Source: Flectobacillus major DSM 103
GTDB lineage: Bacteria > Bacteroidota > Bacteroidia > Cytophagales > Spirosomataceae
Assembly: GCF_000427405.1 (NCBI RefSeq)
Contig: NZ_KE386491.1
Location: 3,791,812-3,855,811, forward strand
Direction: 5' to 3'
DNA length: 64,000 bases
Shown here piece after piece: positions 1 to 64,000 of the stretch (the first letter of the stretch is position 1; each line of letters starts with the position of its first letter). Both the position numbers and the translations under genes were made by a program. The notes below the pieces were generated by a model, which had not been told where the DNA came from, made no database searches, and saw only the letters and a program-made list of their open reading frames with translations.

Positions 1-330
1 AAATACTTCGTCGTGGTCAGGGTTGTTTCCTAGTTTTATGATATTCAATACGCCATTTTTATCAATCACATAAATATCTAATGGCCCACCAGCATAAAAA
101 TGCCACATTTCATCAGACTCAATTCGATGAAAAGCCGAAAAATGATGATTTTCTAAAAGAAAATAAATACCTGTCGAAAAGCACCTATTGCCTTTAAACC
201 TTTGGGGAAGTACCGATTGTGGAATATTTTCGGAAGAACGATACGTTTCGGCAAAATATCCGCCCTCAGGATGCGACAACATATTAAATTTTTCTACCCA
301 ATAGCGAGCATTTTTAAGAGAATTTTCCAT
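1..330 (-). CDS. cupin superfamily protein (DUF985), 3' end outside window
   Basis: Reverse-strand reading from an ATG at 328-330 gives 110 residues that run off the left edge without a stop. The sequence has the DUF985/cupin_5 pattern: an N-terminal LSHPEGGYFAETYRS stretch at residues 18-32, then an SAFHRIESDEMWHFYAGGPL stretch around 66-85 that forms the start of the beta-barrel and carries His and Glu residues. The family has a small cupin fold of uncertain, possibly sugar-related, function. The gene diverges from the sigma-factor operon. Identification is good; the function is unknown. Confidence 0.85.
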   Translation of the reverse strand, partial: MENSLKNARYWVEKFNMLSHPEGGYFAETYRSSENIPQSVLPQRFKGNRCFSTGIYFLLENHHFSAFHRIESDEMWHFYAGGPLDIYVIDKNGVLNIIKLGNNPDHDEVF

Positions 331-557
331 GAATACAAAATTATTGTGTGGAGGTAATAGTATTTTTAATAAATTTTTAAACAAGCTTGCAACATTCCTT
401 TAATGGGTGGTGTCATTACCTCGAAAATCAGCAAATTGTTATTCGTCACAAAAATTCATCGTTATGAAAATCAAACGATTAACCATTCTGAAAAATCTCT
501 AACGAATAACATTATAAAACACTGGAACAAACACTTTACATAGACCGACATCTACAT

Positions 558-1067
558 TTGGTTGAGGCTTGCCGCAGGGGCGAACGCAAGGCTCAGTATG
601 AAATATATCGGCTTTATGCTAAGTCGATGTTTAATGTTGCTGTCAGAATTCTAAACCACGTGGGAGAAGCAGAAGACGTTCTGCAAGATGCATTTTTGGA
701 TGCTTTTACCAAAATTAATGATTTTCGACAAACTAGCACCTTTGGGGCTTGGCTCAAGCAAATTGTAATCAATAGAGCCTTGAACCAACTCCGACAGCGA
801 AAAGCCGAAATTATTGATATAGAAGGAGTAGCCGACGATGTAGAAGACGAAGTATATGACGACGAAGCAATAGACTGGGAGGTGGCTCGTTTACAGCAGG
901 CTATCCATCAATTGCCCGACGGATTTAGAACCGTACTAAGCCTATATCTTTTTGAAGGATACGACCATGAGGAAATTGCCGAGATTTTGGGCGTAGCTGA
1001 GTCTACCTCACGTACGCAATATATCAGAGCTAAAAAACGACTTTTAGAAATTTTAAAAAAGGCATAA
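558..1067 (+). CDS. ECF-type RNA polymerase sigma-70 factor
   Basis: A 169-residue sigma factor of the extracytoplasmic function class. Region 2 lies at about residues 12-58, with a helix rich in acidic residues (GEAEDVLQDAFLDAF) that contacts core polymerase and the -10 element. Region 4 HTH is at about 125-165 (HEEIAEILGVAESTSRTQ). No ATG is available. The marked start is a TTG, but the frame stays open upstream to a TAA at 507-509 and encodes about 15 more residues, including a CTG at 522 and an ATA at 540. The family normally has about ten residues before LVEAC, so the true start is probably upstream of 558. The two following genes (membrane protein, exported protein) form its likely operon. 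Confidence 0.88.
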   Translation: MVEACRRGERKAQYEIYRLYAKSMFNVAVRILNHVGEAEDVLQDAFLDAFTKINDFRQTSTFGAWLKQIVINRALNQLRQRKAEIIDIEGVADDVEDEVYDDEAIDWEVARLQQAIHQLPDGFRTVLSLYLFEGYDHEEIAEILGVAESTSRTQYIRAKKRLLEILKKA

Positions 1068-1135
1068 TCGACATTGCCATAAAGAAGATTTGATATTGTA
1101 AATCGCTTTTCGGAATTATAGATATGTTATAGAAT

Positions 1136-1738
1136 ATGATGAATCATTCAAAAAAAGCTTCAAATCGCTTAGAGCGTTTCGTAAGAGATAATCGAGATGA
1201 GTTTGAAAACTTTGAACCATCGGTAGGATTGTGGGATAAAATAGAACAACATTTGCCCGCCAACCAAGATGAAACCAAAACGGTTAAAAAAAATAATATT
1301 ATCACCATTATCCCTGATGTACAGCGATACTGGCGAGTAGTGGCTACTGTTGCCTTAGTTTTGGGAATTAGCTCTGTGTATTTTTTTAGAAAACAGACCG
1401 AAAGCTCAGACCTTATCGTAAATCAGGTAAACCCTCAGTATAGCAAGCAAATGGTACATTATGCTAACCTTATCGAAACCAAACGTGATGAAATAAAACA
1501 AATAGCCACCAACGAGCCAGCCCTTTATAAAGAGTTTTCGGAAGAGATCGAGAGGCTCAACCACGACTACCAAAGCCTGAGAGCGGAATTGCCCCAAACC
1601 CCCAATCAGGAAGAGTTAGTGAAAGCAATGATTCAAAATCTGCAAGTACAATTAGATATTTTGAATCAACAGTTATCTATTATTCACAAAGTTAAAGAAG
1701 CAAAGAAAAATCATGGAAAGATTATTCAAAATATATAA
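1136..1738 (+). CDS. probable anti-sigma-type single-pass membrane protein
   Basis: This 200-residue protein has a charged cytoplasmic N-terminus (residues 1-60), one hydrophobic segment at about 65-84, and a helical, Glu/Gln/Asn-rich periplasmic part (95-195) with coiled-coil character. It directly follows the ECF sigma gene. The topology and position match Bacteroidetes anti-sigma or sigma-associated membrane proteins, although no zinc-binding HxxxCxxC motif is present. Its last 26 bp overlap the next gene, so translation is probably coupled. The anti-sigma role is inferred from context and architecture. Confidence 0.65.
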   Translation: MMNHSKKASNRLERFVRDNRDEFENFEPSVGLWDKIEQHLPANQDETKTVKKNNIITIIPDVQRYWRVVATVALVLGISSVYFFRKQTESSDLIVNQVNPQYSKQMVHYANLIETKRDEIKQIATNEPALYKEFSEEIERLNHDYQSLRAELPQTPNQEELVKAMIQNLQVQLDILNQQLSIIHKVKEAKKNHGKIIQNI

Positions 1739-2963
1739 AAATGTATTTGTGCTGATTTTTGGGGTGTCGTATGGCATATTAGCACAAAATACGGTCGATG
1801 GGAATTTGCGTGCAAGTACCACCAATACCCGTGAAATAAAAACTATGACTATTAGCAGTACGGGTCAGGTAACTATCAATAACAATAGAAGTGTCAAGCA
1901 ATCCCAAGCTAATTGCCTTGTTATTACTGAGGGCGAAGCTGCTGGCTTAGGTAATGCCGAAAAACGCAAAACTATTTTGAAAACCTATCAAGTAGATGCC
2001 AAAGATCAACTTCAGATACACAATCAACATGGTATGGTGAATGTTGAGCTTTGGAATAAAAATGAATTCAAAATAGAAATAAGTATTACGGGCTATGGCA
2101 ATACCGAAGAAAAAGCCCAAAGTTATGTTGATGGAGTGAATATTGCTGAAATGAGGGTTGGTGATAAAATCGTTTTAAGAACAGAGATTGGTTCTGAAAG
2201 TAGCAATAATAAGTGGTGGTCTAATTGGTCTTGGAAAAGTAAAGATGGCTCTGAGAGTGTCGAACGTCAGGGTGTTGAAGTTAATTATCAGGTATTTATG
2301 CCCAAGAATAATGCTTTAGCAGTTTCTAATAAATACGGTAATACGCATGTAGCAGAGTTTTCGGCACCTTTAACGATTAATACCAATTACGGTAACTTTA
2401 CCTCTGAGCGATTAACGGGTACAGAAAAAGATATTAATGTACAGTATGGTAAAGCAACCATTAGGCAGTTAGATGAAGCTGATTTAAGAATTGCCTATTC
2501 AAAACTGATTATAGACAAAGCGAATTTGCTGAAATTGAAAAATAACTTTGGCTCGCTCAACCTCGACCAAGTAAATACCTTAGATGGAAATATCCAGTAT
2601 TCTAGCGGTAAAATTGGTACAATTAGAGATAATGGCAAAATTTATATTAGTTTTTCGGATGGCCTAGAACTAATAGATTTGCCAAGAAGCCTCAAAACAC
2701 TAGACATAAAGTGTAATTATACTTCCGTGAAGCTTCCTGTTACATCCGAATGTAATGCTGATTTTGATGTAACAGTCAACTATGCCAATTTTAAATACCC
2801 TTCAGGAAAGTTTAGCTTTACAGTAAATCCTGATGATAGTAACGAAACCAATCGTATGGGTTGGATGCCTACCAAAACCTATAAAGGCAAAATAGGCAAA
2901 GGTTCAGGTACAAAAATCGTAATTCACTCAAATTATGGTGGTGTAAAGTTTTTAGAAAAATAA
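1713..2963 (+). CDS. exported beta-repeat protein (DUF4097-like)
   Basis: 416 residues with a signal peptide (residues 1-24, cleavage probably after ILA). Residues 95-400 are built of repeated beta strands with recurring N-Y-G or Q-Y-G turns (NKYGNTHV, NTNYGNFT, VQYGKATI, HSNYGGVK), the style of the DUF4097/adhesin-like beta-helix group. The start ATG lies inside the preceding gene, so the two are co-translated. It is likely periplasmic or surface exposed and may be the envelope component sensed or controlled by this sigma operon, which is inference. No enzymatic motif is visible. Confidence 0.7.
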   Translation: MERLFKIYKNVFVLIFGVSYGILAQNTVDGNLRASTTNTREIKTMTISSTGQVTINNNRSVKQSQANCLVITEGEAAGLGNAEKRKTILKTYQVDAKDQLQIHNQHGMVNVELWNKNEFKIEISITGYGNTEEKAQSYVDGVNIAEMRVGDKIVLRTEIGSESSNNKWWSNWSWKSKDGSESVERQGVEVNYQVFMPKNNALAVSNKYGNTHVAEFSAPLTINTNYGNFTSERLTGTEKDINVQYGKATIRQLDEADLRIAYSKLIIDKANLLKLKNNFGSLNLDQVNTLDGNIQYSSGKIGTIRDNGKIYISFSDGLELIDLPRSLKTLDIKCNYTSVKLPVTSECNADFDVTVNYANFKYPSGKFSFTVNPDDSNETNRMGWMPTKTYKGKIGKGSGTKIVIHSNYGGVKFLEK

Positions 2964-2979
2964 AGCCTAGTAAATACCT

Positions 2980-3020
2980 CATCGAGGCAATAAGTAACCC
3001 TTTAGCTTGTTGCCTCGGTG
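2980..3020. terminator. hairpin between convergent genes
   Basis: Imperfect 15-bp arms (2980-2994 and 3006-3020; 13 Watson-Crick pairs plus two wobbles) around an 11-nt loop sit between the exported beta-repeat gene and recF. No long T-run follows, so termination is plausible but not certain. Confidence 0.45.
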
Positions 3021-3034
3021 TAAGCCAAACACCT

Positions 3035-4135
3035 CTATTTCTTAGTGACATCAAAGTACTGAATAGGTACATTCAAATGATTGAGTAGTTGCTGGGTTCT
3101 TTCGGGGCGGGCATCGGTAAGAAATACCTGCTCGAAAGTACCATCAATCATCATTTCTATGAGTTGCTGAATCCTTCTGTCATCGAGCTTATCGAAAATA
3201 TCGTCGAGTAATAAAATAGGCTGAAATCCCTTCTCAGAAGCTAATAGCTCAAATTGAGCCAACTTTAAGGCTATTACATACGATTTTTGCTGGCCTTGCG
3301 AACCAAACTTCTTTAAGGTGAAATTATTGATTTCAAAAAGAAAATCGTCTTTATGAATACCCATGGTAGTTCGTTGGGCGGCCAAATCTCGTTGGCGATT
3401 TTTCCCAAAAATATTTTCAAAGCCCTCCTGCATCACTTCCGATTCATATACCAGTGAAACTTCTTCACGGCTTTCAGAAAGATTGGCATAGTGTTTTTTG
3501 AAAATAGGAAGAAATTTTGCCAAAAAAACCAAACGAGTAGCATGAATTTTTAGGGCATATTCGACCAGTGGGTCGGAATAAATATCTAATAAATCGGCAT
3601 CAAAGTAGTTTTTTTCAGCAAATTGTTTCAATAAAGAGTTTCGTTGAGCTAAAATTCGATTGTAAAGCAAAAGATTTTCTAAATACTCATGGTCGAGTTG
3701 AGCAATAACACCATCAAAAAATTTTCTGCGTTCTTCGCTTCCTTCTCGTACAATATCGGTGTCGTTGGGTGAAAGTAAAACCACAGGAAATTTGCCTATA
3801 TGCTCAGAAAGTTTTTCGTAAGGTTTTTTATCGTGAAGCACGGCCTTCTTTTGTCCTCTCTGAAATGAGCATGTAATCTGAGCTTCTTTATTGGTATTGG
3901 CATCTATATTAGCAAAAATACCATCAATCATCATATATTCGGCCTCATGATTGATACACAGAACGTCTTGAGTACTTATCGAGCTTTTAGTTAGAGCCAA
4001 GAAATAAATGGCATCGAGCAAGTTGGTTTTGCCACTTCCGTTTTCCCCAACGATACAGTTTATCCTTTTTGAAAAGTCAAAATTGCCGAATTCGTAGCTT
4101 TTAAAATTGGTTAAACTGATTCGTTGTAAGTACAT
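3035..4135 (-). CDS. recF: DNA replication/repair protein RecF
   Basis: 366 residues, the usual RecF length. It is an SMC-like ABC ATPase that binds gapped DNA and helps load RecA with RecO and RecR. Visible motifs are Walker A GENGSGKT at residues 30-37, an ABC signature region SQGQQKSYVIALKLAQFELL near 280-300, and Walker B ILLLDDIFDKLD around 305-320 with a D-loop acid. In many bacteria recF lies near dnaA/dnaN; here it does not. It faces pdhA divergently across a region containing a REP-like repeat. Confidence 0.96.
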   Translation of the reverse strand: MYLQRISLTNFKSYEFGNFDFSKRINCIVGENGSGKTNLLDAIYFLALTKSSISTQDVLCINHEAEYMMIDGIFANIDANTNKEAQITCSFQRGQKKAVLHDKKPYEKLSEHIGKFPVVLLSPNDTDIVREGSEERRKFFDGVIAQLDHEYLENLLLYNRILAQRNSLLKQFAEKNYFDADLLDIYSDPLVEYALKIHATRLVFLAKFLPIFKKHYANLSESREEVSLVYESEVMQEGFENIFGKNRQRDLAAQRTTMGIHKDDFLFEINNFTLKKFGSQGQQKSYVIALKLAQFELLASEKGFQPILLLDDIFDKLDDRRIQQLIEMMIDGTFEQVFLTDARPERTQQLLNHLNVPIQYFDVTKK

Positions 4136-4201
4136 ATTATTGATAATGAATGCTTGAGTTAATGTTTATGTCTAATAATCAACCGTCTATTGTGATATTT
4201 T

Positions 4202-4233
4202 TTTGGTCGGTTCTTGGTTTTGTACTAATTTCG
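4202..4233 (+). promoter_or_regulatory. possible Bacteroidetes-type promoter for pdhA
   Basis: TTTG at 4202-4205, a 20-bp spacer and TAATTTCG at 4226-4233 resemble the Bacteroidetes -33/-7 consensus (TTTG, TAnnTTTG) with one mismatch in the -7 box. It lies about 165 bp upstream of the pdhA ATG, with the repeat at 4260-4301 between, so the 5' leader would be long. Confidence 0.35.
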
Positions 4234-4259
4234 CATTGCAAATTAACGCCTGTTTCGGG

Positions 4260-4301
4260 GGATTGCAAATCCTTGACAGCCCACATTCGGATTGCAGGTC
4301 C
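4260..4301. repeat. REP-like pair of near-palindromic 13-mers
   Basis: GGATTGCAAATCC at 4260-4272 and GGATTGCAGGTCC at 4289-4301 are direct copies (11 of 13 identical), 29 bp start to start. Each is a near-palindrome. The unit lies in the recF-pdhA intergenic space and does not encode protein. The form resembles the REP-like intergenic repeats common in Bacteroidetes genomes. Confidence 0.55.
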
Positions 4302-4398
4302 GGATGAGCAAGAGCGAATAAGACGTTGATTTTATTCCCTCATTTACTTAATCGTAAGATTCGACGCAAGTTAATCACTCATTCACTCATTTAGAAAA

Positions 4399-5406
4399 AT
4401 GGCAAAGAAAGCTGAAAACAAAGTAAAATACTCGAAAGAGACCTACATGTACTGGTACGAGTCGATGGTACTCCAACGTAAATTTGAAGAACGTGCAGGA
4501 CAATTGTATGGTCAGCAAAAAATTCGTGGTTTTTGTCACCTTTATATCGGTCAAGAAGCTTGTTCTTCAGGAGCTGCCTCGGCACTTCGTGAAGGTGATA
4601 AGTATATTACTGCTTACCGTGACCACGGTATTCCATTGGCTTTGGGTTCAGACCCTAACACAATCATGGCTGAGCTTTTTGGAAAAGCAACGGGTATTTC
4701 AAAAGGAAAAGGTGGTTCAATGCACATTTTTGATAAATCAGTTGGATTTGTAGGTGGGCATGGTATCGTAGGAGCTCAAATTCCTTTGGGGGCAGGTTTG
4801 GCTTTTGCTGAAAAATACAAGAAAACTGGTAACCTTTGCATTTGTTACTTTGGTGACGGTGCTGTTCGTCAGGGAGCTTTGCACGAAGCATTTAACATGG
4901 CTATGACTTGGAAACTACCTGCTATTTTTGTGGTAGAAAACAACGGATACGCTATGGGTACTTCCGTAACACGTACTTCTAACGTAACTGACCTTTATAC
5001 TATTGGGGAGGCTTATGATATGCCATCTGAGCCTGTCGATGGTATGAATGTAGAGGCTGTACACGAGGCAGTTGCCCGTGCAGCTGAGCGTGCTAGAGCT
5101 GGTGAAGGACCAACTTTCTTAGAATTCAAAACGTATCGTTATAGAGGACACTCAATGTCTGACCCTCAAAAATACCGTACTAAAGAAGAGGTTGAAGCCT
5201 ACAAAATGCGTGACCCAATCGAGCAAGTGAAAAAATCTATCTTAGATAATGAATTTGCTACAGAAGAGGAATTGGCTGCTATTGATGCTGCTATCAAAGT
5301 AAGAGTTGAAGCTTCGGTGAAATTCTCGGAAGAGTCGCCTTGGCCAGACCCATCTGAAGCATACAAAGATGTTTATGTAGAGGAATATCCATTTCCTGTA
5401 GAATAA
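4399..5406 (+). CDS. pdhA: pyruvate dehydrogenase E1 component, alpha subunit
   Basis: 335 residues. With the E1 beta subunit it catalyses thiamine-diphosphate-dependent decarboxylation of pyruvate in the pyruvate dehydrogenase complex. The ThDP/Mg motif is clear: GDGAVRQGALHEAF near residue 153, ending in VVENN about 30 residues later. The active-site region FCHLYIGQEA and the phosphorylation-loop-like YRYRGHSMSDP are also present. The E1 beta and E2 genes are not adjacent, which is usual in Bacteroidetes. A terminator follows. Confidence 0.95.
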   Translation: MAKKAENKVKYSKETYMYWYESMVLQRKFEERAGQLYGQQKIRGFCHLYIGQEACSSGAASALREGDKYITAYRDHGIPLALGSDPNTIMAELFGKATGISKGKGGSMHIFDKSVGFVGGHGIVGAQIPLGAGLAFAEKYKKTGNLCICYFGDGAVRQGALHEAFNMAMTWKLPAIFVVENNGYAMGTSVTRTSNVTDLYTIGEAYDMPSEPVDGMNVEAVHEAVARAAERARAGEGPTFLEFKTYRYRGHSMSDPQKYRTKEEVEAYKMRDPIEQVKKSILDNEFATEEELAAIDAAIKVRVEASVKFSEESPWPDPSEAYKDVYVEEYPFPVE

Positions 5407-5421
5407 TAATATCTGAACGAA

Positions 5422-5488
5422 ATATGCCCTCATGGTTTCTGTATGGTAGTGGTTTATCATACAAAAAGCATGAGGGCATATACTTTTT
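5422..5488. terminator. terminator between pdhA and the ArsC-like gene
   Basis: Perfect 13-bp arms ATATGCCCTCATG (5422-5434) and CATGAGGGCATAT (5469-5481) are followed by a T-run. It can serve both convergent genes. The 34-nt loop contains a small secondary hairpin. Confidence 0.75.
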
Positions 5489-5507
5489 TCAGGGCAACAC
5501 TCGCTTT

Positions 5508-5852
5508 TTACGACTGAAAGATACTTTGGTAAATTTCGGGCTTAAACCCAACTGCTATAACGGTATCTGATTCAAGGATAGGTCTTTTTATCACCGATGT
5601 TTGATGAAGCATCAGTTCTATAGCCGAAGCTTGGTCTGTGGCTTTTTGAGCATCTTCTAGTTTTTTCCAAGTTGTGCCAGCTTTATTGACCAATGTTTCC
5701 CAAGGGTATTTTTCTAACCATTCTTGGAGTTTTTCTATTGTAATACCCTCCTTCTTAAAATTATGAAATTCGTAAGGAATATTGTTGTCTTTTAGCCAAG
5801 TGATAGCCTTTTTTACGGTATCACAGTTAGGAATGCCATATATTTTGTACAT
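5508..5852 (-). CDS. ArsC/Spx-family protein (YffB-like)
   Basis: 114 residues with a thioredoxin-like fold of the ArsC family. The N-terminal beta strand and single redox Cys are seen in YKIYGIPNCDTVKKA (C10). The second half carries LVNKAGTTWKKL and the conserved SVIKRPILE segment. YffB-type proteins resemble arsenate reductase but their substrate is not established. It is the only Cys in the chain, so a partner thiol or glutathione would be needed for turnover. It ends the uvrB transcription unit with a 2-bp gap. Confidence 0.85.
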   Translation of the reverse strand: MYKIYGIPNCDTVKKAITWLKDNNIPYEFHNFKKEGITIEKLQEWLEKYPWETLVNKAGTTWKKLEDAQKATDQASAIELMLHQTSVIKRPILESDTVIAVGFKPEIYQSIFQS

Positions 5853-5854
5853 AA

Positions 5855-7885
5855 TTATGATTTGGTTTCTAATAATTTTTTAAGAGCCAACATTTCGTCA
5901 CGAAGTCGAGCCGCAACAATAAAGTCTAGTTCTTTGGCTGCCTTGTCCATATCGGCTTGCACTTGTTTTATTTGTTTTTCTATTTCAGGTTTGCTCATAT
6001 AAGCCATCACAGGGTCAGCGGCGAGCTGTAATTCTTGTGGTTCGGTATAATAATTGTTTTTGCTTGGCTTGCCCATCATATCGGCAATAGAGGTTTGTTC
6101 CATAATGGCTTGTTTTGAGCGTAAAATAGTTTTTGGCGTAATACCATTTGCTCGGTTATATTCCATCTGGATAGCTCTTCTTCTGTTGGTTTCTTCAATT
6201 GCTTTTTGCATTGAACCAGTCATACGGTCGGCATACATCAATACTTTTCCTTGGTCATTTCTAGCTGCACGGCCAATTGTTTGAATTAACGAGCGAATAT
6301 CCCGCAAGAAACCCTCTTTGTCGGCATCCATAATGGCTACAAGCGATACCTCAGGCAGGTCTAATCCTTCACGGAGAAGGTTAACCCCTACCAAAACATC
6401 AAAAACACCAAGGCGTAATTCTCGAAGTATTTCAACCCGCTCCATTGCTTTAATTTCTGAGTGGATATAACGGCATTTTATTCCTACCCTTTCCATATAC
6501 TTAGAAAGTTCTTCGGCCATTCTTTTGGTTAGAGTTGTTACCAAAACCCTTTCTTCTTTTTCTATCCGAATGTGTATTTCTTCTAAAAGGTCATCTATTT
6601 GGTTAAGGCTTGGTCTAACTTCAATCTCTGGGTCCAATAGTCCCGTTGGGCGAATGATTTGCTCTACCACAACGCCCTCAGAGCGACGCAGTTCATAGTC
6701 GGCAGGTGTTGCACTGACAAAAACCGTTTGTCCACTAATATCCTCAAACTCTTGGAAAGTTAATGGGCGGTTGTCCATTGCACTTGGCAAGCGAAAACCA
6801 TAATCAACCAATGCTTCCTTGCGAGAGCGGTCGCCGCCCCACATAGCCCTTATTTGGGGCATTGTTACGTGGCTTTCGTCTACAACCAACAAGAAGTCTT
6901 CAGGAAAGAAATCTAATAGGCAGAAAGGGCGTTGTCCAGATTTTCGTCTGTCAAAATACCTAGAATAATTTTCGATACCCGAGCAATAGCCTAGCTCTCG
7001 CATCATTTCCATATCAAATTCTGTTCTTTGCTTAATGCGGTCGGCTTCCATGAGGCGACCTTCACTTTCAAAAAACTTAATTTGTGCCATCATATCATCC
7101 TGAATTTCGTTGATAGCCCTCATCAAAACATCTCGACCCGTTACAAATAAATTAGCAGGAAATATAGCAACTATCTTTTCATCAGATAATTTTTTACCAC
7201 TTATTGGGTCGATTCGCTGAATAGCTTCTATTTCATCGCCAAAGAAAATAATTCTATAGCCAAAATCAGCATAAGGAACATGAATATCGACGGTATCGCC
7301 TTTTACCCGAAATGTACCTCTTTGAAACTCTGCTTCTGTGCGGGAGTACAGAATCTCTACGAGTCTAAACAAAAATTGATTTCGAGAAATAATCTCTCCA
7401 ATGGCTATTCTCAAAATACTCCTTTTGTACTCGTCGGGGTTTCCCATACCATAAATACACGAAACCGAGGCCACCACAATAATATCTCTGCGTCCCGACA
7501 TCAGCGAGGAGGTTGTCGATAAGCGGAGTTTATCAATTTCTTGATTAATAGCCAAATCTTTCTCGATATAGGTATTAGTAGTAGCAATATAGGCTTCGGG
7601 CTGGTAGTAGTCGTAATAAGAGATAAAATACTCGACGGCATTTTCTGGGAAAAACTGCTTAAATTCTCCGTAAAGTTGAGCTGCTAAAGTTTTATTATGG
7701 CTCAGAATCAGAGTTGGGCGATTAAGCTGAGCAATCATATTGGCAATAGTAAAGGTTTTTCCAGAGCCTGTAACGCCTAGTAGTGTTTGGTTGGCTTCAC
7801 CCTTTTGGATGCCATCTACCAATTGGGCTATGGCTTGAGGTTGGTCGCCAGTAGGCTTATATTCTGAAGAAAGTTTAAAATCCAT
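5855..7885 (-). CDS. uvrB: excinuclease ABC subunit B
   Basis: 676 residues, full length. UvrB is the damage-verifying helicase-like core of nucleotide excision repair, loaded by UvrA and cut by UvrC. Visible are Walker A GVTGSGKT at residues 37-44, the DNA-inserting beta-hairpin YYDYYQPEAYI, the Walker B-like DESH, the SATPADYE motif, helicase motif VI QTIGRAAR, and a C-terminal UVR motif (residues ~632-665) for UvrC contact. It is followed after 2 bp by the ArsC-like gene. Confidence 0.97.
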   Translation of the reverse strand: MDFKLSSEYKPTGDQPQAIAQLVDGIQKGEANQTLLGVTGSGKTFTIANMIAQLNRPTLILSHNKTLAAQLYGEFKQFFPENAVEYFISYYDYYQPEAYIATTNTYIEKDLAINQEIDKLRLSTTSSLMSGRRDIIVVASVSCIYGMGNPDEYKRSILRIAIGEIISRNQFLFRLVEILYSRTEAEFQRGTFRVKGDTVDIHVPYADFGYRIIFFGDEIEAIQRIDPISGKKLSDEKIVAIFPANLFVTGRDVLMRAINEIQDDMMAQIKFFESEGRLMEADRIKQRTEFDMEMMRELGYCSGIENYSRYFDRRKSGQRPFCLLDFFPEDFLLVVDESHVTMPQIRAMWGGDRSRKEALVDYGFRLPSAMDNRPLTFQEFEDISGQTVFVSATPADYELRRSEGVVVEQIIRPTGLLDPEIEVRPSLNQIDDLLEEIHIRIEKEERVLVTTLTKRMAEELSKYMERVGIKCRYIHSEIKAMERVEILRELRLGVFDVLVGVNLLREGLDLPEVSLVAIMDADKEGFLRDIRSLIQTIGRAARNDQGKVLMYADRMTGSMQKAIEETNRRRAIQMEYNRANGITPKTILRSKQAIMEQTSIADMMGKPSKNNYYTEPQELQLAADPVMAYMSKPEIEKQIKQVQADMDKAAKELDFIVAARLRDEMLALKKLLETKS

Positions 7886-8032
7886 AAGGGTTATTTTTTA
7901 GAACTTATAAAGTTAAAAAAAGTGTTGGTAATTTTGGTCTTTACAAAACAATAATACAGTTTTGTGGGTAGTTACTAATAAAAGAACCACAATCATTATG
8001 GCGGCCTTTCCGCTCAAGGCCCTTAGTATTTT

Positions 8033-8881
8033 ATGAAAATCATTCCTCTGTTAGTTTTTGGTGTTTTCTTGTTATCCTTTCGTTATCAACAACCTCTTGA
8101 TTCAATAAGTTTGAACAAACATAACAAGCGTGCTGTATTTGACTCTATCCCCTTTTGGTATGACGAGTTTGATTATGAAGGATTGCCCGATCCCGAAAAA
8201 TGGAACTATGCCGAAGGTGGCCATGGCTGGGGTAATGGCGAGTTTCAATATTATACGGCCAATCGCCTCAAAAATACACGAGTTGAAAACGGACGATTGG
8301 TTATAGAGGCTCACAAAGAGGATTTTGAGGGAAATACCTATACGTCGGCTCGGCTTGTTACCAAAGATAGACAGGATTTTGAATATGCCAGAATAGAAGT
8401 TAGGGCCAAATTACCCACAGGACGAGGTACATGGCCTGCTATTTGGATGCTGTCGTCTGAAAAGAAATATAGCCCCGATAATTGGCCAGAAAATGGTGAA
8501 ATAGACATCATGGAACACGTTGGGTATAACCCAGGAAGCGTACACGCAACTGTACATACCTATTCGACATTGCGTATACCAGGCGATAACCCCCTCACTC
8601 GGAATATGATAGTTCCTGATTTTAACACAGCTTTTCATACTTATCGGGTAGATTGGTACCCCGAAGGTATAGATATTTTTGTAGACGATGAACCCTATTT
8701 TTCTTTCAAAAATTCTCAAAATGGCTGGGAGGAATATCCTTTCGACCATCCGTTTCATTTGTTGCTCAATATTGCAGTAGGCGGAGGCTGGGGAGGGCTT
8801 CGGGGCGTTGATGATAGTATTTTTCCACAACGAATGGAAGTAGATTATGTGAGGGCATATAAATACCTGCCCAATGAGTAA
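8033..8881 (+). CDS. glycoside hydrolase family 16 (beta-glucanase/laminarinase-like)
   Basis: 282 residues with a signal peptide (residues 1-18 or slightly longer), so it is exported. The GH16 catalytic signature ExDxxE is intact: E156 (nucleophile), D158 and E161 (acid/base) in GEIDIMEHVG. The surrounding motifs WPAIWML and VDWYPEGIDIFVDD are typical of the endo-beta-1,3- or 1,3-1,4-glucanase subgroup. Substrate cannot be fixed from sequence; laminarin-type beta-1,3-glucan is the common case. No linked SusC/SusD genes are nearby. Confidence 0.92.
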   Translation: MKIIPLLVFGVFLLSFRYQQPLDSISLNKHNKRAVFDSIPFWYDEFDYEGLPDPEKWNYAEGGHGWGNGEFQYYTANRLKNTRVENGRLVIEAHKEDFEGNTYTSARLVTKDRQDFEYARIEVRAKLPTGRGTWPAIWMLSSEKKYSPDNWPENGEIDIMEHVGYNPGSVHATVHTYSTLRIPGDNPLTRNMIVPDFNTAFHTYRVDWYPEGIDIFVDDEPYFSFKNSQNGWEEYPFDHPFHLLLNIAVGGGWGGLRGVDDSIFPQRMEVDYVRAYKYLPNE

Positions 8882-8902
8882 AGAAATGCCTAAAAAAAAT
8901 AA

Positions 8903-8931
8903 AAACCCGAATGCTACAAGCTCACGGGTTT
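8903..8931. terminator. short hairpin between GH16 gene and mazG
   Basis: AAACCCG (8903-8909) and CGGGTTT (8925-8931) form a 7-bp stem between the two convergent genes, preceded by an A-rich run. It may act as a weak terminator, mainly for the reverse strand. Confidence 0.5.
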
Positions 8932-8988
8932 CTGGTTTCACTCTCAAAATTAAATTTTGAATCTTTGACGAGAGACGTATCTCTGCAA

Positions 8989-9804
8989 TTATAGCCTTTT
9001 TGCCTCTTCCCAATACACATCCATTTCGGCTAGGGTCATATCTTGTAGGGTTTTCCCTGTTTCTTTTGCTTTTGATTCAATATGCTGAAACCTTTTAATA
9101 AACTTTTTATTGGTTCTTTCTAAAGCTGTTTCTACATTGATATTGATAAATCTAGCATAATTTACCAACGAAAATAATAAATCACCAAACTCGGCTTCTG
9201 CTTTTTCAGTATCAATAGCCGCATTGTCGTTTACATTAAATTCGGCTTTAAATTCCTGCATTTCCTCTTCTACTTTTTCCCAAACCTGGTGTTTTTCTTC
9301 CCAATCAAAGCCTGCACCTCTTGCTTTCTCTTGGATTCTCATGGCTTTTACTAGGGCTGGTAGCGAGCTTGGTACACCCGATAGTACAGATTTGTTACCT
9401 TCTTTGATTTTGAGGGCCTCCCAGTTTTGTTTTACTTGTTCCTCGTTTTCTACTTTTACATCACCATAAATATGTGGGTGGCGATTAATCAGTTTTTCAC
9501 AAAGACTGTGTATTACATCGGCTACATCGAAAGTATTGGTTTCGGAAGCGATTTTTGAATAAAAAACCAAATGGAGCATTATATCACCAATCTCCTTTTT
9601 GATTTCTGTCATATCGCCTTCCAAAATAGCATCAGAAAGCTCATAAGTTTCTTCAATCGTTAAATGCCTCAGTGAATCAATCGTTTGCTTTTTATCCCAA
9701 GGGCATAGCTCTCGCAATTCGTCCATAATTGTCAACAAGCGGTCAAAAGCTAGTAATTGTTCTTGTCTTCTTTCTGGTAATGCGTCAATTTTTTTTCTTT
9801 CCAA
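8989..9804 (-). CDS. mazG: nucleoside triphosphate pyrophosphohydrolase
   Basis: 271 residues with two tandem MazG all-alpha domains. Each has the metal-binding EExxE...ExxD pattern: EETYELSDAI with EIGDIMLHL in the first, and EKVEEEMQEF with EFGDLLFSLVNYAR in the second. The enzyme hydrolyses NTPs and dNTPs to NMP and pyrophosphate, cleaning aberrant nucleotides and in some bacteria tuning the stringent response. Length matches E. coli MazG. Single-gene unit. Confidence 0.94.
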   Translation of the reverse strand: MERKKIDALPERRQEQLLAFDRLLTIMDELRELCPWDKKQTIDSLRHLTIEETYELSDAILEGDMTEIKKEIGDIMLHLVFYSKIASETNTFDVADVIHSLCEKLINRHPHIYGDVKVENEEQVKQNWEALKIKEGNKSVLSGVPSSLPALVKAMRIQEKARGAGFDWEEKHQVWEKVEEEMQEFKAEFNVNDNAAIDTEKAEAEFGDLLFSLVNYARFININVETALERTNKKFIKRFQHIESKAKETGKTLQDMTLAEMDVYWEEAKRL

Positions 9805-9936
9805 CTTGCCAAATCGTTTGGTTTGTTTGCAAAGTTAATGAATCTTATTTATAAAATCCCCAATGTATTATAGGACTTTTTGGGTTTTTGAGTATTGTTA
9901 CTTATATATTTTCTTTATTATCAACAATCAGCACAT

Positions 9937-9970
9937 AAAAAAGCCCCATTCTACACAGAATGAGGCTTTT
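9937..9970 (-). terminator. terminator of the thioredoxin-like gene
   Basis: Stem AGAATGAGGCTTTT (9957-9970) pairs with 9939-9952 with one mismatch around a 4-nt loop, with a T-run on the reverse strand, 19 bp past the stop codon of the gene at 9989. Confidence 0.8.
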
Positions 9971-9988
9971 GATACCTTCGTAAAAGTA

Positions 9989-10624
9989 TTAGAGTCTTTT
10001 CCATTTAATGGCACAACCAACCGACTTTGTGGTATTTACTACTACAGGTCGATTAGAGAGCAAGCTATTTACGGCATCTTCAACATATTTTTTGGCAACG
10101 CCGTTGGCATCCTGAGTGTTATCGTCGATTGCACCAATGTATTGAACCGTAAAACGGTCACCTTCTTTTTTCAGAACAAATGCCGAAGGCGTTCTGCTTA
10201 CCCCAAACGCCTTGGCAATATCTTGTGTTTCGTCTTGTACATAAGGAAACGAAAACCCTTTGCTTTGAGCAGCCAATTTCATATTGGCAAAGGAGTCTTC
10301 TTCATAAGCATTGGGGTCGTTGGGGTTAATGGCAATAACAGGATACCCCCTTGAGGCAAACTTATTGTTTAACTCCGAAATACGGCCTTCATAAGCTTTG
10401 GAAAACGGGCAGTGATTACAAGTAAAAATAACAATATAGCCTTTGGCCGAGCGGTTGTCGCTTAGCGATACCATTCTTCCATCCACATTTTTTAAGCGAA
10501 AATCGCTTACCGATTCCCCTATGTCATAGCCACGATTATCGGCTTGTTGATAATTGAAGGCAGAAATGGCTAGTATAGCTAGTACAAAAAGGCTGGCTAT
10601 ACTATAGAGATAGGTTTTTTTCAT
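9989..10624 (-). CDS. exported thioredoxin-like (AhpC/TSA-redoxin family) protein
   Basis: 211 residues from the ATG at 10624; an upstream in-frame ATG at 10648 would add eight residues before MKKTYLYSI and is less likely. An N-terminal hydrophobic signal segment (residues 4-24) is followed by a redoxin domain. The CxxC-type site is C-N-H-C at about 69-72 (FTCNHCPFSKAY), and RTPSAFVL supplies the cis-Pro. Proteins with the TCNHCPF motif are a common Bacteroidetes group of periplasmic thiol proteins or putative thiol peroxidases. The C-terminal extension carries one more Cys (VGCAIKWKRL) that could act as a resolving residue. Confidence 0.85.
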   Translation of the reverse strand: MKKTYLYSIASLFVLAILAISAFNYQQADNRGYDIGESVSDFRLKNVDGRMVSLSDNRSAKGYIVIFTCNHCPFSKAYEGRISELNNKFASRGYPVIAINPNDPNAYEEDSFANMKLAAQSKGFSFPYVQDETQDIAKAFGVSRTPSAFVLKKEGDRFTVQYIGAIDDNTQDANGVAKKYVEDAVNSLLSNRPVVVNTTKSVGCAIKWKRL

Positions 10625-11163
10625 AATATATTTGATATGCTGATTCATGATTGAATGTCTTTTATACTTCGCTTCTAATATAACAACGATTAAATGCTTT
10701 TTTCCTCAATTCTACTTAAATATACAGTATTTGCTTCTGGTTTCTGACAGGTTGTGACTGCATAATTACATGATTTTTATAATCTTTTGAATATTTCCAT
10801 TGTTTTGTTTTCTATCAAACGTTCAAAGGCTCTATTACGTACACAGACAATTGATAACTATTAGACGAAGTATTTTGCTAAAGTATCGAAATAGTATATA
10901 TCTTTTATAATAGTACTAAAATAAGATGTTTTGTCAATGAATAAGACGTATAAATAGGTCTTAAACATCTGTTAAACAGATATTTGTTTGTAATATTGTG
11001 ACAAATACTAAATAATATAAAATTAGTAATTAATCAAGAAATAAAAGCCACTATTTACTCAATATTGTTAAATTGAAGGATTTTATTTCTAAACTTTTGA
11101 TTTTTAATCAATTAGAAATAAAAAAAAGTGAAAACTTGATTTCTATTTTTAAAAGTTAATTAT

Positions 11164-11171
11164 TAACTTTG
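11164..11171 (+). promoter_or_regulatory. -7 promoter element of rplU-rpmA
   Basis: TAACTTTG is a perfect match to the Bacteroidetes -7 consensus TAnnTTTG. A good -33 TTTG at the usual spacing is not visible (nearest TTG at 11136-11138, 25 bp away). Transcription would begin near 11178 and include the leader hairpin. Confidence 0.6.
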
Positions 11172-11185
11172 CATCCCTTTTTAGG

Positions 11186-11234
11186 GCAAATGAAAAATGT
11201 CAAATCGTTAATTAGCTAAACATCATTCATTTGC
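11186..11234 (+). promoter_or_regulatory. 5' leader hairpin of rplU
   Basis: GCAAATGAA at 11186-11194 pairs perfectly with TTCATTTGC at 11226-11234; the stem can extend inward imperfectly. It lies just downstream of the -7 box and 38 bp before the L21 ATG. Ribosomal protein L21 leaders are known autoregulatory elements in other phyla; whether this hairpin plays that role is inference. Confidence 0.45.
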
Positions 11235-11272
11235 TTGTTGCATAGTTAGTTAACACAATAACACAAAAAAAA

Positions 11273-11584
11273 ATGTACGCAATCGTAGAAATCGCTGGTC
11301 AGCAATTTAAAGTTGAGAAAGACCGTTACCTTTACACGCATCGTTTGGCGGGTGAGGAAGGCGCTGCACTAGTTTTCGACAAGGTACTTCTTGTTGATAA
11401 TGAAGGAGACATCAAAGTAGGTGCTCCAACTGTAGAAGGTGCAAGTGTAAGTGGTAAAATTTTGGCTCACGTTCGTGGCGAAAAAGTTATCGTTTTCAAA
11501 AAGAAACGTCGTAAAGGCTACCAAAAGCAAAACGGCCACCGTCAAGATTTGACAAAAGTATTAATCGAAGGAATTACATTCTAA
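11273..11584 (+). CDS. rplU: 50S ribosomal protein L21
   Basis: 103 residues, exact family length. It begins MYAIVEIAGQQFKVEKDRYL and has the C-terminal KKRRKGYQKQNGHRQ signature that binds 23S rRNA domain V/VI near L20. It pairs with rpmA 80 bp downstream in the conserved L21-L27 order. Confidence 0.98.
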   Translation: MYAIVEIAGQQFKVEKDRYLYTHRLAGEEGAALVFDKVLLVDNEGDIKVGAPTVEGASVSGKILAHVRGEKVIVFKKKRRKGYQKQNGHRQDLTKVLIEGITF

Positions 11585-11664
11585 TTAGCCTTAAGTTGAT
11601 TGTATGTTTAAAAGCTTTTGGCTTTTATTGTATTTATAACTTATCGTAAAAAAATTACAAAGAA

Positions 11665-11919
11665 ATGGCACACAAAAAAGGTGCGGGTAGTTCGAAGAAC
11701 GGCCGTGAGTCACATAGTAAACGCTTAGGTGTTAAAATTTACGGTGGACAGCCAGCTATTGCTGGTAACATTATTGTTCGCCAGAGAGGTACTGCTCACA
11801 ATCCTGGACAAAATGTAGGACTTGGTAAAGACCACACTTTGTTTGCTTTGATAGATGGCACTGTACACTTCAAGAAAGGTTTTAAAGGACGTTCATACGT
11901 TGAAGTATTACCTGCATAA
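11665..11919 (+). CDS. rpmA: 50S ribosomal protein L27
   Basis: 84 residues. The N-terminus [21 protein letters not shown] is the tail that reaches the peptidyl-transferase centre; no Firmicutes-type N-terminal cleavage extension is present. The central [10 protein letters not shown] and [11 protein letters not shown] motifs are typical. It is the last gene of the L21-L27 unit and is followed at once by a strong terminator. Confidence 0.98.
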
Positions 11920-11922
11920 TAT

Positions 11923-11958
11923 AAAAAAAGCTGGCTTAGTAATAAGCCAGCTTTTTTT
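11923..11958 (+). terminator. rpmA terminator
   Basis: Perfect 16-bp arms (11923-11938 and 11943-11958, core AGCTGGCTTA) with a 4-nt loop and T-runs on both strands. It ends rplU-rpmA and could also serve the convergent gene at 11964. Confidence 0.9.
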
Positions 11959-11963
11959 ATAAA

Positions 11964-12611
11964 TTAGATTCCGGCAATTTTGTCAGATTCAATGATTTCG
12001 ATAGATGGTGGGTTTTGGGCGTTGGCTCGACTTATCAACATTTTGACAATTTTATCTACATGTACGCCTCTGTATTTTTTGAGGCTTCCTAGCAGCAAAG
12101 GCTCAATAAGCTTTACCAAAATTATTCCAATTTTCTCCCCTATTCGCTTCTCTTGTCGGTTGCCCAAAATAATTGAAGGCCGAACACTCACAAAATGACT
12201 AAACTGTAATGATTTTAGTTTTTCTTCCAGATCGCCCTTGGTACGCAAATAAAAATTAGAAGACCGCTCGTCGGCCCCTATCGACGATACCAAAAAGTAT
12301 TGCTCGATACCATTGGCTTTGGCTATTTTTGCTATTTCGTAAGGATAAGTACAGTCAATTTTGTATTGAACAGCTTTGCTACCCGCTTTTGCAAGGGTTG
12401 TACCCATAGCACAAAAAAGGATATCACCTTGAACCAAACTGCTGTCGGGATTATCAAAGTCAAATAATACTTGCTGTAGTTTAGGATGTTGGAGCGGTAC
12501 TTTTGTTCGTACCAATAGTACAACGTTACTATAAGTAGTATCGGCTAACAAAGCCTTTGTTAGGGTACTACCAACCAAGCCTGTGGCTCCAATAATGATG
12601 GCCTTTTTCAT
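11964..12611 (-). CDS. NAD(P)-binding Rossmann-fold protein (HTATIP2/NmrA-like)
   Basis: 215 residues from the ATG at 12609-12611. The Rossmann glycine motif GATGLVGS is at residues 7-14. An open frame continues 132 bp upstream, but that part overlaps the end of the glycosyltransferase gene and is not protein-like, so the MKKAIIIGATG start is preferred. The YFLVSSIGADERSSNFYLRTKGDLEE region holds the Ser/Tyr/Lys of the atypical SDR (YxxxK-like YLRTK). The family groups with oxidoreductase HTATIP2 homologues of unclear substrate. It trails the glycosyltransferase by 13 bp. Confidence 0.83.
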   Translation of the reverse strand: MKKAIIIGATGLVGSTLTKALLADTTYSNVVLLVRTKVPLQHPKLQQVLFDFDNPDSSLVQGDILFCAMGTTLAKAGSKAVQYKIDCTYPYEIAKIAKANGIEQYFLVSSIGADERSSNFYLRTKGDLEEKLKSLQFSHFVSVRPSIILGNRQEKRIGEKIGIILVKLIEPLLLGSLKKYRGVHVDKIVKMLISRANAQNPPSIEIIESDKIAGI

Positions 12612-12624
12612 GAATAATGATAAA

Positions 12625-13362
12625 TTAACCCAACAAATGCCATTTGAAGCCCCATTTGGCCAAACGGTATTTGATGGATACTCTGAGTACACCCAAACCG
12701 TACTTTGAACTACGCATAAAGTTAATAGAAGATGCTTCGTCAAAATATTTTGTTGGACAAGTTACTTCTGCAATATCGAAACCATGCCAGAATATCTGAG
12801 CAATCATTTCGTTATCAAATACAAAATCGTCGTCACAACGCTCGAATGGTACTTTTTCTAGTACTTCTCTTGAGAATGCACGGTATCCTGTATGGTATTC
12901 TGATAATTTTTGACCTAATAAAATATTCTGAAATAAAGTTAGAAAGCGGTTGGCAATGTATTTATACATAGGCATTCCTCCTCTTAAAGCCCCCATACCC
13001 AAAATCCTTGAACCAAATACGACAGGATAAAGCTCGTTGCCAATAATAGAAATCATGGCTGTTAGCAACAAAGGAGTATACTGGTAGTCGGGGTGCAACA
13101 TAATGACAATATCGCCATTGAGTTCTAGGGCTTTATTATAGCAAGTTTTTTGATTACCGCCATAGCCCTTATTTTTGTCATGTCTAATTACATGTTCAAT
13201 CCCAAGCGATTTTGCTACATCAACGGTATTGTCTGGACTGTGGTCGTCTACTAAAATTACCTCATCGACAAGGTCGAAAGGAATTTCCTTATATGTTCTT
13301 TCGAGGGTTTGAGAAGCCTTATACGCAGGCATTACAACGATAACTTTCTTGTTGTTATACAT
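12625..13362 (-). CDS. glycosyltransferase family 2 (dolichol-phosphate mannosyltransferase-like)
   Basis: 245 residues. A GT-A fold starts with VVMPAYKASQTLERTYKEIP; nucleotide-sugar binding residues are DDHSPD near 38-44, and the second acidic site is HPDYQY. The TGYRAFSREVL segment is typical of the DPM1/polyprenyl-phosphate sugar transferase subgroup. No transmembrane helices follow the catalytic domain, so it is a cytoplasmic enzyme that charges a lipid carrier or acts on a glycan. It is in one unit with the Rossmann protein. Confidence 0.88.
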   Translation of the reverse strand: MYNNKKVIVVMPAYKASQTLERTYKEIPFDLVDEVILVDDHSPDNTVDVAKSLGIEHVIRHDKNKGYGGNQKTCYNKALELNGDIVIMLHPDYQYTPLLLTAMISIIGNELYPVVFGSRILGMGALRGGMPMYKYIANRFLTLFQNILLGQKLSEYHTGYRAFSREVLEKVPFERCDDDFVFDNEMIAQIFWHGFDIAEVTCPTKYFDEASSINFMRSSKYGLGVLRVSIKYRLAKWGFKWHLLG

Positions 13363-13616
13363 TTTTGGAAAATTTTCTGTGTTATGCTAAATAACCAAGC
13401 AGATTTTATAAATGAAATATTCGGCAATTTATGATTTTGCAAATTTCTAAACAAAATAGATACCAAACTTATATTTGAGTCCATATTCTTGTCAATTCAT
13501 GTAATTTTGACTAAAATATAATACGTTGCTATTGTGGAGAGCTGTTAATATAGGGTTTTGCCAGATAAGCGTGGGTAATAGCAAAAGAGTTTAACATTGA
13601 AAAATCGATAAAATAC

Positions 13617-16600
13617 GTGATAGAATATTCCTTACAAACCATATTAAAAACTTATGCCAAGCGACTCACCAACCTGAGCTCGAAAAATAAGTCGTTACTG
13701 TTACTCAATTTACCCAACGAACAGTTTATAGATGTTCATGAACTTGATTTTTTACAAAATCAGCCTTCTTTTTCGATAATAGAGCAGTTGATTGCTCAAA
13801 AAAATGCAATATCGCTATGCGATACCCTCGACCCTCGCAACGAGCGTGTCAACGAGGTAAGCAAACGGCTCAAAAAAATTGCCCGAACCGAAAAGTTTAT
13901 CGAGGATGAGCGAGGTGCAAAAGACTTATATGTGGGGTATCCAATGGTAAAAGGTAAACTCATGGATGGTACGCCTGTTCGTTGTCCGTTGTTGTTTTTT
14001 CCTGTAACACTTATTCAGAAAGTACAGAAACTTTCGCTCAATGCAGGATTAGATTCGGGTTCGGGTATTAAATGGCACTTACAACGCCGAGAAGAACCTG
14101 TTACATTCAACAGGAGTTTTTTGTTGGCATATTCACATTTTAACGAAATCAAGATTTTTGACAACTTCATAGAATACAGTTTTGAAGATTTCTCAAAAAC
14201 TTCACTTGAGTTTCGTACCCAGCTTTATGAATTATTGAAGGTATCGCCTCTCAATGTTAATTTTAATCAGGAGCTTTTTACGAATCAGTTACATTTTTTT
14301 GAAAAGATGTTGAAAGCTGATTTAGAAACTACCGAGCGAAATGGCGAGCTAAAATTATATCCTCAGGCTGTTTTGGGTATTTTCCCACAAGCGGGTTCGT
14401 TTTTAGTACCCGATTATGAATACCTTTTGGCCGAATCCGAGCAAAATACCACAGGTTTATTTCGTGAAGGCGAAATGCAGTGGCTTATTCCTTCGATTCT
14501 ACAACCACCACATTTCAAGATTCGAGAAGAAAAACTGATTACTCCTTTGCACATGGATGCTTCTCAGGAGCAAGTGCTTCGGGATATTAAATATGGCAAA
14601 TCATTGGTAGTACAAGGCCCTCCTGGCACAGGCAAATCGCAATTGATATGTAATTTGATAGCCGACTTTACGGCCAGAGGCAAAACCGTTTTGGTGGTTT
14701 CTCAAAAACGGGCCGCCCTCGATGTCGTTTATGAGCGTTTAGCCAAAATTGGTATGCAAAACTTTGTAGGGAGTATACATGATTTTAAGAACGACCGCAA
14801 ATACCTATACGACCAAGTTCTACATCAAATAGAGCAAATCGAGGCCTATAAAAGTCATAACTTAAGCCTCGATAGCATTTTTCTGGAAAGGACATTCGAC
14901 CAAGAAAGTAGAAAAATAGATAAAATAGTAGAAGAGTTACAGGATTTTAAAGATGCCCTGTTCGATACGTCCGTTTGTGGGGTATCTGTCAAAGAGCTTT
15001 ATCTTACCAGTTCGCCACAGCAGCCGTCGGTAGATTTAAGTACTTCTTATCAATATTTTAAACTAGACGAAATCGATGATTTTGTGAGTCGTCTCAAAAA
15101 ATATTATCAGTACCAGCAAAACCTTACCGATACATCTATTGGCAAGCAGTTTTGGGATAAGCGTTTGCGGTTTAATACATGGGCTTTTTCAGAAAAGAAA
15201 CTAATTCAACAGGCATTTGTCGATACTCTACAGAATATCCAGTCTACAGTTCAGCAGTTACATCTTTTGCTAGAAACACCACCGCAATATGAAGATTTAG
15301 GTTTGTTTGAACGAGAAAAAGACGCTGTTGTTTCTCTACAAAAAAAACTAAAAAACGAACGTGATTATCAGACATTTGTCTATAAAAGAAAACAAAAAAT
15401 TACAATTCGGGTACATCAACTCAATCAGCTATTCGAGCAAGTAAAAGTATGGTTTGGAGGACAAGGTATCGAGGTAACATTACCTTCTAGCCAGCTATTG
15501 CCTTTTATGGGCAAGCTATCAGATGCCCTTGATGCCAAAACCCATGCTTTTGGGGGAATGATGTGGACACTTTTCTCAAAACAAAAAAAGGAAATTCAAG
15601 ATGTTGTTTTGGCCAATGGCCTGAGTCTTTCCAACGAAGACCTACAAAAGCTTCAAGAGCGTCTTCACAACAGAATTGCTTTAGAAAAGTGGTGGCAAGA
15701 ATGGAAATATCTTTTTGAAAAACAAACTCACAACGACACTCAGCCCGTATGGGTTGGCAAAGGTTTTAGGTGGTTTGAACGCCACTTTGAACAGCTTCGT
15801 CATGCCATAGAAGCAGACGAAATTTGGCAAAAATTACATCTTGGACTCTATCTTGATGTTCAAGTGTTGTCATGGAAAGACTTTAGCCAGGATTTGACAA
15901 ACTTTTTGAACATTATACAGCCTTACACAGAGGCTAGTAAGATAGCCCACAAGTATTTGTCGGTAGAACAACAAAAAATGTTAATGTCGGTAAAAGCCTC
16001 ACAGGCGGTAGATATTACCCAATATTTGGACGAACATTTCGATTTACTTCATGAAGCCGACCAAATACATCAGTCGTTTACTAAGCCCGAGTTGGAGCTT
16101 GTCGACAAGCTCCACGCATATCAAGATACTTCAGTTGAAAAAATAAAGTTATTGATAAATAGCCTAAAGCTAGCTTGGATAGATGCTATTGAGCAAAAAT
16201 CGCCTATTTTGCGAGGGGTAAGCTCTTTGAAAATTACACAGCTCGAAGAAGACCTTCAAGCTGCTATTGAGAAAAAGCAACAATTGAGTAAAGAGATTTT
16301 ACAAATGAAATTGCGGGAACAAACCTATAGCTGCTTGGAAGTAAACCGCCTAAAAAATGTAACAACCTATCGCGAACTTAAGCATCAGGTTTCTAAAAAA
16401 AGAAAAATATGGTCTATCCGTAAACTCATGGCCGAATTATCGGACGAAGTTTTCAACTTGATACCTTGTTGGTTAGCTTCGCCAGAAACCGTTTCGGCAG
16501 TATTTCCCCTAACCACCAATAATCTAGCAGTTTCAGGCAAAAATGACAAAGATTTTCATGCAGTAGTGTTTGATTTAGTGATTTTTGACGAAGCCTCTCA

Positions 16601-17708
16601 GTGTTATGCCGAGCAAGGAGTACCGTCTATTTTTAGGGGTAAACAAATCGTTATTGCAGGCGATTCAAAACAATTAACCCCTTCAGATTTGTACCGTGTA
16701 CGCTTTGACGAAAATACCGATGATATTCCAGCTCTAGAAGTTGATTCATTTTTAGATTTAGGGTGTCAATATTTGCCACAATTACAGCTACAGGGCCATT
16801 ATCGTAGCCGTTCGCTAGATTTAATAGATTTTTCTAATCAACATTTTTATAATAACTCTCTACAATTGTTGCCTACTTTTGAAGACATGAATCATAAAGA
16901 GCCTGCCATTGATTTTGTAAAGGTAGATGACGGTTTATGGCAAAATAATGCCAATTATGCCGAAGCTATGCAAATACTAACTACAGTGCAAGCTCTCAGA
17001 GACTCACATCCACAAAAATCAGTAGGAATAGTAACGTTCAATTTCAAGCAGCAAAGCCTTATTCAAGACCTGTTGGAACAGCATATCAACAGGCAAGACA
17101 AAGGCCCTCTGGAGGCCCACAAAGAGCCCATTTTTGTAAAGAATATCGAGAACGTACAAGGCGATGAAAGAGACATCATTCTTTTCTCTATTGGCTACGC
17201 ACCAGATGCTTCAGGAAAATTTAGCATGAATTTTGGGACACTCAATGCTTCAGGAGGTGAAAACCGTTTGAATGTAGCAATTACACGAGCCAGAGAAAAG
17301 ATAATTATCGTAAGTAGTATTTTGCCACACCAGTTGAATGTTGAAAACGCCACCCACGAAGGGCCAAAGCTATTGAAAAAGTATTTGGAATATGCCAAAA
17401 GGGTAGCCGATGGCTTGTACACCCCTACCGTTGTGCCATCGAAAGTATATTGGGCTAATTGGCTTTTGAAAGAACAATTAAGCAATAGTGTGGTTAATTA
17501 TTTACAAGAATTACCCTTTGCCGATATTACCGTAAAAAGAGACCAACGCTATGATTCTTTAATCCTGACCGACGACGACCTATTCTATGAAGGTTTATCG
17601 GCCAAACAAACTTTTGCCTATATTCCGCAAAGTTTACGACAAAAAGGATGGAAATTTAGCCGTATCTTCAGCCGAGAGTACTGGAAAAATACAAAATACC
17701 CCAAATAA
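13617..17708 (+). CDS. large SF1 helicase/ATPase (DUF4011-type, DNA2/UPF1-like)
   Basis: 1363 residues, starting at a GTG. Residues 10-60 show the DUF4011-like N-terminus (LTNLSSKNKSLLLLNLPN). Walker A QGPPGTGKSQ is near 332-341, Walker B/motif II VIFDEASQC near 987, GDSKQLTPSD near 1015 (motif III), NVQGDERDII, and NVAITRAREK (motif VI) near 1218. About 640 mostly helical residues separate motif Ia and motif II. The end (GWKFSRIFSREYWKN) resembles the last strand/helix of the Vsr/PDDEXK nuclease that ends many such helicases, but here it looks reduced. Such proteins often occur in defence or DNA-repair loci; here it is coupled to ubiA-like DNA. Nuclease state and role are inference. Confidence 0.85.
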   Translation: MIEYSLQTILKTYAKRLTNLSSKNKSLLLLNLPNEQFIDVHELDFLQNQPSFSIIEQLIAQKNAISLCDTLDPRNERVNEVSKRLKKIARTEKFIEDERGAKDLYVGYPMVKGKLMDGTPVRCPLLFFPVTLIQKVQKLSLNAGLDSGSGIKWHLQRREEPVTFNRSFLLAYSHFNEIKIFDNFIEYSFEDFSKTSLEFRTQLYELLKVSPLNVNFNQELFTNQLHFFEKMLKADLETTERNGELKLYPQAVLGIFPQAGSFLVPDYEYLLAESEQNTTGLFREGEMQWLIPSILQPPHFKIREEKLITPLHMDASQEQVLRDIKYGKSLVVQGPPGTGKSQLICNLIADFTARGKTVLVVSQKRAALDVVYERLAKIGMQNFVGSIHDFKNDRKYLYDQVLHQIEQIEAYKSHNLSLDSIFLERTFDQESRKIDKIVEELQDFKDALFDTSVCGVSVKELYLTSSPQQPSVDLSTSYQYFKLDEIDDFVSRLKKYYQYQQNLTDTSIGKQFWDKRLRFNTWAFSEKKLIQQAFVDTLQNIQSTVQQLHLLLETPPQYEDLGLFEREKDAVVSLQKKLKNERDYQTFVYKRKQKITIRVHQLNQLFEQVKVWFGGQGIEVTLPSSQLLPFMGKLSDALDAKTHAFGGMMWTLFSKQKKEIQDVVLANGLSLSNEDLQKLQERLHNRIALEKWWQEWKYLFEKQTHNDTQPVWVGKGFRWFERHFEQLRHAIEADEIWQKLHLGLYLDVQVLSWKDFSQDLTNFLNIIQPYTEASKIAHKYLSVEQQKMLMSVKASQAVDITQYLDEHFDLLHEADQIHQSFTKPELELVDKLHAYQDTSVEKIKLLINSLKLAWIDAIEQKSPILRGVSSLKITQLEEDLQAAIEKKQQLSKEILQMKLREQTYSCLEVNRLKNVTTYRELKHQVSKKRKIWSIRKLMAELSDEVFNLIPCWLASPETVSAVFPLTTNNLAVSGKNDKDFHAVVFDLVIFDEASQCYAEQGVPSIFRGKQIVIAGDSKQLTPSDLYRVRFDENTDDIPALEVDSFLDLGCQYLPQLQLQGHYRSRSLDLIDFSNQHFYNNSLQLLPTFEDMNHKEPAIDFVKVDDGLWQNNANYAEAMQILTTVQALRDSHPQKSVGIVTFNFKQQSLIQDLLEQHINRQDKGPLEAHKEPIFVKNIENVQGDERDIILFSIGYAPDASGKFSMNFGTLNASGGENRLNVAITRAREKIIIVSSILPHQLNVENATHEGPKLLKKYLEYAKRVADGLYTPTVVPSKVYWANWLLKEQLSNSVVNYLQELPFADITVKRDQRYDSLILTDDDLFYEGLSAKQTFAYIPQSLRQKGWKFSRIFSREYWKNTKYPK

Positions 17709-17710
17709 CT

Positions 17711-18586
17711 ATGAAAAATGTCTTATTGCACTTGAGAATACCCTTTTCTTTTTTTCTCATGCCTGTTTATTGGTTTGCTTTAAGCCAAAGCAACCTAAGT
17801 CATAGAGGTATTGCAGTAGGCATTTTTATCTTATTACATTTGTTTATTTATCCAGCGTCCAATGCCTACAATAGTTATTATGATAAAGACGAATCATCAA
17901 TTGGTGGGTTAGAAAATCCACCACCAGTTTCCGAAAGCCTTTTTTATACAGCATGGATACTCGACATTATGGCCATTGTTGTAGCATGGGCTATCAGTGG
18001 GTGGATATTGGCACTGGCTTTATTGATTTACAGTAGTGTATCCAAAGCCTATTCAAACGAAAGGATTCGCTTAAAAAAATACCCTATTATTAGTTGGCTT
18101 ACCGTAGGTATTTTCCAAGGAGCATTTACTTATCTTGCCATTATTCAGGCAGTCGATAATATAGCCTTATCGTCACTATGGCAATGGAAATACCTTTTCC
18201 CTGCCCTACTGAGTTCATGTAATTTACTTGGATTTTACCCCATGACTCAAGTTTACCAACATAAAGAAGATGCCAAGCGAGGCGACCTCACTATAAGTCG
18301 GTTATTAGGAATCCGAGGTACTTTTTTATTTACGGGATTTATTTTTTTGGTGGTAACGATCGGATTTTTTCTTTATTTTCAAAAAAACGAACTCTTCGGT
18401 ATCCCCGTAATGGCACTTTATTTGGTAATTATGTCGCCAGTTTTACTTTTTTTTAATGGTTGGTTCTTAAAAATTCTCAAAAATGAGGACGAAGCCGACT
18501 TTAAAAATACTATGAAATTAAATTTAATAGGCTCTTTTTGTCTGAATACATTTTTTATATTACTTTTTTTGAAATTTTTTTTCTGA
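17711..18586 (+). CDS. UbiA-family prenyltransferase
   Basis: 291 residues with about eight hydrophobic segments. The first Asp-rich motif is NAYNSYYDKDESSIGG (residues ~52-67) and the second is YQHKEDAKRGD (~183-193), the Mg-diphosphate binding sites of membrane prenyltransferases. The family attaches prenyl chains to aromatic rings (quinone, heme or chlorophyll type). The divergent first motif argues against MenA or CyoE proper. The ATG lies 2 bp after the helicase stop, so the two are co-transcribed. Substrate unknown. Confidence 0.85.
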   Translation: MKNVLLHLRIPFSFFLMPVYWFALSQSNLSHRGIAVGIFILLHLFIYPASNAYNSYYDKDESSIGGLENPPPVSESLFYTAWILDIMAIVVAWAISGWILALALLIYSSVSKAYSNERIRLKKYPIISWLTVGIFQGAFTYLAIIQAVDNIALSSLWQWKYLFPALLSSCNLLGFYPMTQVYQHKEDAKRGDLTISRLLGIRGTFLFTGFIFLVVTIGFFLYFQKNELFGIPVMALYLVIMSPVLLFFNGWFLKILKNEDEADFKNTMKLNLIGSFCLNTFFILLFLKFFF

Positions 18587-18678
18587 TTTAAAGTTTGTGC
18601 AAAAAAATGATAATCAAATATTTATGTGTAACTTATAAGGTTATTTGAAAAAAAGTTGAAAAAATTTCTTTCAAACAC

Positions 18679-18709
18679 TTGCACAGTAAAGTTATAACGC
18701 CTAATTTTG
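18679..18709 (+). promoter_or_regulatory. promoter of the tRNA-Gly/tRNA-Leu unit
   Basis: TTG (18679-18681), a 20-bp spacer and TAATTTTG (18702-18709) fit the Bacteroidetes promoter consensus. Initiation near 18716 would be 18 bp before the tRNA-Gly. Confidence 0.7.
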
Positions 18710-18733
18710 CATCACAATTCAACGGAATCGTAA

Positions 18734-18806
18734 GCGAAAGTAGCTCAGCTGGTAGAGCGCAACCTTGCCAAGGTTGAGGTCGCGGGTTCGAACCCCGTCT
18801 TTCGCT
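18734..18806 (+). tRNA. tRNA-Gly (GCC)
   Basis: 73-nt cloverleaf. Acceptor GCGAAAG pairs with CTTTCGC, discriminator T. D-arm contains AGCTCAGCTGGTAGAGC; anticodon loop CTTGCCAAG with GCC; T-arm GCGGGTTCGAACCCCGT. CCA is not encoded. Confidence 0.97.
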
Positions 18807-18811
18807 CAGCT

Positions 18812-18835
18812 AAAAAGCACCTTAAGGTGCTTTTT
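18812..18835 (+). terminator. hairpin between the two tRNA genes
   Basis: Perfect 12-bp palindrome AAAAAGCACCTT / AAGGTGCTTTTT with T-run directly after tRNA-Gly. It would terminate or process between the tRNAs; the tRNA-Leu may be partly read-through or have its own promoter. Confidence 0.75.
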
Positions 18836-18870
18836 AAGTTTAGTAGGTAGAAGATTTATCTTCGACTGAA

Positions 18871-18956
18871 GCCAGGGTGGTGGAACTGGTAGACACGCAG
18901 GACTTAAAATCCTGTGAGCCGCAACGCTCGTACGGGTTCGATTCCCGTCCCCGGTA
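18871..18956 (+). tRNA. tRNA-Leu (TAA)
   Basis: 86-nt class II tRNA with a long variable arm (GAGCCGCAACGCTC). Anticodon TAA sits in GACTTAAAATC. Acceptor GCCAGGG pairs with CCCCGGT with a G:T at 1:72 and an unpaired A:C at 4:69. Discriminator A; CCA is not encoded in register. Confidence 0.95.
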
Positions 18957-18981
18957 CACCTAAGGCAATTAAGTGCCAAGC

Positions 18982-19027
18982 AAAAAGAGTATAAATAGCT
19001 AAATTTTAGCCGTTTATACTCTTTTTT
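18982..19027 (+). terminator. terminator after tRNA-Leu
   Basis: AAAAAGAGTATAAA (18982-18995) pairs with the region 19013-19026 (TTTATACTCTTTTT) with a T-run. It marks the left boundary of the AT-rich accessory region. Confidence 0.85.
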
Positions 19028-19706
19028 GTTTCTAACAGATACCTTTTGTTATTTTTTATTTAAGCATAATATCGTCCCCCAATCGTCCTATCCCTACAAA
19101 ATTAACTATTGATTTATTGTGTGAAAAATAAAAAAGAAATGCCGCTGATTATTCTGGTGGCATAACCGTCTTGCCCGAATATTTTCAGCAATTCATACTA
19201 CGAAGTTTATTTTCCCTATAAGCTTAGGATAATAATGACTTATCGATATTTCTACTTCTTAGAAGTATCAATAACAATCTGTGACAAAGGAAAAGCTAAA
19301 GATTTTTTCTTCCTATTGGCAATAGAATAACCCTTCTTTTTGAATCTATGTCTTTATGAAGTATTACTATGCTTCAGGAAATAGGAAAATGGGTTTCTCT
19401 AATCAAAACATCATCTTTGTAGTCAAAAAAAATATAATTTAATTGAATATATTTTGACGTATACGCTGTATATTAGTAAAAAAAACACCTTACTAATCTA
19501 AATTCAACGCTTATGTATTTTGATAATTCATTTACTCCAAACCAAATTCTTATAAGACTTCTTGAATGTATAGTGCCAACTTTTCCTATGTTATGGGTAT
19601 CAGACAATCTGGGTACTTCTATAAATTCTAGTTAGCTACGCAAATATCACATATCCCTCTAGACATTTTATTGTTCAAACACTTCTGATTAAAAGACTAT
19701 ACCCGT
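19028..19706. other. gene-free AT-rich region before the Crp-like regulator
   Basis: About 680 bp without a convincing gene. Only short frames exist: 31 codons from the ATG at 19235 and 40 codons at 19513-19635 (MYFDNSFTPNQILIRLLEC...), neither recognisable. The 5' half could be a decayed gene remnant, but I cannot identify a parent family. It should also contain the regulator's promoter. Confidence 0.5.
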
Positions 19707-20294
19707 ATGAACTTTTTACATCAACTGATAAGTAATAATAGTACTACAGAGTTACTTGAAATCGAAAAATTAACGTCATGTTTTAAACTACATACTATAT
19801 CTAGCGGAACAATATTGTTAGATGTAGGCCAAATTTCTAATAACATTTATTTTGTTAAATCTGGTACTTTAAGAGAATTCAAGTATACAGATGAAGATAT
19901 AACATCTACTCTCTCCTTAATCCCCGAAAATAATTTTTCATTTATCCCTGATAGTTTTTGGAAAAAGAGTCCAACGATGATTGGCTTGCAGGCACTTGAA
20001 AAAGTAAAACTATACTCGATAACAAGAGAGGATTTGAATTATCTGAAACTAGAATTGAGCTTAGGCACAAAACTAGAATTGCTAATAAACTCAAATGTCC
20101 TCGCTAGAACTTTATCCTATTGTTCCATTTTACGTGAAACACCAGAAGTTAGACTAGAATGGTTTAATCAATTTTATCCTGGGCTATCTAATCGAATCCC
20201 ACACAAATATATTGCATCTTATCTAAATATTAGACCTGAAACATTAAGTAGAATAAGAGGTAGATGCTCTAATAGTAGAAAAAATATGGTGTAA
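19707..20294 (+). CDS. Crp/Fnr-like transcriptional regulator
   Basis: 195 residues. Residues 15-115 form a cyclic-nucleotide-binding-like beta-roll (GTILLDVGQISNNIYFVKSGTLREF), although the phosphate-binding cassette of true cAMP receptors (RPRTA) is absent. Residues ~165-190 form the HTH with HKYIASYLNIRPETLSRIRG, the Bacteroidetes Crp-like form in which the recognition helix contains ETLSRIR. It precedes the Cys-rich peptide gene, whose promoter carries repeated TTTGA-like motifs. Regulation of that promoter is inferred. Confidence 0.85.
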   Translation: MNFLHQLISNNSTTELLEIEKLTSCFKLHTISSGTILLDVGQISNNIYFVKSGTLREFKYTDEDITSTLSLIPENNFSFIPDSFWKKSPTMIGLQALEKVKLYSITREDLNYLKLELSLGTKLELLINSNVLARTLSYCSILRETPEVRLEWFNQFYPGLSNRIPHKYIASYLNIRPETLSRIRGRCSNSRKNMV

Positions 20295-20319
20295 ATATGT
20301 ATAATTCTACGCTTATATA

Positions 20320-20365
20320 TTGATTTGAGTCAATTGATTTAATGATTTGAAGCAATTTGAATTCA
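20320..20365 (+). promoter_or_regulatory. repeated ATTTGA-like motifs, candidate operator
   Basis: Between the regulator and the peptide gene, ATTGATTTGAG, AATTGATTTAATG, ATGATTTGAAG and CAATTTGAATTC follow one another at roughly 10-14-bp spacing and overlap the -33 box at 20356. The pattern suggests a multi-site operator on one DNA face. Confidence 0.45.
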
Positions 20366-20386
20366 TGTTCAGTTAGCTTAATTTTG
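20356..20386 (+). promoter_or_regulatory. promoter of the Cys-rich peptide gene
   Basis: TTTG (20356-20359), a 19-bp spacer and TAATTTTG (20379-20386): a perfect Bacteroidetes consensus promoter. Start near 20393 gives a ~59-nt leader to the ATG at 20452. Confidence 0.75.
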
Positions 20387-20451
20387 AAATCAAGCAAGCG
20401 AATGATTCACTTGTGAGTTCTTAAATCAAACCTTCTAAAATTTAACTTATT

Positions 20452-20610
20452 ATGAAAGCGAAACTTTTCTTAGCGTTATCTGTAGTAGCATGTGCAGTAA
20501 CTGTATCTCTAGCTTGTGGTAGAGCAGAGTGTGGTGGCGGAAACGACAAATGTTGTAGTTCTGGAAGTATTACTTACTACACCACAGCGACACCACCTCA
20601 AGAAGTATAG
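20452..20610 (+). CDS. small exported Cys-rich peptide (52 aa)
   Basis: 52 residues: a Lys-start, hydrophobic signal segment (residues 3-21, KAKLFLALSVVACAVTVSLA) followed by a short mature part with Cys at 22, 27, 34 and 35, a glycine cluster (GGGNDKCC) and a Thr/Ser/Pro-rich tail. The sequence SLAC at 19-22 resembles but does not fit a lipobox well (Ser at -3), so lipoprotein or type I processing are both possible. It has its own promoter and terminator. The arrangement resembles Bacteroidetes exported small-peptide families such as NVEALA or DUF6520, but I see no diagnostic motif, so family assignment is not made. Confidence 0.75.
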   Translation: MKAKLFLALSVVACAVTVSLACGRAECGGGNDKCCSSGSITYYTTATPPQEV

Positions 20611-20634
20611 ACTGTAGTATTGAGACTATTTTAT

Positions 20635-20672
20635 AGAGCTATTCCCAAGGAAACAAAGGAATAGCTCTTTTA
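20635..20672 (+). terminator. terminator/attenuator after the peptide gene
   Basis: AGAGCTATTCC (20635-20645) pairs perfectly with GGAATAGCTCT (20658-20668), 12-nt loop, followed by TTTTAAT. It lies between the peptide gene and the downstream operon, so the peptide would be made in excess of the membrane proteins through partial read-through. Confidence 0.85.
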
Positions 20673-20740
20673 ATATATTCTTATAGCGATTGCTGAATTT
20701 GTTATCACAAGTTATTTACATCATACTAATGTTAATAAGA

Positions 20741-21766
20741 ATGAAATTCAAGTTTCTATTATTTTTTGTACCAATTATTGGGCTAGGGTTAATGTACAAG
20801 CAATCCCAAAAGAAAACATTGGAACATGATTTCCAGAGAAAATATATAAAAAGCAATAGTTTGAAAATCGCCCAAACAATTTCCAATTTACTGGTAGATG
20901 GATTATTCCTTGACGACTCTTTGCTTTGGGTAAACTCACGAAGCAAAATCATTGCTATTGATAAAGGTGGAAAAATTTTCAAAAATATTCCTGCTAAAAA
21001 AGGAGAAAATAATCCGATTGTCAATTTTTATATTAATCAGGATTCTCTTTATTTCTACCAAGGAAATTCTTCAACAGTCTCTATTTCTTCAATAAAAAAC
21101 AATGCTTTGCAATACAATAGCGTAAAAGATATTCGATTTAACTTCCCTATTATTGATTTTGCAAAATCTAGTAATTTATTGGTGTTTTTGGCATTACAAA
21201 ACAATGCAAGCTTTTTAGTTAAAAGTGCTGATTTAAGCGGAAAAAATATACAAGAATTCTCCACTTCATTTGGGAATATTGAAGGAGGCGATATGATTTA
21301 TTCAGGGAAATTAATTTCGTCTTTTGGGAAAACTTTGTTTATACCTTTTTATACAGATTCAGTGGTCATATTTAATAATAATGAGCTAAAAACCAGTTAT
21401 GCTTCTTTTATTGATAGAGTAAATCAAAAAGTTGAATATAATCTTAATGGAGATAGATATACATTAAAGAAGGGTGTGCAGATTTTACGAATAGGAGCCT
21501 CAATAGTTAAGGACTATCTGTTTGTTAGCTCTTTTGTAAAATCAAAAAATGAATCAATGGAAGCTTTTAGAAAGAATACTACTATTGATGTTTATGACTC
21601 AAATACATTTTCTTATCTATTTAGCTTTCAAATACCAAACTATCACAATTTAAGAATCGGTGACTTCAGCATTTCAAGTAATATGCAGCTAGCAGCCAAA
21701 TATAATGATACTGTAGTGATATATGACATTAAAGACCTTTTGAACAATAATCAAGATGCACAATAA
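20741..21766 (+). CDS. beta-propeller-like membrane-anchored/exported protein
   Basis: 341 residues from the ATG at 20741; an in-frame ATG at 20690 would add a second hydrophobic stretch before MKFKFLLFF and is less likely. An N-terminal hydrophobic segment (residues 3-18) acts as signal anchor. The rest is a series of beta strands with recurring hydrophobic-aspartate turns (DGLFLDDSLLWV, IDFAKSSNLLVFLAL, IVKDYLFVSSFV), like the six-bladed beta-propeller proteins (BF3455/NHL type) found next to small exported peptides in Bacteroidetes. Its stop overlaps the next start by 11 bp. Fold inferred, function unknown. Confidence 0.65.
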   Translation: MKFKFLLFFVPIIGLGLMYKQSQKKTLEHDFQRKYIKSNSLKIAQTISNLLVDGLFLDDSLLWVNSRSKIIAIDKGGKIFKNIPAKKGENNPIVNFYINQDSLYFYQGNSSTVSISSIKNNALQYNSVKDIRFNFPIIDFAKSSNLLVFLALQNNASFLVKSADLSGKNIQEFSTSFGNIEGGDMIYSGKLISSFGKTLFIPFYTDSVVIFNNNELKTSYASFIDRVNQKVEYNLNGDRYTLKKGVQILRIGASIVKDYLFVSSFVKSKNESMEAFRKNTTIDVYDSNTFSYLFSFQIPNYHNLRIGDFSISSNMQLAAKYNDTVVIYDIKDLLNNNQDAQ

Positions 21767-22175
21767 TAAAATATTGATAGTACTTAAATATCTTATTGCG
21801 ATATTATTTATATACGCAGGTGTATATAAAATAATAGATGTTGAAATTTTTAAATCCCAAATGGGAGAATCTCCCTTACTTCCTGAAACATTGATACCAT
21901 ATATTGCTATCATCTTACCTATTTCAGAGATAGTTCTTGGTCTTTGCTTAATTTTTAATATTCAAGTTCTTTTTTCCCTCTGGACATCCTCACTTTTAAT
22001 GGTGTTTTTTTCTAGTTACCTCATTATATTATTTACTATGTATGAAAAGCCTCCATGTGCTTGCGGAGGTATTTTAAGTAAAATGGATTATCCTGAGCAT
22101 ATTGTGTTCAATATTATTTATACTCTAATTTGTATTGTAGCCGTATATCTTTATGAAAAAAAGCAAACGAATTAA
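21756..22175 (+). CDS. MauE/DoxX-like redox-associated membrane protein
   Basis: 139 residues, four hydrophobic helices (about 8-25, 45-66, 70-92, 112-132). Between helices 3 and 4 is the loop KPPCACGGILSKMDYPEH with a Cys-x-Cys pair, a feature of the MauE/DoxX group, some members of which act in periplasmic thiol-disulfide exchange (MauE in methylamine dehydrogenase maturation). Placement between the propeller-like and receptor genes and overlap with both argue for one operon. A role in oxidising the Cys-rich peptide is a hypothesis. Confidence 0.75.
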   Translation: MHNNKILIVLKYLIAILFIYAGVYKIIDVEIFKSQMGESPLLPETLIPYIAIILPISEIVLGLCLIFNIQVLFSLWTSSLLMVFFSSYLIILFTMYEKPPCACGGILSKMDYPEHIVFNIIYTLICIVAVYLYEKKQTN

Positions 22176-24429
22176 CTACTTTATAATAGGCTTATTGCTG
22201 CTTAATTCTTTCGTCATTAACGCTCAATCAGTAACAAAGTTTATCATCAAAGATAGTTTATCAATGACTCCTTTATCGTACTCAAGCATAAAGGTTTATA
22301 ATAAGAAGAGAAATAGCACTACAGGCGGGATCTCGGACTCACTTGGAGTGTATTCGTATAAATCGAATAAAATTGATAGTCTCATTATTTCTGCTAGTTA
22401 TGTTGGCTTTCATCCTAAATCGGTAAAATATATCGCATCTGATACTACCTATATCATTTTACTCTCCCCTCAAAAAGAGTTTATGGATGAAATATTAGTT
22501 AAGGGAAAAAAAGCCTTACTAGAAGTTATGCCAGATAGAACAAGGTTAAATATTAACAAGACGCTAGAAAGTGGCAAAAAGATAGCCGAAACACTAAGAA
22601 AGTTACCATTCGTTGTTGTAACTGGTGATGACATATTAATAAAGGGAAAATCAAACTTTAGAATATTTAAAGATGGTGTTCCGAGTAATCTTACCATAAG
22701 AGATTTAAGAAACATGCCCTCTATAATGGTTAAGTCAATTGAAATCATCTATTTCCCATCATCAAAATACGAAGGCGAAGTAGAACAAATTATTAATATT
22801 ATTACCAATAAGGATGATATTTACAATGGAGGAACCATGTGGGCTGGTACAGGTATCCGTTCTGGAGGTATTTTTAATATTAGTACTCTTGGAATAAATA
22901 CATCTTCCATCACTCCCCTAAAAAGCAGTAATTTTTCTTTTAGCATTAGCGATGACAAAATTACCTATAATACACAGACAGAACAATTTGTCAATAAAAA
23001 TCAGTATAATCAAAGTGTAAATTCAAAGAGTAGGTCTTCTGATTTTAACTTAGGTTATTCAATGGCTTTCCAATTACCAAAATCACAGTCTATAAGTTTG
23101 GGTATTGATTCTCATTTCGAGCCTAAAGTCGAAAATGCTGATATTACAACCGCTCCTGGTGCTGAACTAAGAGAAAATAAAGTGACAAATCATATATGGT
23201 CTTTAAATTTGAATGCCAACTATAGTAAGATTTGGAAAAATAAATCAGCTTTTTATTTCTCTAACCTCTTACAATATGGCAACTCTCAATATGAGCTAAA
23301 TTCTCAAAATGAATCGGTTAGTTTTTATAACCAAAACAAAAGTAAAACACTTTCATACATAAATCAGATGGACTATAGCTGGAATACTTTTTATGGAATT
23401 GCGGCTGAAGTAGGAGGTGCTTTTATTTTAAGACACTATTCCCAAAACCTAAACTATCAAACAGGTTTATTAAACGACGACCTCAATTATACGCAGAGTA
23501 TTCAGGGGGGATATGTAAGTCTTACCAAAAAATACCAAAAAATCTTTTTGAGAATTGGAACAAGGGTTGAAAATACTTACAATAAGTCAGAAAATGATAC
23601 CTCTTTCAACGCATTAAATATTCTTCCGAGAGCATTGATTAATTATACATTATCAAAAACTTCTAAAATATCTCTCTCTTACAGTAGAAGAGTACAAAGA
23701 CCTGAATTACGTTTTTTGACTAAATTCAGAGATGTTTCCAATCCCCTAAGTTTAGTGTACGGAAACACAAAACTTCAAAATGAGCTGTATGATGCATTAA
23801 GTCTAAATTATACCTTATCGTTAGGAGCAACCAATATAAACCTATCTGCAATATCAACATGGGGACAAAATAGAATCAGTAGTATTAGAACAGCAAATGA
23901 TAGCCAAGTATTATTAACATACTTTAATGTAGCCAAATCCTCGTCTTATGGATTAGAATATAGTATTAATACAAGTCTATTATCTGACAAGCTATACATT
24001 TTTTCATCAGGCTCACTAAAAGAATACAAAATAGAAGGATGGACATTTCAGAATTCAGGATGGCTTAAAAGCATTAATTTGGGATTCACATTTGCACCAT
24101 CCGATAAAGTTTCCATTGATGTTTTTGGAAACATGTTATCTAATAATGTAGCTCTTCAGGTATCAGCAGGTAATAGTTTTTATATGGATTGTATATTAAA
24201 CTACAGATTATCCAATAATTCAACGCTAACATTTAGAACTCAGAATCCTATTATAGATAAAGTTGAAACTAAATATAACACTGATGCCACAGGTATTTAT
24301 ATTTCATCCCTAAATCACTATCAAGGTAGAACGATTCAGGTATCATATAATCATTCATTTGGTCGAACAAAAAATGCAGCTTCGAGAACCAAAGAGATAA
24401 AAGTTAGTGATTTGAAGAAAGAAGAATAA
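22153..24429 (+). CDS. outer-membrane beta-barrel protein with CarboxypepD_reg-like domain
   Basis: 758 residues with signal peptide (residues 1-24). Residues ~25-105 form a CarboxypepD_reg/CNA-B-like domain (FIIKDSLSMTPLSYSSIKVY). Residues 110-220 resemble a receptor plug (LVKGKKALLEVMPDRTRLNI... IMVKSIEIIYFPSSKYEGEVEQIINIIT). The rest is strand-rich, aromatic-rich outer-membrane barrel (OMP_b-brl_3 type). These proteins are TonB-receptor relatives but no TonB box is evident. It overlaps the MauE-like gene by 23 bp. Probable surface partner or exporter/receptor for the locus. Confidence 0.85.
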   Translation: MKKSKRINYFIIGLLLLNSFVINAQSVTKFIIKDSLSMTPLSYSSIKVYNKKRNSTTGGISDSLGVYSYKSNKIDSLIISASYVGFHPKSVKYIASDTTYIILLSPQKEFMDEILVKGKKALLEVMPDRTRLNINKTLESGKKIAETLRKLPFVVVTGDDILIKGKSNFRIFKDGVPSNLTIRDLRNMPSIMVKSIEIIYFPSSKYEGEVEQIINIITNKDDIYNGGTMWAGTGIRSGGIFNISTLGINTSSITPLKSSNFSFSISDDKITYNTQTEQFVNKNQYNQSVNSKSRSSDFNLGYSMAFQLPKSQSISLGIDSHFEPKVENADITTAPGAELRENKVTNHIWSLNLNANYSKIWKNKSAFYFSNLLQYGNSQYELNSQNESVSFYNQNKSKTLSYINQMDYSWNTFYGIAAEVGGAFILRHYSQNLNYQTGLLNDDLNYTQSIQGGYVSLTKKYQKIFLRIGTRVENTYNKSENDTSFNALNILPRALINYTLSKTSKISLSYSRRVQRPELRFLTKFRDVSNPLSLVYGNTKLQNELYDALSLNYTLSLGATNINLSAISTWGQNRISSIRTANDSQVLLTYFNVAKSSSYGLEYSINTSLLSDKLYIFSSGSLKEYKIEGWTFQNSGWLKSINLGFTFAPSDKVSIDVFGNMLSNNVALQVSAGNSFYMDCILNYRLSNNSTLTFRTQNPIIDKVETKYNTDATGIYISSLNHYQGRTIQVSYNHSFGRTKNAASRTKEIKVSDLKKEE

Positions 24430-24998
24430 TATAATTTTGTCTCAATAAGCAGTTTTAACGTTATAGATACCCCCAAAATGGTTTTGTGAAAATGTTGTCA
24501 TGTATCTGATGTCAAATAATACTTTGCTGTCATTTTCTGGTTTGGACAACATCATCGTTGTGGTGTGATTTTTTGACTTTCTGGGCAACAGCATCCCATA
24601 TCTGTAATAGATTTAATCTCTAATTAAATATTTGAGCCCCAAAATGGCGGTTTTCCTTGATTTTCATCCATTCGTTTTCAGAATCACAATCAGGTATAGC
24701 GGCTTTTGCATGGATGAATAGCATGTTGTTCTCAAAATAAAATATTATCTATAAAATACAGGCTTATTCGGTTGCTTTTGCTAGTGTGTCGTTTTTAGTG
24801 CTAAACGGAAGTATTTGTCTTAAACGATATATATGGAATAAAATATGCCGTTCAATTTATTTTTAGTGTGATAAAATAAGGTTGAAATCGCTCATGGTTG
24901 AGAACTTAGATTTTCTATTAACTGGCGAACTTTTTCACCAGTTAATAGAAAAATTGTATAGGCCTCAATAACTTCTTTTTCAGCAAAAAGGGTTTCTC
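24430..24998. other. gene-poor region right of the peptide locus
   Basis: 570 bp of AT-rich sequence. The only frame is a 50-residue reverse ORF at 24442-24594 (MLLPRKSKNHTTTMMLSKPEN...) which I do not recognise. Two CCCCAAAATGG copies occur (near 24473 and 24644). A perfect 15-bp inverted repeat lies at 24911-24952. No transposase or phage gene is seen. Confidence 0.5.
24911..24952. repeat. perfect 15-bp inverted repeat
   Basis: TTTTCTATTAACTGG (24911-24925) and CCAGTTAATAGAAAA (24938-24952) flank a 12-nt spacer, 46 bp past the stop of the heme-binding dehydrogenase gene on the reverse strand. Neither strand shows a T-run after the stem, so it is not a standard terminator. Confidence 0.75.
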
Positions 24999-27900
24999 CT
25001 ATTTTTGATTAGCCAAAAACTCTACCAAATCACGAATTTCCCTTTTAGATAATAAAGAACCCATTGGAGGCATACTCGATGGAATATTTTCTCTTTTAGC
25101 AATCCTTGCCACAGGAATCACCAAAGGTTCGGCATCGGAGGTTGTAATCACCAATTCATGGTCATTTTCTCGGGCTAATGTACCTGTCACTTCTTGTCCA
25201 TCTTTTAGTTTTAAAGAAACCGTTCCGTAGCCTGGCGAAAGCCTAGCACTTGGTTCAATAAGGGCTTGTAGGAGTTGCTCACGCGTTAGGGTACTTCCGA
25301 TTTTAGATAAGTTAGGCCCTACCGAACCACCTTCACCACCCAATGAGTGACAACGGACACATTGTGCTGTTGAATTGTAATTGAAGGTATTCCAACCATT
25401 ATTGCGATTTCCTCCAAATAAGGCATCAGCATATTCTTCCATTGGCGAAGCACTCGGTTTTATGGCTGCAATTTTGGCTTTTAAAGCTTCAGAACCAGAC
25501 GCATCAACGGCTTCTTTTAATTCTAAGGAAACACTTGGCGATAACTGTTTTTCTTGTAATTGGTCAATCAATCCTCCTAGAATAGCCTGAGTTTTGTCAA
25601 GAGCAAGCTTGCCCAATACCACCAACATTTGTTGTTGTTCTTTGATACCACCTTTGGCAAAAATAGTTTTGACAATAGCAGGAAGGCTTTCGGCCGACAC
25701 GTTGTTATTATTCAAAAGGCCTAAGGCAACAGTTCTAACGCTTTCGTCTTTGTCTTCCATACCTTTTTTGATAATAGCCTCAATTTGGGCGTAATTCAAT
25801 TTATTCAAGGCTGGTAAAATAGCTATTTTTACTTTATTGCTTTCGGTATTGGCATAAATAGTGGCTAGTTCGGTATTAAATTCTGTAATATTCAAATCCG
25901 ATAATAACCCAGCCATAGCTACTAATGATTCGGGGTTAGTTTCTTTCAAGAACTTACCGATATAAGGCTCAATTTTTGTTTTTACCAATGCTCCGTCTCT
26001 TTCTAGCTTACCACGATAACGTCCGTCCACTCTATCCAAAACCGATGGATTTGACCACGAACCTAAAGTTGCTAAGGCTTCAGCCTTAATGTCGTCTTTG
26101 ATGTCGGTACGGGTCGAAAACTTAATCAATAAATCAAGCTCTTTTTCTGTTCCTACACGCAAGGTAGCATTGATAGCACGGCGAAGCAATGGTTCAGAAG
26201 TAAATCGGGTTTCGCTCAAAGTAGCCGCCAAAGCTGGCAGTGCATTCGGAATAGATAAGTCGTCGTTGATTGCACGTGCTGCTTCTGTGACAATATATTC
26301 ATCTTTATCATTCAAGAAAACAGCGATATTGTCGTTTTTCATTTTTCGTAATACCAATACTGCGGCTACACGAAGAGCCTTACTAGGGCTTTTGGCAAGG
26401 GCTACTACAGGCTCAACTTTGCCGATACGAGACAACGCCAAAACTGCCGCATGACGTAAATAAACATCTTCGTCGTTGTTGGCTTCTAAAAGCTGAATCA
26501 AAGGGTTTACGGCATCTTGGTAAGCAATACGGCCAAGGGCTTCGGCAGCATAGAATTTTACTCGTGGATTGTTGTTTTGTAATAAAGGCACTAGTTCGCT
26601 TCCAATAGCAGGAATTTTGGCATCGCCCAAAATTTTGGCAGTTTGTGCGATAATCTCAGCGTCTTTATCTTTCAAAAGAGCAATAAGCGGTGATGCAAAA
26701 GAAGCATCTTTACGAGCCAACTGGCCTATGCCCCAAATAGCATGAATACGAGCCAATTGATTGGTATTCTGATTAATTGCTTTTGTGAATTGAGCAAAGC
26801 CTTTGTTTCCTCTATTAACCAATTCAAACTGAGCCTTTTGGCGAATACGCATATCGACATTCGACAATAAACCATAAAGAACATCGTCGGTTTGTTTGGC
26901 ATAATCTAGTTGAATCAAACGCTTGGTTTCTTGTCTGATAGCTTCGTTATCATTTTTATCTTTCGATACGTCAAGTTTCCATACACGGCCATAATTTTTG
27001 GTATCCCAGCCATTAATCCAGTCGGCTACATACAATGCTCCGTCTGGGCCAAATTTAATACCTGTTGGTAAAATACCGCTAACGAGGTCTTTTTCGCCAT
27101 CAAGTTCAAACGAAGCACCTTTGGGTTTAAGCCCAAACGACCAAATATGAGAACGTGTAGGGCTACCCACAAACTCAACCAAGAAAAATTTATTTTTCCA
27201 TTCAGACCCCAAGGCTGTGCCAGGGTTATATACCATTCCAGTTGGGCCATTGTGGTAGTTCATAATAGGCGGGATAATATAGGCTGCTTGTCCTTCCCAA
27301 CGAGGTTTGTAGAGTTTTTCGTCCATCCAAACATTAAACTTATTGTTTTTTGGGTCGGTGTATTTGCCGTATTGCCAGTTAGAACGCCATCCAGCATCCG
27401 AGCCTTCTACTACGTGAACTAATCGTTCGCTTTCGCCAGGGTAGTCGCCATCGTTATCGGATGAAATAAGGTTGCCATATTGGTCAAATACAAACTCGTG
27501 GGTATTGCGTAAACCCGCTGCAAAAATTTCAAAATCACTTCCGTCTGGATTAGAACGAGCAATAATACCCGAATTTGGGTTTTCAAATTTTTTGCCATCG
27601 GCCGTCGTAATATTAGCACCAATATCGCCGATATTCCAGTAAATACGTCCATCGGGGCCTTCGGTAACGCCCGACATACCGTGCCCCCCAAAGCCAATGT
27701 GTACACCGTATCCATGACTAATGGAGGTTTTTTTGTCATAAACGCCATCGCCGTTGGTGTCTACCAAACGCCAAAGGTCGGGTGCAATACCAATAAACAT
27801 TTCTTTAGCTCGAACCAAAAGCCCCCCTGCTACATCGGTAACTTCTTCAAAAAAGTCATTGACAACTCGTTTTGAAATATCCGCAATACCATCGTTGTCG

Positions 27901-28400
27901 GTATCTTCCAAACGCCATACTTCGTCTTTTTCTACAGTAAGGTCACGCCAGTCGTGGCTACCATCTTCGTTCAGATCTTTGAGCCATTCATTTTCTTTGC
28001 TTCGTTCGGGCGAAAATGTTTTTCGTAAAAAGGCACGTCTATCTTCTACGGTTTGTAAACCGATAGATTCAGTCATCCAGTCTCGGTGACCACGAATATC
28101 AAATTCAGAGTTTTTTTGGCGATTGGTACGAATCAAATATACTCTTCCTTGGTCGTCTATCGACATTGCTACGGGGTCAGGAGCAAGCGAATCAGATGCC
28201 CAAAGGTGCATTTGTAGGCCATCAGCCAATTTGATAGGCGTTTTTTCACGGATTTCTTTGGCTTTTACACTAGCTTTTGAGCCGTCCTCTCTAATGATAA
28301 TTGCTTGTTCTTTTTTTCCGAGCTTCGCACATGATACAATCAAGACGGTAGAAGCGGAGGCCATGAGTAATTTGTTTTTAAGAAATTTTCTTAAAGTCAT
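24999..28400 (-). CDS. PVC-type heme-binding dehydrogenase lipoprotein with HEAT repeats
   Basis: 1133 residues. Lipoprotein signal with VLIVSC, Cys at 24. Residues ~50-480 form a sorbosone/glucose-dehydrogenase-like beta-propeller (GYGVHIGFGGHGMSGV, DNDGDYPGESERL, IKFGPDGALYVADWING). Residues ~500-970 are helical HEAT-like repeats (LVPLLQNNNPRVKFYAAEALGR). A C-terminal cytochrome c domain carries C1014-V-R-C1017-H1018 and a Met ligand near SSMPPMGS. This layout matches the family called membrane-bound dehydrogenase/putative heme-binding domain (TIGR02604/TIGR02603). Substrate probably a sugar or polyol; electron acceptor unknown. Single gene. Confidence 0.9.
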   Translation of the reverse strand: MTLRKFLKNKLLMASASTVLIVSCAKLGKKEQAIIIREDGSKASVKAKEIREKTPIKLADGLQMHLWASDSLAPDPVAMSIDDQGRVYLIRTNRQKNSEFDIRGHRDWMTESIGLQTVEDRRAFLRKTFSPERSKENEWLKDLNEDGSHDWRDLTVEKDEVWRLEDTDNDGIADISKRVVNDFFEEVTDVAGGLLVRAKEMFIGIAPDLWRLVDTNGDGVYDKKTSISHGYGVHIGFGGHGMSGVTEGPDGRIYWNIGDIGANITTADGKKFENPNSGIIARSNPDGSDFEIFAAGLRNTHEFVFDQYGNLISSDNDGDYPGESERLVHVVEGSDAGWRSNWQYGKYTDPKNNKFNVWMDEKLYKPRWEGQAAYIIPPIMNYHNGPTGMVYNPGTALGSEWKNKFFLVEFVGSPTRSHIWSFGLKPKGASFELDGEKDLVSGILPTGIKFGPDGALYVADWINGWDTKNYGRVWKLDVSKDKNDNEAIRQETKRLIQLDYAKQTDDVLYGLLSNVDMRIRQKAQFELVNRGNKGFAQFTKAINQNTNQLARIHAIWGIGQLARKDASFASPLIALLKDKDAEIIAQTAKILGDAKIPAIGSELVPLLQNNNPRVKFYAAEALGRIAYQDAVNPLIQLLEANNDEDVYLRHAAVLALSRIGKVEPVVALAKSPSKALRVAAVLVLRKMKNDNIAVFLNDKDEYIVTEAARAINDDLSIPNALPALAATLSETRFTSEPLLRRAINATLRVGTEKELDLLIKFSTRTDIKDDIKAEALATLGSWSNPSVLDRVDGRYRGKLERDGALVKTKIEPYIGKFLKETNPESLVAMAGLLSDLNITEFNTELATIYANTESNKVKIAILPALNKLNYAQIEAIIKKGMEDKDESVRTVALGLLNNNNVSAESLPAIVKTIFAKGGIKEQQQMLVVLGKLALDKTQAILGGLIDQLQEKQLSPSVSLELKEAVDASGSEALKAKIAAIKPSASPMEEYADALFGGNRNNGWNTFNYNSTAQCVRCHSLGGEGGSVGPNLSKIGSTLTREQLLQALIEPSARLSPGYGTVSLKLKDGQEVTGTLARENDHELVITTSDAEPLVIPVARIAKRENIPSSMPPMGSLLSKREIRDLVEFLANQK

Positions 28401-28714
28401 TGTTATATAAGTTTTGAAGATTAATTCAAATGTTAAAGGTCAGGGATTAGCCTCAGATTTGCATCCTGCTCTGTTATAAATTCTAGGAGGTTTTTAGATT
28501 TACGCTCAAATCAAAACTACAGGTATATGATTGTAGTGTACGAAAAGTTGAAAAATTTTGGATGGTTTTTCCTTATCTCTCTTCTATAAACAAGGAATAA
28601 AACTCTATTCTATTATCAGAAAGCCCCAATCATAGCTAAGTTTTCATACTTTTCTATTATATGATTGAAGATATAGTAGATTTATACTCATGTAAGAAGA
28701 CTTTTTTTATACAT
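28401..28714. other. 5' region of the dehydrogenase gene
   Basis: 314 bp between the dehydrogenase ATG and repeat copy A. I see no gene, and no good -33/-7 promoter pair; the sequence is AT-rich with several short T-runs. Confidence 0.5.
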
Positions 28715-28976
28715 CTACATGATGTCATCCTTAATTTAGTGATAATTTTCACTAGTAAAGCCGCAATACTTTACGGCTAAAGATGTGTCATTTAATATAC
28801 AAAAGGCGTTCGAATAACTAATTTCGAACGCCTTTTTTCATGAATAGCCACTAATTTTCTATCATTTGAGTAATTGATAAGCCTCATCAAAATTCACTTG
28901 GCGACCTTATCAAATCTCAACAAACACAAAGAGGTGGTCTCTTTTAATATTACCTAATGGGGTATGACTCATGTTT
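28715..28976 (+). repeat. MITE-like repeat, copy A
   Basis: About 262 bp, homologous over nearly its full length to copy B at 33340-33618 in opposite orientation. Shared blocks include CTATCATTTGAG, AGCCTCATCA and ATTCACTTG, and the central hairpin (AAAAGGCGTTCGAA...TTCGAACGCCTTTT, 28801-28836). The right end is GACTCATGTTT (28966-28976). The left end is a diverged form of the same sequence, near ACATGATGTCATCC. No coding capacity. The central hairpin is followed by a T-run on the plus strand. Confidence 0.8.
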
Positions 28977-29002
28977 GGATAGACATAAAGATTTTTTTCA
29001 AC

Positions 29003-31120
29003 TTATTTTAAAGGAATACCCCTTTGAGTTAAGAAGGCTGTAGCATTGGTATCACCACGGGCTACAGCTTTTTGCATAGCTTTTATACCCTTTGGAATAT
29101 CGCCATGCTGACCGTATTCTAAACCAATATTATAGTCAAAACTACCGTCTTTGGGGTCGGCGGCAGCCCCTTTCTCCCAAATCCTGATAGCCTCTTGCCA
29201 GCGTCCAAGTTCTTTATAGGCTACTCCTAAGTTTTTGTAGGCTGTCATGGCTTTTTTATCAATCTTCAAGGCTTTTTCTAGTACCTCAATTTCTTTGAGG
29301 TGGTTGCCTGCATGATTATAAATGGTACTGATATTAATATAAGGGTCGGCAAATTTGCTATCTAACCCAATGGCTTTGTCATAATATTTACGACCTTCGG
29401 CTTCATTACCTTTTTTGCACAACGCCAAGCCCATGATATTATGGGCAAATTGGTTTTTATTATCAGATTTATCCAACGCTATTTGGCTTTCGGTGATTGC
29501 TTTGTCATATTCGCCAGTATAATAATAGGCCGCTCCAAGCATCCAGTGCAGATTTTTCATCTCTTCGGGCTTGAGTTTTAGGGCTGCCTCAAAATTTTCG
29601 ACGGTTAATTGGTATTTCTTTTCGTCAAAGTAGATTTGTCCTAAAGCAGTATGTACATCGGCTGTTTTAAAAGTAGTTTTATGCGTTTCTTCAAAAAAGA
29701 ACTTTGCTTTCTCGCTGTCTTTCTCTAAAAACCAATACCAACCTAAGTTACTTGTTACCATTGGGTCGGATGGGTATTTTTCATAAATCGGTGTAAAAAG
29801 CGTAAGGGTATCTTTCCACTTGGTTGATTGCCTGAACGACAAAAAGGTAAATGCTAATAGCAAAATTGTAGCTATACTTGGCATGGCTTTATGCGTAGAA
29901 GCCTTGGAATAAAGGTAGTTGGCTAGGAGTCCTAATAACAATAATGGGCCTATAGAAGACACATAGAAATAGCGGTCGGCCATTAAGGCACTACCAACAG
30001 GCAATACTTGCGACACAGGGAAAATAACAATAAGGAAGTACAACCCTCCCCACCAAACGAGCTTGTTACGGCGACCCCAAAAGTAAATAATAACCGCAAC
30101 TAAGGCTATACCTATAAACGCCGAGTAATATATAGAAGGAATAGAGCCTGCGGGTTTTTGAGGATAAGGATAAAACGCTAGTAGATTGACAGGAACGAGC
30201 ATTTTGAGCCAATAAGACAATACGCCATAATTAATCATAAAGAAGCGTTCGCCAAAAGTATAAGACGCATTAATAACCTTGGTGGCATTAGCTCCTGCCT
30301 CGCTTTGTGCCTTGATTGAAATAATACCAAATACCAAAGAGGCTATTAAAAATGGAATTTTCTCAATGCCGATTTTTATAATATTTTTTCGATTCAGTAA
30401 AAAATAATCGGTCAGTAAAAATACTACTGGCAAAATTACGGCCATACCTTTGGCAAAACATGATAATAGAAACAGGCCAAAAGCATACCACAAACGTTTA
30501 TTGTTCCATTGTGTTTGCCCATCGGTATCTACTAGTTCGTCGGTATATCGCAAATATTGCCAAAACGAAATCAACAGAAAAAGAGTATAAAGTACGTCTT
30601 TGCGTTCTGCTGCCCACACAACCGACTCAACGTGCAAAGGGTGAATCGCAAAAAGTACAGCAGTAACAGCTCCCACCAAAAAGTTTTTACTGAGCTTTTC
30701 GATAAGCTTAAACACAAAAATGCTATTGATAATATGAATAATAGTATTGTTGAGGTGATATACCCAGGCTGTGTCTTTTACCAAAGAATATTCTAAATAA
30801 TAGGTTAACATGGTAAGTGGATGCCAGTTGCCCAAATAAAATTTGCTTACTAATAGGTAAAGATTATCGAAAGATACTTTTCGCAAATCTTCGTCATTGA
30901 CAATATAAAACATATCGTCCCAAACAAAGCCGTTTTGAAAACCTGGTAAATAGGCTATCAAAACCACCCCAACAATTAGGCCAAGCAATATTTTGAAATT
31001 GCGGGGCGTATATTCAATTGGACTAATAGTAACTTCGGGTTCGTGGTTTGTTTTTAAATTATTAACTACTTGCTTAAGCTGTTGAGGCTTGGCGGGTTGA
31101 ACAGACTTATTCTTTGCCAT
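29003..31120 (-). CDS. TMTC-like membrane protein with TPR repeats
   Basis: 705 residues. N-terminal cytoplasmic tail, then ten or so transmembrane helices from residue 48 to about 430, with the first loop motif FVWDDMFYIVNDEDL, which matches the acidic motif of GT-C glycosyltransferases such as protein O-mannosyltransferases. Residues ~455-700 contain six or seven tetratricopeptide repeats (TALGQIYFDEKKYQLTVENFEAAL and similar). The combination matches eukaryote-like TMTC O-mannosyltransferases and their many bacterial relatives. Acceptor unknown. Confidence 0.85.
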   Translation of the reverse strand: MAKNKSVQPAKPQQLKQVVNNLKTNHEPEVTISPIEYTPRNFKILLGLIVGVVLIAYLPGFQNGFVWDDMFYIVNDEDLRKVSFDNLYLLVSKFYLGNWHPLTMLTYYLEYSLVKDTAWVYHLNNTIIHIINSIFVFKLIEKLSKNFLVGAVTAVLFAIHPLHVESVVWAAERKDVLYTLFLLISFWQYLRYTDELVDTDGQTQWNNKRLWYAFGLFLLSCFAKGMAVILPVVFLLTDYFLLNRKNIIKIGIEKIPFLIASLVFGIISIKAQSEAGANATKVINASYTFGERFFMINYGVLSYWLKMLVPVNLLAFYPYPQKPAGSIPSIYYSAFIGIALVAVIIYFWGRRNKLVWWGGLYFLIVIFPVSQVLPVGSALMADRYFYVSSIGPLLLLGLLANYLYSKASTHKAMPSIATILLLAFTFLSFRQSTKWKDTLTLFTPIYEKYPSDPMVTSNLGWYWFLEKDSEKAKFFFEETHKTTFKTADVHTALGQIYFDEKKYQLTVENFEAALKLKPEEMKNLHWMLGAAYYYTGEYDKAITESQIALDKSDNKNQFAHNIMGLALCKKGNEAEGRKYYDKAIGLDSKFADPYINISTIYNHAGNHLKEIEVLEKALKIDKKAMTAYKNLGVAYKELGRWQEAIRIWEKGAAADPKDGSFDYNIGLEYGQHGDIPKGIKAMQKAVARGDTNATAFLTQRGIPLK

Positions 31121-31264
31121 AAATTGCTAAATATTGATTTTCGAAGAGCTAGACGTTTGTGAGTAAAATTAATCACAACTTTTCTCAAACAAAAATTGTG
31201 CGAAACTTATCCGCACTCATTTTGTAGAATCAATAAGTCTATACTATCAAATACATTTGCTCTA

Positions 31265-32026
31265 CTAAAAGCGAGCTAGAGCGTTTCGAGTAAATTCGCT
31301 TAGTACTAATTTGCCGCTTATTTCGGCTCGTTCATGTAGTAGCCATTCCCAATGCTCGGTATTGACCCATAGAATTTGTTTGAGAGCCAGCAGGGCATCG
31401 GGGTTATACCGAGCTAATTGGTTGGCGAACTGCTCAATAGAATCATCCATTTTTTCGATAGAGTCCAATACCTCATAAAATAAACCTTGTTGAAATGCCC
31501 ATTCTGCCGAATAAAATTCTGTAGGGTTCAATGCCATTTTGGAAAATGAGGAAAGTCCAATTTTTCGAGATACTGCTGGTTCTATTACCGCAGGAACAAT
31601 TCCAATACTAAGTTCGCTCAATTTGATACTTGCCCATTGAGTAGCAAAGCAATAATCCGTTGCCGCTGCTAAGCCCACGCCACCGCCAACGGCTTTACCT
31701 TGTACTCGACCAATAATTATTTTGGAAGATTCCCGACAAGCATTAATTACCTTGGCAAAGCCACTGAAAAATATTTTCCCAGCCGACATATCCTGTATTT
31801 GACGTAATTCATTAAAATCTGCCCCCGAACAAAAAGTTCTGTCTCCTCCACTTTGCAAAATTATTACCCGTACATTTGAATCTTTGCCTAATATTTGAAT
31901 AGTATTTGCTAATTCTTCCAAAAGTACAATTGGCATAGCATTGGTAGGGGCTTGCGAAAAGGTAAGTCTAGCAACCCCCATTGCTGTAATAGATAAATCT
32001 AAAGATGAAGATGTTTTTAGGTTCAT
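31265..32026 (-). CDS. enoyl-CoA hydratase/isomerase family protein
   Basis: 253 residues, crotonase fold. The oxyanion-hole motif is near SGADF (residues ~67-71) and VGGGVGLAAATDYCFA (~112-127). The second catalytic Glu is probably in LSELSIGIVPAV; the first Glu position is replaced by Gly/Val (AVGGGVG), so hydratase activity is uncertain and isomerase or methylglutaconyl-type activity is possible. It diverges from the acyl-CoA dehydrogenase gene, suggesting acyl-CoA or branched-chain amino-acid catabolism. Confidence 0.88.
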   Translation of the reverse strand: MNLKTSSSLDLSITAMGVARLTFSQAPTNAMPIVLLEELANTIQILGKDSNVRVIILQSGGDRTFCSGADFNELRQIQDMSAGKIFFSGFAKVINACRESSKIIIGRVQGKAVGGGVGLAAATDYCFATQWASIKLSELSIGIVPAVIEPAVSRKIGLSSFSKMALNPTEFYSAEWAFQQGLFYEVLDSIEKMDDSIEQFANQLARYNPDALLALKQILWVNTEHWEWLLHERAEISGKLVLSEFTRNALARF

Positions 32027-32198
32027 AATAAAAATATTTTTATAAAAATAAGTACTATTCCGTTACTAAAACAAAGTATTTTCGTTATATAGCATATATA
32101 AAGATGCTAAAAAAACAGCAAACCTAATAGTACAAAGGTGTTTATCTTGTATTATCAACATGAAAATTTTCCTTCATCAATAACCCTTTAACTACAAA

Positions 32199-33335
32199 AT
32201 GTACAATTCAAAAACAGATTTAGTACGCCTAGCCGCAAAAGAATTTGCAGAAAGATATATCCGTCCAAATGTAATGGAATGGGACGAAGCCCAGTATTTT
32301 CCTATCGACCTCATGCACAAAATGGGCGAACAAGGTTTTCTGGGAGTTTTGGTTCCAGAACAATATGGTGGGGCGGGTCTTGGCTACCAAGAATACGTAA
32401 GTATTATCGAAGAAATTGCCCAAGTATGTGGTTCTATTGGTCTTTCTGTGGCGGCTCATAATTCGCTTTGTACCAACCACATTTTACAGTTTGGCAACGA
32501 CAACCAGAAACAGCAGTATTTACCCAAGCTAGCATCGGGCGAATGGATTGGGGCATGGGGGCTTACCGAACCCAATACAGGCTCAGATTCGGCAAGGATG
32601 GCTTGTACGGCCAAGCTAGATGGCGATGAATATGTGCTGAATGGCTCTAAATGCTGGATTACCCATGGGAAGTCTGGCGATGTGGTTGTTATTATGGCTC
32701 GTACGGGCGATATAGGAGCTAAAAATAATGCTACAGCCTTTATTGTGGAAAGAGGTAATCCTAGGCTAAAATTTGGTAAAAAAGAAAATAAATTAGGCAT
32801 GCGTGCTTCCGAAACAGCCGAGGTAATTTTGGAAGACTGTCGAGTTCCTATTTCGGCAAGATTAGGACAAGAGGGCGACGGCTTTAAGCAGGCTATGAAA
32901 ATATTGGATGGTGGCCGTATCTCTATTGCAGCTCTTTCGTTAGGAATTGCCAAAGGGGCTTTGGCTGCTGCTGCTCGATACGCTCAGGAACGACAACAGT
33001 TTGGTCAGGCGATTGTTAATTTTCAGGGTATAAGCTTTAAATTGGCCGATATGGCTACCAAAGTGCATGCTGCCGAACTTATGACTCGGCAGGCGGCTAT
33101 GCTCAAAATGGAAGGGAGTAATATGACCAAAGAAGCTGCAATGGCTAAGTACTATGCCTCGGAAATAGCTGTAGAAGTGGCTACCGATGCTGTACAAATT
33201 TTTGGAGGGTATGGCTATACCAAAGATTTTCCCGTTGAGAAGTTTTATCGAGATGCCAAACTATGTACCATCGGTGAAGGTACTTCCGAAATCCAGAAAA
33301 TCGTGATAACCCGTGAGGTTCTCAAAGATTTTTAA
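32199..33335 (+). CDS. acyl-CoA dehydrogenase
   Basis: 378 residues, family length. FAD-dependent alpha,beta-dehydrogenation of acyl-CoA, passing electrons to ETF. Signatures: GAWGLTEPNTGSDSARM, a FAD-binding region near 125-140, the DAVQIFGGYGYTKDFPVEK block, and the catalytic-base region IGEGTSEIQK at the C-terminus. Best guess is short/branched-chain type. The gene ends 4 bp before repeat copy B. Confidence 0.95.
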   Translation: MYNSKTDLVRLAAKEFAERYIRPNVMEWDEAQYFPIDLMHKMGEQGFLGVLVPEQYGGAGLGYQEYVSIIEEIAQVCGSIGLSVAAHNSLCTNHILQFGNDNQKQQYLPKLASGEWIGAWGLTEPNTGSDSARMACTAKLDGDEYVLNGSKCWITHGKSGDVVVIMARTGDIGAKNNATAFIVERGNPRLKFGKKENKLGMRASETAEVILEDCRVPISARLGQEGDGFKQAMKILDGGRISIAALSLGIAKGALAAAARYAQERQQFGQAIVNFQGISFKLADMATKVHAAELMTRQAAMLKMEGSNMTKEAAMAKYYASEIAVEVATDAVQIFGGYGYTKDFPVEKFYRDAKLCTIGEGTSEIQKIVITREVLKDF

Positions 33336-33339
33336 CCCC

Positions 33340-33618
33340 AAACATAAGTCATCCCGAATTTTGGGCAATATTAAAAATTCCCTATTTGTGTTCATTGCGA
33401 TTCATAAGGTAGTCAAGTGAATTGTGATGAGGCTGAACAATTGCTCAAATGATAGAAAAATAGCGGATATTTAGGCAAAAGGCGTTCGAAAAACTAATTT
33501 CGAACGCCTTTTGCCTATTATAATGATACACCTTTAGCCGCGAAGCATTATATCTCTACTGCTGAAAAGCATCTTCAAAAATAATCACTATTCACTCAAT
33601 TTGGGGTGACTCATGTTT
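33340..33618 (-). repeat. MITE-like repeat, copy B
   Basis: 279 bp exactly filling the space between two convergent genes. Ends are inverted repeats: AAACATAAGTCATCCC at 33340 and, read in reverse from 33618, AAACATGAGTCACCCC (about 18 of 21 positions agree over 21 bp). The centre is an 18-bp perfect stem, arms 33477-33494 and 33501-33518, core GGCGTTCGAAA. Homologous to copy A on the other strand. No coding frame. Confidence 0.85.
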
Positions 33619-33619
33619 T

Positions 33620-34903
33620 TTATGCTACTACCACAGGAATAATCAGCCTAAATTCGCTTCCCTCATGGAGTTTACTTCTTACTTCTATTTTACCTTTGTG
33701 GCCTTCTACCATTTCTTTGACATAATATAGCCCCAATCCAAAGCCTTTTACATTATGGACATCGCCTGTGTGTACCCTAAAAAACTTATTGAAAATATGC
33801 CTTTGGTCTTTTTCGGTAATGCCAATTCCGTTGTCTTTGATACTGATAACGAGGTAGTTGCCTATATTTTGGGTTTTGATAGTGATATTTGGCGTTGTTT
33901 CACAATACTTAATACCATTGTCGATAAGATTGTGGATAATATTGCTAAAATGCAGCCTGTCGGCTTTGATAATCGTATTTTCTGCCTGAAGAATCACCTG
34001 CAAATCGCCTCCACGCTCTTTGAAAATAGGCTCACAATTAAGGGTTAGTTCTTCTAATAAATCATGAACATTTACTTCTTCCAGATTAAGTTTATCTATC
34101 TTTTGGTCGATATTGGCAGTTTGCAAAACAGTATCTACATTTTTTTTCAAACGAGCTGCCTCCTTTCTAATAATCGACGCATAACTCAGCAAACGCTCAG
34201 GTGTCTGAATGATTTCGGGTTTCATAAGTACTTCCGACGAAATAGAAATCGTAGAAATAGGCGTTTTAAACTCGTGTGTCATATTGTTGATAAAGTCATT
34301 CTGGACTTCGGAAAGCCTTTTTTGCTTAAAAATAACCATCAAAGCATATACAAAAAATGACATAACCACCAGCAATATAGTTGACGAAAAAAACCAGTTG
34401 TCTAAATCGCCCAAAAGAAAATATTTTTTATCGGGAAAATATACCCCAAAATAATAGTTATGGATATTTAGGTCGGGAAAGTTATAATGTGCTGTAGAAT
34501 CATTTTTATCACAATTTTCAGAATGACACACAAACGACTTAAAATTGATTCGGTCTTTCAAACAGTCATAAATACCGTACTCAAAGTTGAGTCGAATATC
34601 ACTTCTGGCAAACTCCTGTTTCAGAAACTCCTCTAGTACTTTAGCGTTGATGGTATCGTTGGTTTGTACGGTATAATAATTAGAAGTAACACGTTCTACG
34701 GGCTGTAGTAGCTTGTTGTTGGGGTTTTTATTAAAGTCCAAAACCCTACGGCTTACCAGCCGCAAAGCAGAGGTAACTCGTTGGTCGAAATCCCTATCTT
34801 GAATATTATAGGCTTGACGAAACCAAAAATATTGTATAACAATCACTCCAGCCATCAGCAGGATAGACAGAGCAACAAATATGCGTAAGGTTTTTGAATT
34901 CAT
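33620..34903 (-). CDS. orphan sensor histidine kinase
   Basis: 427 residues: TM1 7-27, periplasmic sensor 28-170, TM2 171-192, HisKA with phospho-acceptor H210 (NNMTHEFKTPIS), and HATPase with N box (HNLIDNGIKYC), G1 (DNGIGI) and G2 (GFGLGLYYVKEM). The sensor domain holds three Cys (114, 126, 131) in an F-V-C-H-S-E-N-C setting, which could bind metal or sense redox. No response regulator gene is adjacent. Confidence 0.92.
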   Translation of the reverse strand: MNSKTLRIFVALSILLMAGVIVIQYFWFRQAYNIQDRDFDQRVTSALRLVSRRVLDFNKNPNNKLLQPVERVTSNYYTVQTNDTINAKVLEEFLKQEFARSDIRLNFEYGIYDCLKDRINFKSFVCHSENCDKNDSTAHYNFPDLNIHNYYFGVYFPDKKYFLLGDLDNWFFSSTILLVVMSFFVYALMVIFKQKRLSEVQNDFINNMTHEFKTPISTISISSEVLMKPEIIQTPERLLSYASIIRKEAARLKKNVDTVLQTANIDQKIDKLNLEEVNVHDLLEELTLNCEPIFKERGGDLQVILQAENTIIKADRLHFSNIIHNLIDNGIKYCETTPNITIKTQNIGNYLVISIKDNGIGITEKDQRHIFNKFFRVHTGDVHNVKGFGLGLYYVKEMVEGHKGKIEVRSKLHEGSEFRLIIPVVVA

Positions 34904-35088
34904 GGTTCAAAATTAACGCTTCTATTTCAGAACTGTTGTATAGCTTAACATTTCATTAACAGACCTGTCGTTTTATGTACAGTTTTCGGTAATTTTAGTA
35001 ACAACTTGTCTATGTTTTAGGAATTTTTAAGAAATATTTTTTGCCTTTTAAAACAAATATTTAAACAGCTTTAAAACCAATTGTGCTT

Positions 35089-36528
35089 ATGAATAGCATT
35101 TTATTAGTAATCCTGATTGTACTGGTGCTTATTAATATCTGGATAACATTTGCTCGTAAATCAGAACCTAAAAATGAAGAGCTGAAATTTGAGGTTCAAA
35201 AAATAAGTTATGATTTAGTTAAGTTACAGAATATCCTGCGTGACGAACTAACCAATAACCGAGAAGAGAATCGTCGTGCGTCTCAGGATAGTCGTAAAGA
35301 AATCAGTCTGGCTTTTAATACTTTAGGACAAAATGTATTACAAAATAGTAGCCATTTGAATGCTGCTCAGAATAACCAGTTTGAGACATTTTCAAAGCAG
35401 CTTGGCTTTTTTATACAAAATGTAGAAGAAAAAATGCTTCGTTTGCAAAATACCCTACAACTTTTGGGCAAAGAAAACCGAGAGGAAATAACCCTAGCTC
35501 GTCAGGGTACAGAAAAGCAGCTCGACAAAATTCGTGAAACAGTAGCCCAGCAACTACAAACCCTACAAAGTGAAAATGCCAAGAAATTAGAAGAAATGCG
35601 TAATACTGTGGATGAAAAACTCCAGTCAACCGTCGAAAAGCGATTTAATGAATCGTTCAAAATTATTAGCGAACGCCTCGAACAAGTACACAAAGGGCTT
35701 GGCGAAATGCAAACGTTAGCTTCGGGAGTAGGCGACCTCAAAAAAGTATTAACTAATGTAAAAACACGTGGTAATCTTGGCGAAATACAACTTGGGGCTA
35801 TACTAGAGCAAATCCTCTCGCCAGAACAATACGAACAAAATGTGAGTGTAAAAGCAGGAAGTCAAGAAAGGGTAGAATATGCCATTAAATTACCTAACAA
35901 AAACGAGGACTCGCAAGCAGTATTATTACCCATCGACTCGAAGTTTCCTAATGAAGATTATCAGCGACTACTAGAGGCTTATGACAACGCAGGGGTATTG
36001 AGTACCAAAGCGATAGAAGATATATCAAAACAATTTGAGAATGCCATCAAGAAAAATGCCAAGGATATTAAAGACAAATACCTCAATCCTCCGCACACAA
36101 CAGACTTTGCCATTATGTTTGTACCAACCGAGGGGCTGTATGCCGAGATACTTAGACGAACAGGGCTTTTTGAGACCCTACAACGAGATTACCGTATTTC
36201 GGTAGTAGGGCCAACTAATTTAGCGGCATTTTTGAGTAGCTTGCAAATGGGTTTCCGCACATTGGCAATTGAAAAACGTTCGAGTGAAGTATGGGAGGTA
36301 TTGGGAGCTGTCAAAACAGAGTTTGGGAACTTTGGGCGAGTGCTTGGCAAAACCAAAAAGAAACTACAAGAAGCTACCAATGTGATTGACCAAGCCGAAA
36401 TTCGGAGTAGAGCAATAGAACGAAAACTCAGAACAGTACAGGAGCTGCCCCAAGACCAAGCTACCTTGCTATTAGGCGAATCCATAGAAATAGAATTAGA
36501 TAATAGAGCTACCGAAGATGAAGACTAA
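35089..36528 (+). CDS. rmuC: DNA recombination protein RmuC
   Basis: 479 residues from the ATG at 35089 (a GTG two codons earlier is also in frame). N-terminal membrane helix (residues 4-20), a long coiled coil (~25-210), then the RmuC domain (LGEIQLGAILEQILSPEQYEQNV, LLPIDSKFPNEDYQRL, KYLNPPHTTDFAIMFVPTEGLYAEIL) of PDDEXK-like fold. RmuC limits DNA inversions and rearrangements. Stand-alone gene. Confidence 0.95.
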   Translation: MNSILLVILIVLVLINIWITFARKSEPKNEELKFEVQKISYDLVKLQNILRDELTNNREENRRASQDSRKEISLAFNTLGQNVLQNSSHLNAAQNNQFETFSKQLGFFIQNVEEKMLRLQNTLQLLGKENREEITLARQGTEKQLDKIRETVAQQLQTLQSENAKKLEEMRNTVDEKLQSTVEKRFNESFKIISERLEQVHKGLGEMQTLASGVGDLKKVLTNVKTRGNLGEIQLGAILEQILSPEQYEQNVSVKAGSQERVEYAIKLPNKNEDSQAVLLPIDSKFPNEDYQRLLEAYDNAGVLSTKAIEDISKQFENAIKKNAKDIKDKYLNPPHTTDFAIMFVPTEGLYAEILRRTGLFETLQRDYRISVVGPTNLAAFLSSLQMGFRTLAIEKRSSEVWEVLGAVKTEFGNFGRVLGKTKKKLQEATNVIDQAEIRSRAIERKLRTVQELPQDQATLLLGESIEIELDNRATEDED

Positions 36529-36598
36529 TAGGAAGGAACATTTTTGATAAAACTTACCTTATATAAATGTCTTTAAAAACATCAAAACCAATTTTAAC

Positions 36599-37636
36599 AT
36601 GGAATACAGACAATTAGGGGCATCGGGACTAAATGTGCCTGTGCTTAGTTTTGGTACTGCTACATTTGGCGGAGGTAACGATTTCTTTAAGGCTTGGGGC
36701 AGTACTCAGGTCGATGAGGCAACTCGCTTAGTAGATATTTGTCTCGAAGCAGGGCTTAATTTTTTTGATACAGCCGATGTTTATTCACAAGGACTTTCTG
36801 AAGAAATATTGGGTAAAGCTCTTGTTGGTAAAAGAGCCCAATCTATTATTTCTACAAAAGCTACTTTTCCTTTTGGCGATGGCCCCAACAATCAAGGTTC
36901 GTCACGTCACCGCTTAATTACACAAGTAGAAGGTAGCCTAAAGCGTTTACAAACTGACTATATCGACTTATTTCACATGCACGGATTTGATGGCAATACG
37001 CCTATCGAAGAAACGCTTCGTGCATTAGACGATTTGATTCAAAGTGGCAAAATTCGTTATATCGCGGCCTCTAATTTTTCGGGATGGCACTTGATGAAAT
37101 CATTGGCCTTATCAGACAAATACGGTTGGAATCGTTATGTGGCTCATCAGGTATATTATTCGTTGGCCAACCGTGAGTACGAATGGGAACTAATGCCTTT
37201 GGGTATCGACCAGCAAGTAGGAGGAATTATTTGGTCGCCATTGGCGGCTGGCCGCTTGGGAGGTAAATACCGACGTAATCAACCTTTACCACAAGATAGC
37301 CGTGTGGCTCAGGGCGGAAGCCCGATTCCACAGGCTGTTATTGATAATGAGGTTTTTTATAACATTATAGATACCCTCGACGAAGTAGCCGAAGAAACAG
37401 GCAAAAGCCTAGCACAAGTAGCCATTAATTGGCTTTTGCAGCGTCCGACAGTTTCGAGTATTATTATTGGGGCTCGCAATGAAGAACAGCTTGTCCAAAA
37501 TCTTGGAGCTGTAGGGTGGAATCTTTCGGTAGAACAAGTTAAAAAGCTAGACCAAGCCAGCGAAATACCAACGATTTATCCGTATTGGCATCAACGCCAA
37601 AATACCCAACTGAACCCTTTACCTAAATTTTATTAA
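36599..37636 (+). CDS. aldo/keto reductase
   Basis: 345 residues, TIM-barrel NADPH-dependent oxidoreductase. The catalytic Asp/Tyr region FFDTADVYSQGLSEEILG and the Lys STKATFPFG are visible, as is DLFHMHGFDG (His) and the NADPH phosphate-binding IIIGARNEEQL. It resembles the YajO/Tas-like AKR subfamily. Substrate unknown; single gene. Confidence 0.93.
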   Translation: MEYRQLGASGLNVPVLSFGTATFGGGNDFFKAWGSTQVDEATRLVDICLEAGLNFFDTADVYSQGLSEEILGKALVGKRAQSIISTKATFPFGDGPNNQGSSRHRLITQVEGSLKRLQTDYIDLFHMHGFDGNTPIEETLRALDDLIQSGKIRYIAASNFSGWHLMKSLALSDKYGWNRYVAHQVYYSLANREYEWELMPLGIDQQVGGIIWSPLAAGRLGGKYRRNQPLPQDSRVAQGGSPIPQAVIDNEVFYNIIDTLDEVAEETGKSLAQVAINWLLQRPTVSSIIIGARNEEQLVQNLGAVGWNLSVEQVKKLDQASEIPTIYPYWHQRQNTQLNPLPKFY

Positions 37637-37718
37637 TTTGGTGTGTATTACCTTAAAGAACAAACTACGTTTTCAAGAAAGAATGAATTATGCACCTTTC
37701 TGAAAAGGATTCAGTAAT

Positions 37719-37773
37719 AAAATAATCCCCAAGAGAACAGGCTACTTATGTCTATTTCTCTGGGGATTATTTT
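37719..37773. terminator. terminator between convergent genes
   Basis: AATAATCCCCAAGAGA (37721-37736) pairs with TCTCTGGGGATTATT (37757-37771), one bulge, flanked by A- and T-runs. Confidence 0.75.
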
Positions 37774-37785
37774 ATGATAGGCTAC

Positions 37786-38667
37786 TCAAATATCGCCGTA
37801 GTTTACCTGAAAACACGGCAACCTCATTACTAATCGCCAAAAATCAACAAGGTCTGGGTGGTTTTCTAAAACCAATTTTATCCAAAAGCGGTCTTGAATA
37901 TGTTGTTCAAAGAGTTCTTTTTTGACGATAGTATCCTTTCTGGAGTCCCCTATGGGTCGCATCAATAAAGCATTGTAAGCGATATTATTATAAGCTAGCC
38001 AGTTGGTGGTTGGTCTTCGAGCATTTTCATCTCTTGTTGTCAATAAAATAATTTTATATCCTGCCTGATGATAATTTTTGAGTAAATCAGCTACCGATTC
38101 ATTGAGCAAGTCAGCCTCGCAACGATATACTTCATGAGGATTTCGCTCGTGCAAAACAGCCAATGTATTATCGACATCACAAATGATAGCTTTGGGCAAA
38201 GAATCATCCTGTTCGATAGGTTGATATAATTCTTCTTTGGATAGAATATGCTGGCGATACATTTTGGCAATTACCGAACTCCCTACTTTTTTATCACGGA
38301 GTTCGTCCCGTTCAATACATACCTCTAGGGTAGTGTCAAATGTTTTGGTTTGAATTTCTACTTTATCTTTAAAAATCTGTTCGTATTTATTTACAGCTTT
38401 CTGAATACGCTCGATAGGGCGTTCCCAAAGATTGGTATCATCAACCACCACATTTTTACCGTGTTTCAAAGCCTCGATAAGCATTATATCACGAAGTTGT
38501 TCTACAAACTGCTCATTTTCACGCGAATGCACACTGTTGTCGAGCATGGCCCGCATATCGTCTTTGTTGAGGCGTTTCCATTTCCCTTCCGATTTTTCAA
38601 CAAGTTGTTTGGCAAAGGTAGATTTACCACTGGCGGGTAAACCCTGTAAGATAAGTACAATTTTCAT
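37786..38667 (-). CDS. T4-type polynucleotide kinase/phosphatase
   Basis: 293 residues with two domains. The 5'-kinase domain (1-165) has P-loop G9-x4-GKST17 with K15-S16, then RLNKDDMRAML matching the Asp and Arg that activate the 5'-OH in T4 Pnk. The 3'-phosphatase (HAD) domain (166-293) begins IICDVDNTLAV (catalytic Asp) and continues MRPIGDSRKDTIVKK. In T4-like enzymes the last HAD motif is DDR before VVEMWR; here it reads LENHPDLVDFWR, so the Mg-binding acids are altered. The 5'-kinase should be active; the phosphatase is in doubt. A repair role on DNA or RNA ends is inferred; no ligase gene is adjacent. Confidence 0.88.
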   Translation of the reverse strand: MKIVLILQGLPASGKSTFAKQLVEKSEGKWKRLNKDDMRAMLDNSVHSRENEQFVEQLRDIMLIEALKHGKNVVVDDTNLWERPIERIQKAVNKYEQIFKDKVEIQTKTFDTTLEVCIERDELRDKKVGSSVIAKMYRQHILSKEELYQPIEQDDSLPKAIICDVDNTLAVLHERNPHEVYRCEADLLNESVADLLKNYHQAGYKIILLTTRDENARRPTTNWLAYNNIAYNALLMRPIGDSRKDTIVKKELFEQHIQDRFWIKLVLENHPDLVDFWRLVMRLPCFQVNYGDI

Positions 38668-38681
38668 AGACTATTATCAAT

Positions 38682-38708
38682 AAAAAACGCCCTAAACAAG
38701 GGCGTTTT
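38682..38708 (-). terminator. lon terminator overlapping the stop codon
   Basis: AAAACGCCC/GGGCGTTTT arms (38684-38692 and 38700-38708) with a 7-nt loop and a T-run on the reverse strand. The stem begins inside the last Lon codons (stop at 38692-38694). Confidence 0.85.
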
Positions 38709-41178
38709 CTTTTTTATCTTCAGGAAAAACAAACTTAATAGGTCTTGCCACCTTTTCTTTGAGTAAAGCTATTTCGAGAACTTCATCAACGTTATCCACA
38801 AAGTGAAAAGTAAGGTCAGCAATATAAGCTGGAGTTATTTCTTCGATGTCTTTTTTATTTTTGTTACAAAGAATAATTTCCTTAATTCCTGCTCGTTTGG
38901 CAGCCAGAATTTTTTCTTTGATACCACCTACTGGCAAAACTTTTCCACGAAGTGTAACTTCGCCAGTCATGGCCAAATGAGGTTTTATCTTACGTTGTGT
39001 CAAAGCCGAAGCAATTGACGTTGTCATAGTAATACCTGCCGATGGACCGTCTTTGGGTACAGCACCTGCTGGCACGTGAATATGCAAATTATAATAATCA
39101 AAAATTCGGTAGTCGATGGCATAGTCGTCGGCATGAGCACGCAAATACGAGAGAGCTGCCATGGCCGATTCTTTCATGACATCGCCCAGTTGCCCCGAAA
39201 GTGTGAGGCCACCCTTGCCACGATTAAGAATAGATTCAATAAACAGGATATCGCCACCAACGGGTGTCCACGCCAAGCCAGTAACTACACCAGCCACATC
39301 GTTGCTTTCATAAATATCTTTATCGAAAATCTCAGTACCTAATAATTTTACAACGTCATCAGCCTTTACCGTTTTAGGGTATTCTTCCTCCATTGCAATC
39401 GACTTCGTAATCTTTCTGACAAGCTTTCCAACTTCTTGTTCAAGCTTTCTTACGCCCGACTCGCGGGTATATCCCTCAACCACCTTTTGAATAGCAGCAT
39501 CGGTAATTGTAATACTTTTAGGGTCAAGGCCGTGTTCTTGTTTTTGTTTAGGCACAAGGTGTTTTTTAGCGATTTGCACCTTCTCTTCCATGGTATAACC
39601 ACTAATGTCGATAATCTCCATACGGTCACGAAGAGCCGAGTGGATTGTGTCTAGGGAGTTGGCCGTTGCAATAAATAGCACCTTCGACAAATCGTATTCT
39701 ACCTCTAAGTAATTATCTAAAAAGGCATTGTTTTGTTCAGGGTCTAGTACCTCCAACAACGCCGACGACGGGTCGCCACGGTGGTCAGTACCTACTTTAT
39801 CTATTTCGTCAAGGATAAACACAGGGTTTGAAGAACCAGCCTTTTTGATATTTTGGATAACCTTACCAGGCATAGCCCCTATATAGGTTTTGCGGTGTCC
39901 TCTAATTTCGGATTCGTCATGAAGCCCACCCAAGGCCATCCGAACGTACTTACGGCCAAGAGCTTTGGCTACCGACTTACCCAAAGAGGTTTTACCAACA
40001 CCAGGAGGTCCATATAAGCACAAAATTGGGGCTTTCATATTGCCTTTCATTTTTAAGACAGCAAGGTATTCGATAATACGTTCTTTTACCTTTTCTAGCC
40101 CAAAGTGGTCGGCATCAAGAATTTTTTGAGCTTTTTTCAGGTCAAAATTATCCTTGGTGTATTCGCTCCAAGGTAAGTCTACGAGTAGCTCAACGTTATT
40201 GATAAGCATTGAATACTCGGGCGACATCGAGTTGGTGCGTTGTAATTTACCAAGTTCTTTTTGGAAATGGTCGGCTATTTCTTTCGTCCATTTTTTATTA
40301 GCACCTTTGGCACGTAATTTATCAATTTCGGCCTCGGGGCTATCGACGCCCAATTCCTCCTGTAATACCTTAATTTGCTGACGCAAATAATAGTCTCGCT
40401 GCTGTTGATCAATATCGCTACTTGCTTTGCTCTGAATTTCTCGTTTGAGTTCTAGCAAATCAATATCGGTCATCATATATTCAAGCAACTTTTGGGCTTG
40501 TTCAATACCGCTAAAAGTTTCGAGAAGTTGTTGTTTTTCGGCCAATTCAGCATTGATATTAGCCGAAAGAAAATGAATCAAAAAGCTTGGCGACTCAATA
40601 TTGTCGAGAGCAATCTGGGCTTCTCTTGGTATTTCAGGATTCAAGAAAAGGATTTTCGAGGCAGCTTCTCTCAATGACTGCACTAATGCCTTGTTTTCTC
40701 GGTTGAGTTTTACAGGGAAATTATCGTCTATATAACTCACTTTTGCTAACAAATGGGGTTCTGTTTTGATATACTCTTGTACCTCAAAGCGTTTACGACC
40801 TTGAACAATGATAGTGATATTGCCACCTGGCAAGACAATCATTTTCAAGATATGTGCCACTGTTCCAACTTTGTATAAATCGTCACCAACAGGTTCTTCT
40901 TTACTAGGATTTGCTTGCGTAATTACCCCAATGGTACGGTCGCCTTTGTAGGCTTTTTTTACAAGACGCACAGATTTTTGTCGACCAACGGTAATAGGAA
41001 TCACCATTCCTGGAAATAAAATAATATTGCGGATAGGAAGAATAGGTAATTCATTTGATAGTTTGCCTAGTTTCTCATCATCTATCTGCTCGGCACCAAG
41101 TGGTATCAGCTCTATCCCATCGAAATCCGAAATTTCGGCGAGTTGTAGATTATTTAAGAATTTTTTATTGTAGCTCAT
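38692..41178 (-). CDS. lon: ATP-dependent protease La (Lon)
   Basis: 828 residues. N-terminal substrate-binding LON domain (45-240, [21 protein letters not shown]), AAA+ domain with Walker [10 protein letters not shown] near 390, FILDEIDK Walker B, and the C-terminal protease with the Ser-Lys dyad: S in [11 protein letters not shown] (~711) and K in [15 protein letters not shown] (~754). Degrades misfolded and regulatory proteins. The 5' region contains a palindrome at 41316-41332. Full-length. Confidence 0.97.
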
Positions 41179-41682
41179 GTTCTCCTTTCAAAAATATTGG
41201 ATAAGCGGTAAGGGATTATACAGTGGTTAAATAAGTTTTAGAAATGGTAAGTTTGGAATCTTAAACTTCAGTAAGGTTATATTTAAGTATATATTATGCA
41301 GTAATATTACCGCCCTCTGCCATATTGGCAGAAACTCCCTAAAATTACATTTAATTGTTCTCACTTCAAAAGCGAATTATTTAAAGGTCAAAAGCTATGC
41401 CAATATAATTATTGTCAGCCTTTTTACAGAATAATCTAGCTATTCTTTAGCAATTCAATTATTTAACGTAAAATTTTAAAGTTCTTGATAAAGTAAAACG
41501 GGCTTGAGGCCTATAAAATTATACATGCTTATTGATCGATTGAGTAGACCCTCTATTGAAGAAGCGAAACTAATAGATATTTACTATTTAACAACTGAAA
41601 AATAGGATTAATTCAAGTTGTGTGCTTGAAAAATTTGTGTTTTATCAAAGAGAAGACTATTTTTAGACAAACCCTACTTTTC
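41179..41682. other. gene-free divergent region lon / purine permease
   Basis: About 500 bp between two divergent genes. It holds the palindrome TCTGCCATATTGGCAGA at 41316-41332 (7-bp arms, 3-bp centre), 138 bp before the lon ATG, and AT-rich DNA with no open frame. In-frame GTG at 41620 would extend the permease by 21 residues that are not permease-like. Confidence 0.6.
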
Positions 41683-42993
41683 ATGACAACTAAAGTATCT
41701 TCAAGCAAGACCGAAATCCTTGCTGGTATCAGTTCTTTTTTGGCTACTATGTATATTATTGTAGTCAATCCGTCTATTCTTAGCCAAGCAGGTATGCCCT
41801 TCAATTCGGTACTAACAGCCACCGTATTGCTGAGTTTTTTCTGTAGCTTGATGATGGGTATTTATGCCAAAAACCCTATTGTTGTAGCTCCAGGCATGGG
41901 TATGAATGCGTTTTTTACCTTTACGGCTGTAAAAGGCTTGGGTATTAGCTATCAGATAGCCTTAGGGGCTGTATTCTGGGCAGGCGTTATTTTTGTGCTA
42001 TTATCTGTTCTGAATGTACGCACCTATATTGTACGTGCTATTCCACAACCTTTGCGGTTTGCGATTTCGGCGGGTATTGGGTTATTTATTAGTTTGATTG
42101 GTCTCGAAAATGCGAAGTTTATTATTGCCAATCCTGCTACATTGGTTGGTATTGCCAATTTTCATGACTCTATTATTTTGACTTTCTTAGTGGGGTTATT
42201 TATTACTTCTATTCTTGTGATTCGTCGGGTTAGAGGCGGTATTATTATTGGTATTTTGGCTACTACTTTACTGGCTTTGCCTATTGGTAGAGTTTGGGGC
42301 GATGCCTCGGCTATCAATTTTGGGCAAGCTACTCTTGTGAATTGGAAAGGGGTATTTTCTTCGCCCGACTTTGGGTTAGTCTTCCAGCTTGATTTAGTTA
42401 ATTCGCTCAAGCTATCGTTATTCCCTGTTGTTTTTGCTTTTGTTTTTACTGATATGTTCGACAGTATTTCAACATTTGTGGGACTTGCCGAAGCTGCCGA
42501 CTTATATGACGAAAATGGCGAGCCTCGTAATGTCAAAAAATCATTAATGACCGACGCCGTGGCTACCTTACTAGCAGGTATTTTGGGTACAAGCCCCGGT
42601 ACAGCATATATAGAATCGGCTGTTGGTATTGAACAAGGTGGTAGAACGGGTCTTACTGCCATAACGGCAGGTATTTTATTTTTACCTTTTATGTTTTTAT
42701 CGCCACTATTATCTATCATTCCAGCTATTGCAACTGCTCCAGCATTGGTTATTGTAGGGGTTTTTATGATGAAACCTGTTACTAAAATCAACTGGTCGAA
42801 ACTTGATGATGCTATTCCTGCTTTTTTGGCTCTTATTCTTATTCCTTTTTCTTATTCAATAACGCAGGGAATTATTTGGGGCTTTTTGAGTTGGACTATC
42901 TTGAAAGTGGCAATTGGTAAGCACAAAGAAGTGTCGTTGGCTTTATGGGTTATTGACTTATTCGCTATAATCGCCCTAACATGGGGGCATTAG
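41683..42993 (+). CDS. NCS2-family purine permease (AzgA-type)
   Basis: 436 residues from the ATG at 41683, about 12 transmembrane helices. AzgA signature motifs are present: NPIVVAPGMGMNAFFTF, a conserved GTSPGTAYIESAVGIEQGGRTGL in the middle helices, and FTDMFDSISTFVGLAEAADL. Transports guanine/hypoxanthine/adenine with protons. It is followed 63 bp later by the exported MTA/SAH nucleosidase-like gene, so the pair could salvage purines from adenosine-containing thioethers. Confidence 0.92.
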   Translation: MTTKVSSSKTEILAGISSFLATMYIIVVNPSILSQAGMPFNSVLTATVLLSFFCSLMMGIYAKNPIVVAPGMGMNAFFTFTAVKGLGISYQIALGAVFWAGVIFVLLSVLNVRTYIVRAIPQPLRFAISAGIGLFISLIGLENAKFIIANPATLVGIANFHDSIILTFLVGLFITSILVIRRVRGGIIIGILATTLLALPIGRVWGDASAINFGQATLVNWKGVFSSPDFGLVFQLDLVNSLKLSLFPVVFAFVFTDMFDSISTFVGLAEAADLYDENGEPRNVKKSLMTDAVATLLAGILGTSPGTAYIESAVGIEQGGRTGLTAITAGILFLPFMFLSPLLSIIPAIATAPALVIVGVFMMKPVTKINWSKLDDAIPAFLALILIPFSYSITQGIIWGFLSWTILKVAIGKHKEVSLALWVIDLFAIIALTWGH

Positions 42994-43056
42994 TGGCAGG
43001 CATAGAGTTAAGTTGTCTACCACTTCAATTTTCAACAAACGATTAAATAGACTATT

Positions 43057-43869
43057 ATGCAAATGATTACCCAAAAACTAGTAGGGCTACTTTTGGTTCT
43101 ATGTATTAGCCATGCTGTTATGGCTCAAAAACCACTTACAGCTATTGTAGGGGCTTTTAATGCTGAAATTCAGTTGCTTGAAGATTCCTTGAAGAATAGA
43201 CAAGAACATCGTATTAAAGGCGTTCGTTTCTTAACGGGAGAATTGAGAGGAATGCCCGTAGTATTAGCTTTGACAGGTGTTGGAAAGGTAAATGCAGCCA
43301 TGACCACTACTTTATTGATGACCCACTGGCAGCCCAAGCAATTATTGTTTACGGGCATTGCGGGAGGTGTTCATCAAGACCTATCCCCGGGCGATATTGT
43401 TATTGCTCAATCATGTGTTCATCACGACTTTGGACATCTCCAAGCCGAAGGTATTACTTTGCGTCCAACCCGAAATCCAGCCACGCTTATTCCCAATCCG
43501 ATTTATATTCCTGCCGATACAATGCTATTGCAATTGGCTCAAAAAGTATTTGTTAGTTGCCCATATCAGGCTGTAGGCAAAAATAATCGGATGCCCAAAG
43601 TTATGACAGGTATTATAGCAACAGGCGATGTATTTGTTAATTCTAAGCCAAAAGTAGACGAATTACGCAATAAAATAAAAGCTGATGCTATAGAAATGGA
43701 AGGAGCAGCTGTGGCTCAGGTATGTTGGCAGATGCAAGTACCTTGCTTGGTATTGAGAAGTATTAGCGATAATGCCAATGGACAAGCACATCAGGATATG
43801 CCTAATTTTGAAAAAATAGCAGCCTATAATTCAGCAAGTTTGGTATTGGGTATTTTAGCCAAATTATAG
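43057..43869 (+). CDS. exported MTA/SAH nucleosidase-like phosphorylase-fold protein
   Basis: 270 residues. A signal peptide (residues 1-23, cleavage after HAVMA) precedes the PNP_UDP fold: AIVGAFNAEIQLLEDSL (catalytic-loop Glu), FTGIAGGV, IATGDVFVNS, and ADAIEMEGAAVAQVCW with the ribose-binding Met-Glu and C-terminal RSISDNANG (catalytic Asp). Cytosolic MTAN lacks a signal peptide, so this protein is probably periplasmic. Adjacent purine permease supports a role in adenine release. Confidence 0.85.
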   Translation: MQMITQKLVGLLLVLCISHAVMAQKPLTAIVGAFNAEIQLLEDSLKNRQEHRIKGVRFLTGELRGMPVVLALTGVGKVNAAMTTTLLMTHWQPKQLLFTGIAGGVHQDLSPGDIVIAQSCVHHDFGHLQAEGITLRPTRNPATLIPNPIYIPADTMLLQLAQKVFVSCPYQAVGKNNRMPKVMTGIIATGDVFVNSKPKVDELRNKIKADAIEMEGAAVAQVCWQMQVPCLVLRSISDNANGQAHQDMPNFEKIAAYNSASLVLGILAKL

Positions 43870-43928
43870 TTGTGCCAGAGTTATCCACGGTGAGCGAAAA
43901 TTGTGGATAACTTTTGTGGGTAATACAC

Positions 43929-43964
43929 AAAAAAAGCTCACAGTAGCAACTATTGAGCTTTTTT
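43929..43964. terminator. terminator between convergent genes
   Basis: AAAAAAGCTCA / TGAGCTTTTTT arms around a 13-nt loop (43930-43964), T-runs on both strands, between the nucleosidase-like gene and cobA. Confidence 0.8.
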
Positions 43965-44041
43965 AAATACCTAACCACTAATACTCTTTTGTATAAAATC
44001 AGTGTTGATTTTATCTATATGATAGAATATGCCAGAAGGCA

Positions 44042-44824
44042 TTATGCTTCGTTTGAAAAAAAGTTCTGTAATTCATCGACTGAAACGTATTTTACCACTT
44101 CACCCAAAACGATAACGGCAGGATTGGCAAGATTATTTCGTTCGGCAACTAATTTAATATTTTTTGCAATGCCAACGCCAACTTTTTGATGAGTGGTTGT
44201 TCCATGCTGAATAATGGCAACGGGCAACTCTTCTCGCTCTAGCTCAGAACAGATGGTAGCAATTTGTTCAAGTTTGTTCATTCCCATCAAAATGACAACC
44301 GTAGCAGATGTTTGTAATGCCAAGCGTAGATCGTTGGAAAGTGAACCATCAGATTTTGTTCCTGTAATAACCCAAAAGCTTTCGCTAACGCCACGGGTTG
44401 TCATCGGAATACCCGCATAGCCAGCTGCAGCAATAGAAGATGAAATGCCAGGTACATAGGCTGTTTCTAAGCCAAATTGCTTAGCATATTCGATTTCCTC
44501 CATACCACGCCCAAATATAAAAGGGTCGCCCCCTTTAAGACGTACTACATGACCATACATATAGGCTTTTTCAACAATCATAAAATTGATAGCATCCTGC
44601 GAATGACTTTCGCCTGGGCGTTTGCCTACATATATGTTCTCACAACTGTTACTACAATAATCCAATAATTCGTTGGCAATCAAAGCATCATATAATACCA
44701 CATCGGCCGACTTCAGAGCTTTGATGGCTTTTACAGTAATCAAATCGGGGTCGCCAGGGCCAGCCCCTACCACAGTAAGGCGAGGTTTAGGCTCTAGTGT
44801 ATGGAAATTTTCTAAATTTATCAT
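44042..44824 (-). CDS. cobA: uroporphyrinogen-III C-methyltransferase
   Basis: 260 residues, SUMT fold. Motifs: VGAGPGDPDLITVKAIKALKSADVVLYDALI at 19-49, the SAM-binding LKGGDPFIFGRGMEE, YVPGISSSIAAAGYAGIPMTTRG, and VILMGMNKLEQ. It makes precorrin-2, the precursor of siroheme, needed by the sulfite reductase encoded just upstream. The CysG dehydrogenase/ferrochelatase part is absent here. The 80-bp gap between the two genes holds a hairpin. Confidence 0.95.
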   Translation of the reverse strand: MINLENFHTLEPKPRLTVVGAGPGDPDLITVKAIKALKSADVVLYDALIANELLDYCSNSCENIYVGKRPGESHSQDAINFMIVEKAYMYGHVVRLKGGDPFIFGRGMEEIEYAKQFGLETAYVPGISSSIAAAGYAGIPMTTRGVSESFWVITGTKSDGSLSNDLRLALQTSATVVILMGMNKLEQIATICSELEREELPVAIIQHGTTTHQKVGVGIAKNIKLVAERNNLANPAVIVLGEVVKYVSVDELQNFFSNEA

Positions 44825-44835
44825 TTCACGAATTA

Positions 44836-44889
44836 AATAAAAAAGGGTGTATTAGCCAATGTTCAAAACATTGACCCTTTACACCCTTT
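44836..44889 (-). terminator. two-tier hairpin between sulfite reductase and cobA
   Basis: Outer stem AAAGGGTGT / ACACCCTTT (44842-44850, 44881-44889) and inner stem CAATGTT / AACATTG (44857-44863, 44867-44873), followed by a T-run on the reverse strand. It should reduce transcription into cobA. Confidence 0.7.
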
Positions 44890-44904
44890 GTCACTAGATT
44901 GAAA

Positions 44905-47007
44905 TTATGCCTCAATCGTTTGTTCACGATAAGCTTTTGCCAATGCTAAAAATGCTTTTGCTTCAGCAATATAAGATTGAGCAAACTCAAAAGAAGGTTC
45001 GTTTTGGTTGATTTGCAAGACTAACTCTTTGAAAGTCTTATCGCCCGTTGAGATTTCTCCTTTTGCTACAAAATGCTCGTCAAACTTCTCAATTACAGCA
45101 TTTTGTGTCGAAACACTTACGCTTTTGTCTAATAATAATGCTTTGGCAGCACTTACAAAAACACTATAAGCATGATAAATGGCATCTGCAATACGGTTTT
45201 CGTTGAAGGCTGTTTCTGTCCAAGCAAATTTTTCTTCCGACTCAAACAGCAATGTTGCTACTAAGTCAATCATTACGCCAGCACATTCACCTACACCAAT
45301 TTCTGTAGCAAATTGCTCTGAAGCACCCCAGTCGATAAAGTCATCATCTTTTAGAGTTGTCAAATCAGCTACTGGTTTCAACAAATTATAGAAATATTTT
45401 TCGCCCTGACGGTCATAATAAGCATTAAAATATTCACCTTCGAGTGCGTTTTCTTCGTAATTGTTTAACAATACACGTAAAACTTCTGGTCCACGTTTTG
45501 AAGGCACTTTGATAACTTTGTCAGCTACTCGGCCTATACCATTGCCCACAGTACCACCACCAAGCAATACTTGCAATGCAGGAAGGACACGTTTATTGGC
45601 GGCTTTCAATGACGAACCATGGAAACCTATATTAGCCATTCCGTGCTGTCCACAAGAGTTCATACAGCCCGAAATTTTGATTTTAATATCGTTATTATGA
45701 ATCAAATCAGGGAAATCCTCGGTAATAACAGCTTCTAATTTCGAGGTAATATTAGTACTATCCGAAATCGCCAAATTACAAGTATCTGTACCTGGACAAG
45801 CCGTAATATTAGCAATAGAATTAGCACCAGGCGAAGCCAGTTCATGAGCCTTTAGTACTTCATAAACAAAAGGTAAATTTGCTTCAGGTACAAATTTGAG
45901 CATCAAACCTTGGTTGATACTTACTCTAATATCATTGGCAATATATCCTTCTAATTGTTCGATCAAAGAACGAGAAGTAGTTGAGCTAATATTTCCATTC
46001 AAAATACGTACATATACCCCAAAGTATCCAGCTTGCTTTTGAGCAAAGGCGTTGGTAGCTAACCAAGTTTGGTACTCAGCTGTTGTTGGAGTAGGCGTAC
46101 TGGCTGTCAAGGTTGGCAAATACCCTTCTATTTCGGTTTCGCTGAACCCATCAGTAGCCACCTCGAAGGTTGTATTCTTCAAAGCCTTTCTTTCTACATT
46201 TACTAATTCAGTGAATGTATCAAAGCCTATTTTTTGAAGCAAAAATTTTAAACGAGCCTTATGTCTTGAATTACGTTCGCCATGACGGTCAAACACTCGA
46301 AGAGCTGCTTCAATATAAGGAATCACTTGGTCGGTAGCCAAAAACTCAAAAGCTACCTGAGCTAGCATAGGTTGAGCACCCAATCCACCACCTACAACTA
46401 CTTTGAACCCCCTTTGTCCATCAACAACTTTCGGAATCAAACCAAAGTCGTGCATATAAGCCAAAGCAGTATCCTCTTCCGAGTTAGAAACTGCTATTTT
46501 GATTTTACGCCCCATTTCCTGACAAATTGGATTGCGAAGGAAATAGCGGAAAATCGCATCGGCGTACGGAGTAACATCAAAAGGTTCGTTTGGATCAATA
46601 CCCGCAGTTGTAGAAGCTGTTACATTACGTACTGTATTGCCACAAGCCTCACGCAAAGTAATATCGTCTTGCTCTAATTTAGCCCAAAGCTCAGGAGTAC
46701 GTTCTAGCGAAACGAAGTGGATTTGTACGTCCTGACGAGTAGTCAAGTGTAAATTACCAATAGAATATTCGTCAGAAATATCAGCAATGCGTTTCCACTG
46801 CTTAAAAGTCATCTTGCCATAAGGCAATTTAATACGTACCATTTGTACGCCTTGCTGACGTTGACCGTACACCCCACGAGCTAAACGGAGGCTACGGAAT
46901 TTTTCTTCATGAATTTTTCCTTCTCTGAATAGTTCAATTTTACGAGCTAAATCAAGAATGTCTTTTTCAACAAGTGGATTTTCGAGTTCAGTTCTGAAAC
47001 TTTGCAT
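44905..47007 (-). CDS. siroheme sulfite/nitrite reductase with HEPN-like tail
   Basis: 700 residues. Two repeats of the sulfite/nitrite reductase ferredoxin-like and siroheme domains; the [4Fe-4S]-siroheme ligands are CPGTDTC (C-x5-C, residues ~399-405) and CMNSC (C-x3-C, ~445). Residues from ~575 to 700 form a purely helical extension (DAIYHAYSVFVSAAKALLL) that resembles a HEPN domain and is seen in Bacteroidetes members. The reaction is six-electron reduction of sulfite (or nitrite). cobA next door supplies the siroheme precursor, suggesting assimilation. Confidence 0.92.
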   Translation of the reverse strand: MQSFRTELENPLVEKDILDLARKIELFREGKIHEEKFRSLRLARGVYGQRQQGVQMVRIKLPYGKMTFKQWKRIADISDEYSIGNLHLTTRQDVQIHFVSLERTPELWAKLEQDDITLREACGNTVRNVTASTTAGIDPNEPFDVTPYADAIFRYFLRNPICQEMGRKIKIAVSNSEEDTALAYMHDFGLIPKVVDGQRGFKVVVGGGLGAQPMLAQVAFEFLATDQVIPYIEAALRVFDRHGERNSRHKARLKFLLQKIGFDTFTELVNVERKALKNTTFEVATDGFSETEIEGYLPTLTASTPTPTTAEYQTWLATNAFAQKQAGYFGVYVRILNGNISSTTSRSLIEQLEGYIANDIRVSINQGLMLKFVPEANLPFVYEVLKAHELASPGANSIANITACPGTDTCNLAISDSTNITSKLEAVITEDFPDLIHNNDIKIKISGCMNSCGQHGMANIGFHGSSLKAANKRVLPALQVLLGGGTVGNGIGRVADKVIKVPSKRGPEVLRVLLNNYEENALEGEYFNAYYDRQGEKYFYNLLKPVADLTTLKDDDFIDWGASEQFATEIGVGECAGVMIDLVATLLFESEEKFAWTETAFNENRIADAIYHAYSVFVSAAKALLLDKSVSVSTQNAVIEKFDEHFVAKGEISTGDKTFKELVLQINQNEPSFEFAQSYIAEAKAFLALAKAYREQTIEA

Positions 47008-47037
47008 TGCTAATTTATTTTAACGTTTAAAATAGAG

Positions 47038-47070
47038 CCATTTGGCACAAAACATCTAAGGTGCAAATGG
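47038..47070 (-). promoter_or_regulatory. hairpin upstream of the sulfite reductase gene
   Basis: CCATTTGGCAC (47038-47048) and GTGCAAATGG (47061-47070) form a stem with one bulged base, 31 bp before the ATG on the reverse strand. It may be an operator or a 5'-leader structure; no riboswitch class fits. Confidence 0.4.
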
Positions 47071-47338
47071 TCTAATTAAAACCAATAACCTATTTAAGTA
47101 ACATACTCTATCAGGTATGTAGATTTTAATACAAAACTAAATAAGAAATTTCGTGTATCAAGGGTTTTTCCAAAAAAAAGTTTATTATTAATTTTAAACA
47201 TTCAAAAAATCCAAGTAAGTTTGCTATTAAGGTCTAGTGTCTGAGTAATAATCAATTATAACGGCTAGTTATTCATATATACAACTTTTTGACATGTTTT
47301 TGAGTTCCAAGAAGTTGACCTATAACCCCCACAAACCC

Positions 47339-47749
47339 ATGAAAAAAAATCTAACTCTACTAGTAGCTTTAGTAACCGCCCTTTTGTCTAGTTGTACCGA
47401 CAACAAAAAAGTTGCTGAATATCAAGACCAAATTCGCAGGCTTGAAAGTCAAGTATTGAAAGAACGCCAAGAAAACGCCGAATTAAGTAGCTTCCGTTTT
47501 AGTCTTGAAAGCCAATTCAAGAAAAAAAATGAGGACTATATGAAATGTCAAGAAGATAGTAAAGATACCTTTGAAACATTGACAATCAAGTATAATCGCT
47601 TATTGGACGACTACAACAAAATTCAGGCATCGTACCGTTCATTGAACGAAACATACGAATCGAATAAGGTCAATTCTGCCAAGGTTATTGCTGAACTAGA
47701 AGAACGAGTTAGAAATATTAAAGTTTCTAAAAGTAGAAGACGTAGATAA
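47339..47749 (+). CDS. small coiled-coil lipoprotein
   Basis: 136 residues from the ATG at 47339 (an earlier in-frame ATG at 47294 gives a poor signal). Lipobox LLSSC with Cys19. The mature protein is almost wholly helical with heptad-like Leu/Ile spacing (IRRLESQVLKERQENAELSS, NRLLDDYNKIQASYRSL) and ends in a basic SKSRRRR tail. A periplasmic-facing coiled coil of unknown role. Confidence 0.8.
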   Translation: MKKNLTLLVALVTALLSSCTDNKKVAEYQDQIRRLESQVLKERQENAELSSFRFSLESQFKKKNEDYMKCQEDSKDTFETLTIKYNRLLDDYNKIQASYRSLNETYESNKVNSAKVIAELEERVRNIKVSKSRRRR

Positions 47750-48157
47750 CTATTATATACTGATAGTACATATTAGATTTTAAATTTCTGATTTCAGAAA
47801 ATGGGTAAAATAGCCTAGCTCTTCATAAAAAGAAGTGGAATAAAGCCAAAAGCAAATACCCGACATCTGAAATTTTCAATATATAAAAAAATAGAGCTTG
47901 GTAATATTTTATCAAGCTCTATTTTTTTATCCGAAATCCCCTACCATTTAATCAATCAACAAGTAAAGAGTTGAATTTGGCAAACTATTTGCTTAATTTT
48001 AAAACAGAAAGATAGTAGGCAATCCTAAATTTTGTATTGCTCGTAGATACTGAGTATTTATTTTGAAACAACTACTAAATACAGTAGGTACAAACTATTA
48101 GAACGAAGAAAAGGCTGTTAATATTTGTTAACAGATGTTAAAAATGATAGCAATTTT
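47750..48157. other. gene-free region between lipoprotein and sigma factor
   Basis: About 400 bp with the terminator at 47886-47928 near its left side and the sigma promoter at its right end. Nothing else is evident. Confidence 0.6.
47886..47928 (+). terminator. terminator downstream of the lipoprotein gene
   Basis: AAAATAGAGCTTG pairs with CAAGCTCTATTTT around a 12-nt loop, T-run at 47922-47928; 137 bp after the lipoprotein stop. Confidence 0.85.
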
Positions 48158-48188
48158 TTTGGATTTAATGTAACATCAGCTATCTTTG
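48158..48188 (+). promoter_or_regulatory. promoter of the ECF sigma gene
   Basis: TTTG (48158-48161), 19-bp spacer, TATCTTTG (48181-48188): perfect consensus. Transcription start near 48195 leaves a ~93-nt leader. Confidence 0.8.
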
Positions 48189-48287
48189 AAACAACCAATC
48201 AAAAAACTTCGAGTAGTCACTTAAAAAAACAATATAGGAGAAACAATATGATATAAAGCTTTACGTTAACCAAATAGATTTATCAAG

Positions 48288-48890
48288 ATGGAAAAAATCC
48301 ATGTTAACGACAGTGAGCTTGTATCACGCTATATTCAAAACGGTGACGAACATGCATTCGAGACTCTTGTTCGCAGATACAAATCAAAAGTTTATACAAC
48401 CATTTATTTAATTGTTAAAGACACATTCGTGGCTGAGGATTTGTTGCAAGACACATTTATCAAAGCTGTAGACGTTTTGCGTTCTGGCAAGTATAATGAT
48501 GAAGGTAAATTTTTGCCATGGGTGCTAAGAATTGCCCATAACATGGCGATTGATTATTTCCGTCGCGAAAAACGCTATCCTAATATCGTATTCGAAGATG
48601 GCAGCAGTGTGTTTAATACATTAGACTTTGCAGAAGACTCTGTTCAAGATTTGCAAATTCGTAATGAAACTCACAACCATCTAAGAGACTTGATTAAACG
48701 TCTTCCTGACTCGCAAAGAGAAGTGCTGGTGATGCGTCATTACGAAGATATGAGTTTTCAAGAGATTGCCGACGCCACAGGTGTTAGCATCAATACGGCA
48801 TTGGGGAGAATGCGTTATGCGTTGATAAATCTACGCAAAATGATGAGCAAACATTCTCCAAGTTATGATACAAACCTTTACGCAGAATGA
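48288..48890 (+). CDS. ECF-type RNA polymerase sigma-70 factor (RpoE-like)
   Basis: 200 residues. Region 2 (~23-92, VRRYKSKVYTTIYLIVKDTFVAEDLLQDTFIKA) and region 4 (~135-185, FQEIADATGVSINTALGRMRYAL). It resembles the abundant RpoE-like sigma of Cytophagales and may be close to constitutive. The C-terminal tail encodes part of the next gene, which overlaps by 26 bp. Confidence 0.92.
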   Translation: MEKIHVNDSELVSRYIQNGDEHAFETLVRRYKSKVYTTIYLIVKDTFVAEDLLQDTFIKAVDVLRSGKYNDEGKFLPWVLRIAHNMAIDYFRREKRYPNIVFEDGSSVFNTLDFAEDSVQDLQIRNETHNHLRDLIKRLPDSQREVLVMRHYEDMSFQEIADATGVSINTALGRMRYALINLRKMMSKHSPSYDTNLYAE

Positions 48891-49116
48891 CGTTATCCGT
48901 TACGTCTACGAGGAAACAACGGAAGAAGAGAATCTTCTGATTCAAGATGCATTGGTGCACGACACCGAAATGCTGGAGTTCTATCTTGATATGCTCGATG
49001 TAAAAATCGGTATGGACAATAGCTACAGTGAACCTTCCTCAAGATGTACCGATAATATTCTGTCGTACTCAAAGAGTAAAAATAATAGTCAGTCAAAACA
49101 TCATTTTATTGCTTAA
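48865..49116 (+). CDS. small sigma-linked protein (83 aa), unknown
   Basis: 83 residues, start inside the sigma gene, so translation is coupled. Acidic N-terminal half (RYVYEETTEEENLLIQDALVHDTEMLEFYLDML) likely forms helices, then a Ser-rich tail with Cys61. No membrane segment, so it is not a classical anti-sigma. Position suggests a partner or modulator of the sigma factor; no family recognised. Confidence 0.7.
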   Translation: MIQTFTQNDVIRYVYEETTEEENLLIQDALVHDTEMLEFYLDMLDVKIGMDNSYSEPSSRCTDNILSYSKSKNNSQSKHHFIA

Positions 49117-49317
49117 CCGATAGGGGCAGTAAAGTGATGTTTTTTGTTTTCCCAGTCATACCGATTGGGACTAGAATTATTTGTCTTTCTGCTTACCAAT
49201 ATGATAATATATTTTGATGGAAAATAGCGATTACGCTGCCAAAAAAATATTTTAAGTAATTTTCTCCTTATTTTTGAGCTCCTAATATTATTGGCATCGT
49301 ATGTCAACCTATAAGTT

Positions 49318-49986
49318 ATGCTCAAAAAAGAACGTTACCGTTTATTAATAGACTATTTTACTCATAATTTTCCTGTTGCAGAAACGGAACTGCACTATAC
49401 TACACCCTTTGAGTTACTGGTGGCGGTAGTATTGTCGGCTCAGTGTACCGACAAACGGGTAAATATGGTAACTCCGGCCCTATTTGACCGCTTTCCAACG
49501 CCTGAGTCGTTGGCACGTGCCGAATTTGAGGAAGTTTTTCATTATATCCGCTCTATTTCATATCCCAACAATAAAGCAAAGCATTTGATTGGATTGGGGC
49601 AAAAGCTAGTCGATAACTTCAATTCGGAAGTTCCTAGCACCATTGAGGAGCTTCAAACGCTACCTGGAGTAGGTAGAAAAACAGCTAATGTCATCGTCTC
49701 GGTTATTTATAATCAGCCTGCTATGGCTGTAGACACACACGTATTTAGGGTTTCTCATAGAATTGGGCTGGTAGCCAAAACGGCCACAACACCTTTGGCT
49801 GTAGAAAAAGAATTAGTCAAAAATATCCCAGAATCATTAGTGCCTGTGGCACACCATTGGCTGATTTTACATGGAAGGTACGTTTGTATTGCTCGTTCTC
49901 CCAAATGCGAAGAATGTAAGCTGACGCACCTTTGTCAGTATTTTAATAAACCTCCTCATCTGAGAAAAGACAGTCCTAAGTTATAA
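49318..49986 (+). CDS. nth: endonuclease III
   Basis: 222 residues, DNA glycosylase/AP lyase for oxidised pyrimidines. Helix-hairpin-helix LPGVGRKTANVI with catalytic Lys (~121), catalytic Asp in VDTHVFRVSHR, and the C-terminal [4Fe-4S] cluster C-x6-C-x2-C-x5-C (CIARSPKCEECKLTHLC). Acts alone or in base-excision repair with the other repair genes. Confidence 0.96.
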   Translation: MLKKERYRLLIDYFTHNFPVAETELHYTTPFELLVAVVLSAQCTDKRVNMVTPALFDRFPTPESLARAEFEEVFHYIRSISYPNNKAKHLIGLGQKLVDNFNSEVPSTIEELQTLPGVGRKTANVIVSVIYNQPAMAVDTHVFRVSHRIGLVAKTATTPLAVEKELVKNIPESLVPVAHHWLILHGRYVCIARSPKCEECKLTHLCQYFNKPPHLRKDSPKL

Positions 49987-50041
49987 GTATGCTAAAGGCC
50001 AGCACTAACTAAATCCGACGCGATACAAACCTCTATTGATT

Positions 50042-50614
50042 ATGATTGATTACCTGTTTGCTAATTGGTTAGAAAACCTCGGTGTAGTAACTACCCTAAT
50101 ATGTGTTTGGCTCAATACCCAACAAAATATTTGGGGTTGGTTTTGGGCTATTATTAGCTCTACTATTTATGGTGTTATTTATTGGAAATTCCAGCTCTAT
50201 TCCGATATGGAGTTGCAGATTGTATTTATTCTATTGAGTATTTATGGCTGGTATCAGTGGCTTTTTGGAGGAAATCAAAAAACAGAATTGCCTGTAAGTA
50301 GAATGCCTCAAAAGCTCATAAGTGTTTGTTTGTTAGTTTGGTTGGCCTTTACGGGCCTTTCGGGTTACTTGCATGGCAAATACACCGATGCTAGCTTGCC
50401 TTATATCGATTCTTCGCTTACGGCTATTAGCTTGATAGCACAGTGGATGATGGCCAAAAAGTATATCGATAACTGGATTTTGTGGATTGTAGCTAATGTT
50501 GGTTATGTAGGTATGTATTTTTTTAAAGGCCTGCACGGCACAAGCCTTTTATATGTATTACTATTGGTATTGGCTATAAAGGGATATACCGATTGGCGAA
50601 AGTCTATCGTGTAA
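50042..50614 (+). CDS. pnuC: nicotinamide riboside/mononucleotide transporter PnuC
   Basis: 190 residues from the ATG at 50042, seven hydrophobic segments. PnuC signature: NIWGWFWAIISSTIYGVIYWKFQLYSDM, SIYGWYQWLFGG. It facilitates diffusion of nicotinamide riboside-type NAD precursors. The usual kinase NadR gene is not next to it. The end overlaps the convergent Nudix gene by 11 bp. Confidence 0.93.
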   Translation: MIDYLFANWLENLGVVTTLICVWLNTQQNIWGWFWAIISSTIYGVIYWKFQLYSDMELQIVFILLSIYGWYQWLFGGNQKTELPVSRMPQKLISVCLLVWLAFTGLSGYLHGKYTDASLPYIDSSLTAISLIAQWMMAKKYIDNWILWIVANVGYVGMYFFKGLHGTSLLYVLLLVLAIKGYTDWRKSIV

Positions 50615-51122
50615 AATCAACCATTTCATTAAAAATACCACGACGAGCCTGCCAGTCTTGAACAGCCCTGCCTGTTCCTGCTGGCCAAGGTTTGATTTCT
50701 TCAGGTTTTTTGCGTTGATAATCTACTAATTCTTCGCTTAATTGAATTATTCCCGTTGCTCTAACATGATAGGTAATAAGTAACTGATTCATTCTGTGAA
50801 ACTCGTATAACCCTACCAATTCTACGATTTCGCCGTCCAAATTCAATTCTTCCTTTACTTCTCTTAAAATACCCTCTTCAGGTGTTTCGCCTGATTCTAA
50901 AAAACCAGTAATAAGAGCATACCAAGTGGTAGGCCAAGCGGCATTTCGTGCCAAAATAATGTCACCTTCATGTTCTACGATAGCCGCAACAACAGGTATA
51001 GGGTTGTTCCAATGTACAAAACCACAGCTAAGGTCATCGTTACAGGCTAATCGTTCTCGGTCATCTTTTAGCTTTAAGACAAGCTCCTTTCCACATTGTG
51101 GACAATATTTCATTTTTGACAT
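50604..51122 (-). CDS. Nudix hydrolase with zinc ribbon
   Basis: 172 residues. N-terminal zinc ribbon C-x2-C...C-x?-C (YCPQCGKELVLK, CNDDLSCGFVHW), then a complete Nudix box GFLESGETPEEGILREVKEELNLDG at ~93-117. NudC-like in layout but shorter, so NADH pyrophosphatase or mutated-nucleotide clean-up is possible. It starts one base before the DMT transporter's stop and ends convergent with pnuC. Confidence 0.92.
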   Translation of the reverse strand: MSKMKYCPQCGKELVLKLKDDRERLACNDDLSCGFVHWNNPIPVVAAIVEHEGDIILARNAAWPTTWYALITGFLESGETPEEGILREVKEELNLDGEIVELVGLYEFHRMNQLLITYHVRATGIIQLSEELVDYQRKKPEEIKPWPAGTGRAVQDWQARRGIFNEMVDFTR

Positions 51123-51565
51123 TAGAATTTACGAATTAAAATTACGCCTAATAATAGAAAAAACGCCCCTATAAGCCTTCCTGCCGATATTTCACGAATA
51201 GGAAGGTTGAAAAGTCCAAAATGATCCATTAGCATAGAAACAGTCATTTGTCCAGCAATCACCAAGCCAAAGGTGAGTGCCACCCCTAGCCTTGGCATGA
51301 GTACAATAATAGTACTTACATAAAATGCTCCTAAAATACCAGCCAACCAAACATACCACGGGGCTGTTCTAAATGCTGTAAACTGATTCATCGGAATTTG
51401 TGCTATAATAGCATAAATAACTAAGGCAATAAAGCCTGTAAAAAAAGAGAGAATCGCTGCCAGAATAGGATGTCCAACTATTGTTGACATTTTACCATTG
51501 AAGGCTGCTTGGGTCGGGAAAACTGCACCGCATAAAAAAGCAAGAAATATAAAAATATATTGCAT
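51122..51565 (-). CDS. DMT-superfamily (DUF606/YdcZ-like) transporter
   Basis: 147 residues, four to five hydrophobic helices with FPTQAAFNGKMSTIVGHPILAAILSF and VALTFGLVIAGQMTVSMLMDHFGLF, the pattern of YdcZ/DUF606 half-transporters that dimerise. Substrate unknown. The stop shares a base with the Nudix start. Confidence 0.85.
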   Translation of the reverse strand: MQYIFIFLAFLCGAVFPTQAAFNGKMSTIVGHPILAAILSFFTGFIALVIYAIIAQIPMNQFTAFRTAPWYVWLAGILGAFYVSTIIVLMPRLGVALTFGLVIAGQMTVSMLMDHFGLFNLPIREISAGRLIGAFFLLLGVILIRKF

Positions 51566-51642
51566 TTAGAACAAGGAAGAGATAATGGTTTGCCAATCAT
51601 TTGATATATTGTAAATATACATTTTATCACAATAATAAAACT

Positions 51643-52569
51643 ATGAAGAAAACATTTGCAATAAGCATTCTGTTCATTTTATTTCAAGCAAATATCTGGG
51701 CTCAGCTTACACCCAATAGTACGAAAATTGATAAGGTATTGGAAACCAAACTACAAAACCTAGTAAAAGGCTTTCATGGCGATGTTGGGATATATGTGAG
51801 GCATCTTAAAAAAAATAAAATGGCAAGCATTCAGCCCGATTCTATTTTCCCAACAGCCAGTATGATTAAAGTTCCTATTACCATTGGTTTGTTCAACAAA
51901 ATAGAACAAGGGCTATTAGATTATCACGCTGTTTTGACCTTTCGGGATTCGCTTTTGTATGCTGGTGACGATATTTTGGGGTCATTTAAAGATGGTGAAA
52001 AAATAGCTTTAGCTAAAGTCGCTATGCTTATGATTACGACATCCGATAATACAGCCAGTTTATGGTGTCAGGCTATGGCAACCGGTACAGGTATCAACGA
52101 GTGGCTAGATAGCAATGGTTTTAAAGATACTCGTGTCAATTCACGAACTCAAGGACGTGAGCCTGCTCGTAAAAAATATGGTTGGGGACAAACCACACCA
52201 AGAGAGATGGCAGAGTTATTCGTAAAAATCAGAGAAGGGAAAGTGATTAGTCCAGCAGCTAGTGAGCGTATTTATCGAAACCTAATTAGAATATACTGGG
52301 ATGGAGAAGCTTTAAGTCAAATTCCTCCAACGGTACAAGTGGCTTCTAAGCAAGGAGCTGTTAATCAATCTCGTTCGGAAGTACTGCTTGTAAATGCTCC
52401 TTCAGGCGATTATGTGGTGGCAGTGATTACCAAAAATCAAAAAGATGAATCATGGGAAAGAACTAATGAAGGCTATGTGTTTTTGAGGGCTATCTCAAAA
52501 ACAGTATGGGAACATTTTGAGCCAAAATCAAGCTGGAAACCCACAGAAGGAATGGATAAGTGGTATTAG
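51643..52569 (+). CDS. class A beta-lactamase-like serine hydrolase
   Basis: 308 residues from the ATG at 51643; signal peptide (residues 1-19, cleavage after IWA). Active-site motifs: Ser-x-x-Lys as S-M-I-K, Ser-Asp-Asn as TSDNTA, an omega-loop Glu in REPARKKYGWGQ, and the third motif as KQG instead of the usual KTG. The TTPREMAELFVKI stretch is typical of class A. The altered third motif makes antibiotic hydrolysis uncertain. Confidence 0.88.
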   Translation: MKKTFAISILFILFQANIWAQLTPNSTKIDKVLETKLQNLVKGFHGDVGIYVRHLKKNKMASIQPDSIFPTASMIKVPITIGLFNKIEQGLLDYHAVLTFRDSLLYAGDDILGSFKDGEKIALAKVAMLMITTSDNTASLWCQAMATGTGINEWLDSNGFKDTRVNSRTQGREPARKKYGWGQTTPREMAELFVKIREGKVISPAASERIYRNLIRIYWDGEALSQIPPTVQVASKQGAVNQSRSEVLLVNAPSGDYVVAVITKNQKDESWERTNEGYVFLRAISKTVWEHFEPKSSWKPTEGMDKWY

Positions 52570-52575
52570 AAGGGC

Positions 52576-52606
52576 AAAAAAAAGAGGTTACAAAAGTAAC
52601 CTCTTT
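52576..52606 (-). terminator. terminator of tRNA-His
   Basis: AAAGAGGTTAC / GTAACCTCTTT (52581-52591, 52596-52606) with a 4-nt loop and a long T-run on the reverse strand. It overlaps the tRNA CCA end by one base and can also serve the convergent beta-lactamase-like gene. Confidence 0.88.
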
Positions 52607-52683
52607 GGGGAGAATGATGGGGCTCGAACCCACGACCCTCGGTACCACAAACCGATGCTCTAACCAACTGAGCTACACTCTCC
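52606..52683 (-). tRNA. tRNA-His (GTG)
   Basis: 78 nt including the G-1 base and an encoded CCA. Acceptor GAGAGTG pairs with CATTCTC, G-1 opposite C73. D-arm GCTCAGTTGGTTAGAGC; anticodon GTG in CGGTTTGTGGTACCG; T-arm GTGGGTTCGAGCCCCAT. Encoded CCA differs from the two other tRNAs here. Confidence 0.97.
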
Positions 52684-52721
52684 GTTTTTTGGTGATGCAA
52701 AATTAGGTATTTATTCAGTAT

Positions 52722-52772
52722 TAGGCAATATTTTGAGGTTTTTTTTTGTAAAAATAATCAAAATATTGCCTA
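52722..52772. repeat. inverted repeat downstream of sodA
   Basis: TAGGCAATATTTT (52722-52734) and AAAATATTGCCTA (52760-52772) are perfect 13-bp arms around 25 nt, just past the sodA stop. No T-run follows the stem on the reverse strand, so terminator function is weak. Confidence 0.55.
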
Positions 52773-52785
52773 AACTTTTGATTAT

Positions 52786-53397
52786 CTAGGCTTTAGCAGA
52801 TTGGTATCTTGCTTCAGCGATATTCCAGTCAATTACATTCCAGAAAGCATCAATATAATCTGGACGCTTGTTTTGGAACTTTAAGTAGTAAGCGTGCTCC
52901 CAAACATCAAGACCAATCACAGGAAAGCCTTTTACATCAGCAACGTCCATCAATGGGTTGTCTTGATTTGGTGTAGAAGAAATTGCTACTGAACCATCTG
53001 CCTGAGCTACTAACCATGCCCAACCAGAGCCAAAACGACCGATAGCTGCCTTTTTGAATTCAGCTTTGAAATCTTCAAAAGTACCAAACTTAGCATTGAT
53101 AGCTTCGGCTAAAGTACCTACAGGAGCACCACCTCCATTTGGAGAAAGGATATTCCAGAATAGGTTATGGTTGAAATGACCTCCACCGTTGTTGCGAACT
53201 GCTGGCGAAAGCGTGCTAATTGTTGCCAAAAGCTCTTCCAGAGTTTTACCTTCCAATTCTGTTCCAGCAACGGCTGCGTTCAAATTGGTTACATAAGCGT
53301 TATGATGACGGTCATGGTGGATTTCCATTGTCAACGCATCGAAATGAGGTTCCAACGCATTATTTGCGTATGGTAGAGGGTCTAATACGAATGCCAT
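52786..53397 (-). CDS. sodA: superoxide dismutase (Fe/Mn)
   Basis: 203 residues. Metal ligands are His in [13 protein letters not shown], His in [11 protein letters not shown], and Asp/His in [19 protein letters not shown]. No signal peptide, so cytoplasmic. Fe versus Mn cannot be set from sequence alone. Single gene. Confidence 0.97.
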
Positions 53398-53610
53398 TTT
53401 TTGAGTTAATTAAGTTAATTGAGTTTAATATGATTTTGACCTTCTGTTACAAACAAATAACATAAGGTTCGCAATTGAAAATTTTTAAAAAGGTTAAAAT
53501 ATACTCATCGAAAGCTATTTTTTACCTTAATTTCAAAATAGTGTTGAATACTACACATTTAAAAAAACGAACAAAATCGTGGATAAGTTCCTATAAAGCC
53601 TATTTAGTAA

Positions 53611-54066
53611 CTAGTTACGTAGCTTTTTAAAAAACTGCTTCAACATAACTTCACAGGGTTCTTGTAAAACGCCTGTAATAATTTTGGTTTTAGGATGGTA
53701 AATACTGGGATGTATTTTAGAACACCCTCGTTTGTCGTCTAATGCCCCAATCACTACTTTACCAATTTGCGACCAAAATAAAGCACCACCACACATCACA
53801 CAGGGTTCGAGGGTAACATAAAGGGTACATTCTTTTAGGTATTTGGCTCCCAAAAAATTAGCTGCTGCTGTAAGTGCCAGCATTTCGGCATGAGCTGTTA
53901 CATCTTGCAGTAGCTCGGTTTGATTATAGGCTTTTGCAATAATTTGTTCTTGACAAACCACAATAGCCCCTACGGGTATTTCGCCTTTTTCCAATGCTAT
54001 TTCAGCTTGTTGTAAAGCCAATTGCATAAAATATTCATCGGAAAATGTTGAGCGACCTTTACGCAT
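53611..54066 (-). CDS. tadA: tRNA-specific adenosine deaminase (TadA-like)
   Basis: 151 residues, CDA fold. Zinc site: H-A-E in TAHAEMLALTAA and PCVMCGGALFW (C-x2-C). TadA makes inosine-34 in tRNA-Arg; an alternative is another nucleoside deaminase of the same fold. Its ATG overlaps the aroC stop by one base, so the two are one transcription unit. Confidence 0.9.
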   Translation of the reverse strand: MRKGRSTFSDEYFMQLALQQAEIALEKGEIPVGAIVVCQEQIIAKAYNQTELLQDVTAHAEMLALTAAANFLGAKYLKECTLYVTLEPCVMCGGALFWSQIGKVVIGALDDKRGCSKIHPSIYHPKTKIITGVLQEPCEVMLKQFFKKLRN

Positions 54067-55175
54067 TAAAATTCAAGTTTTTCTTCTTGTTCAAAAGCCA
54101 AGCCTTGGGAGGCTCTGTTTCTCAAGTAAAAATCTACCAAAACCAAGGCTGCCATTGCTTCTACAATAGGCACAGCACGAGGCACAACACAAGGGTCGTG
54201 GCGGCCTTTACCCGACACAATAACGGTATCGCCATTGGCATCTATACTTTCTTGGTCTTGCATAATAGTAGCTACAGGCTTGAATGCTGTTCGGAAGTAA
54301 ATATCAGCTCCATTAGCAATTCCTCCCTGAATACCACCTGAATGGTTAGTTTTGGTTTTTATGTGGCCGTTTTCAATATAAAACTCATCGTTGTGTTCCG
54401 AGCCAAACATTTCTACACCCGCAAAACCACTGCCATATTCAAAACCTTTTACAGCATTGATGCTCAACATGGCTTTTCCTAATTCGGCATGGAGTTTGTC
54501 AAATACAGGCTCGCCCAATCCTACAGGAGTACCAGTAATAACACAGTCAACAACCCCACCAATGGAATCACCTTTTTTGCGAGTTTCGTCGATATAATCA
54601 AACATCTGCTGAGCCAATACTGGTTCAGGACAACGTACTGCATTTTCCTCGGCAAGTGCCAAATTGAGGTGTTGATAAGGTTGCTCTAATTTGATTTTAC
54701 CTACCTGCGATACATACGCTTTTATATCTACACCAATATTTTTCAGAATCAATTTGGCTAAAGCACCAGCTGCAACACGTGCCACCGTTTCACGGGCAGA
54801 GCTACGCCCACCGCCACGATAATCACGTACACCATATTTGGCTTGGTAAGTATAATCAGCATGAGAGGGTCTAAACTGCTGAGCAATATGCGAGTAATCC
54901 TTTGAACGCTGGTCGCCGTTCCATACTAACATAGCAATAGGTGTACCTGTAGTTTTACCTTCAAATACGCCCGACATTACCTGAAACTCGTCGGCTTCTC
55001 GTCGTTGTGTAGTAATTCTTGACTGACCAGGCTTTCTGCGGTCCAACTCACTTTGAATAAATTCAGCATCAAAAGGAATTCCTGCTGGGCAGCCATCTAC
55101 TACAACCCCAACTGCCAACCCGTGGGACTCACCAAACGTACTGATTTTGAATAATTTGCCGTATGTACTGCTCAT
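54066..55175 (-). CDS. aroC: chorismate synthase
   Basis: 369 residues. Signature segments [55 protein letters not shown] and [22 protein letters not shown]-dependent conversion of EPSP to chorismate, last step of the shikimate pathway. Coupled with tadA. Confidence 0.97.
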
Positions 55176-55243
55176 TTTTTGGATGATTGGGTATCATTTT
55201 GTCTATACAATAGGCAAGAATATACCCCTGTTTACGCATTATA

Positions 55244-56701
55244 TTATAATCTTTTTTTCTTATTCGGTAAAAAAATATAGACCATTCCTATCAGCATAAT
55301 AATGATAAAAATGTTAGCCTCATTTTTTAGTAATTTAATAATATTACTGGCTTCTTCATTGGTATTGAGCTGATCGAGGCCATCGTAAATAGAGGCACTT
55401 TCGCCTGTTGGAGTATCTACGGTATTGATAGTTTTACCACTCGAATGAATCTCTACTTTGGGTCGAAGGGTATCGTATCGGCCTTTTTGAGGATTAAAAT
55501 AAATCCAACTAAAGTACTTTGACATTGCAAAGTTACCAGCCTGTTTGGGAATTATATGAAAAGTAAATGATTTTGTACCAATTATTTTGTTGCCTTGAGG
55601 CGAAATAGTTGAATTAATATCGGGCTGAAAGAAGTCGAATGTACTGTCATTTTTTACTGTAGGCAACTTTACTTCTGAAATATTGCCATCGCCCGAAATC
55701 TGGATTTGGTAGTCGATTGACTTTCCTGTTGCGATATTGGTGGTATTAACGGTTTCTTTTAGGGTAAATACACCTACCGATATTTGTTGTTTGAGTGGGT
55801 GTGGCGGTAAGTCTTTAGGTTTTATCACAAAAGGCTTGGTACTAAACGACACGTATGATTGCTTTTTGCCCTCTTCTTTGCTATTGGCATCTTTGAGAAG
55901 GCGTAAGTTTACCGATGGGATTACGATTTCTTTGTTGTTGAGTGGATAAAAAGTAGCTTGATAAAACTTGTACTGCATATAATTTTTGCCATTAATCTTA
56001 ATAGATTCTCCTTGGGTTTCGGTCAGGCCAAAGCTTTCTTCCCAGCAGCTTTCAGGTTTGATTTTTTTGATAATAGCAGGAATTTGAGTAGTATTTTGGT
56101 CAAACTGAATATCGGCAGTATTACTTTCTGCTACATAAAATGCCAAAGTCAGTGTAAAACCTTCCCCCACAAAAGGATTAAGCTTGTTGGTATTGAGCGA
56201 AAGGAAAGCATTCTCTTTTACATTGACCAAATCTTTTTGATTGCCTTCTATAAAATCAGTAAAATCTTCGCTGGTAGTTTCGGTTTCTTCGGCCAAAGGG
56301 TTATCGAGAGGTTTGGTTACAATCACCAAACAACCTTCACTTTTAACCTCAGTATTATTGACGAGCAGCTTGAAGGGTTTTATTTTTAGTGTGCCTTCTT
56401 TTTTGGGCAAATAATTTTGTGAAATACTGTAAGTAACAATAGGCTGCCCAGCCACCAACGACCTAGCTATGGCTTTGGTAAACCCACGCTTACTAAAATC
56501 TGGAAATTCGGGGAATCTACACTCGGGAATAGGCTGTTCGGGCGTTGTTTTGATTACCACAGTCACTACAAAAGGCATATCGCTCGTAATATTTTTTTCG
56601 CCAAGCGTAACTACAGGCGTGTTGTCTTGGGCTATCCCGATATAGCTAATTAAAAAACAAAATAATATTGAAATAGTAATATAATTTTTCGTAAATTTCA
56701 C
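55244..56701 (-). CDS. BatD-like exported protein
   Basis: 485 residues. Signal peptide (1-24), three Ig-like beta domains, a C-terminal transmembrane helix (about 457-476) and a basic NKKKRL tail. Sequence features such as DMPFVVTVVI, FTLTLAFYVAES and TGKSIDYQIQISGDGNI match BatD of Bacteroides aerotolerance operons. The BatA/B/C/E genes are not next to it here, so it may be a stand-alone paralogue. Confidence 0.85.
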   Translation of the reverse strand: MKFTKNYITISILFCFLISYIGIAQDNTPVVTLGEKNITSDMPFVVTVVIKTTPEQPIPECRFPEFPDFSKRGFTKAIARSLVAGQPIVTYSISQNYLPKKEGTLKIKPFKLLVNNTEVKSEGCLVIVTKPLDNPLAEETETTSEDFTDFIEGNQKDLVNVKENAFLSLNTNKLNPFVGEGFTLTLAFYVAESNTADIQFDQNTTQIPAIIKKIKPESCWEESFGLTETQGESIKINGKNYMQYKFYQATFYPLNNKEIVIPSVNLRLLKDANSKEEGKKQSYVSFSTKPFVIKPKDLPPHPLKQQISVGVFTLKETVNTTNIATGKSIDYQIQISGDGNISEVKLPTVKNDSTFDFFQPDINSTISPQGNKIIGTKSFTFHIIPKQAGNFAMSKYFSWIYFNPQKGRYDTLRPKVEIHSSGKTINTVDTPTGESASIYDGLDQLNTNEEASNIIKLLKNEANIFIIIMLIGMVYIFLPNKKKRL

Positions 56702-56944
56702 CGTTTTTCGTCAAAGGGTACTATTTCCCTAGTTTATGAAACCATTATTTAATTGAAAATTCAACAGTGCTATTACCATGTATAGCCACTTGTTTTTGAT
56801 AATGAAGAAAGAACTAGTCTAAAATATATGGCAATTTTTTAGCAAGATACAACCTTTTTATGTCAGGATATTTAGTTTAACCCAAATTACACTTTTACAA
56901 TTCAACTTTTTCATTAAACCAAATTTTCAAATCTCTAAAAAACT

Positions 56945-57163
56945 ATGACAACGTTAGATTACGTCAAAATGATTCTTGATAAAGTTAGTTTTGATGCCAA
57001 GTTATTTGAAAAAGAGCTTAGAAAAGCTATCAAAAACATCGCTATTGAAGAAGTAAAATCTCTTAAAGATTGGTGTTTTGAACAGTATGGGAAAACTTAT
57101 GAGCGATTAATAACACGATGTTTTAACCGATTCCGAAAGAAAACCCAATTGATTACAGCCTAA
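56945..57163 (+). CDS. 72-residue hypothetical protein
   Basis: 72 residues, all helical by inspection: an N-terminal DYVKMILDKVSF, a charged FEKELRKAIKN helix, and a basic ERLITRCFNRFRKK tail. No family recognised. It has its own terminator at 57201-57249, which argues for a real single-gene unit. Confidence 0.7.
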   Translation: MTTLDYVKMILDKVSFDAKLFEKELRKAIKNIAIEEVKSLKDWCFEQYGKTYERLITRCFNRFRKKTQLITA

Positions 57164-57200
57164 ATTTTTGTTACAAAATCCCTTACCTTGTTTTATAGCG

Positions 57201-57249
57201 TACATTTTCACCAAGATATTCTTACAATACTTGGTGAAAATGTATTTTT
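57201..57249 (+). terminator. terminator of the 72-residue gene
   Basis: Perfect 15-bp arms TACATTTTCACCAAG (57201-57215) and CTTGGTGAAAATGTA (57230-57244), followed by TTTTTG. Confidence 0.85.
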
Positions 57250-57563
57250 GTCTTCTTCTTCGGCTACATTAGTCATTAGCTCACCAAAATCCTGAATACT
57301 TCTGTAAAATACTCATTAACAAAAAGTTATGTGAAAACTATTTTTACAGTTCAGTCGTTGTATTATTAGGATTTATCATTAATTTGCAAATACGTAAAAA
57401 GCACCTTTAACACAATCTAATCACAACCATTGGCCTATAATCACGGCTAATTTTATAATCTAGTACAATGAATCAATTACATATATCAGGTCGTTTAGTA
57501 AGGTAACTTGGCAAAAACCTCCGACTGATGACCGATTATTTCACCAACAAAATTTTTATAATT
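57250..57563. other. gene-free region before the HNH gene
   Basis: About 310 bp. A near-consensus promoter (TTG at 57358-57360, TTAATTTG at 57379-57386, 18-bp spacer) is the only signal seen, 178 bp upstream of the HNH start. Confidence 0.45.
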
Positions 57564-58085
57564 ATGGGTCGGAAAGTCTTAGTATTGAATCAAGATTATA
57601 GTGCATTGGCAGTTTGTTCTATTCCAAAAGCATTTTTACTCGTATATCTCAAAAAGGCAGACCTTGTTGCCGAATCCGAAACTGAGCAGCTTCGTACTGT
57701 GTCTCAGTCGTTCCCTATGCCATCTGTTATTCGTCTCCATAGGTATGTTTATATGCCATTTAAGGGCGTAATTCTTTCTCGCCAGAATATCTTTAGACGC
57801 GACCACGGTGAATGCCAATATTGTGGTTCTAAAGAAGACCTAACCCTCGACCACGTACAGCCTAAGTCACGAGGAGGACGTACTTCGTGGGACAATCTTA
57901 TCACAGCCTGTAAGCGTTGTAATTCAAAGAAAGGAGACCTAACACCTGAAGAAGCAGGTATGATACTAAGAAGCAAACCTTACAAACCCTCTTTTGTGAT
58001 GTTTTTACGGGATTTTGGTGGTGCTATGGAAGCCAGTTGGATACCCTTTTTGGGCAAAAAAGAAAAAAGAGCTTGGGCAGATTAA
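57564..58085 (+). CDS. HNH endonuclease
   Basis: 173 residues from the ATG at 57564 (an earlier in-frame ATG at 57528 adds a non-conserved leader). The family start MGRKVLVLNQDYSAL is present. The HNH domain has CxxC (CQYCGS) and LDHVQPKSRGGRTSWDNLITACKRCNSKKGD, with both zinc-binding Cys pairs and the catalytic His. Widespread, probably chromosomal housekeeping-type HNH of unknown role; not linked to a restriction methylase. Confidence 0.92.
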   Translation: MGRKVLVLNQDYSALAVCSIPKAFLLVYLKKADLVAESETEQLRTVSQSFPMPSVIRLHRYVYMPFKGVILSRQNIFRRDHGECQYCGSKEDLTLDHVQPKSRGGRTSWDNLITACKRCNSKKGDLTPEEAGMILRSKPYKPSFVMFLRDFGGAMEASWIPFLGKKEKRAWAD

Positions 58086-58140
58086 GTATCTAATCTATTA
58101 GAACTTATTGCTTGAGATAGATTACTAGGGTTCAAACAAA

Positions 58141-58184
58141 AAAATCGTCATACTAAACAACCTCTTGTTTAGTATGACGATTTT
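58141..58184. terminator. terminator between convergent genes
   Basis: Perfect 18-bp arms (58141-58158 and 58167-58184, core ATCGTCATACTAAAC) with an 8-nt loop. Confidence 0.88.
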
Positions 58185-58199
58185 GACATATAACACGTT

Positions 58200-58712
58200 T
58201 TATTTTTTCTTATACAAAGGTACAGTACTACAAGGTTCACCAAACATCAATGACTTGACATAGGGCTGTAACAAACGAGTAATTTCGACATAGGCTACTG
58301 TAGGTACAGGAACTTTTGAGCAGCCTTTAATCACTACACGTGCATCTAAATAATCATGAGGATTGATCTTGGCAATGGCATCGTAATATAGTTTTTCTTC
58401 GAGCTGTTGCAGGTTACCAAATACCACCAAATTAGCCACAGGTTGTAATTTTAGGGTCAAAAGCATATAAGCCCAAGTGGGTACAATAGCATCTTCCGAG
58501 CAGACAATCGCTACATTTTTGCCTGCATATACCGACCAGTCATGACTTTTAAGGAACTCGCGAAAGTCTTTTTCCTTCAAAATCATTCCCATAAAGAGGT
58601 TATCTTTAATATCATAAACCACCCTTTCTCCCTGATGGTAGTAATCTTCTAAATTGAGAGTTACAAGCCCACTATTGGCTACTTTATTGATAATTATATC
58701 CTCGGTTTCCAT
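58200..58712 (-). CDS. DUF2480 family protein
   Basis: 170 residues. It matches the Bacteroidetes-specific DUF2480 pattern: IINKVANSGLVTLNLEDYY at the start, GMILKEKDFREFLKSHDWS, then VCSEDAIVPTWAYMLL, and VVIKGCSKVPVPTVAYVEITRLLQPYVKSLMFGEPCSTVPL at the end. Function unknown. It follows tsaB by 3 bp, so the two are likely co-expressed. Confidence 0.88.
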   Translation of the reverse strand: METEDIIINKVANSGLVTLNLEDYYHQGERVVYDIKDNLFMGMILKEKDFREFLKSHDWSVYAGKNVAIVCSEDAIVPTWAYMLLTLKLQPVANLVVFGNLQQLEEKLYYDAIAKINPHDYLDARVVIKGCSKVPVPTVAYVEITRLLQPYVKSLMFGEPCSTVPLYKKK

Positions 58713-58715
58713 ATT

Positions 58716-59399
58716 CTATTTGCTTTTGGGTGTTGTTCCAACAAAATCTTTGAGGTAGAAAGGCTCAAAACTTACAACATTTTCAAAAGCTTGCCGTTGA
58801 TACGCCTGATATGCCAATATTCCTACCGTTTTGGCCGATGGGTAAATCTCAACCGTAGGAAAAATAGCATGCTCATGCGTTATTTTGGCTTTGCATTTTT
58901 GAGCACCATCACCAAAAAATACAACATTCTGAGTAGCTAAAAGTTCCTCAAATGATGTTTCATCAATTATTTTGGCTTCTGTAGTGGTAACTTGCAGCAA
59001 ACTATTGTCCCAAAGCCCACAATAAACTTCCATGCGTCGAGCATCAATCATTGGGCAAAGCAGGTAGTTTGCTGGATAAAAATCCTTCATCTGACTTGCC
59101 ATAGCTTCGAGGGTATTGACCGAAATAAGCGGTTTATCTAATGAAAAAGACAAGCCCTTGGCTGTAGATACACCAATCCGAAGCCCAGTATAAGAGCCTG
59201 GCCCTTTGGCTACAGCAATGGCGTCTAACTGTTGGAGCGAAAAACCTGCATATTTTACCACATTTTCAACCAATGTCGTGAGCATTCCCGAGTGCGATTT
59301 TTCGGTAAATAACTCATTCAAGGCTAAAAGTTTACCATCTTGATGCAATGCCACTGAACATACCTTGGTGGATGTATCGATACTAACAATTAAAGACAT
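58716..59399 (-). CDS. tsaB: tRNA threonylcarbamoyladenosine biosynthesis protein TsaB
   Basis: 227 residues from the ATG at 59399; the frame opens further but MSLIVSIDTSTKVCSVAL is the family start. The ASKHA fold has the IDTST and AKGPGSYTGLRIGVSTAKGLSF motifs. TsaB partners TsaD/TsaE to make t6A37. Not catalytic itself. tsaD and tsaE are elsewhere. Confidence 0.94.
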   Translation of the reverse strand: MSLIVSIDTSTKVCSVALHQDGKLLALNELFTEKSHSGMLTTLVENVVKYAGFSLQQLDAIAVAKGPGSYTGLRIGVSTAKGLSFSLDKPLISVNTLEAMASQMKDFYPANYLLCPMIDARRMEVYCGLWDNSLLQVTTTEAKIIDETSFEELLATQNVVFFGDGAQKCKAKITHEHAIFPTVEIYPSAKTVGILAYQAYQRQAFENVVSFEPFYLKDFVGTTPKSK

Positions 59400-59477
59400 A
59401 AAATAATAATTTAAGAATAGCAACAACAACTCAGTGCCTCATTACTAGCTTACTTACAACAAATAAATAATTAAATA

Positions 59478-59532
59478 AAAAAAGCAAAAGATAAAGCAAG
59501 AGCCAATGCTATAACTTTATCTTTTGCTTTAG
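59478..59532 (-). terminator. terminator between S41 protease and tsaB
   Basis: AAAGCAAAAGATAAAG (59481-59496) and CTTTATCTTTTGCTTT (59515-59530) are perfect 16-bp arms with a T-run on the reverse strand. Confidence 0.85.
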
Positions 59533-59551
59533 GATATAGCCCAGTACAAAA

Positions 59552-61219
59552 TTACTTGCTTCCTTTCAAAATAGCATTGTAACGGTTCATATCTGTAAAC
59601 AATTTTAGAGCTGCCTGAATCTCAGGGTCTTTGGCAAATGACTGTTCACGAGTTCCTTTTTGCAGATAATAATGCACTACAATTTCTTGTTCCAAAGCCA
59701 TTTTGATTTCATCCTTAAACTTCAACATATCGGCCTCTTTATTGTGTGAAAGTTTGGCACGAAGGGATTTCAATTGGTCAGATACGGCATCGTAATAACG
59801 TTCTTTTTTGGCCGATGCTTCAAGTACATTCAGGTCTTTTTCAGCTTGTGTTGTATAGTCAAAAGACTGATTAACAGCCCATTTTATAAAATCTTGATAT
59901 TCGGCATCGCTCAAAGCAAACTCTTTGGCAGGCTTGATACTTGGGTGTTCGTGGTGGTATTTAATAGCATAATCAAACAAAATCAAACGATTAGATAAAG
60001 CCTGAGTAACCATTGCTGGAGTTGGTTTTTCAACTTCTATATCGGGCAGAATTCCCCCTCCGTCAAATACTGTTCGTCCGCTACGAACCGTTTTGAAAGC
60101 CGTAATCAAAGAATCTGGCACTTTGCCGACACTTCCATCAGGATTGCGGTGTCCGTAGTCAATAGCCTGAATACAGCGTCCACTTGGAATATAGTATTTG
60201 GCCGTTGTTACTTTTAGTTTGGTATTGAACGACAAGTCACGCGTGATTTGTACAAGTCCTTTGCCATAGCTACGTTGGCCAACCAGTACACCACGATCGT
60301 AATCCTGAATAACACCTGCTACAATTTCGGCAGCCGAAGCACTTCTCGAATTGGTAAGTACAGTAATCGGAATATCAATATCGACAGCAGGTTTTAGCCC
60401 TGTATAGGTTTTGTTCCATTCTTCAACTTTTCCTTTCGTCGACACTATTTCGGCATCTTTTGGCAAGAAAATATTACAAATATCCACTGCCATATTTAGC
60501 AACCCCCCAGGATTGTCACGCAAATCAATCACCAGTTTTTTCATACCATTCGCTTTCAAATCGGTAAAAGCTTGGCGTACTTCCTTAGAAGCCGTGCTAT
60601 TAAAATCTTTGAGGTCGATATAGCCTACTTCGTCGTTAATCATACCAAAGTAAGTTACATTTTTCATTTTTACGACATCCCTGGCTATGCTAATCTCTTC
60701 GAGTTTATTGCTACCATATCGTTTTACTGTAAGCTTTACAATAGTACCTGTTTGTCCTTTAATAAGCTTGCCAGGGTCTATTCCTTTTTTATTATTAAGT
60801 TCAATTCCATCTACTTTAACGATTTCGTCGCCTATACGCAAGCCCGATTTTTCGGCAGGTGTACCTTCGTCAATTCCCATAACAGTAATACGCCCCGAGC
60901 GGTTACCTGTAACAATTCCAATGCCATTGTATTTGCCAGTGGTCATGGTCATGTAATCCTCGATATCGTCTTCGGCATAGTACACGGTATAGGGGTCAAA
61001 TGACTTTAACATGGCATCAATCGACGTTTTAATGGTTCGATTGGGGTTGATTTCATCGACATAATAGCGGTTGAGTTCTTTGAAAAGCGTAGCGTAAATG
61101 TCTAAATTTTTGGCAATTTCAAAAAACCTTTCACCGGGGTCAGTAAAAGAAGCGAGCGATAACCCCGTTATTACCACAGTGGTAGCCAATAGGGTTCTGT
61201 AAGGTCTTTTCAATTTCAT
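59552..61219 (-). CDS. S41 C-terminal processing peptidase
   Basis: 555 residues. Signal peptide (1-25), an N-terminal helical part, a PDZ domain (~90-170, GIGIVTGNRSGRITVMGI), and the protease with catalytic Ser in RSASAAEIVAGVI and Lys in SYGKGLVQ. The C-terminal ~130 residues are a helical extension typical of Bacteroidetes Ctp paralogues. Periplasmic degradation or processing of C-terminally tagged proteins. Confidence 0.94.
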   Translation of the reverse strand: MKLKRPYRTLLATTVVITGLSLASFTDPGERFFEIAKNLDIYATLFKELNRYYVDEINPNRTIKTSIDAMLKSFDPYTVYYAEDDIEDYMTMTTGKYNGIGIVTGNRSGRITVMGIDEGTPAEKSGLRIGDEIVKVDGIELNNKKGIDPGKLIKGQTGTIVKLTVKRYGSNKLEEISIARDVVKMKNVTYFGMINDEVGYIDLKDFNSTASKEVRQAFTDLKANGMKKLVIDLRDNPGGLLNMAVDICNIFLPKDAEIVSTKGKVEEWNKTYTGLKPAVDIDIPITVLTNSRSASAAEIVAGVIQDYDRGVLVGQRSYGKGLVQITRDLSFNTKLKVTTAKYYIPSGRCIQAIDYGHRNPDGSVGKVPDSLITAFKTVRSGRTVFDGGGILPDIEVEKPTPAMVTQALSNRLILFDYAIKYHHEHPSIKPAKEFALSDAEYQDFIKWAVNQSFDYTTQAEKDLNVLEASAKKERYYDAVSDQLKSLRAKLSHNKEADMLKFKDEIKMALEQEIVVHYYLQKGTREQSFAKDPEIQAALKLFTDMNRYNAILKGSK

Positions 61220-61327
61220 AGGATGATATAATTCAGCTTTTCAAAACAAGAATATAACGAAGTAGTTGTGATTATGTTATGTCGAAATAGTAGCCATCGA
61301 ATAAGCTTTATTTTACACAAAATTTCT

Positions 61328-61711
61328 TTAATTCATTTTGTATAAAATACCTTTCATAGCCTTTTCAATTTTGGCATAATCCTCTATTTTCTTAGCAATA
61401 TACACAAAAGCAATGTATGCAGGTAATGGCTGAGTATTTTTTTGGAGCAATAGCTGTTTGTTGAGGCGATAAGCCTCACGAGTACGGCGTTTTATGAGGT
61501 TGCGGTCAACGGCGTGTTTGAAGTATCGTTTAGAAACCGAAATCAGAATTTGGGGTAATTCGGTACTAGGTGTATCTGTATTTTTTTCAAGGAAAGAAAC
61601 ACGAAAAGGGTAGAGAAAAACCGATTTGGTTTGTTCACTACCCTTGTCAAAGAGGGATTCAATAATTTTCTTGCTAGAAAGTCGCTCAGATTTCTTGAAA
61701 GTTTTTTTCAT
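61328..61711 (-). CDS. rnpA: ribonuclease P protein component
   Basis: 127 residues. It has FKKSERLSSKKIIESLFDKG at the start and the RNR motif DRNLIKRRTREAYRLNKQ that binds P RNA. Processes tRNA 5' ends with the RNA subunit. It lies 88 bp downstream of rpmH, the conserved rpmH-rnpA pair. Confidence 0.95.
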   Translation of the reverse strand: MKKTFKKSERLSSKKIIESLFDKGSEQTKSVFLYPFRVSFLEKNTDTPSTELPQILISVSKRYFKHAVDRNLIKRRTREAYRLNKQLLLQKNTQPLPAYIAFVYIAKKIEDYAKIEKAMKGILYKMN

Positions 61712-61799
61712 TCAAAGTTTCTTTAATTACTTGTTTCTGGAATCGAGTTGAGTAATTGTTAACACGAGACATGAAACACGAAACGCAGAAACTCACAAA

Positions 61800-61955
61800 T
61801 TACTTACCTCTCTTCTCGTCTGAAACTGTCAATTTGTGTCTTCCTCTTGCACGGCGAGCAGCCAATACACGGCGACCATTTGCAGTTGACATTCTATCAC
61901 GGAATCCGTGCTTGTTTTTTCTTTTTCTTACCGATGGTTGAAATGTTCTTTTCAT
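61800..61955 (-). CDS. rpmH: 50S ribosomal protein L34
   Basis: 51 residues on the reverse strand, ATG at 61953-61955, stop at 61800-61802. Conserved sequence begins [20 protein letters not shown] and contains [19 protein letters not shown] with high Arg/Lys content. It precedes rnpA as in most bacteria. Too short for ordinary ORF length cut-offs. Confidence 0.98.
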
Positions 61956-62094
61956 TGCTATTGAAAATTGAAATGTCTTTTACAATATAAACTGACTGAT
62001 TTTCAGAGATATTTTGAAAAATTATCAAAGTTGGTCTGAAGTATCAGTGAAAATTTTCAAAATATAAAAATCTTTTGTCCCAAAAATAGGAGTG

Positions 62095-62125
62095 CAAAGG
62101 TACTTATTTTTTTTAAAATTGCAAA
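62095..62125 (-). promoter_or_regulatory. promoter of rpmH-rnpA
   Basis: On the reverse strand TTTG (62125-62122), 19-bp spacer, TACCTTTG (62102-62095) is a perfect Bacteroidetes consensus. It gives a ~130-nt leader before rpmH. Confidence 0.82.
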
Positions 62126-62227
62126 CTACTTTACCAAAAGATTCTAATTGCTTGCACCTTGATTATGAGTAACTTTGGATTCTTTACGAATAATAGTACC
62201 TTGCATCTTTAGCATTCCCGATAAAAA

Positions 62228-63679
62228 ATGAGATACAAAATTTATGCAGAAAATCCTCAGAGCCATTTCCTAACGATAGAAATGGAGGTTGAAAATATTA
62301 CATCTGACCGTATAAAAATTCAGTTACCTGCTTGGCGGCCTGGGCGTTATGAGCTTCAGAATTTTGCCAAAAATATTCAAACTTTTGAGATTACAGACGA
62401 ACTCAACAGAAAGGTAGACTTCCATAAGGTATCTAAAGACCGCTGGAAAGTGTACACCAAAGGTGCTAGCAAACTAACGGTAAAATTAAGGTATTATGCC
62501 TTTATTCAGCATCCAAGTGGTGTTTTTGCCAATGCTGGAAGTTCATATATCGACGAAAATACTTTATATGTAAATTTTGTCAATTGCTTGCCATACGTAA
62601 ATGGCCGAATGCACGAACCTTGCTCGGTTGAGTTGAATTTGCCCGATACTTATAAAGTAGCTTGTGGCTTACAATATAAAAATAACACTTTATGGGCCGA
62701 TGATTACTATCATTTGGTTGATTCTCCTGTGTTGGCAAGTCCTTATTTACAAAGCCAACAATTTGCCATTAGGGATGTTGATTTTTATGTTTGGTTCTTA
62801 GGAAATTACCAGCCCAACTGGGAAAAAATAGTATTAGATTTTACCAAATTTTCTCAAAAACAAATTGATGTTATGGGCGATTTTCCTGAAAAGGAATACC
62901 ATTTCATCAATTGGATTCTACCTGTGTCTTTTTATCATGGAGTAGAACATCGTAGCTCTACAATGGTTGTTTTGGGGCCTGATACTGAGGGCGATGGCCT
63001 ATATTCCGACCTTTTGGGCGTAAGCTCGCACGAGCTATATCATGCTTGGAATATCTGTAAAATCAGACCTGTAGAAATGTTGCCATACGACTTGACCCGA
63101 GAAAACTATTTTCAGACAGGCTTTGTAGCCGAAGGGGTAACAACCTATCTTGGCGATGTTTTTCTCAAACAATCGGGTGTTTTTTCGTTAGAAGAGTACC
63201 TCAAAGAGTTTGAAACAACCCTCAAACGTCATTTTGAGCAGGATGGCAAATCGTCGATGTCGTTGGTAGAAGCTTCTTTTGATTTATGGTTAGATGGTTA
63301 CGTTGCCTCAATTCCACATCGACGGGTATCCATTTATAATAAAGGGGCAGTAGTCGCTTTTTTATTAGATGGTTACATTCGTCAGGCAACCCAACACCAA
63401 AAGTCGATTCACGATGTGATGCGTTTGATGTGGGAGCGTTTTGGTAAAACAGCTATTGGCTATTCTTTGGCCGATTATCGGACGATAGCCGAAGAGGTAG
63501 CGGGTGGTTCGTTATCAACATATTTTGAAGAATGTATTTTGGGTAATACGCCTCTCGAAACACAGGTACAAGCCCTTTTAAGTTGGTATGGGATAGAGGT
63601 TACTTTTGACGAAGCGTTGAAGGTACAATTGCAGTTGCTCGATGCTCAAAATGAGAATTTGAAAGAATGGTTGGGCTAA
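62228..63679 (+). CDS. M61-family metallopeptidase
   Basis: 483 residues. N-terminal beta-sandwich (1-170, RIKIQLPAWRPGRYELQNFAKNI), then the thermolysin-like catalytic domain with HELYH at H268-H272 and a downstream Glu in GFVAEGVTTYLGDVF as third ligand. M61 enzymes (glycyl aminopeptidase group) usually run to ~600 residues with a C-terminal PDZ domain; this protein stops short of it. No signal peptide, so it appears cytoplasmic. Confidence 0.9.
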   Translation: MRYKIYAENPQSHFLTIEMEVENITSDRIKIQLPAWRPGRYELQNFAKNIQTFEITDELNRKVDFHKVSKDRWKVYTKGASKLTVKLRYYAFIQHPSGVFANAGSSYIDENTLYVNFVNCLPYVNGRMHEPCSVELNLPDTYKVACGLQYKNNTLWADDYYHLVDSPVLASPYLQSQQFAIRDVDFYVWFLGNYQPNWEKIVLDFTKFSQKQIDVMGDFPEKEYHFINWILPVSFYHGVEHRSSTMVVLGPDTEGDGLYSDLLGVSSHELYHAWNICKIRPVEMLPYDLTRENYFQTGFVAEGVTTYLGDVFLKQSGVFSLEEYLKEFETTLKRHFEQDGKSSMSLVEASFDLWLDGYVASIPHRRVSIYNKGAVVAFLLDGYIRQATQHQKSIHDVMRLMWERFGKTAIGYSLADYRTIAEEVAGGSLSTYFEECILGNTPLETQVQALLSWYGIEVTFDEALKVQLQLLDAQNENLKEWLG

Positions 63680-63764
63680 AGCCCTGTTGTCGTGTAACTT
63701 TGCAATAACATTGGCTTAGTCATTAGCTTATCTTACGATTCTTATATCATTAGAATATTATCAA

Positions 63765-64000
63765 ATGAAAGATAAAATCAAACAATTAGCCGCCCAACAT
63801 GCGGGAGAATTTGTGGCAAATCGTCGTTATTTGCATACCAATCCTGAGCTTTCTTTTCATGAATTTAATACGCAAAAATATGTTGCTCAAAAGCTCAAAG
63901 AAATTGGTATTACACCTGTAGAGATTGCCAATACTGGATTGGTAGCAACGATTGAAGGCCGTAATCCTGAAAAAAAAGTGGTAGCTCTTAGGGCCGATAT
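63765..64000 (+). CDS. M20-family amidohydrolase, truncated by window edge
   Basis: About 78 residues from the ATG at 63765 to the right edge. The start (FVANRRYLHTNPELSFHEFNTQKYV) and the ending VVALRAD match N-acyl-amino-acid amidohydrolases or carboxypeptidase-type M20 peptidases, where HxNPELSFxE is a family hallmark. It follows the M61 gene by 85 bp; the rest lies outside. Confidence 0.88.
   Translation, partial: MKDKIKQLAAQHAGEFVANRRYLHTNPELSFHEFNTQKYVAQKLKEIGITPVEIANTGLVATIEGRNPEKKVVALRAD

Follow-up and report, generated by a model that had tools for sequence, protein, structure and literature searches.

MauE is known from the mau cluster, where MauE and MauD serve methylamine dehydrogenase maturation and MauE has been speculated to help form the disulfides of a Cys-rich subunit that is exported. 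In Streptomyces, MauE homologues occur in putative RiPP clusters beside small genes for Cys-rich precursors, which carry at least eight Cys; the accessible part of that report mentions neither a propeller nor an outer-membrane receptor, unlike the locus studied here (PMC7794033). The CutF/CruR-type sensing peptides are, according to the accessible part of their description, small exported Cys proteins with a stem-loop behind them and envelope genes downstream (PMC9973294). Finally, in loci of Flavobacterium and relatives compared here, MauE and propeller genes accompany peptides of the DUF6520 family (PF20130) and SusC/SusD. Only the two cited papers were relevant among the literature matches listed; we found no published description of these gene sets, and no publication on DUF6520 or NVEALA.

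The locus described here lies in the window (the whole 64 kb stretch of DNA analysed) and shares with the DUF6520 loci the MauE and propeller families, an adjoining exported peptide with an even number of Cys, a local regulator and an outer-membrane uptake protein nearby. It differs in that its peptide is shorter, has a CGGG-CC core and does not match the DUF6520 model; in that MauE and the propeller are separate, while in DUF6520-type loci they are often fused; and in that its receptor is an OMP_b-brl_3 protein within the operon, where those loci have SusC/SusD in convergent orientation together with an S9-type peptidase or a thioredoxin-like protein. No methylamine dehydrogenase is found among the five genes, in contrast to the mau cluster, and MauE would here act on a peptide of 31 residues. 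The CutF/CruR likeness extends to a small exported Cys protein, a stem-loop and downstream envelope genes, but in the window and its relatives the proline motif is not conserved, the hairpin probably lies away from the start codon and the peptide is often last in the relatives' operons. The locus can be classed, as far as the accessible part of the Streptomyces report allows comparison, as a variant of the MauE-linked Cys peptides proposed there as RiPPs (PMC7794033).

All five genes are on the + strand and span positions 19707–24429 in the order Crp-like regulator, peptide, propeller, MauE and OMP_b-brl_3. The last three overlap by 11 bp (21756–21766, propeller/MauE) and 23 bp (22153–22175, MauE/OMP), which bears out the coordinates and orientation given in an earlier note on this DNA. 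Up to E 1, PADLOC matched none of the five genes, and PADLOC and PHROGs together returned them only at chance-level scores. In a Pfam scan no SusD-type match was present in the five genes or in the two flanking ones, so that a SusC/SusD pair could not be recognized.

The peptide gene (20452–20610, +) encodes 52 aa. If the precursor is cleaved after SLA, a site judged by eye, the mature part has 31 aa with Cys at positions 1, 6, 13 and 14 (C-x4-C-GGG-x3-CC). The ORF looks coding, judging by its GC content at codon positions 1/2/3 (0.48/0.58/0.23) and by two homologues that keep all four mature Cys, one in locus L192 (BLASTP 2e-4) and one in L238 (phmmer 4e-8). Alignments of the mature parts score 50 and 72, respectively, against shuffled means of 21.7 and 23.3, and the pattern common to the three peptides is C-x4-C-xGG-x3-CC. 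These three are the members of the family found: a two-row profile searched against 395 phylum genomes matched convincingly only in the window and in L192. Twelve loci with weaker peptide matches, 10 of them listed from 20 such matches in the 395 genomes and two taken from another search, had neither MauE nor a propeller within about 1.5 kb. The peptide matched no family up to E 10 in Pfam and none in NCBIfam, libraries which include an NVEALA model, and does not qualify as DUF6520 or NVEALA. Peptides of relatives, by comparison, matched DUF6520 in four out of four cases, three of them above the cut-off. The earlier hint at NVEALA or DUF6520 was thus apt for the system, since DUF6520 peptides accompany the same MauE and propeller in related loci, and failed for the peptide itself.

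The same note had given the peptide its own promoter and terminator, and candidate signals for both are present. The Bacteroidetes-type promoter consensus is TTTG-N19-TAnnTTTG, and an exact match, TTTG-N19-TAATTTTG, lies 5′ of the peptide gene at 20356–20386 (+). The window contains six exact consensus sites versus 2.9 expected, with six or more found in 7 of 100 shuffles. Between the peptide and propeller genes there is a strong hairpin with a U-rich tail (20630–20673, +; –21.3 kcal/mol, z –4.8), a probable partial terminator. It was missing from the terminator scan, probably owing to the 12 nt that separate its arms. Hairpins in the surveyed gaps were scored by perfect stems and energy z-scores; a measure that allowed one mismatch and GU pairs had been discarded as too lax, as 77 of 150 control gaps had stems of at least 9 by it. 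A hairpin at z below –3 was present in all 12 surveyed peptide–propeller gaps (11 of 12 by dinucleotide shuffles) compared to 18 of 114 control gaps, as well as in four of five peptide–propeller gaps added later; in gaps running from MauE or propeller genes to the peptide there were none (0/68). Surveyed hairpins stop 10–75 nt 5′ of the called start codon. In the window the arms end at 20673, which leaves about 55 nt to the nearest in-frame ATG (20729) and less if translation starts from the TTG at 20690.

The propeller ORF was called at 20690–21766 with this TTG start, the in-frame ATGs at 20729 and 20741 being alternatives; counted from the latter (20741–21766, +) the protein has 341 aa. It has an N-terminal membrane helix and no Cys, and no Pfam or NCBIfam family scored above cut-off. 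A propeller fold is supported by an AlphaFold2 model (pLDDT 71.9, pTM 0.71) with a helix at residues 2–26 followed by strands, in which residues 51–91 and 173–187 are poorly modelled. Most Foldseek matches to this model are proteins with propellers, including NHL and WD40 propellers, BamB and YncE; E values start at 7e-9, and TM scores are modest, not exceeding 0.49 on the query in the 50 matches listed. Profile comparison relates the protein to propellers fused to or located beside MauE. The MauE protein (21756–22175, +; 139 aa) matches PF07291 with 104.8 bits (5.1e-30; cut-off 27). Hydropathy predicts four spans (1–19, 49–67, 69–87 and 115–133), and the CxC motif (C101-A-C103) falls in the loop between spans 3 and 4, as in relatives; in an alignment of 11 rows the P, both Cys and the GG of PCxCGG are invariant. 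A MauE tree was set aside for placing the window because of long branches, a zero-length window branch and unsettled bootstrap values.

The 758-aa outer-membrane receptor or transporter (22153–24429, +) matches OMP_b-brl_3 (PF14905) with 147.3 bits (9.1e-43; cut-off 27) and has a weak CarboxypepD-like match at the N-terminus; its structure model, built from a two-row alignment, had a pLDDT of 31 and was discarded. Genes of the OMP_b-brl_3 family also adjoin MauE elsewhere: Pfam identifies them in L105/L070 and L177, phmmer in L238. The first gene (19707–20294, +; 195 aa) encodes a putative Crp/Fnr-like regulator by matches that both stay below cut-off: cNMP_binding (PF00027) with 26.5 versus 27.5 bits (6.6e-6) and a weak Crp-type HTH (HTH_Crp_2) with 15.5 versus 27 bits. 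Crp-like genes also precede MauE in five other loci.

The gene combination recurs, including in genomes of other families, and on these comparisons the locus is not a chance cluster. In L192 the peptide homologue directly precedes propeller–MauE, and in L238 the order is peptide–OMP–propeller–MauE; the earlier note had made the finding of peptide homologues next to these gene families decisive for its proposal, and both loci provide it. Three genomes of one genus, in the same family as the source of the window, have two other Cys-peptides followed in the window's order by overlapping genes that include a propeller, MauE and one large OMP; the OMP is Pfam-confirmed in L177, the one of the three that was scanned. 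Among 107 non-redundant MauE loci, MauE and the propeller are fused in 63, separate neighbours in 21, and in 23 there is no propeller. In fused forms a predicted fifth span places the propeller on the CxC side (3/3 checked). The motif PCxC[GS] is conserved in 101 of the 107 loci, and SusC/SusD are nearby in 89. An exported-looking ORF with at least two Cys is located near MauE in 95 of 107 loci but near only 37 of 573 control genes, and the number of Cys after residue 18 is two or four in 103 of 109 such ORFs near MauE. The wider picture is one of MauE–propeller, often fused, beside four-Cys DUF6520 peptides and SusCD. The association has exceptions. Four loci combine a propeller with two-Cys peptides but show neither MauE in the fetched stretch nor a hairpin gap, so MauE is not always needed. 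L070/L105 have MauE and the OMP, with the propeller absent and no intact peptide called. In L192 the next gene after MauE is an AcrB-type pump, not an OMP, which together with the frequent SusC/SusD makes the OMP link loose.

We propose, with a probability of about 0.5, that the genes form an operon whose products make a small secreted peptide, give it disulfides through a MauE–propeller unit and handle it by an outer-membrane receptor of its own. The 52-aa precursor would cross the inner membrane and be trimmed to about 31 residues with four Cys. The conserved hairpin would stop most transcripts, leaving the peptide in excess over the proteins acting on it. According to the predicted spans, the CxC loop of MauE and the anchored propeller would share one side of the membrane; MauE would oxidise the peptide Cys, while the propeller may hold the peptide or order its partners. 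This maturation step, already part of the earlier model, is now better supported, since MauE–propeller fusions, Cys-peptides near MauE and even Cys numbers all point to it, although MauE could act on another substrate. The weakest step is recognition at the outer membrane, suggested by gene neighbourhood, where OMP_b-brl_3 may bind the finished peptide, alone or loaded, and move it across or receive it. Local regulation would likely fall to the Crp-like protein. More tentatively, Bacteroidota may possess a widespread, so far undescribed class of exported Cys peptides, each with a peptide-specific MauE–propeller disulfide catalyst (often fused) and a TonB-type outer-membrane transporter recognising the matured product, of which the window would be a compact one-operon version with all four parts and its own peptide family, C-x4-C-xGG-x3-CC. 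This would offer a testable function for three unexplained parts of Bacteroidota genomes: MauE in roles other than methylamine metabolism; a family of propellers to which our searches assigned no Pfam model; and very small exported peptides with Cys, both DUF6520 and the new family of the window. If true, it implies a dedicated route of disulfide-peptide maturation and many unstudied secreted peptides with receptors next door.

The locus is carried by an AT-rich stretch (19001–25000, GC about 0.31) to the right of tRNA-Gly/tRNA-Leu; ARAGORN places tRNA-Leu (TAA), which the earlier note had named as a neighbour, at 18871–18957 (+), the left border of the variable stretch. The four larger genes have GC of 0.283–0.317 versus a mean of 0.395 (sd 0.023) in 43 other window genes, and their GC3 is 2.9–4.2 sd lower. 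The peptide ORF is low in GC3 (0.231) and not in overall GC (0.429); the description of the DNA as AT-richer than its flanks holds for the larger genes. Of the expected difference in base composition and codon use, composition differs, and the choice among synonymous codons does not stand out clearly (z –0.2 to –1.2). None of the four same-genus genomes examined has the locus next to these tRNAs. The right flank of the window occurs in none of these four stretches, three of which share another flank, and no clean empty site can be named. No convincing integration repeats were seen around 18600–25600 among the 20 of 35 repeat families listed, and no MauE match was found on plasmids.

Several of these features invite other explanations. 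The peptide might be a metal carrier (a metallophore or periplasmic metal chaperone) whose thiols bind metal, with MauE setting their redox state and the OMP importing the loaded peptide. The four Cys, two of them adjacent, and the presence of a receptor gene in the operon would suit this, as would the convergent S9-type peptidase and SusCD genes of many DUF6520 loci (S9 by Pfam in one of them), which fit peptide uptake and breakdown, and the metal themes in the accessible description of CutF-like Cys proteins (PMC9973294). Yet the peptide has no metal-binding family match in Pfam or NCBIfam, none of the five genes encodes an inner-membrane metal transporter, and an even number of Cys suits disulfides at least as well, which makes a metal carrier unlikely. 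We consider quite unlikely a CutF-like exported sensor, whose export or translation, when slowed by metal or redox conditions, would open the stem-loop and switch on propeller, MauE and OMP. The window peptide does have the attributes of such a protein: it is below 150 aa, has a signal peptide (by eye), a PP in the last 15 residues and a same-strand gene within 1000 nt downstream, and behind its gene come a stem-loop and an operon that includes an outer-membrane receptor. Many Bacteroidota have CutF-like genes, those of the Cys type often preceding outer-membrane efflux, RND or TonB-like genes, as stated in the accessible part of the source (PMC9973294), and the AcrB-like gene after MauE in L192 is in line with that. 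But PP occurs in the last 15 residues of only 2 of 12 peptides preceding a propeller; in the listed fused Flavobacterium loci the peptide is 3′ of MauE–propeller and the next large gene is usually convergent; and the hairpins end 10–75 nt before the called start codon, with a U-rich tail in the window that resembles a terminator and not a start-site lid.

Constant partners with variable peptides could also mark a bacteriocin or competition signal, to which the propeller or OMP gives immunity or uptake. The distribution is patchy (propeller profiles match 6 of 200 family and 15 of 321 order genomes, own genome counted), and the AT-rich stretch beside tRNAs is missing from same-genus genomes. 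Against such a role, which we regard as improbable, no peptide ABC exporter is present among the five genes and PADLOC has no match to them up to E 1. Low GC and the fact that no MauE or propeller homologue was found in the four same-genus genomes would likewise be expected of unrelated genes gathered in an AT-rich island around a spurious peptide ORF. This we consider highly improbable: L192 and L238 contradict it, the combination reappearing in genomes from other families, where the peptide retains its Cys pattern.

The arrangement described in the earlier note, five codirectional genes of which the last three overlap, was borne out: the genes occupy 19707-24429 on the forward strand, the two overlaps measuring 11 and 23 bp. 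In Pfam, the fourth gene encodes a MauE protein (5e-30) and the fifth an OMP_b-brl_3 outer-membrane protein (9e-43); the first scores slightly below the Crp cut-off. Neither the 52-aa peptide nor the propeller protein matched any family model above cut-off. An AlphaFold2 model of the latter (59 sequences, pLDDT 71.9, pTM 0.71) has a single N-terminal helix (residues 2-26) followed by strands, with residues 51-91 and 173-187 poorly modelled. Among 50 of its 1067 Foldseek matches (E from 7e-9, TM at most 0.49 on query), most are propeller proteins by title (NHL, WD40, BamB, YncE).

GC content at codon positions 1, 2 and 3 of the peptide ORF (0.48/0.58/0.23) is a coding-type pattern. An exact match to a promoter consensus that we take to be of Bacteroidetes type ends 65 bp upstream of the gene, and a hairpin (-21.3 kcal/mol, z = -4.8) lies 3′ of it. 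Homologues of the peptide were found in L192, from a genome outside the window's class (33% identity, E = 2e-4), and in L238, from the same order and another family (phmmer, 4e-8); all three peptides share C-x4-C-x-GG-x3-CC. Aligned with the mature window peptide, the mature parts scored 50 (L192) and 72 (L238), compared with means of 21.7 and 23.3 (sd 4.5 and 5.2) for shuffled sequences, and 0/5000 shuffles reached the real score in either case. Similarity between the L192 and L238 mature parts is weaker (9/5000). In L192 the propeller gene (profile 5e-16) comes directly after the peptide gene and overlaps the MauE gene (1e-33) that follows; the order in L238 is peptide, OMP, propeller (two pieces, broken frame) and MauE. 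An AcrB-type RND pump (L192:1905-5033) stands directly 3′ of the L192 genes, at the position of the window's OMP.

The closest architectures are those of L177-L179, from three genomes of a single genus within the window's family: a pair of small Cys peptides (CKKANQxC) is followed by propeller, MauE and a large OMP, in the window's order and with overlapping genes; OMP_b-brl_3 was identified by Pfam in L177, the one scanned. One Thermoflavifilum thermophilum locus (L105, identical with L070) contains MauE and OMP_b-brl_3. A short broken frame just 5′ of them (L070:7858-8060), which begins like a signal peptide and includes Cys residues, may be the remnant of a peptide gene. Propeller profiles match 6/200 genomes of the family and 15/321 of the order, the window's own genome counted in both.

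To the best 80 of 83 loci from a MauE scan of genomes, mostly Flavobacterium, 40 stretches picked by MauE or propeller matches were added. With L105 left out and the window included this gave 120 loci, and 107 after removal of 9 near-duplicates and 4 loci without MauE; the counts describe neighbourhoods found via MauE or propeller and are skewed to Flavobacterium. MauE-propeller fusions occur in 63 loci, 21 have the propeller as a separate neighbour and 23 lack it. PCxC[GS] is retained in 101/107 MauE proteins. A same-strand exported-looking ORF of 40-130 aa, with at least 2 Cys after residue 18 and within 3 genes and 3 kb, accompanies MauE in 95/107 loci, as against 37/573 control genes of those loci; some of the 12 failing loci have a peptide that this rule overlooks (e.g. 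L073, L089). The 109 rule-passing ORFs carry 2 or 4 Cys in 103 cases and 3, 5 or 7 in 6. All four tested peptides of relatives match DUF6520, three above cut-off. SusC/SusD lie nearby in 89/107 loci; a regulator of AraC-like or Crp-like type is also frequent, as is either an S9-type peptidase or a thioredoxin-like protein. A 71-aa peptide with a CC pair (L237:8713-8928), adjoining MauE and propeller, is matched by our DUF6520-like profile (2e-4) and perhaps links DUF6520 peptides to the window's CC peptides.

The hairpin recurs. Gaps of 35-130 nt leading from an exported Cys ORF, up to 110 aa long, to a separate propeller gene had folding z < -3 (mononucleotide shuffles) in 12/12 loci, partly non-independent (L177-L179 are of one genus, L164 and L166 close in the MauE tree), versus 18/114 codirectional control gaps (Fisher, 4e-9); L106, for which the gene caller chose a longer ORF, was left out. 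With dinucleotide shuffles 11/12 pass (L176, -2.6). The signal was seen in 0/68 gaps leading from MauE or propeller to the peptide (mononucleotide shuffles), and the gap between both L177 peptides has none (z = +0.6). Among 11 later loci, the hairpin is present in L235-L238 (z -4.3 to -9.7; it precedes the OMP in L238) and missing from L239 (z = -1.1), whose gap encloses another small ORF. The simplest reading is a partial terminator, with the peptide made in excess over the processing proteins. Exported peptides of 55-64 aa, mostly tandem, with 2 Cys and a CPxGDxxxC-like core, abut a propeller lipoprotein with no gap at L240:8357-8551, L241:8823-9174, L242:8823-9254 and L245:6930-7311; MauE is absent from these fetched stretches, an OMP also adjoins the L245 genes, and no such peptide abutting the propeller was seen in L243 and L244.

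On gene content, its recurrence, the hairpin, the fusions and the even Cys numbers, the best-supported reading of the locus is that it makes a secreted peptide with disulfides, oxidised by a MauE-propeller unit and served by an outer-membrane protein of its own. MauE would oxidise the peptide cysteines, the propeller would hold the peptide and the OMP would handle it. Hydropathy predicts four spans in the window MauE, the third and fourth of which flank CxC, and a fifth ahead of the propeller in 3/3 fusions checked, which would place CxC loop and propeller on the same membrane side; the one anchor of the unfused propeller agrees with this predicted layout. PMC7794033 links MauE in Streptomyces to Cys-rich putative RiPP precursors and gives its part in disulfide formation as speculated. 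The main rival is that the peptide acts as a CutF-like sensor (PMC9973294). This partly suits the peptide of the window, though not its family: the CutF proline motif occurs in just 2/12 peptides that precede a propeller, and in fused Flavobacterium loci the peptide lies 3′ of MauE-propeller, against such sensing.

UbiA, tRNA-Gly and tRNA-Leu, left of the locus, are kept in 4/4 same-genus genomes, and the peptide locus is present at this site in 0/4: a different right flank is common to three of them, and the fourth differs again. Searches of these four genomes yielded no homologue of MauE or the propeller, MauE had no plasmid match, and no convincing repeats flank the locus among the matches listed. 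The earlier note had called this DNA AT-richer; the four larger genes do lie 3.4-4.9 sd (GC) and 2.9-4.2 sd (GC3) below other window genes, but their synonymous choice is ordinary. A 1363-aa helicase-like protein (13617-17708; PADLOC candidate PDC-S37, 7e-148) is probably encoded outside the island, because fragments of its homologue adjoin UbiA in L217 and L218.

We found no published description of the MauE-propeller-peptide gene set and no paper naming DUF6520 or NVEALA, in a search with few subscription papers within reach. We regard the locus as a variant of MauE-linked cysteine-peptide loci, itself new. No paper was found on the very uniform Flavobacterium layout either (L090-L169, e.g. 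L091:6906-16366), which comprises an AraC-like regulator, MauE-propeller fusion, 4-Cys DUF6520-like peptide, convergent S9-type peptidase, SusD and SusC; several species yielded two or more of these loci. In L120 the S9 protein distantly resembles lasso-peptide isopeptidase (NCBIfam, 3e-32, far below cut-off). Near three MauE-peptide loci lies a 55-aa peptide ending GPSCLGWW (L078:7175-7342, L086:7419-7586, L186:7111-7278), close in L078 and L086 to the start of a gene that, from its motif, we take to be C39-peptidase-like; these peptides look like part of a bacteriocin-type export locus.
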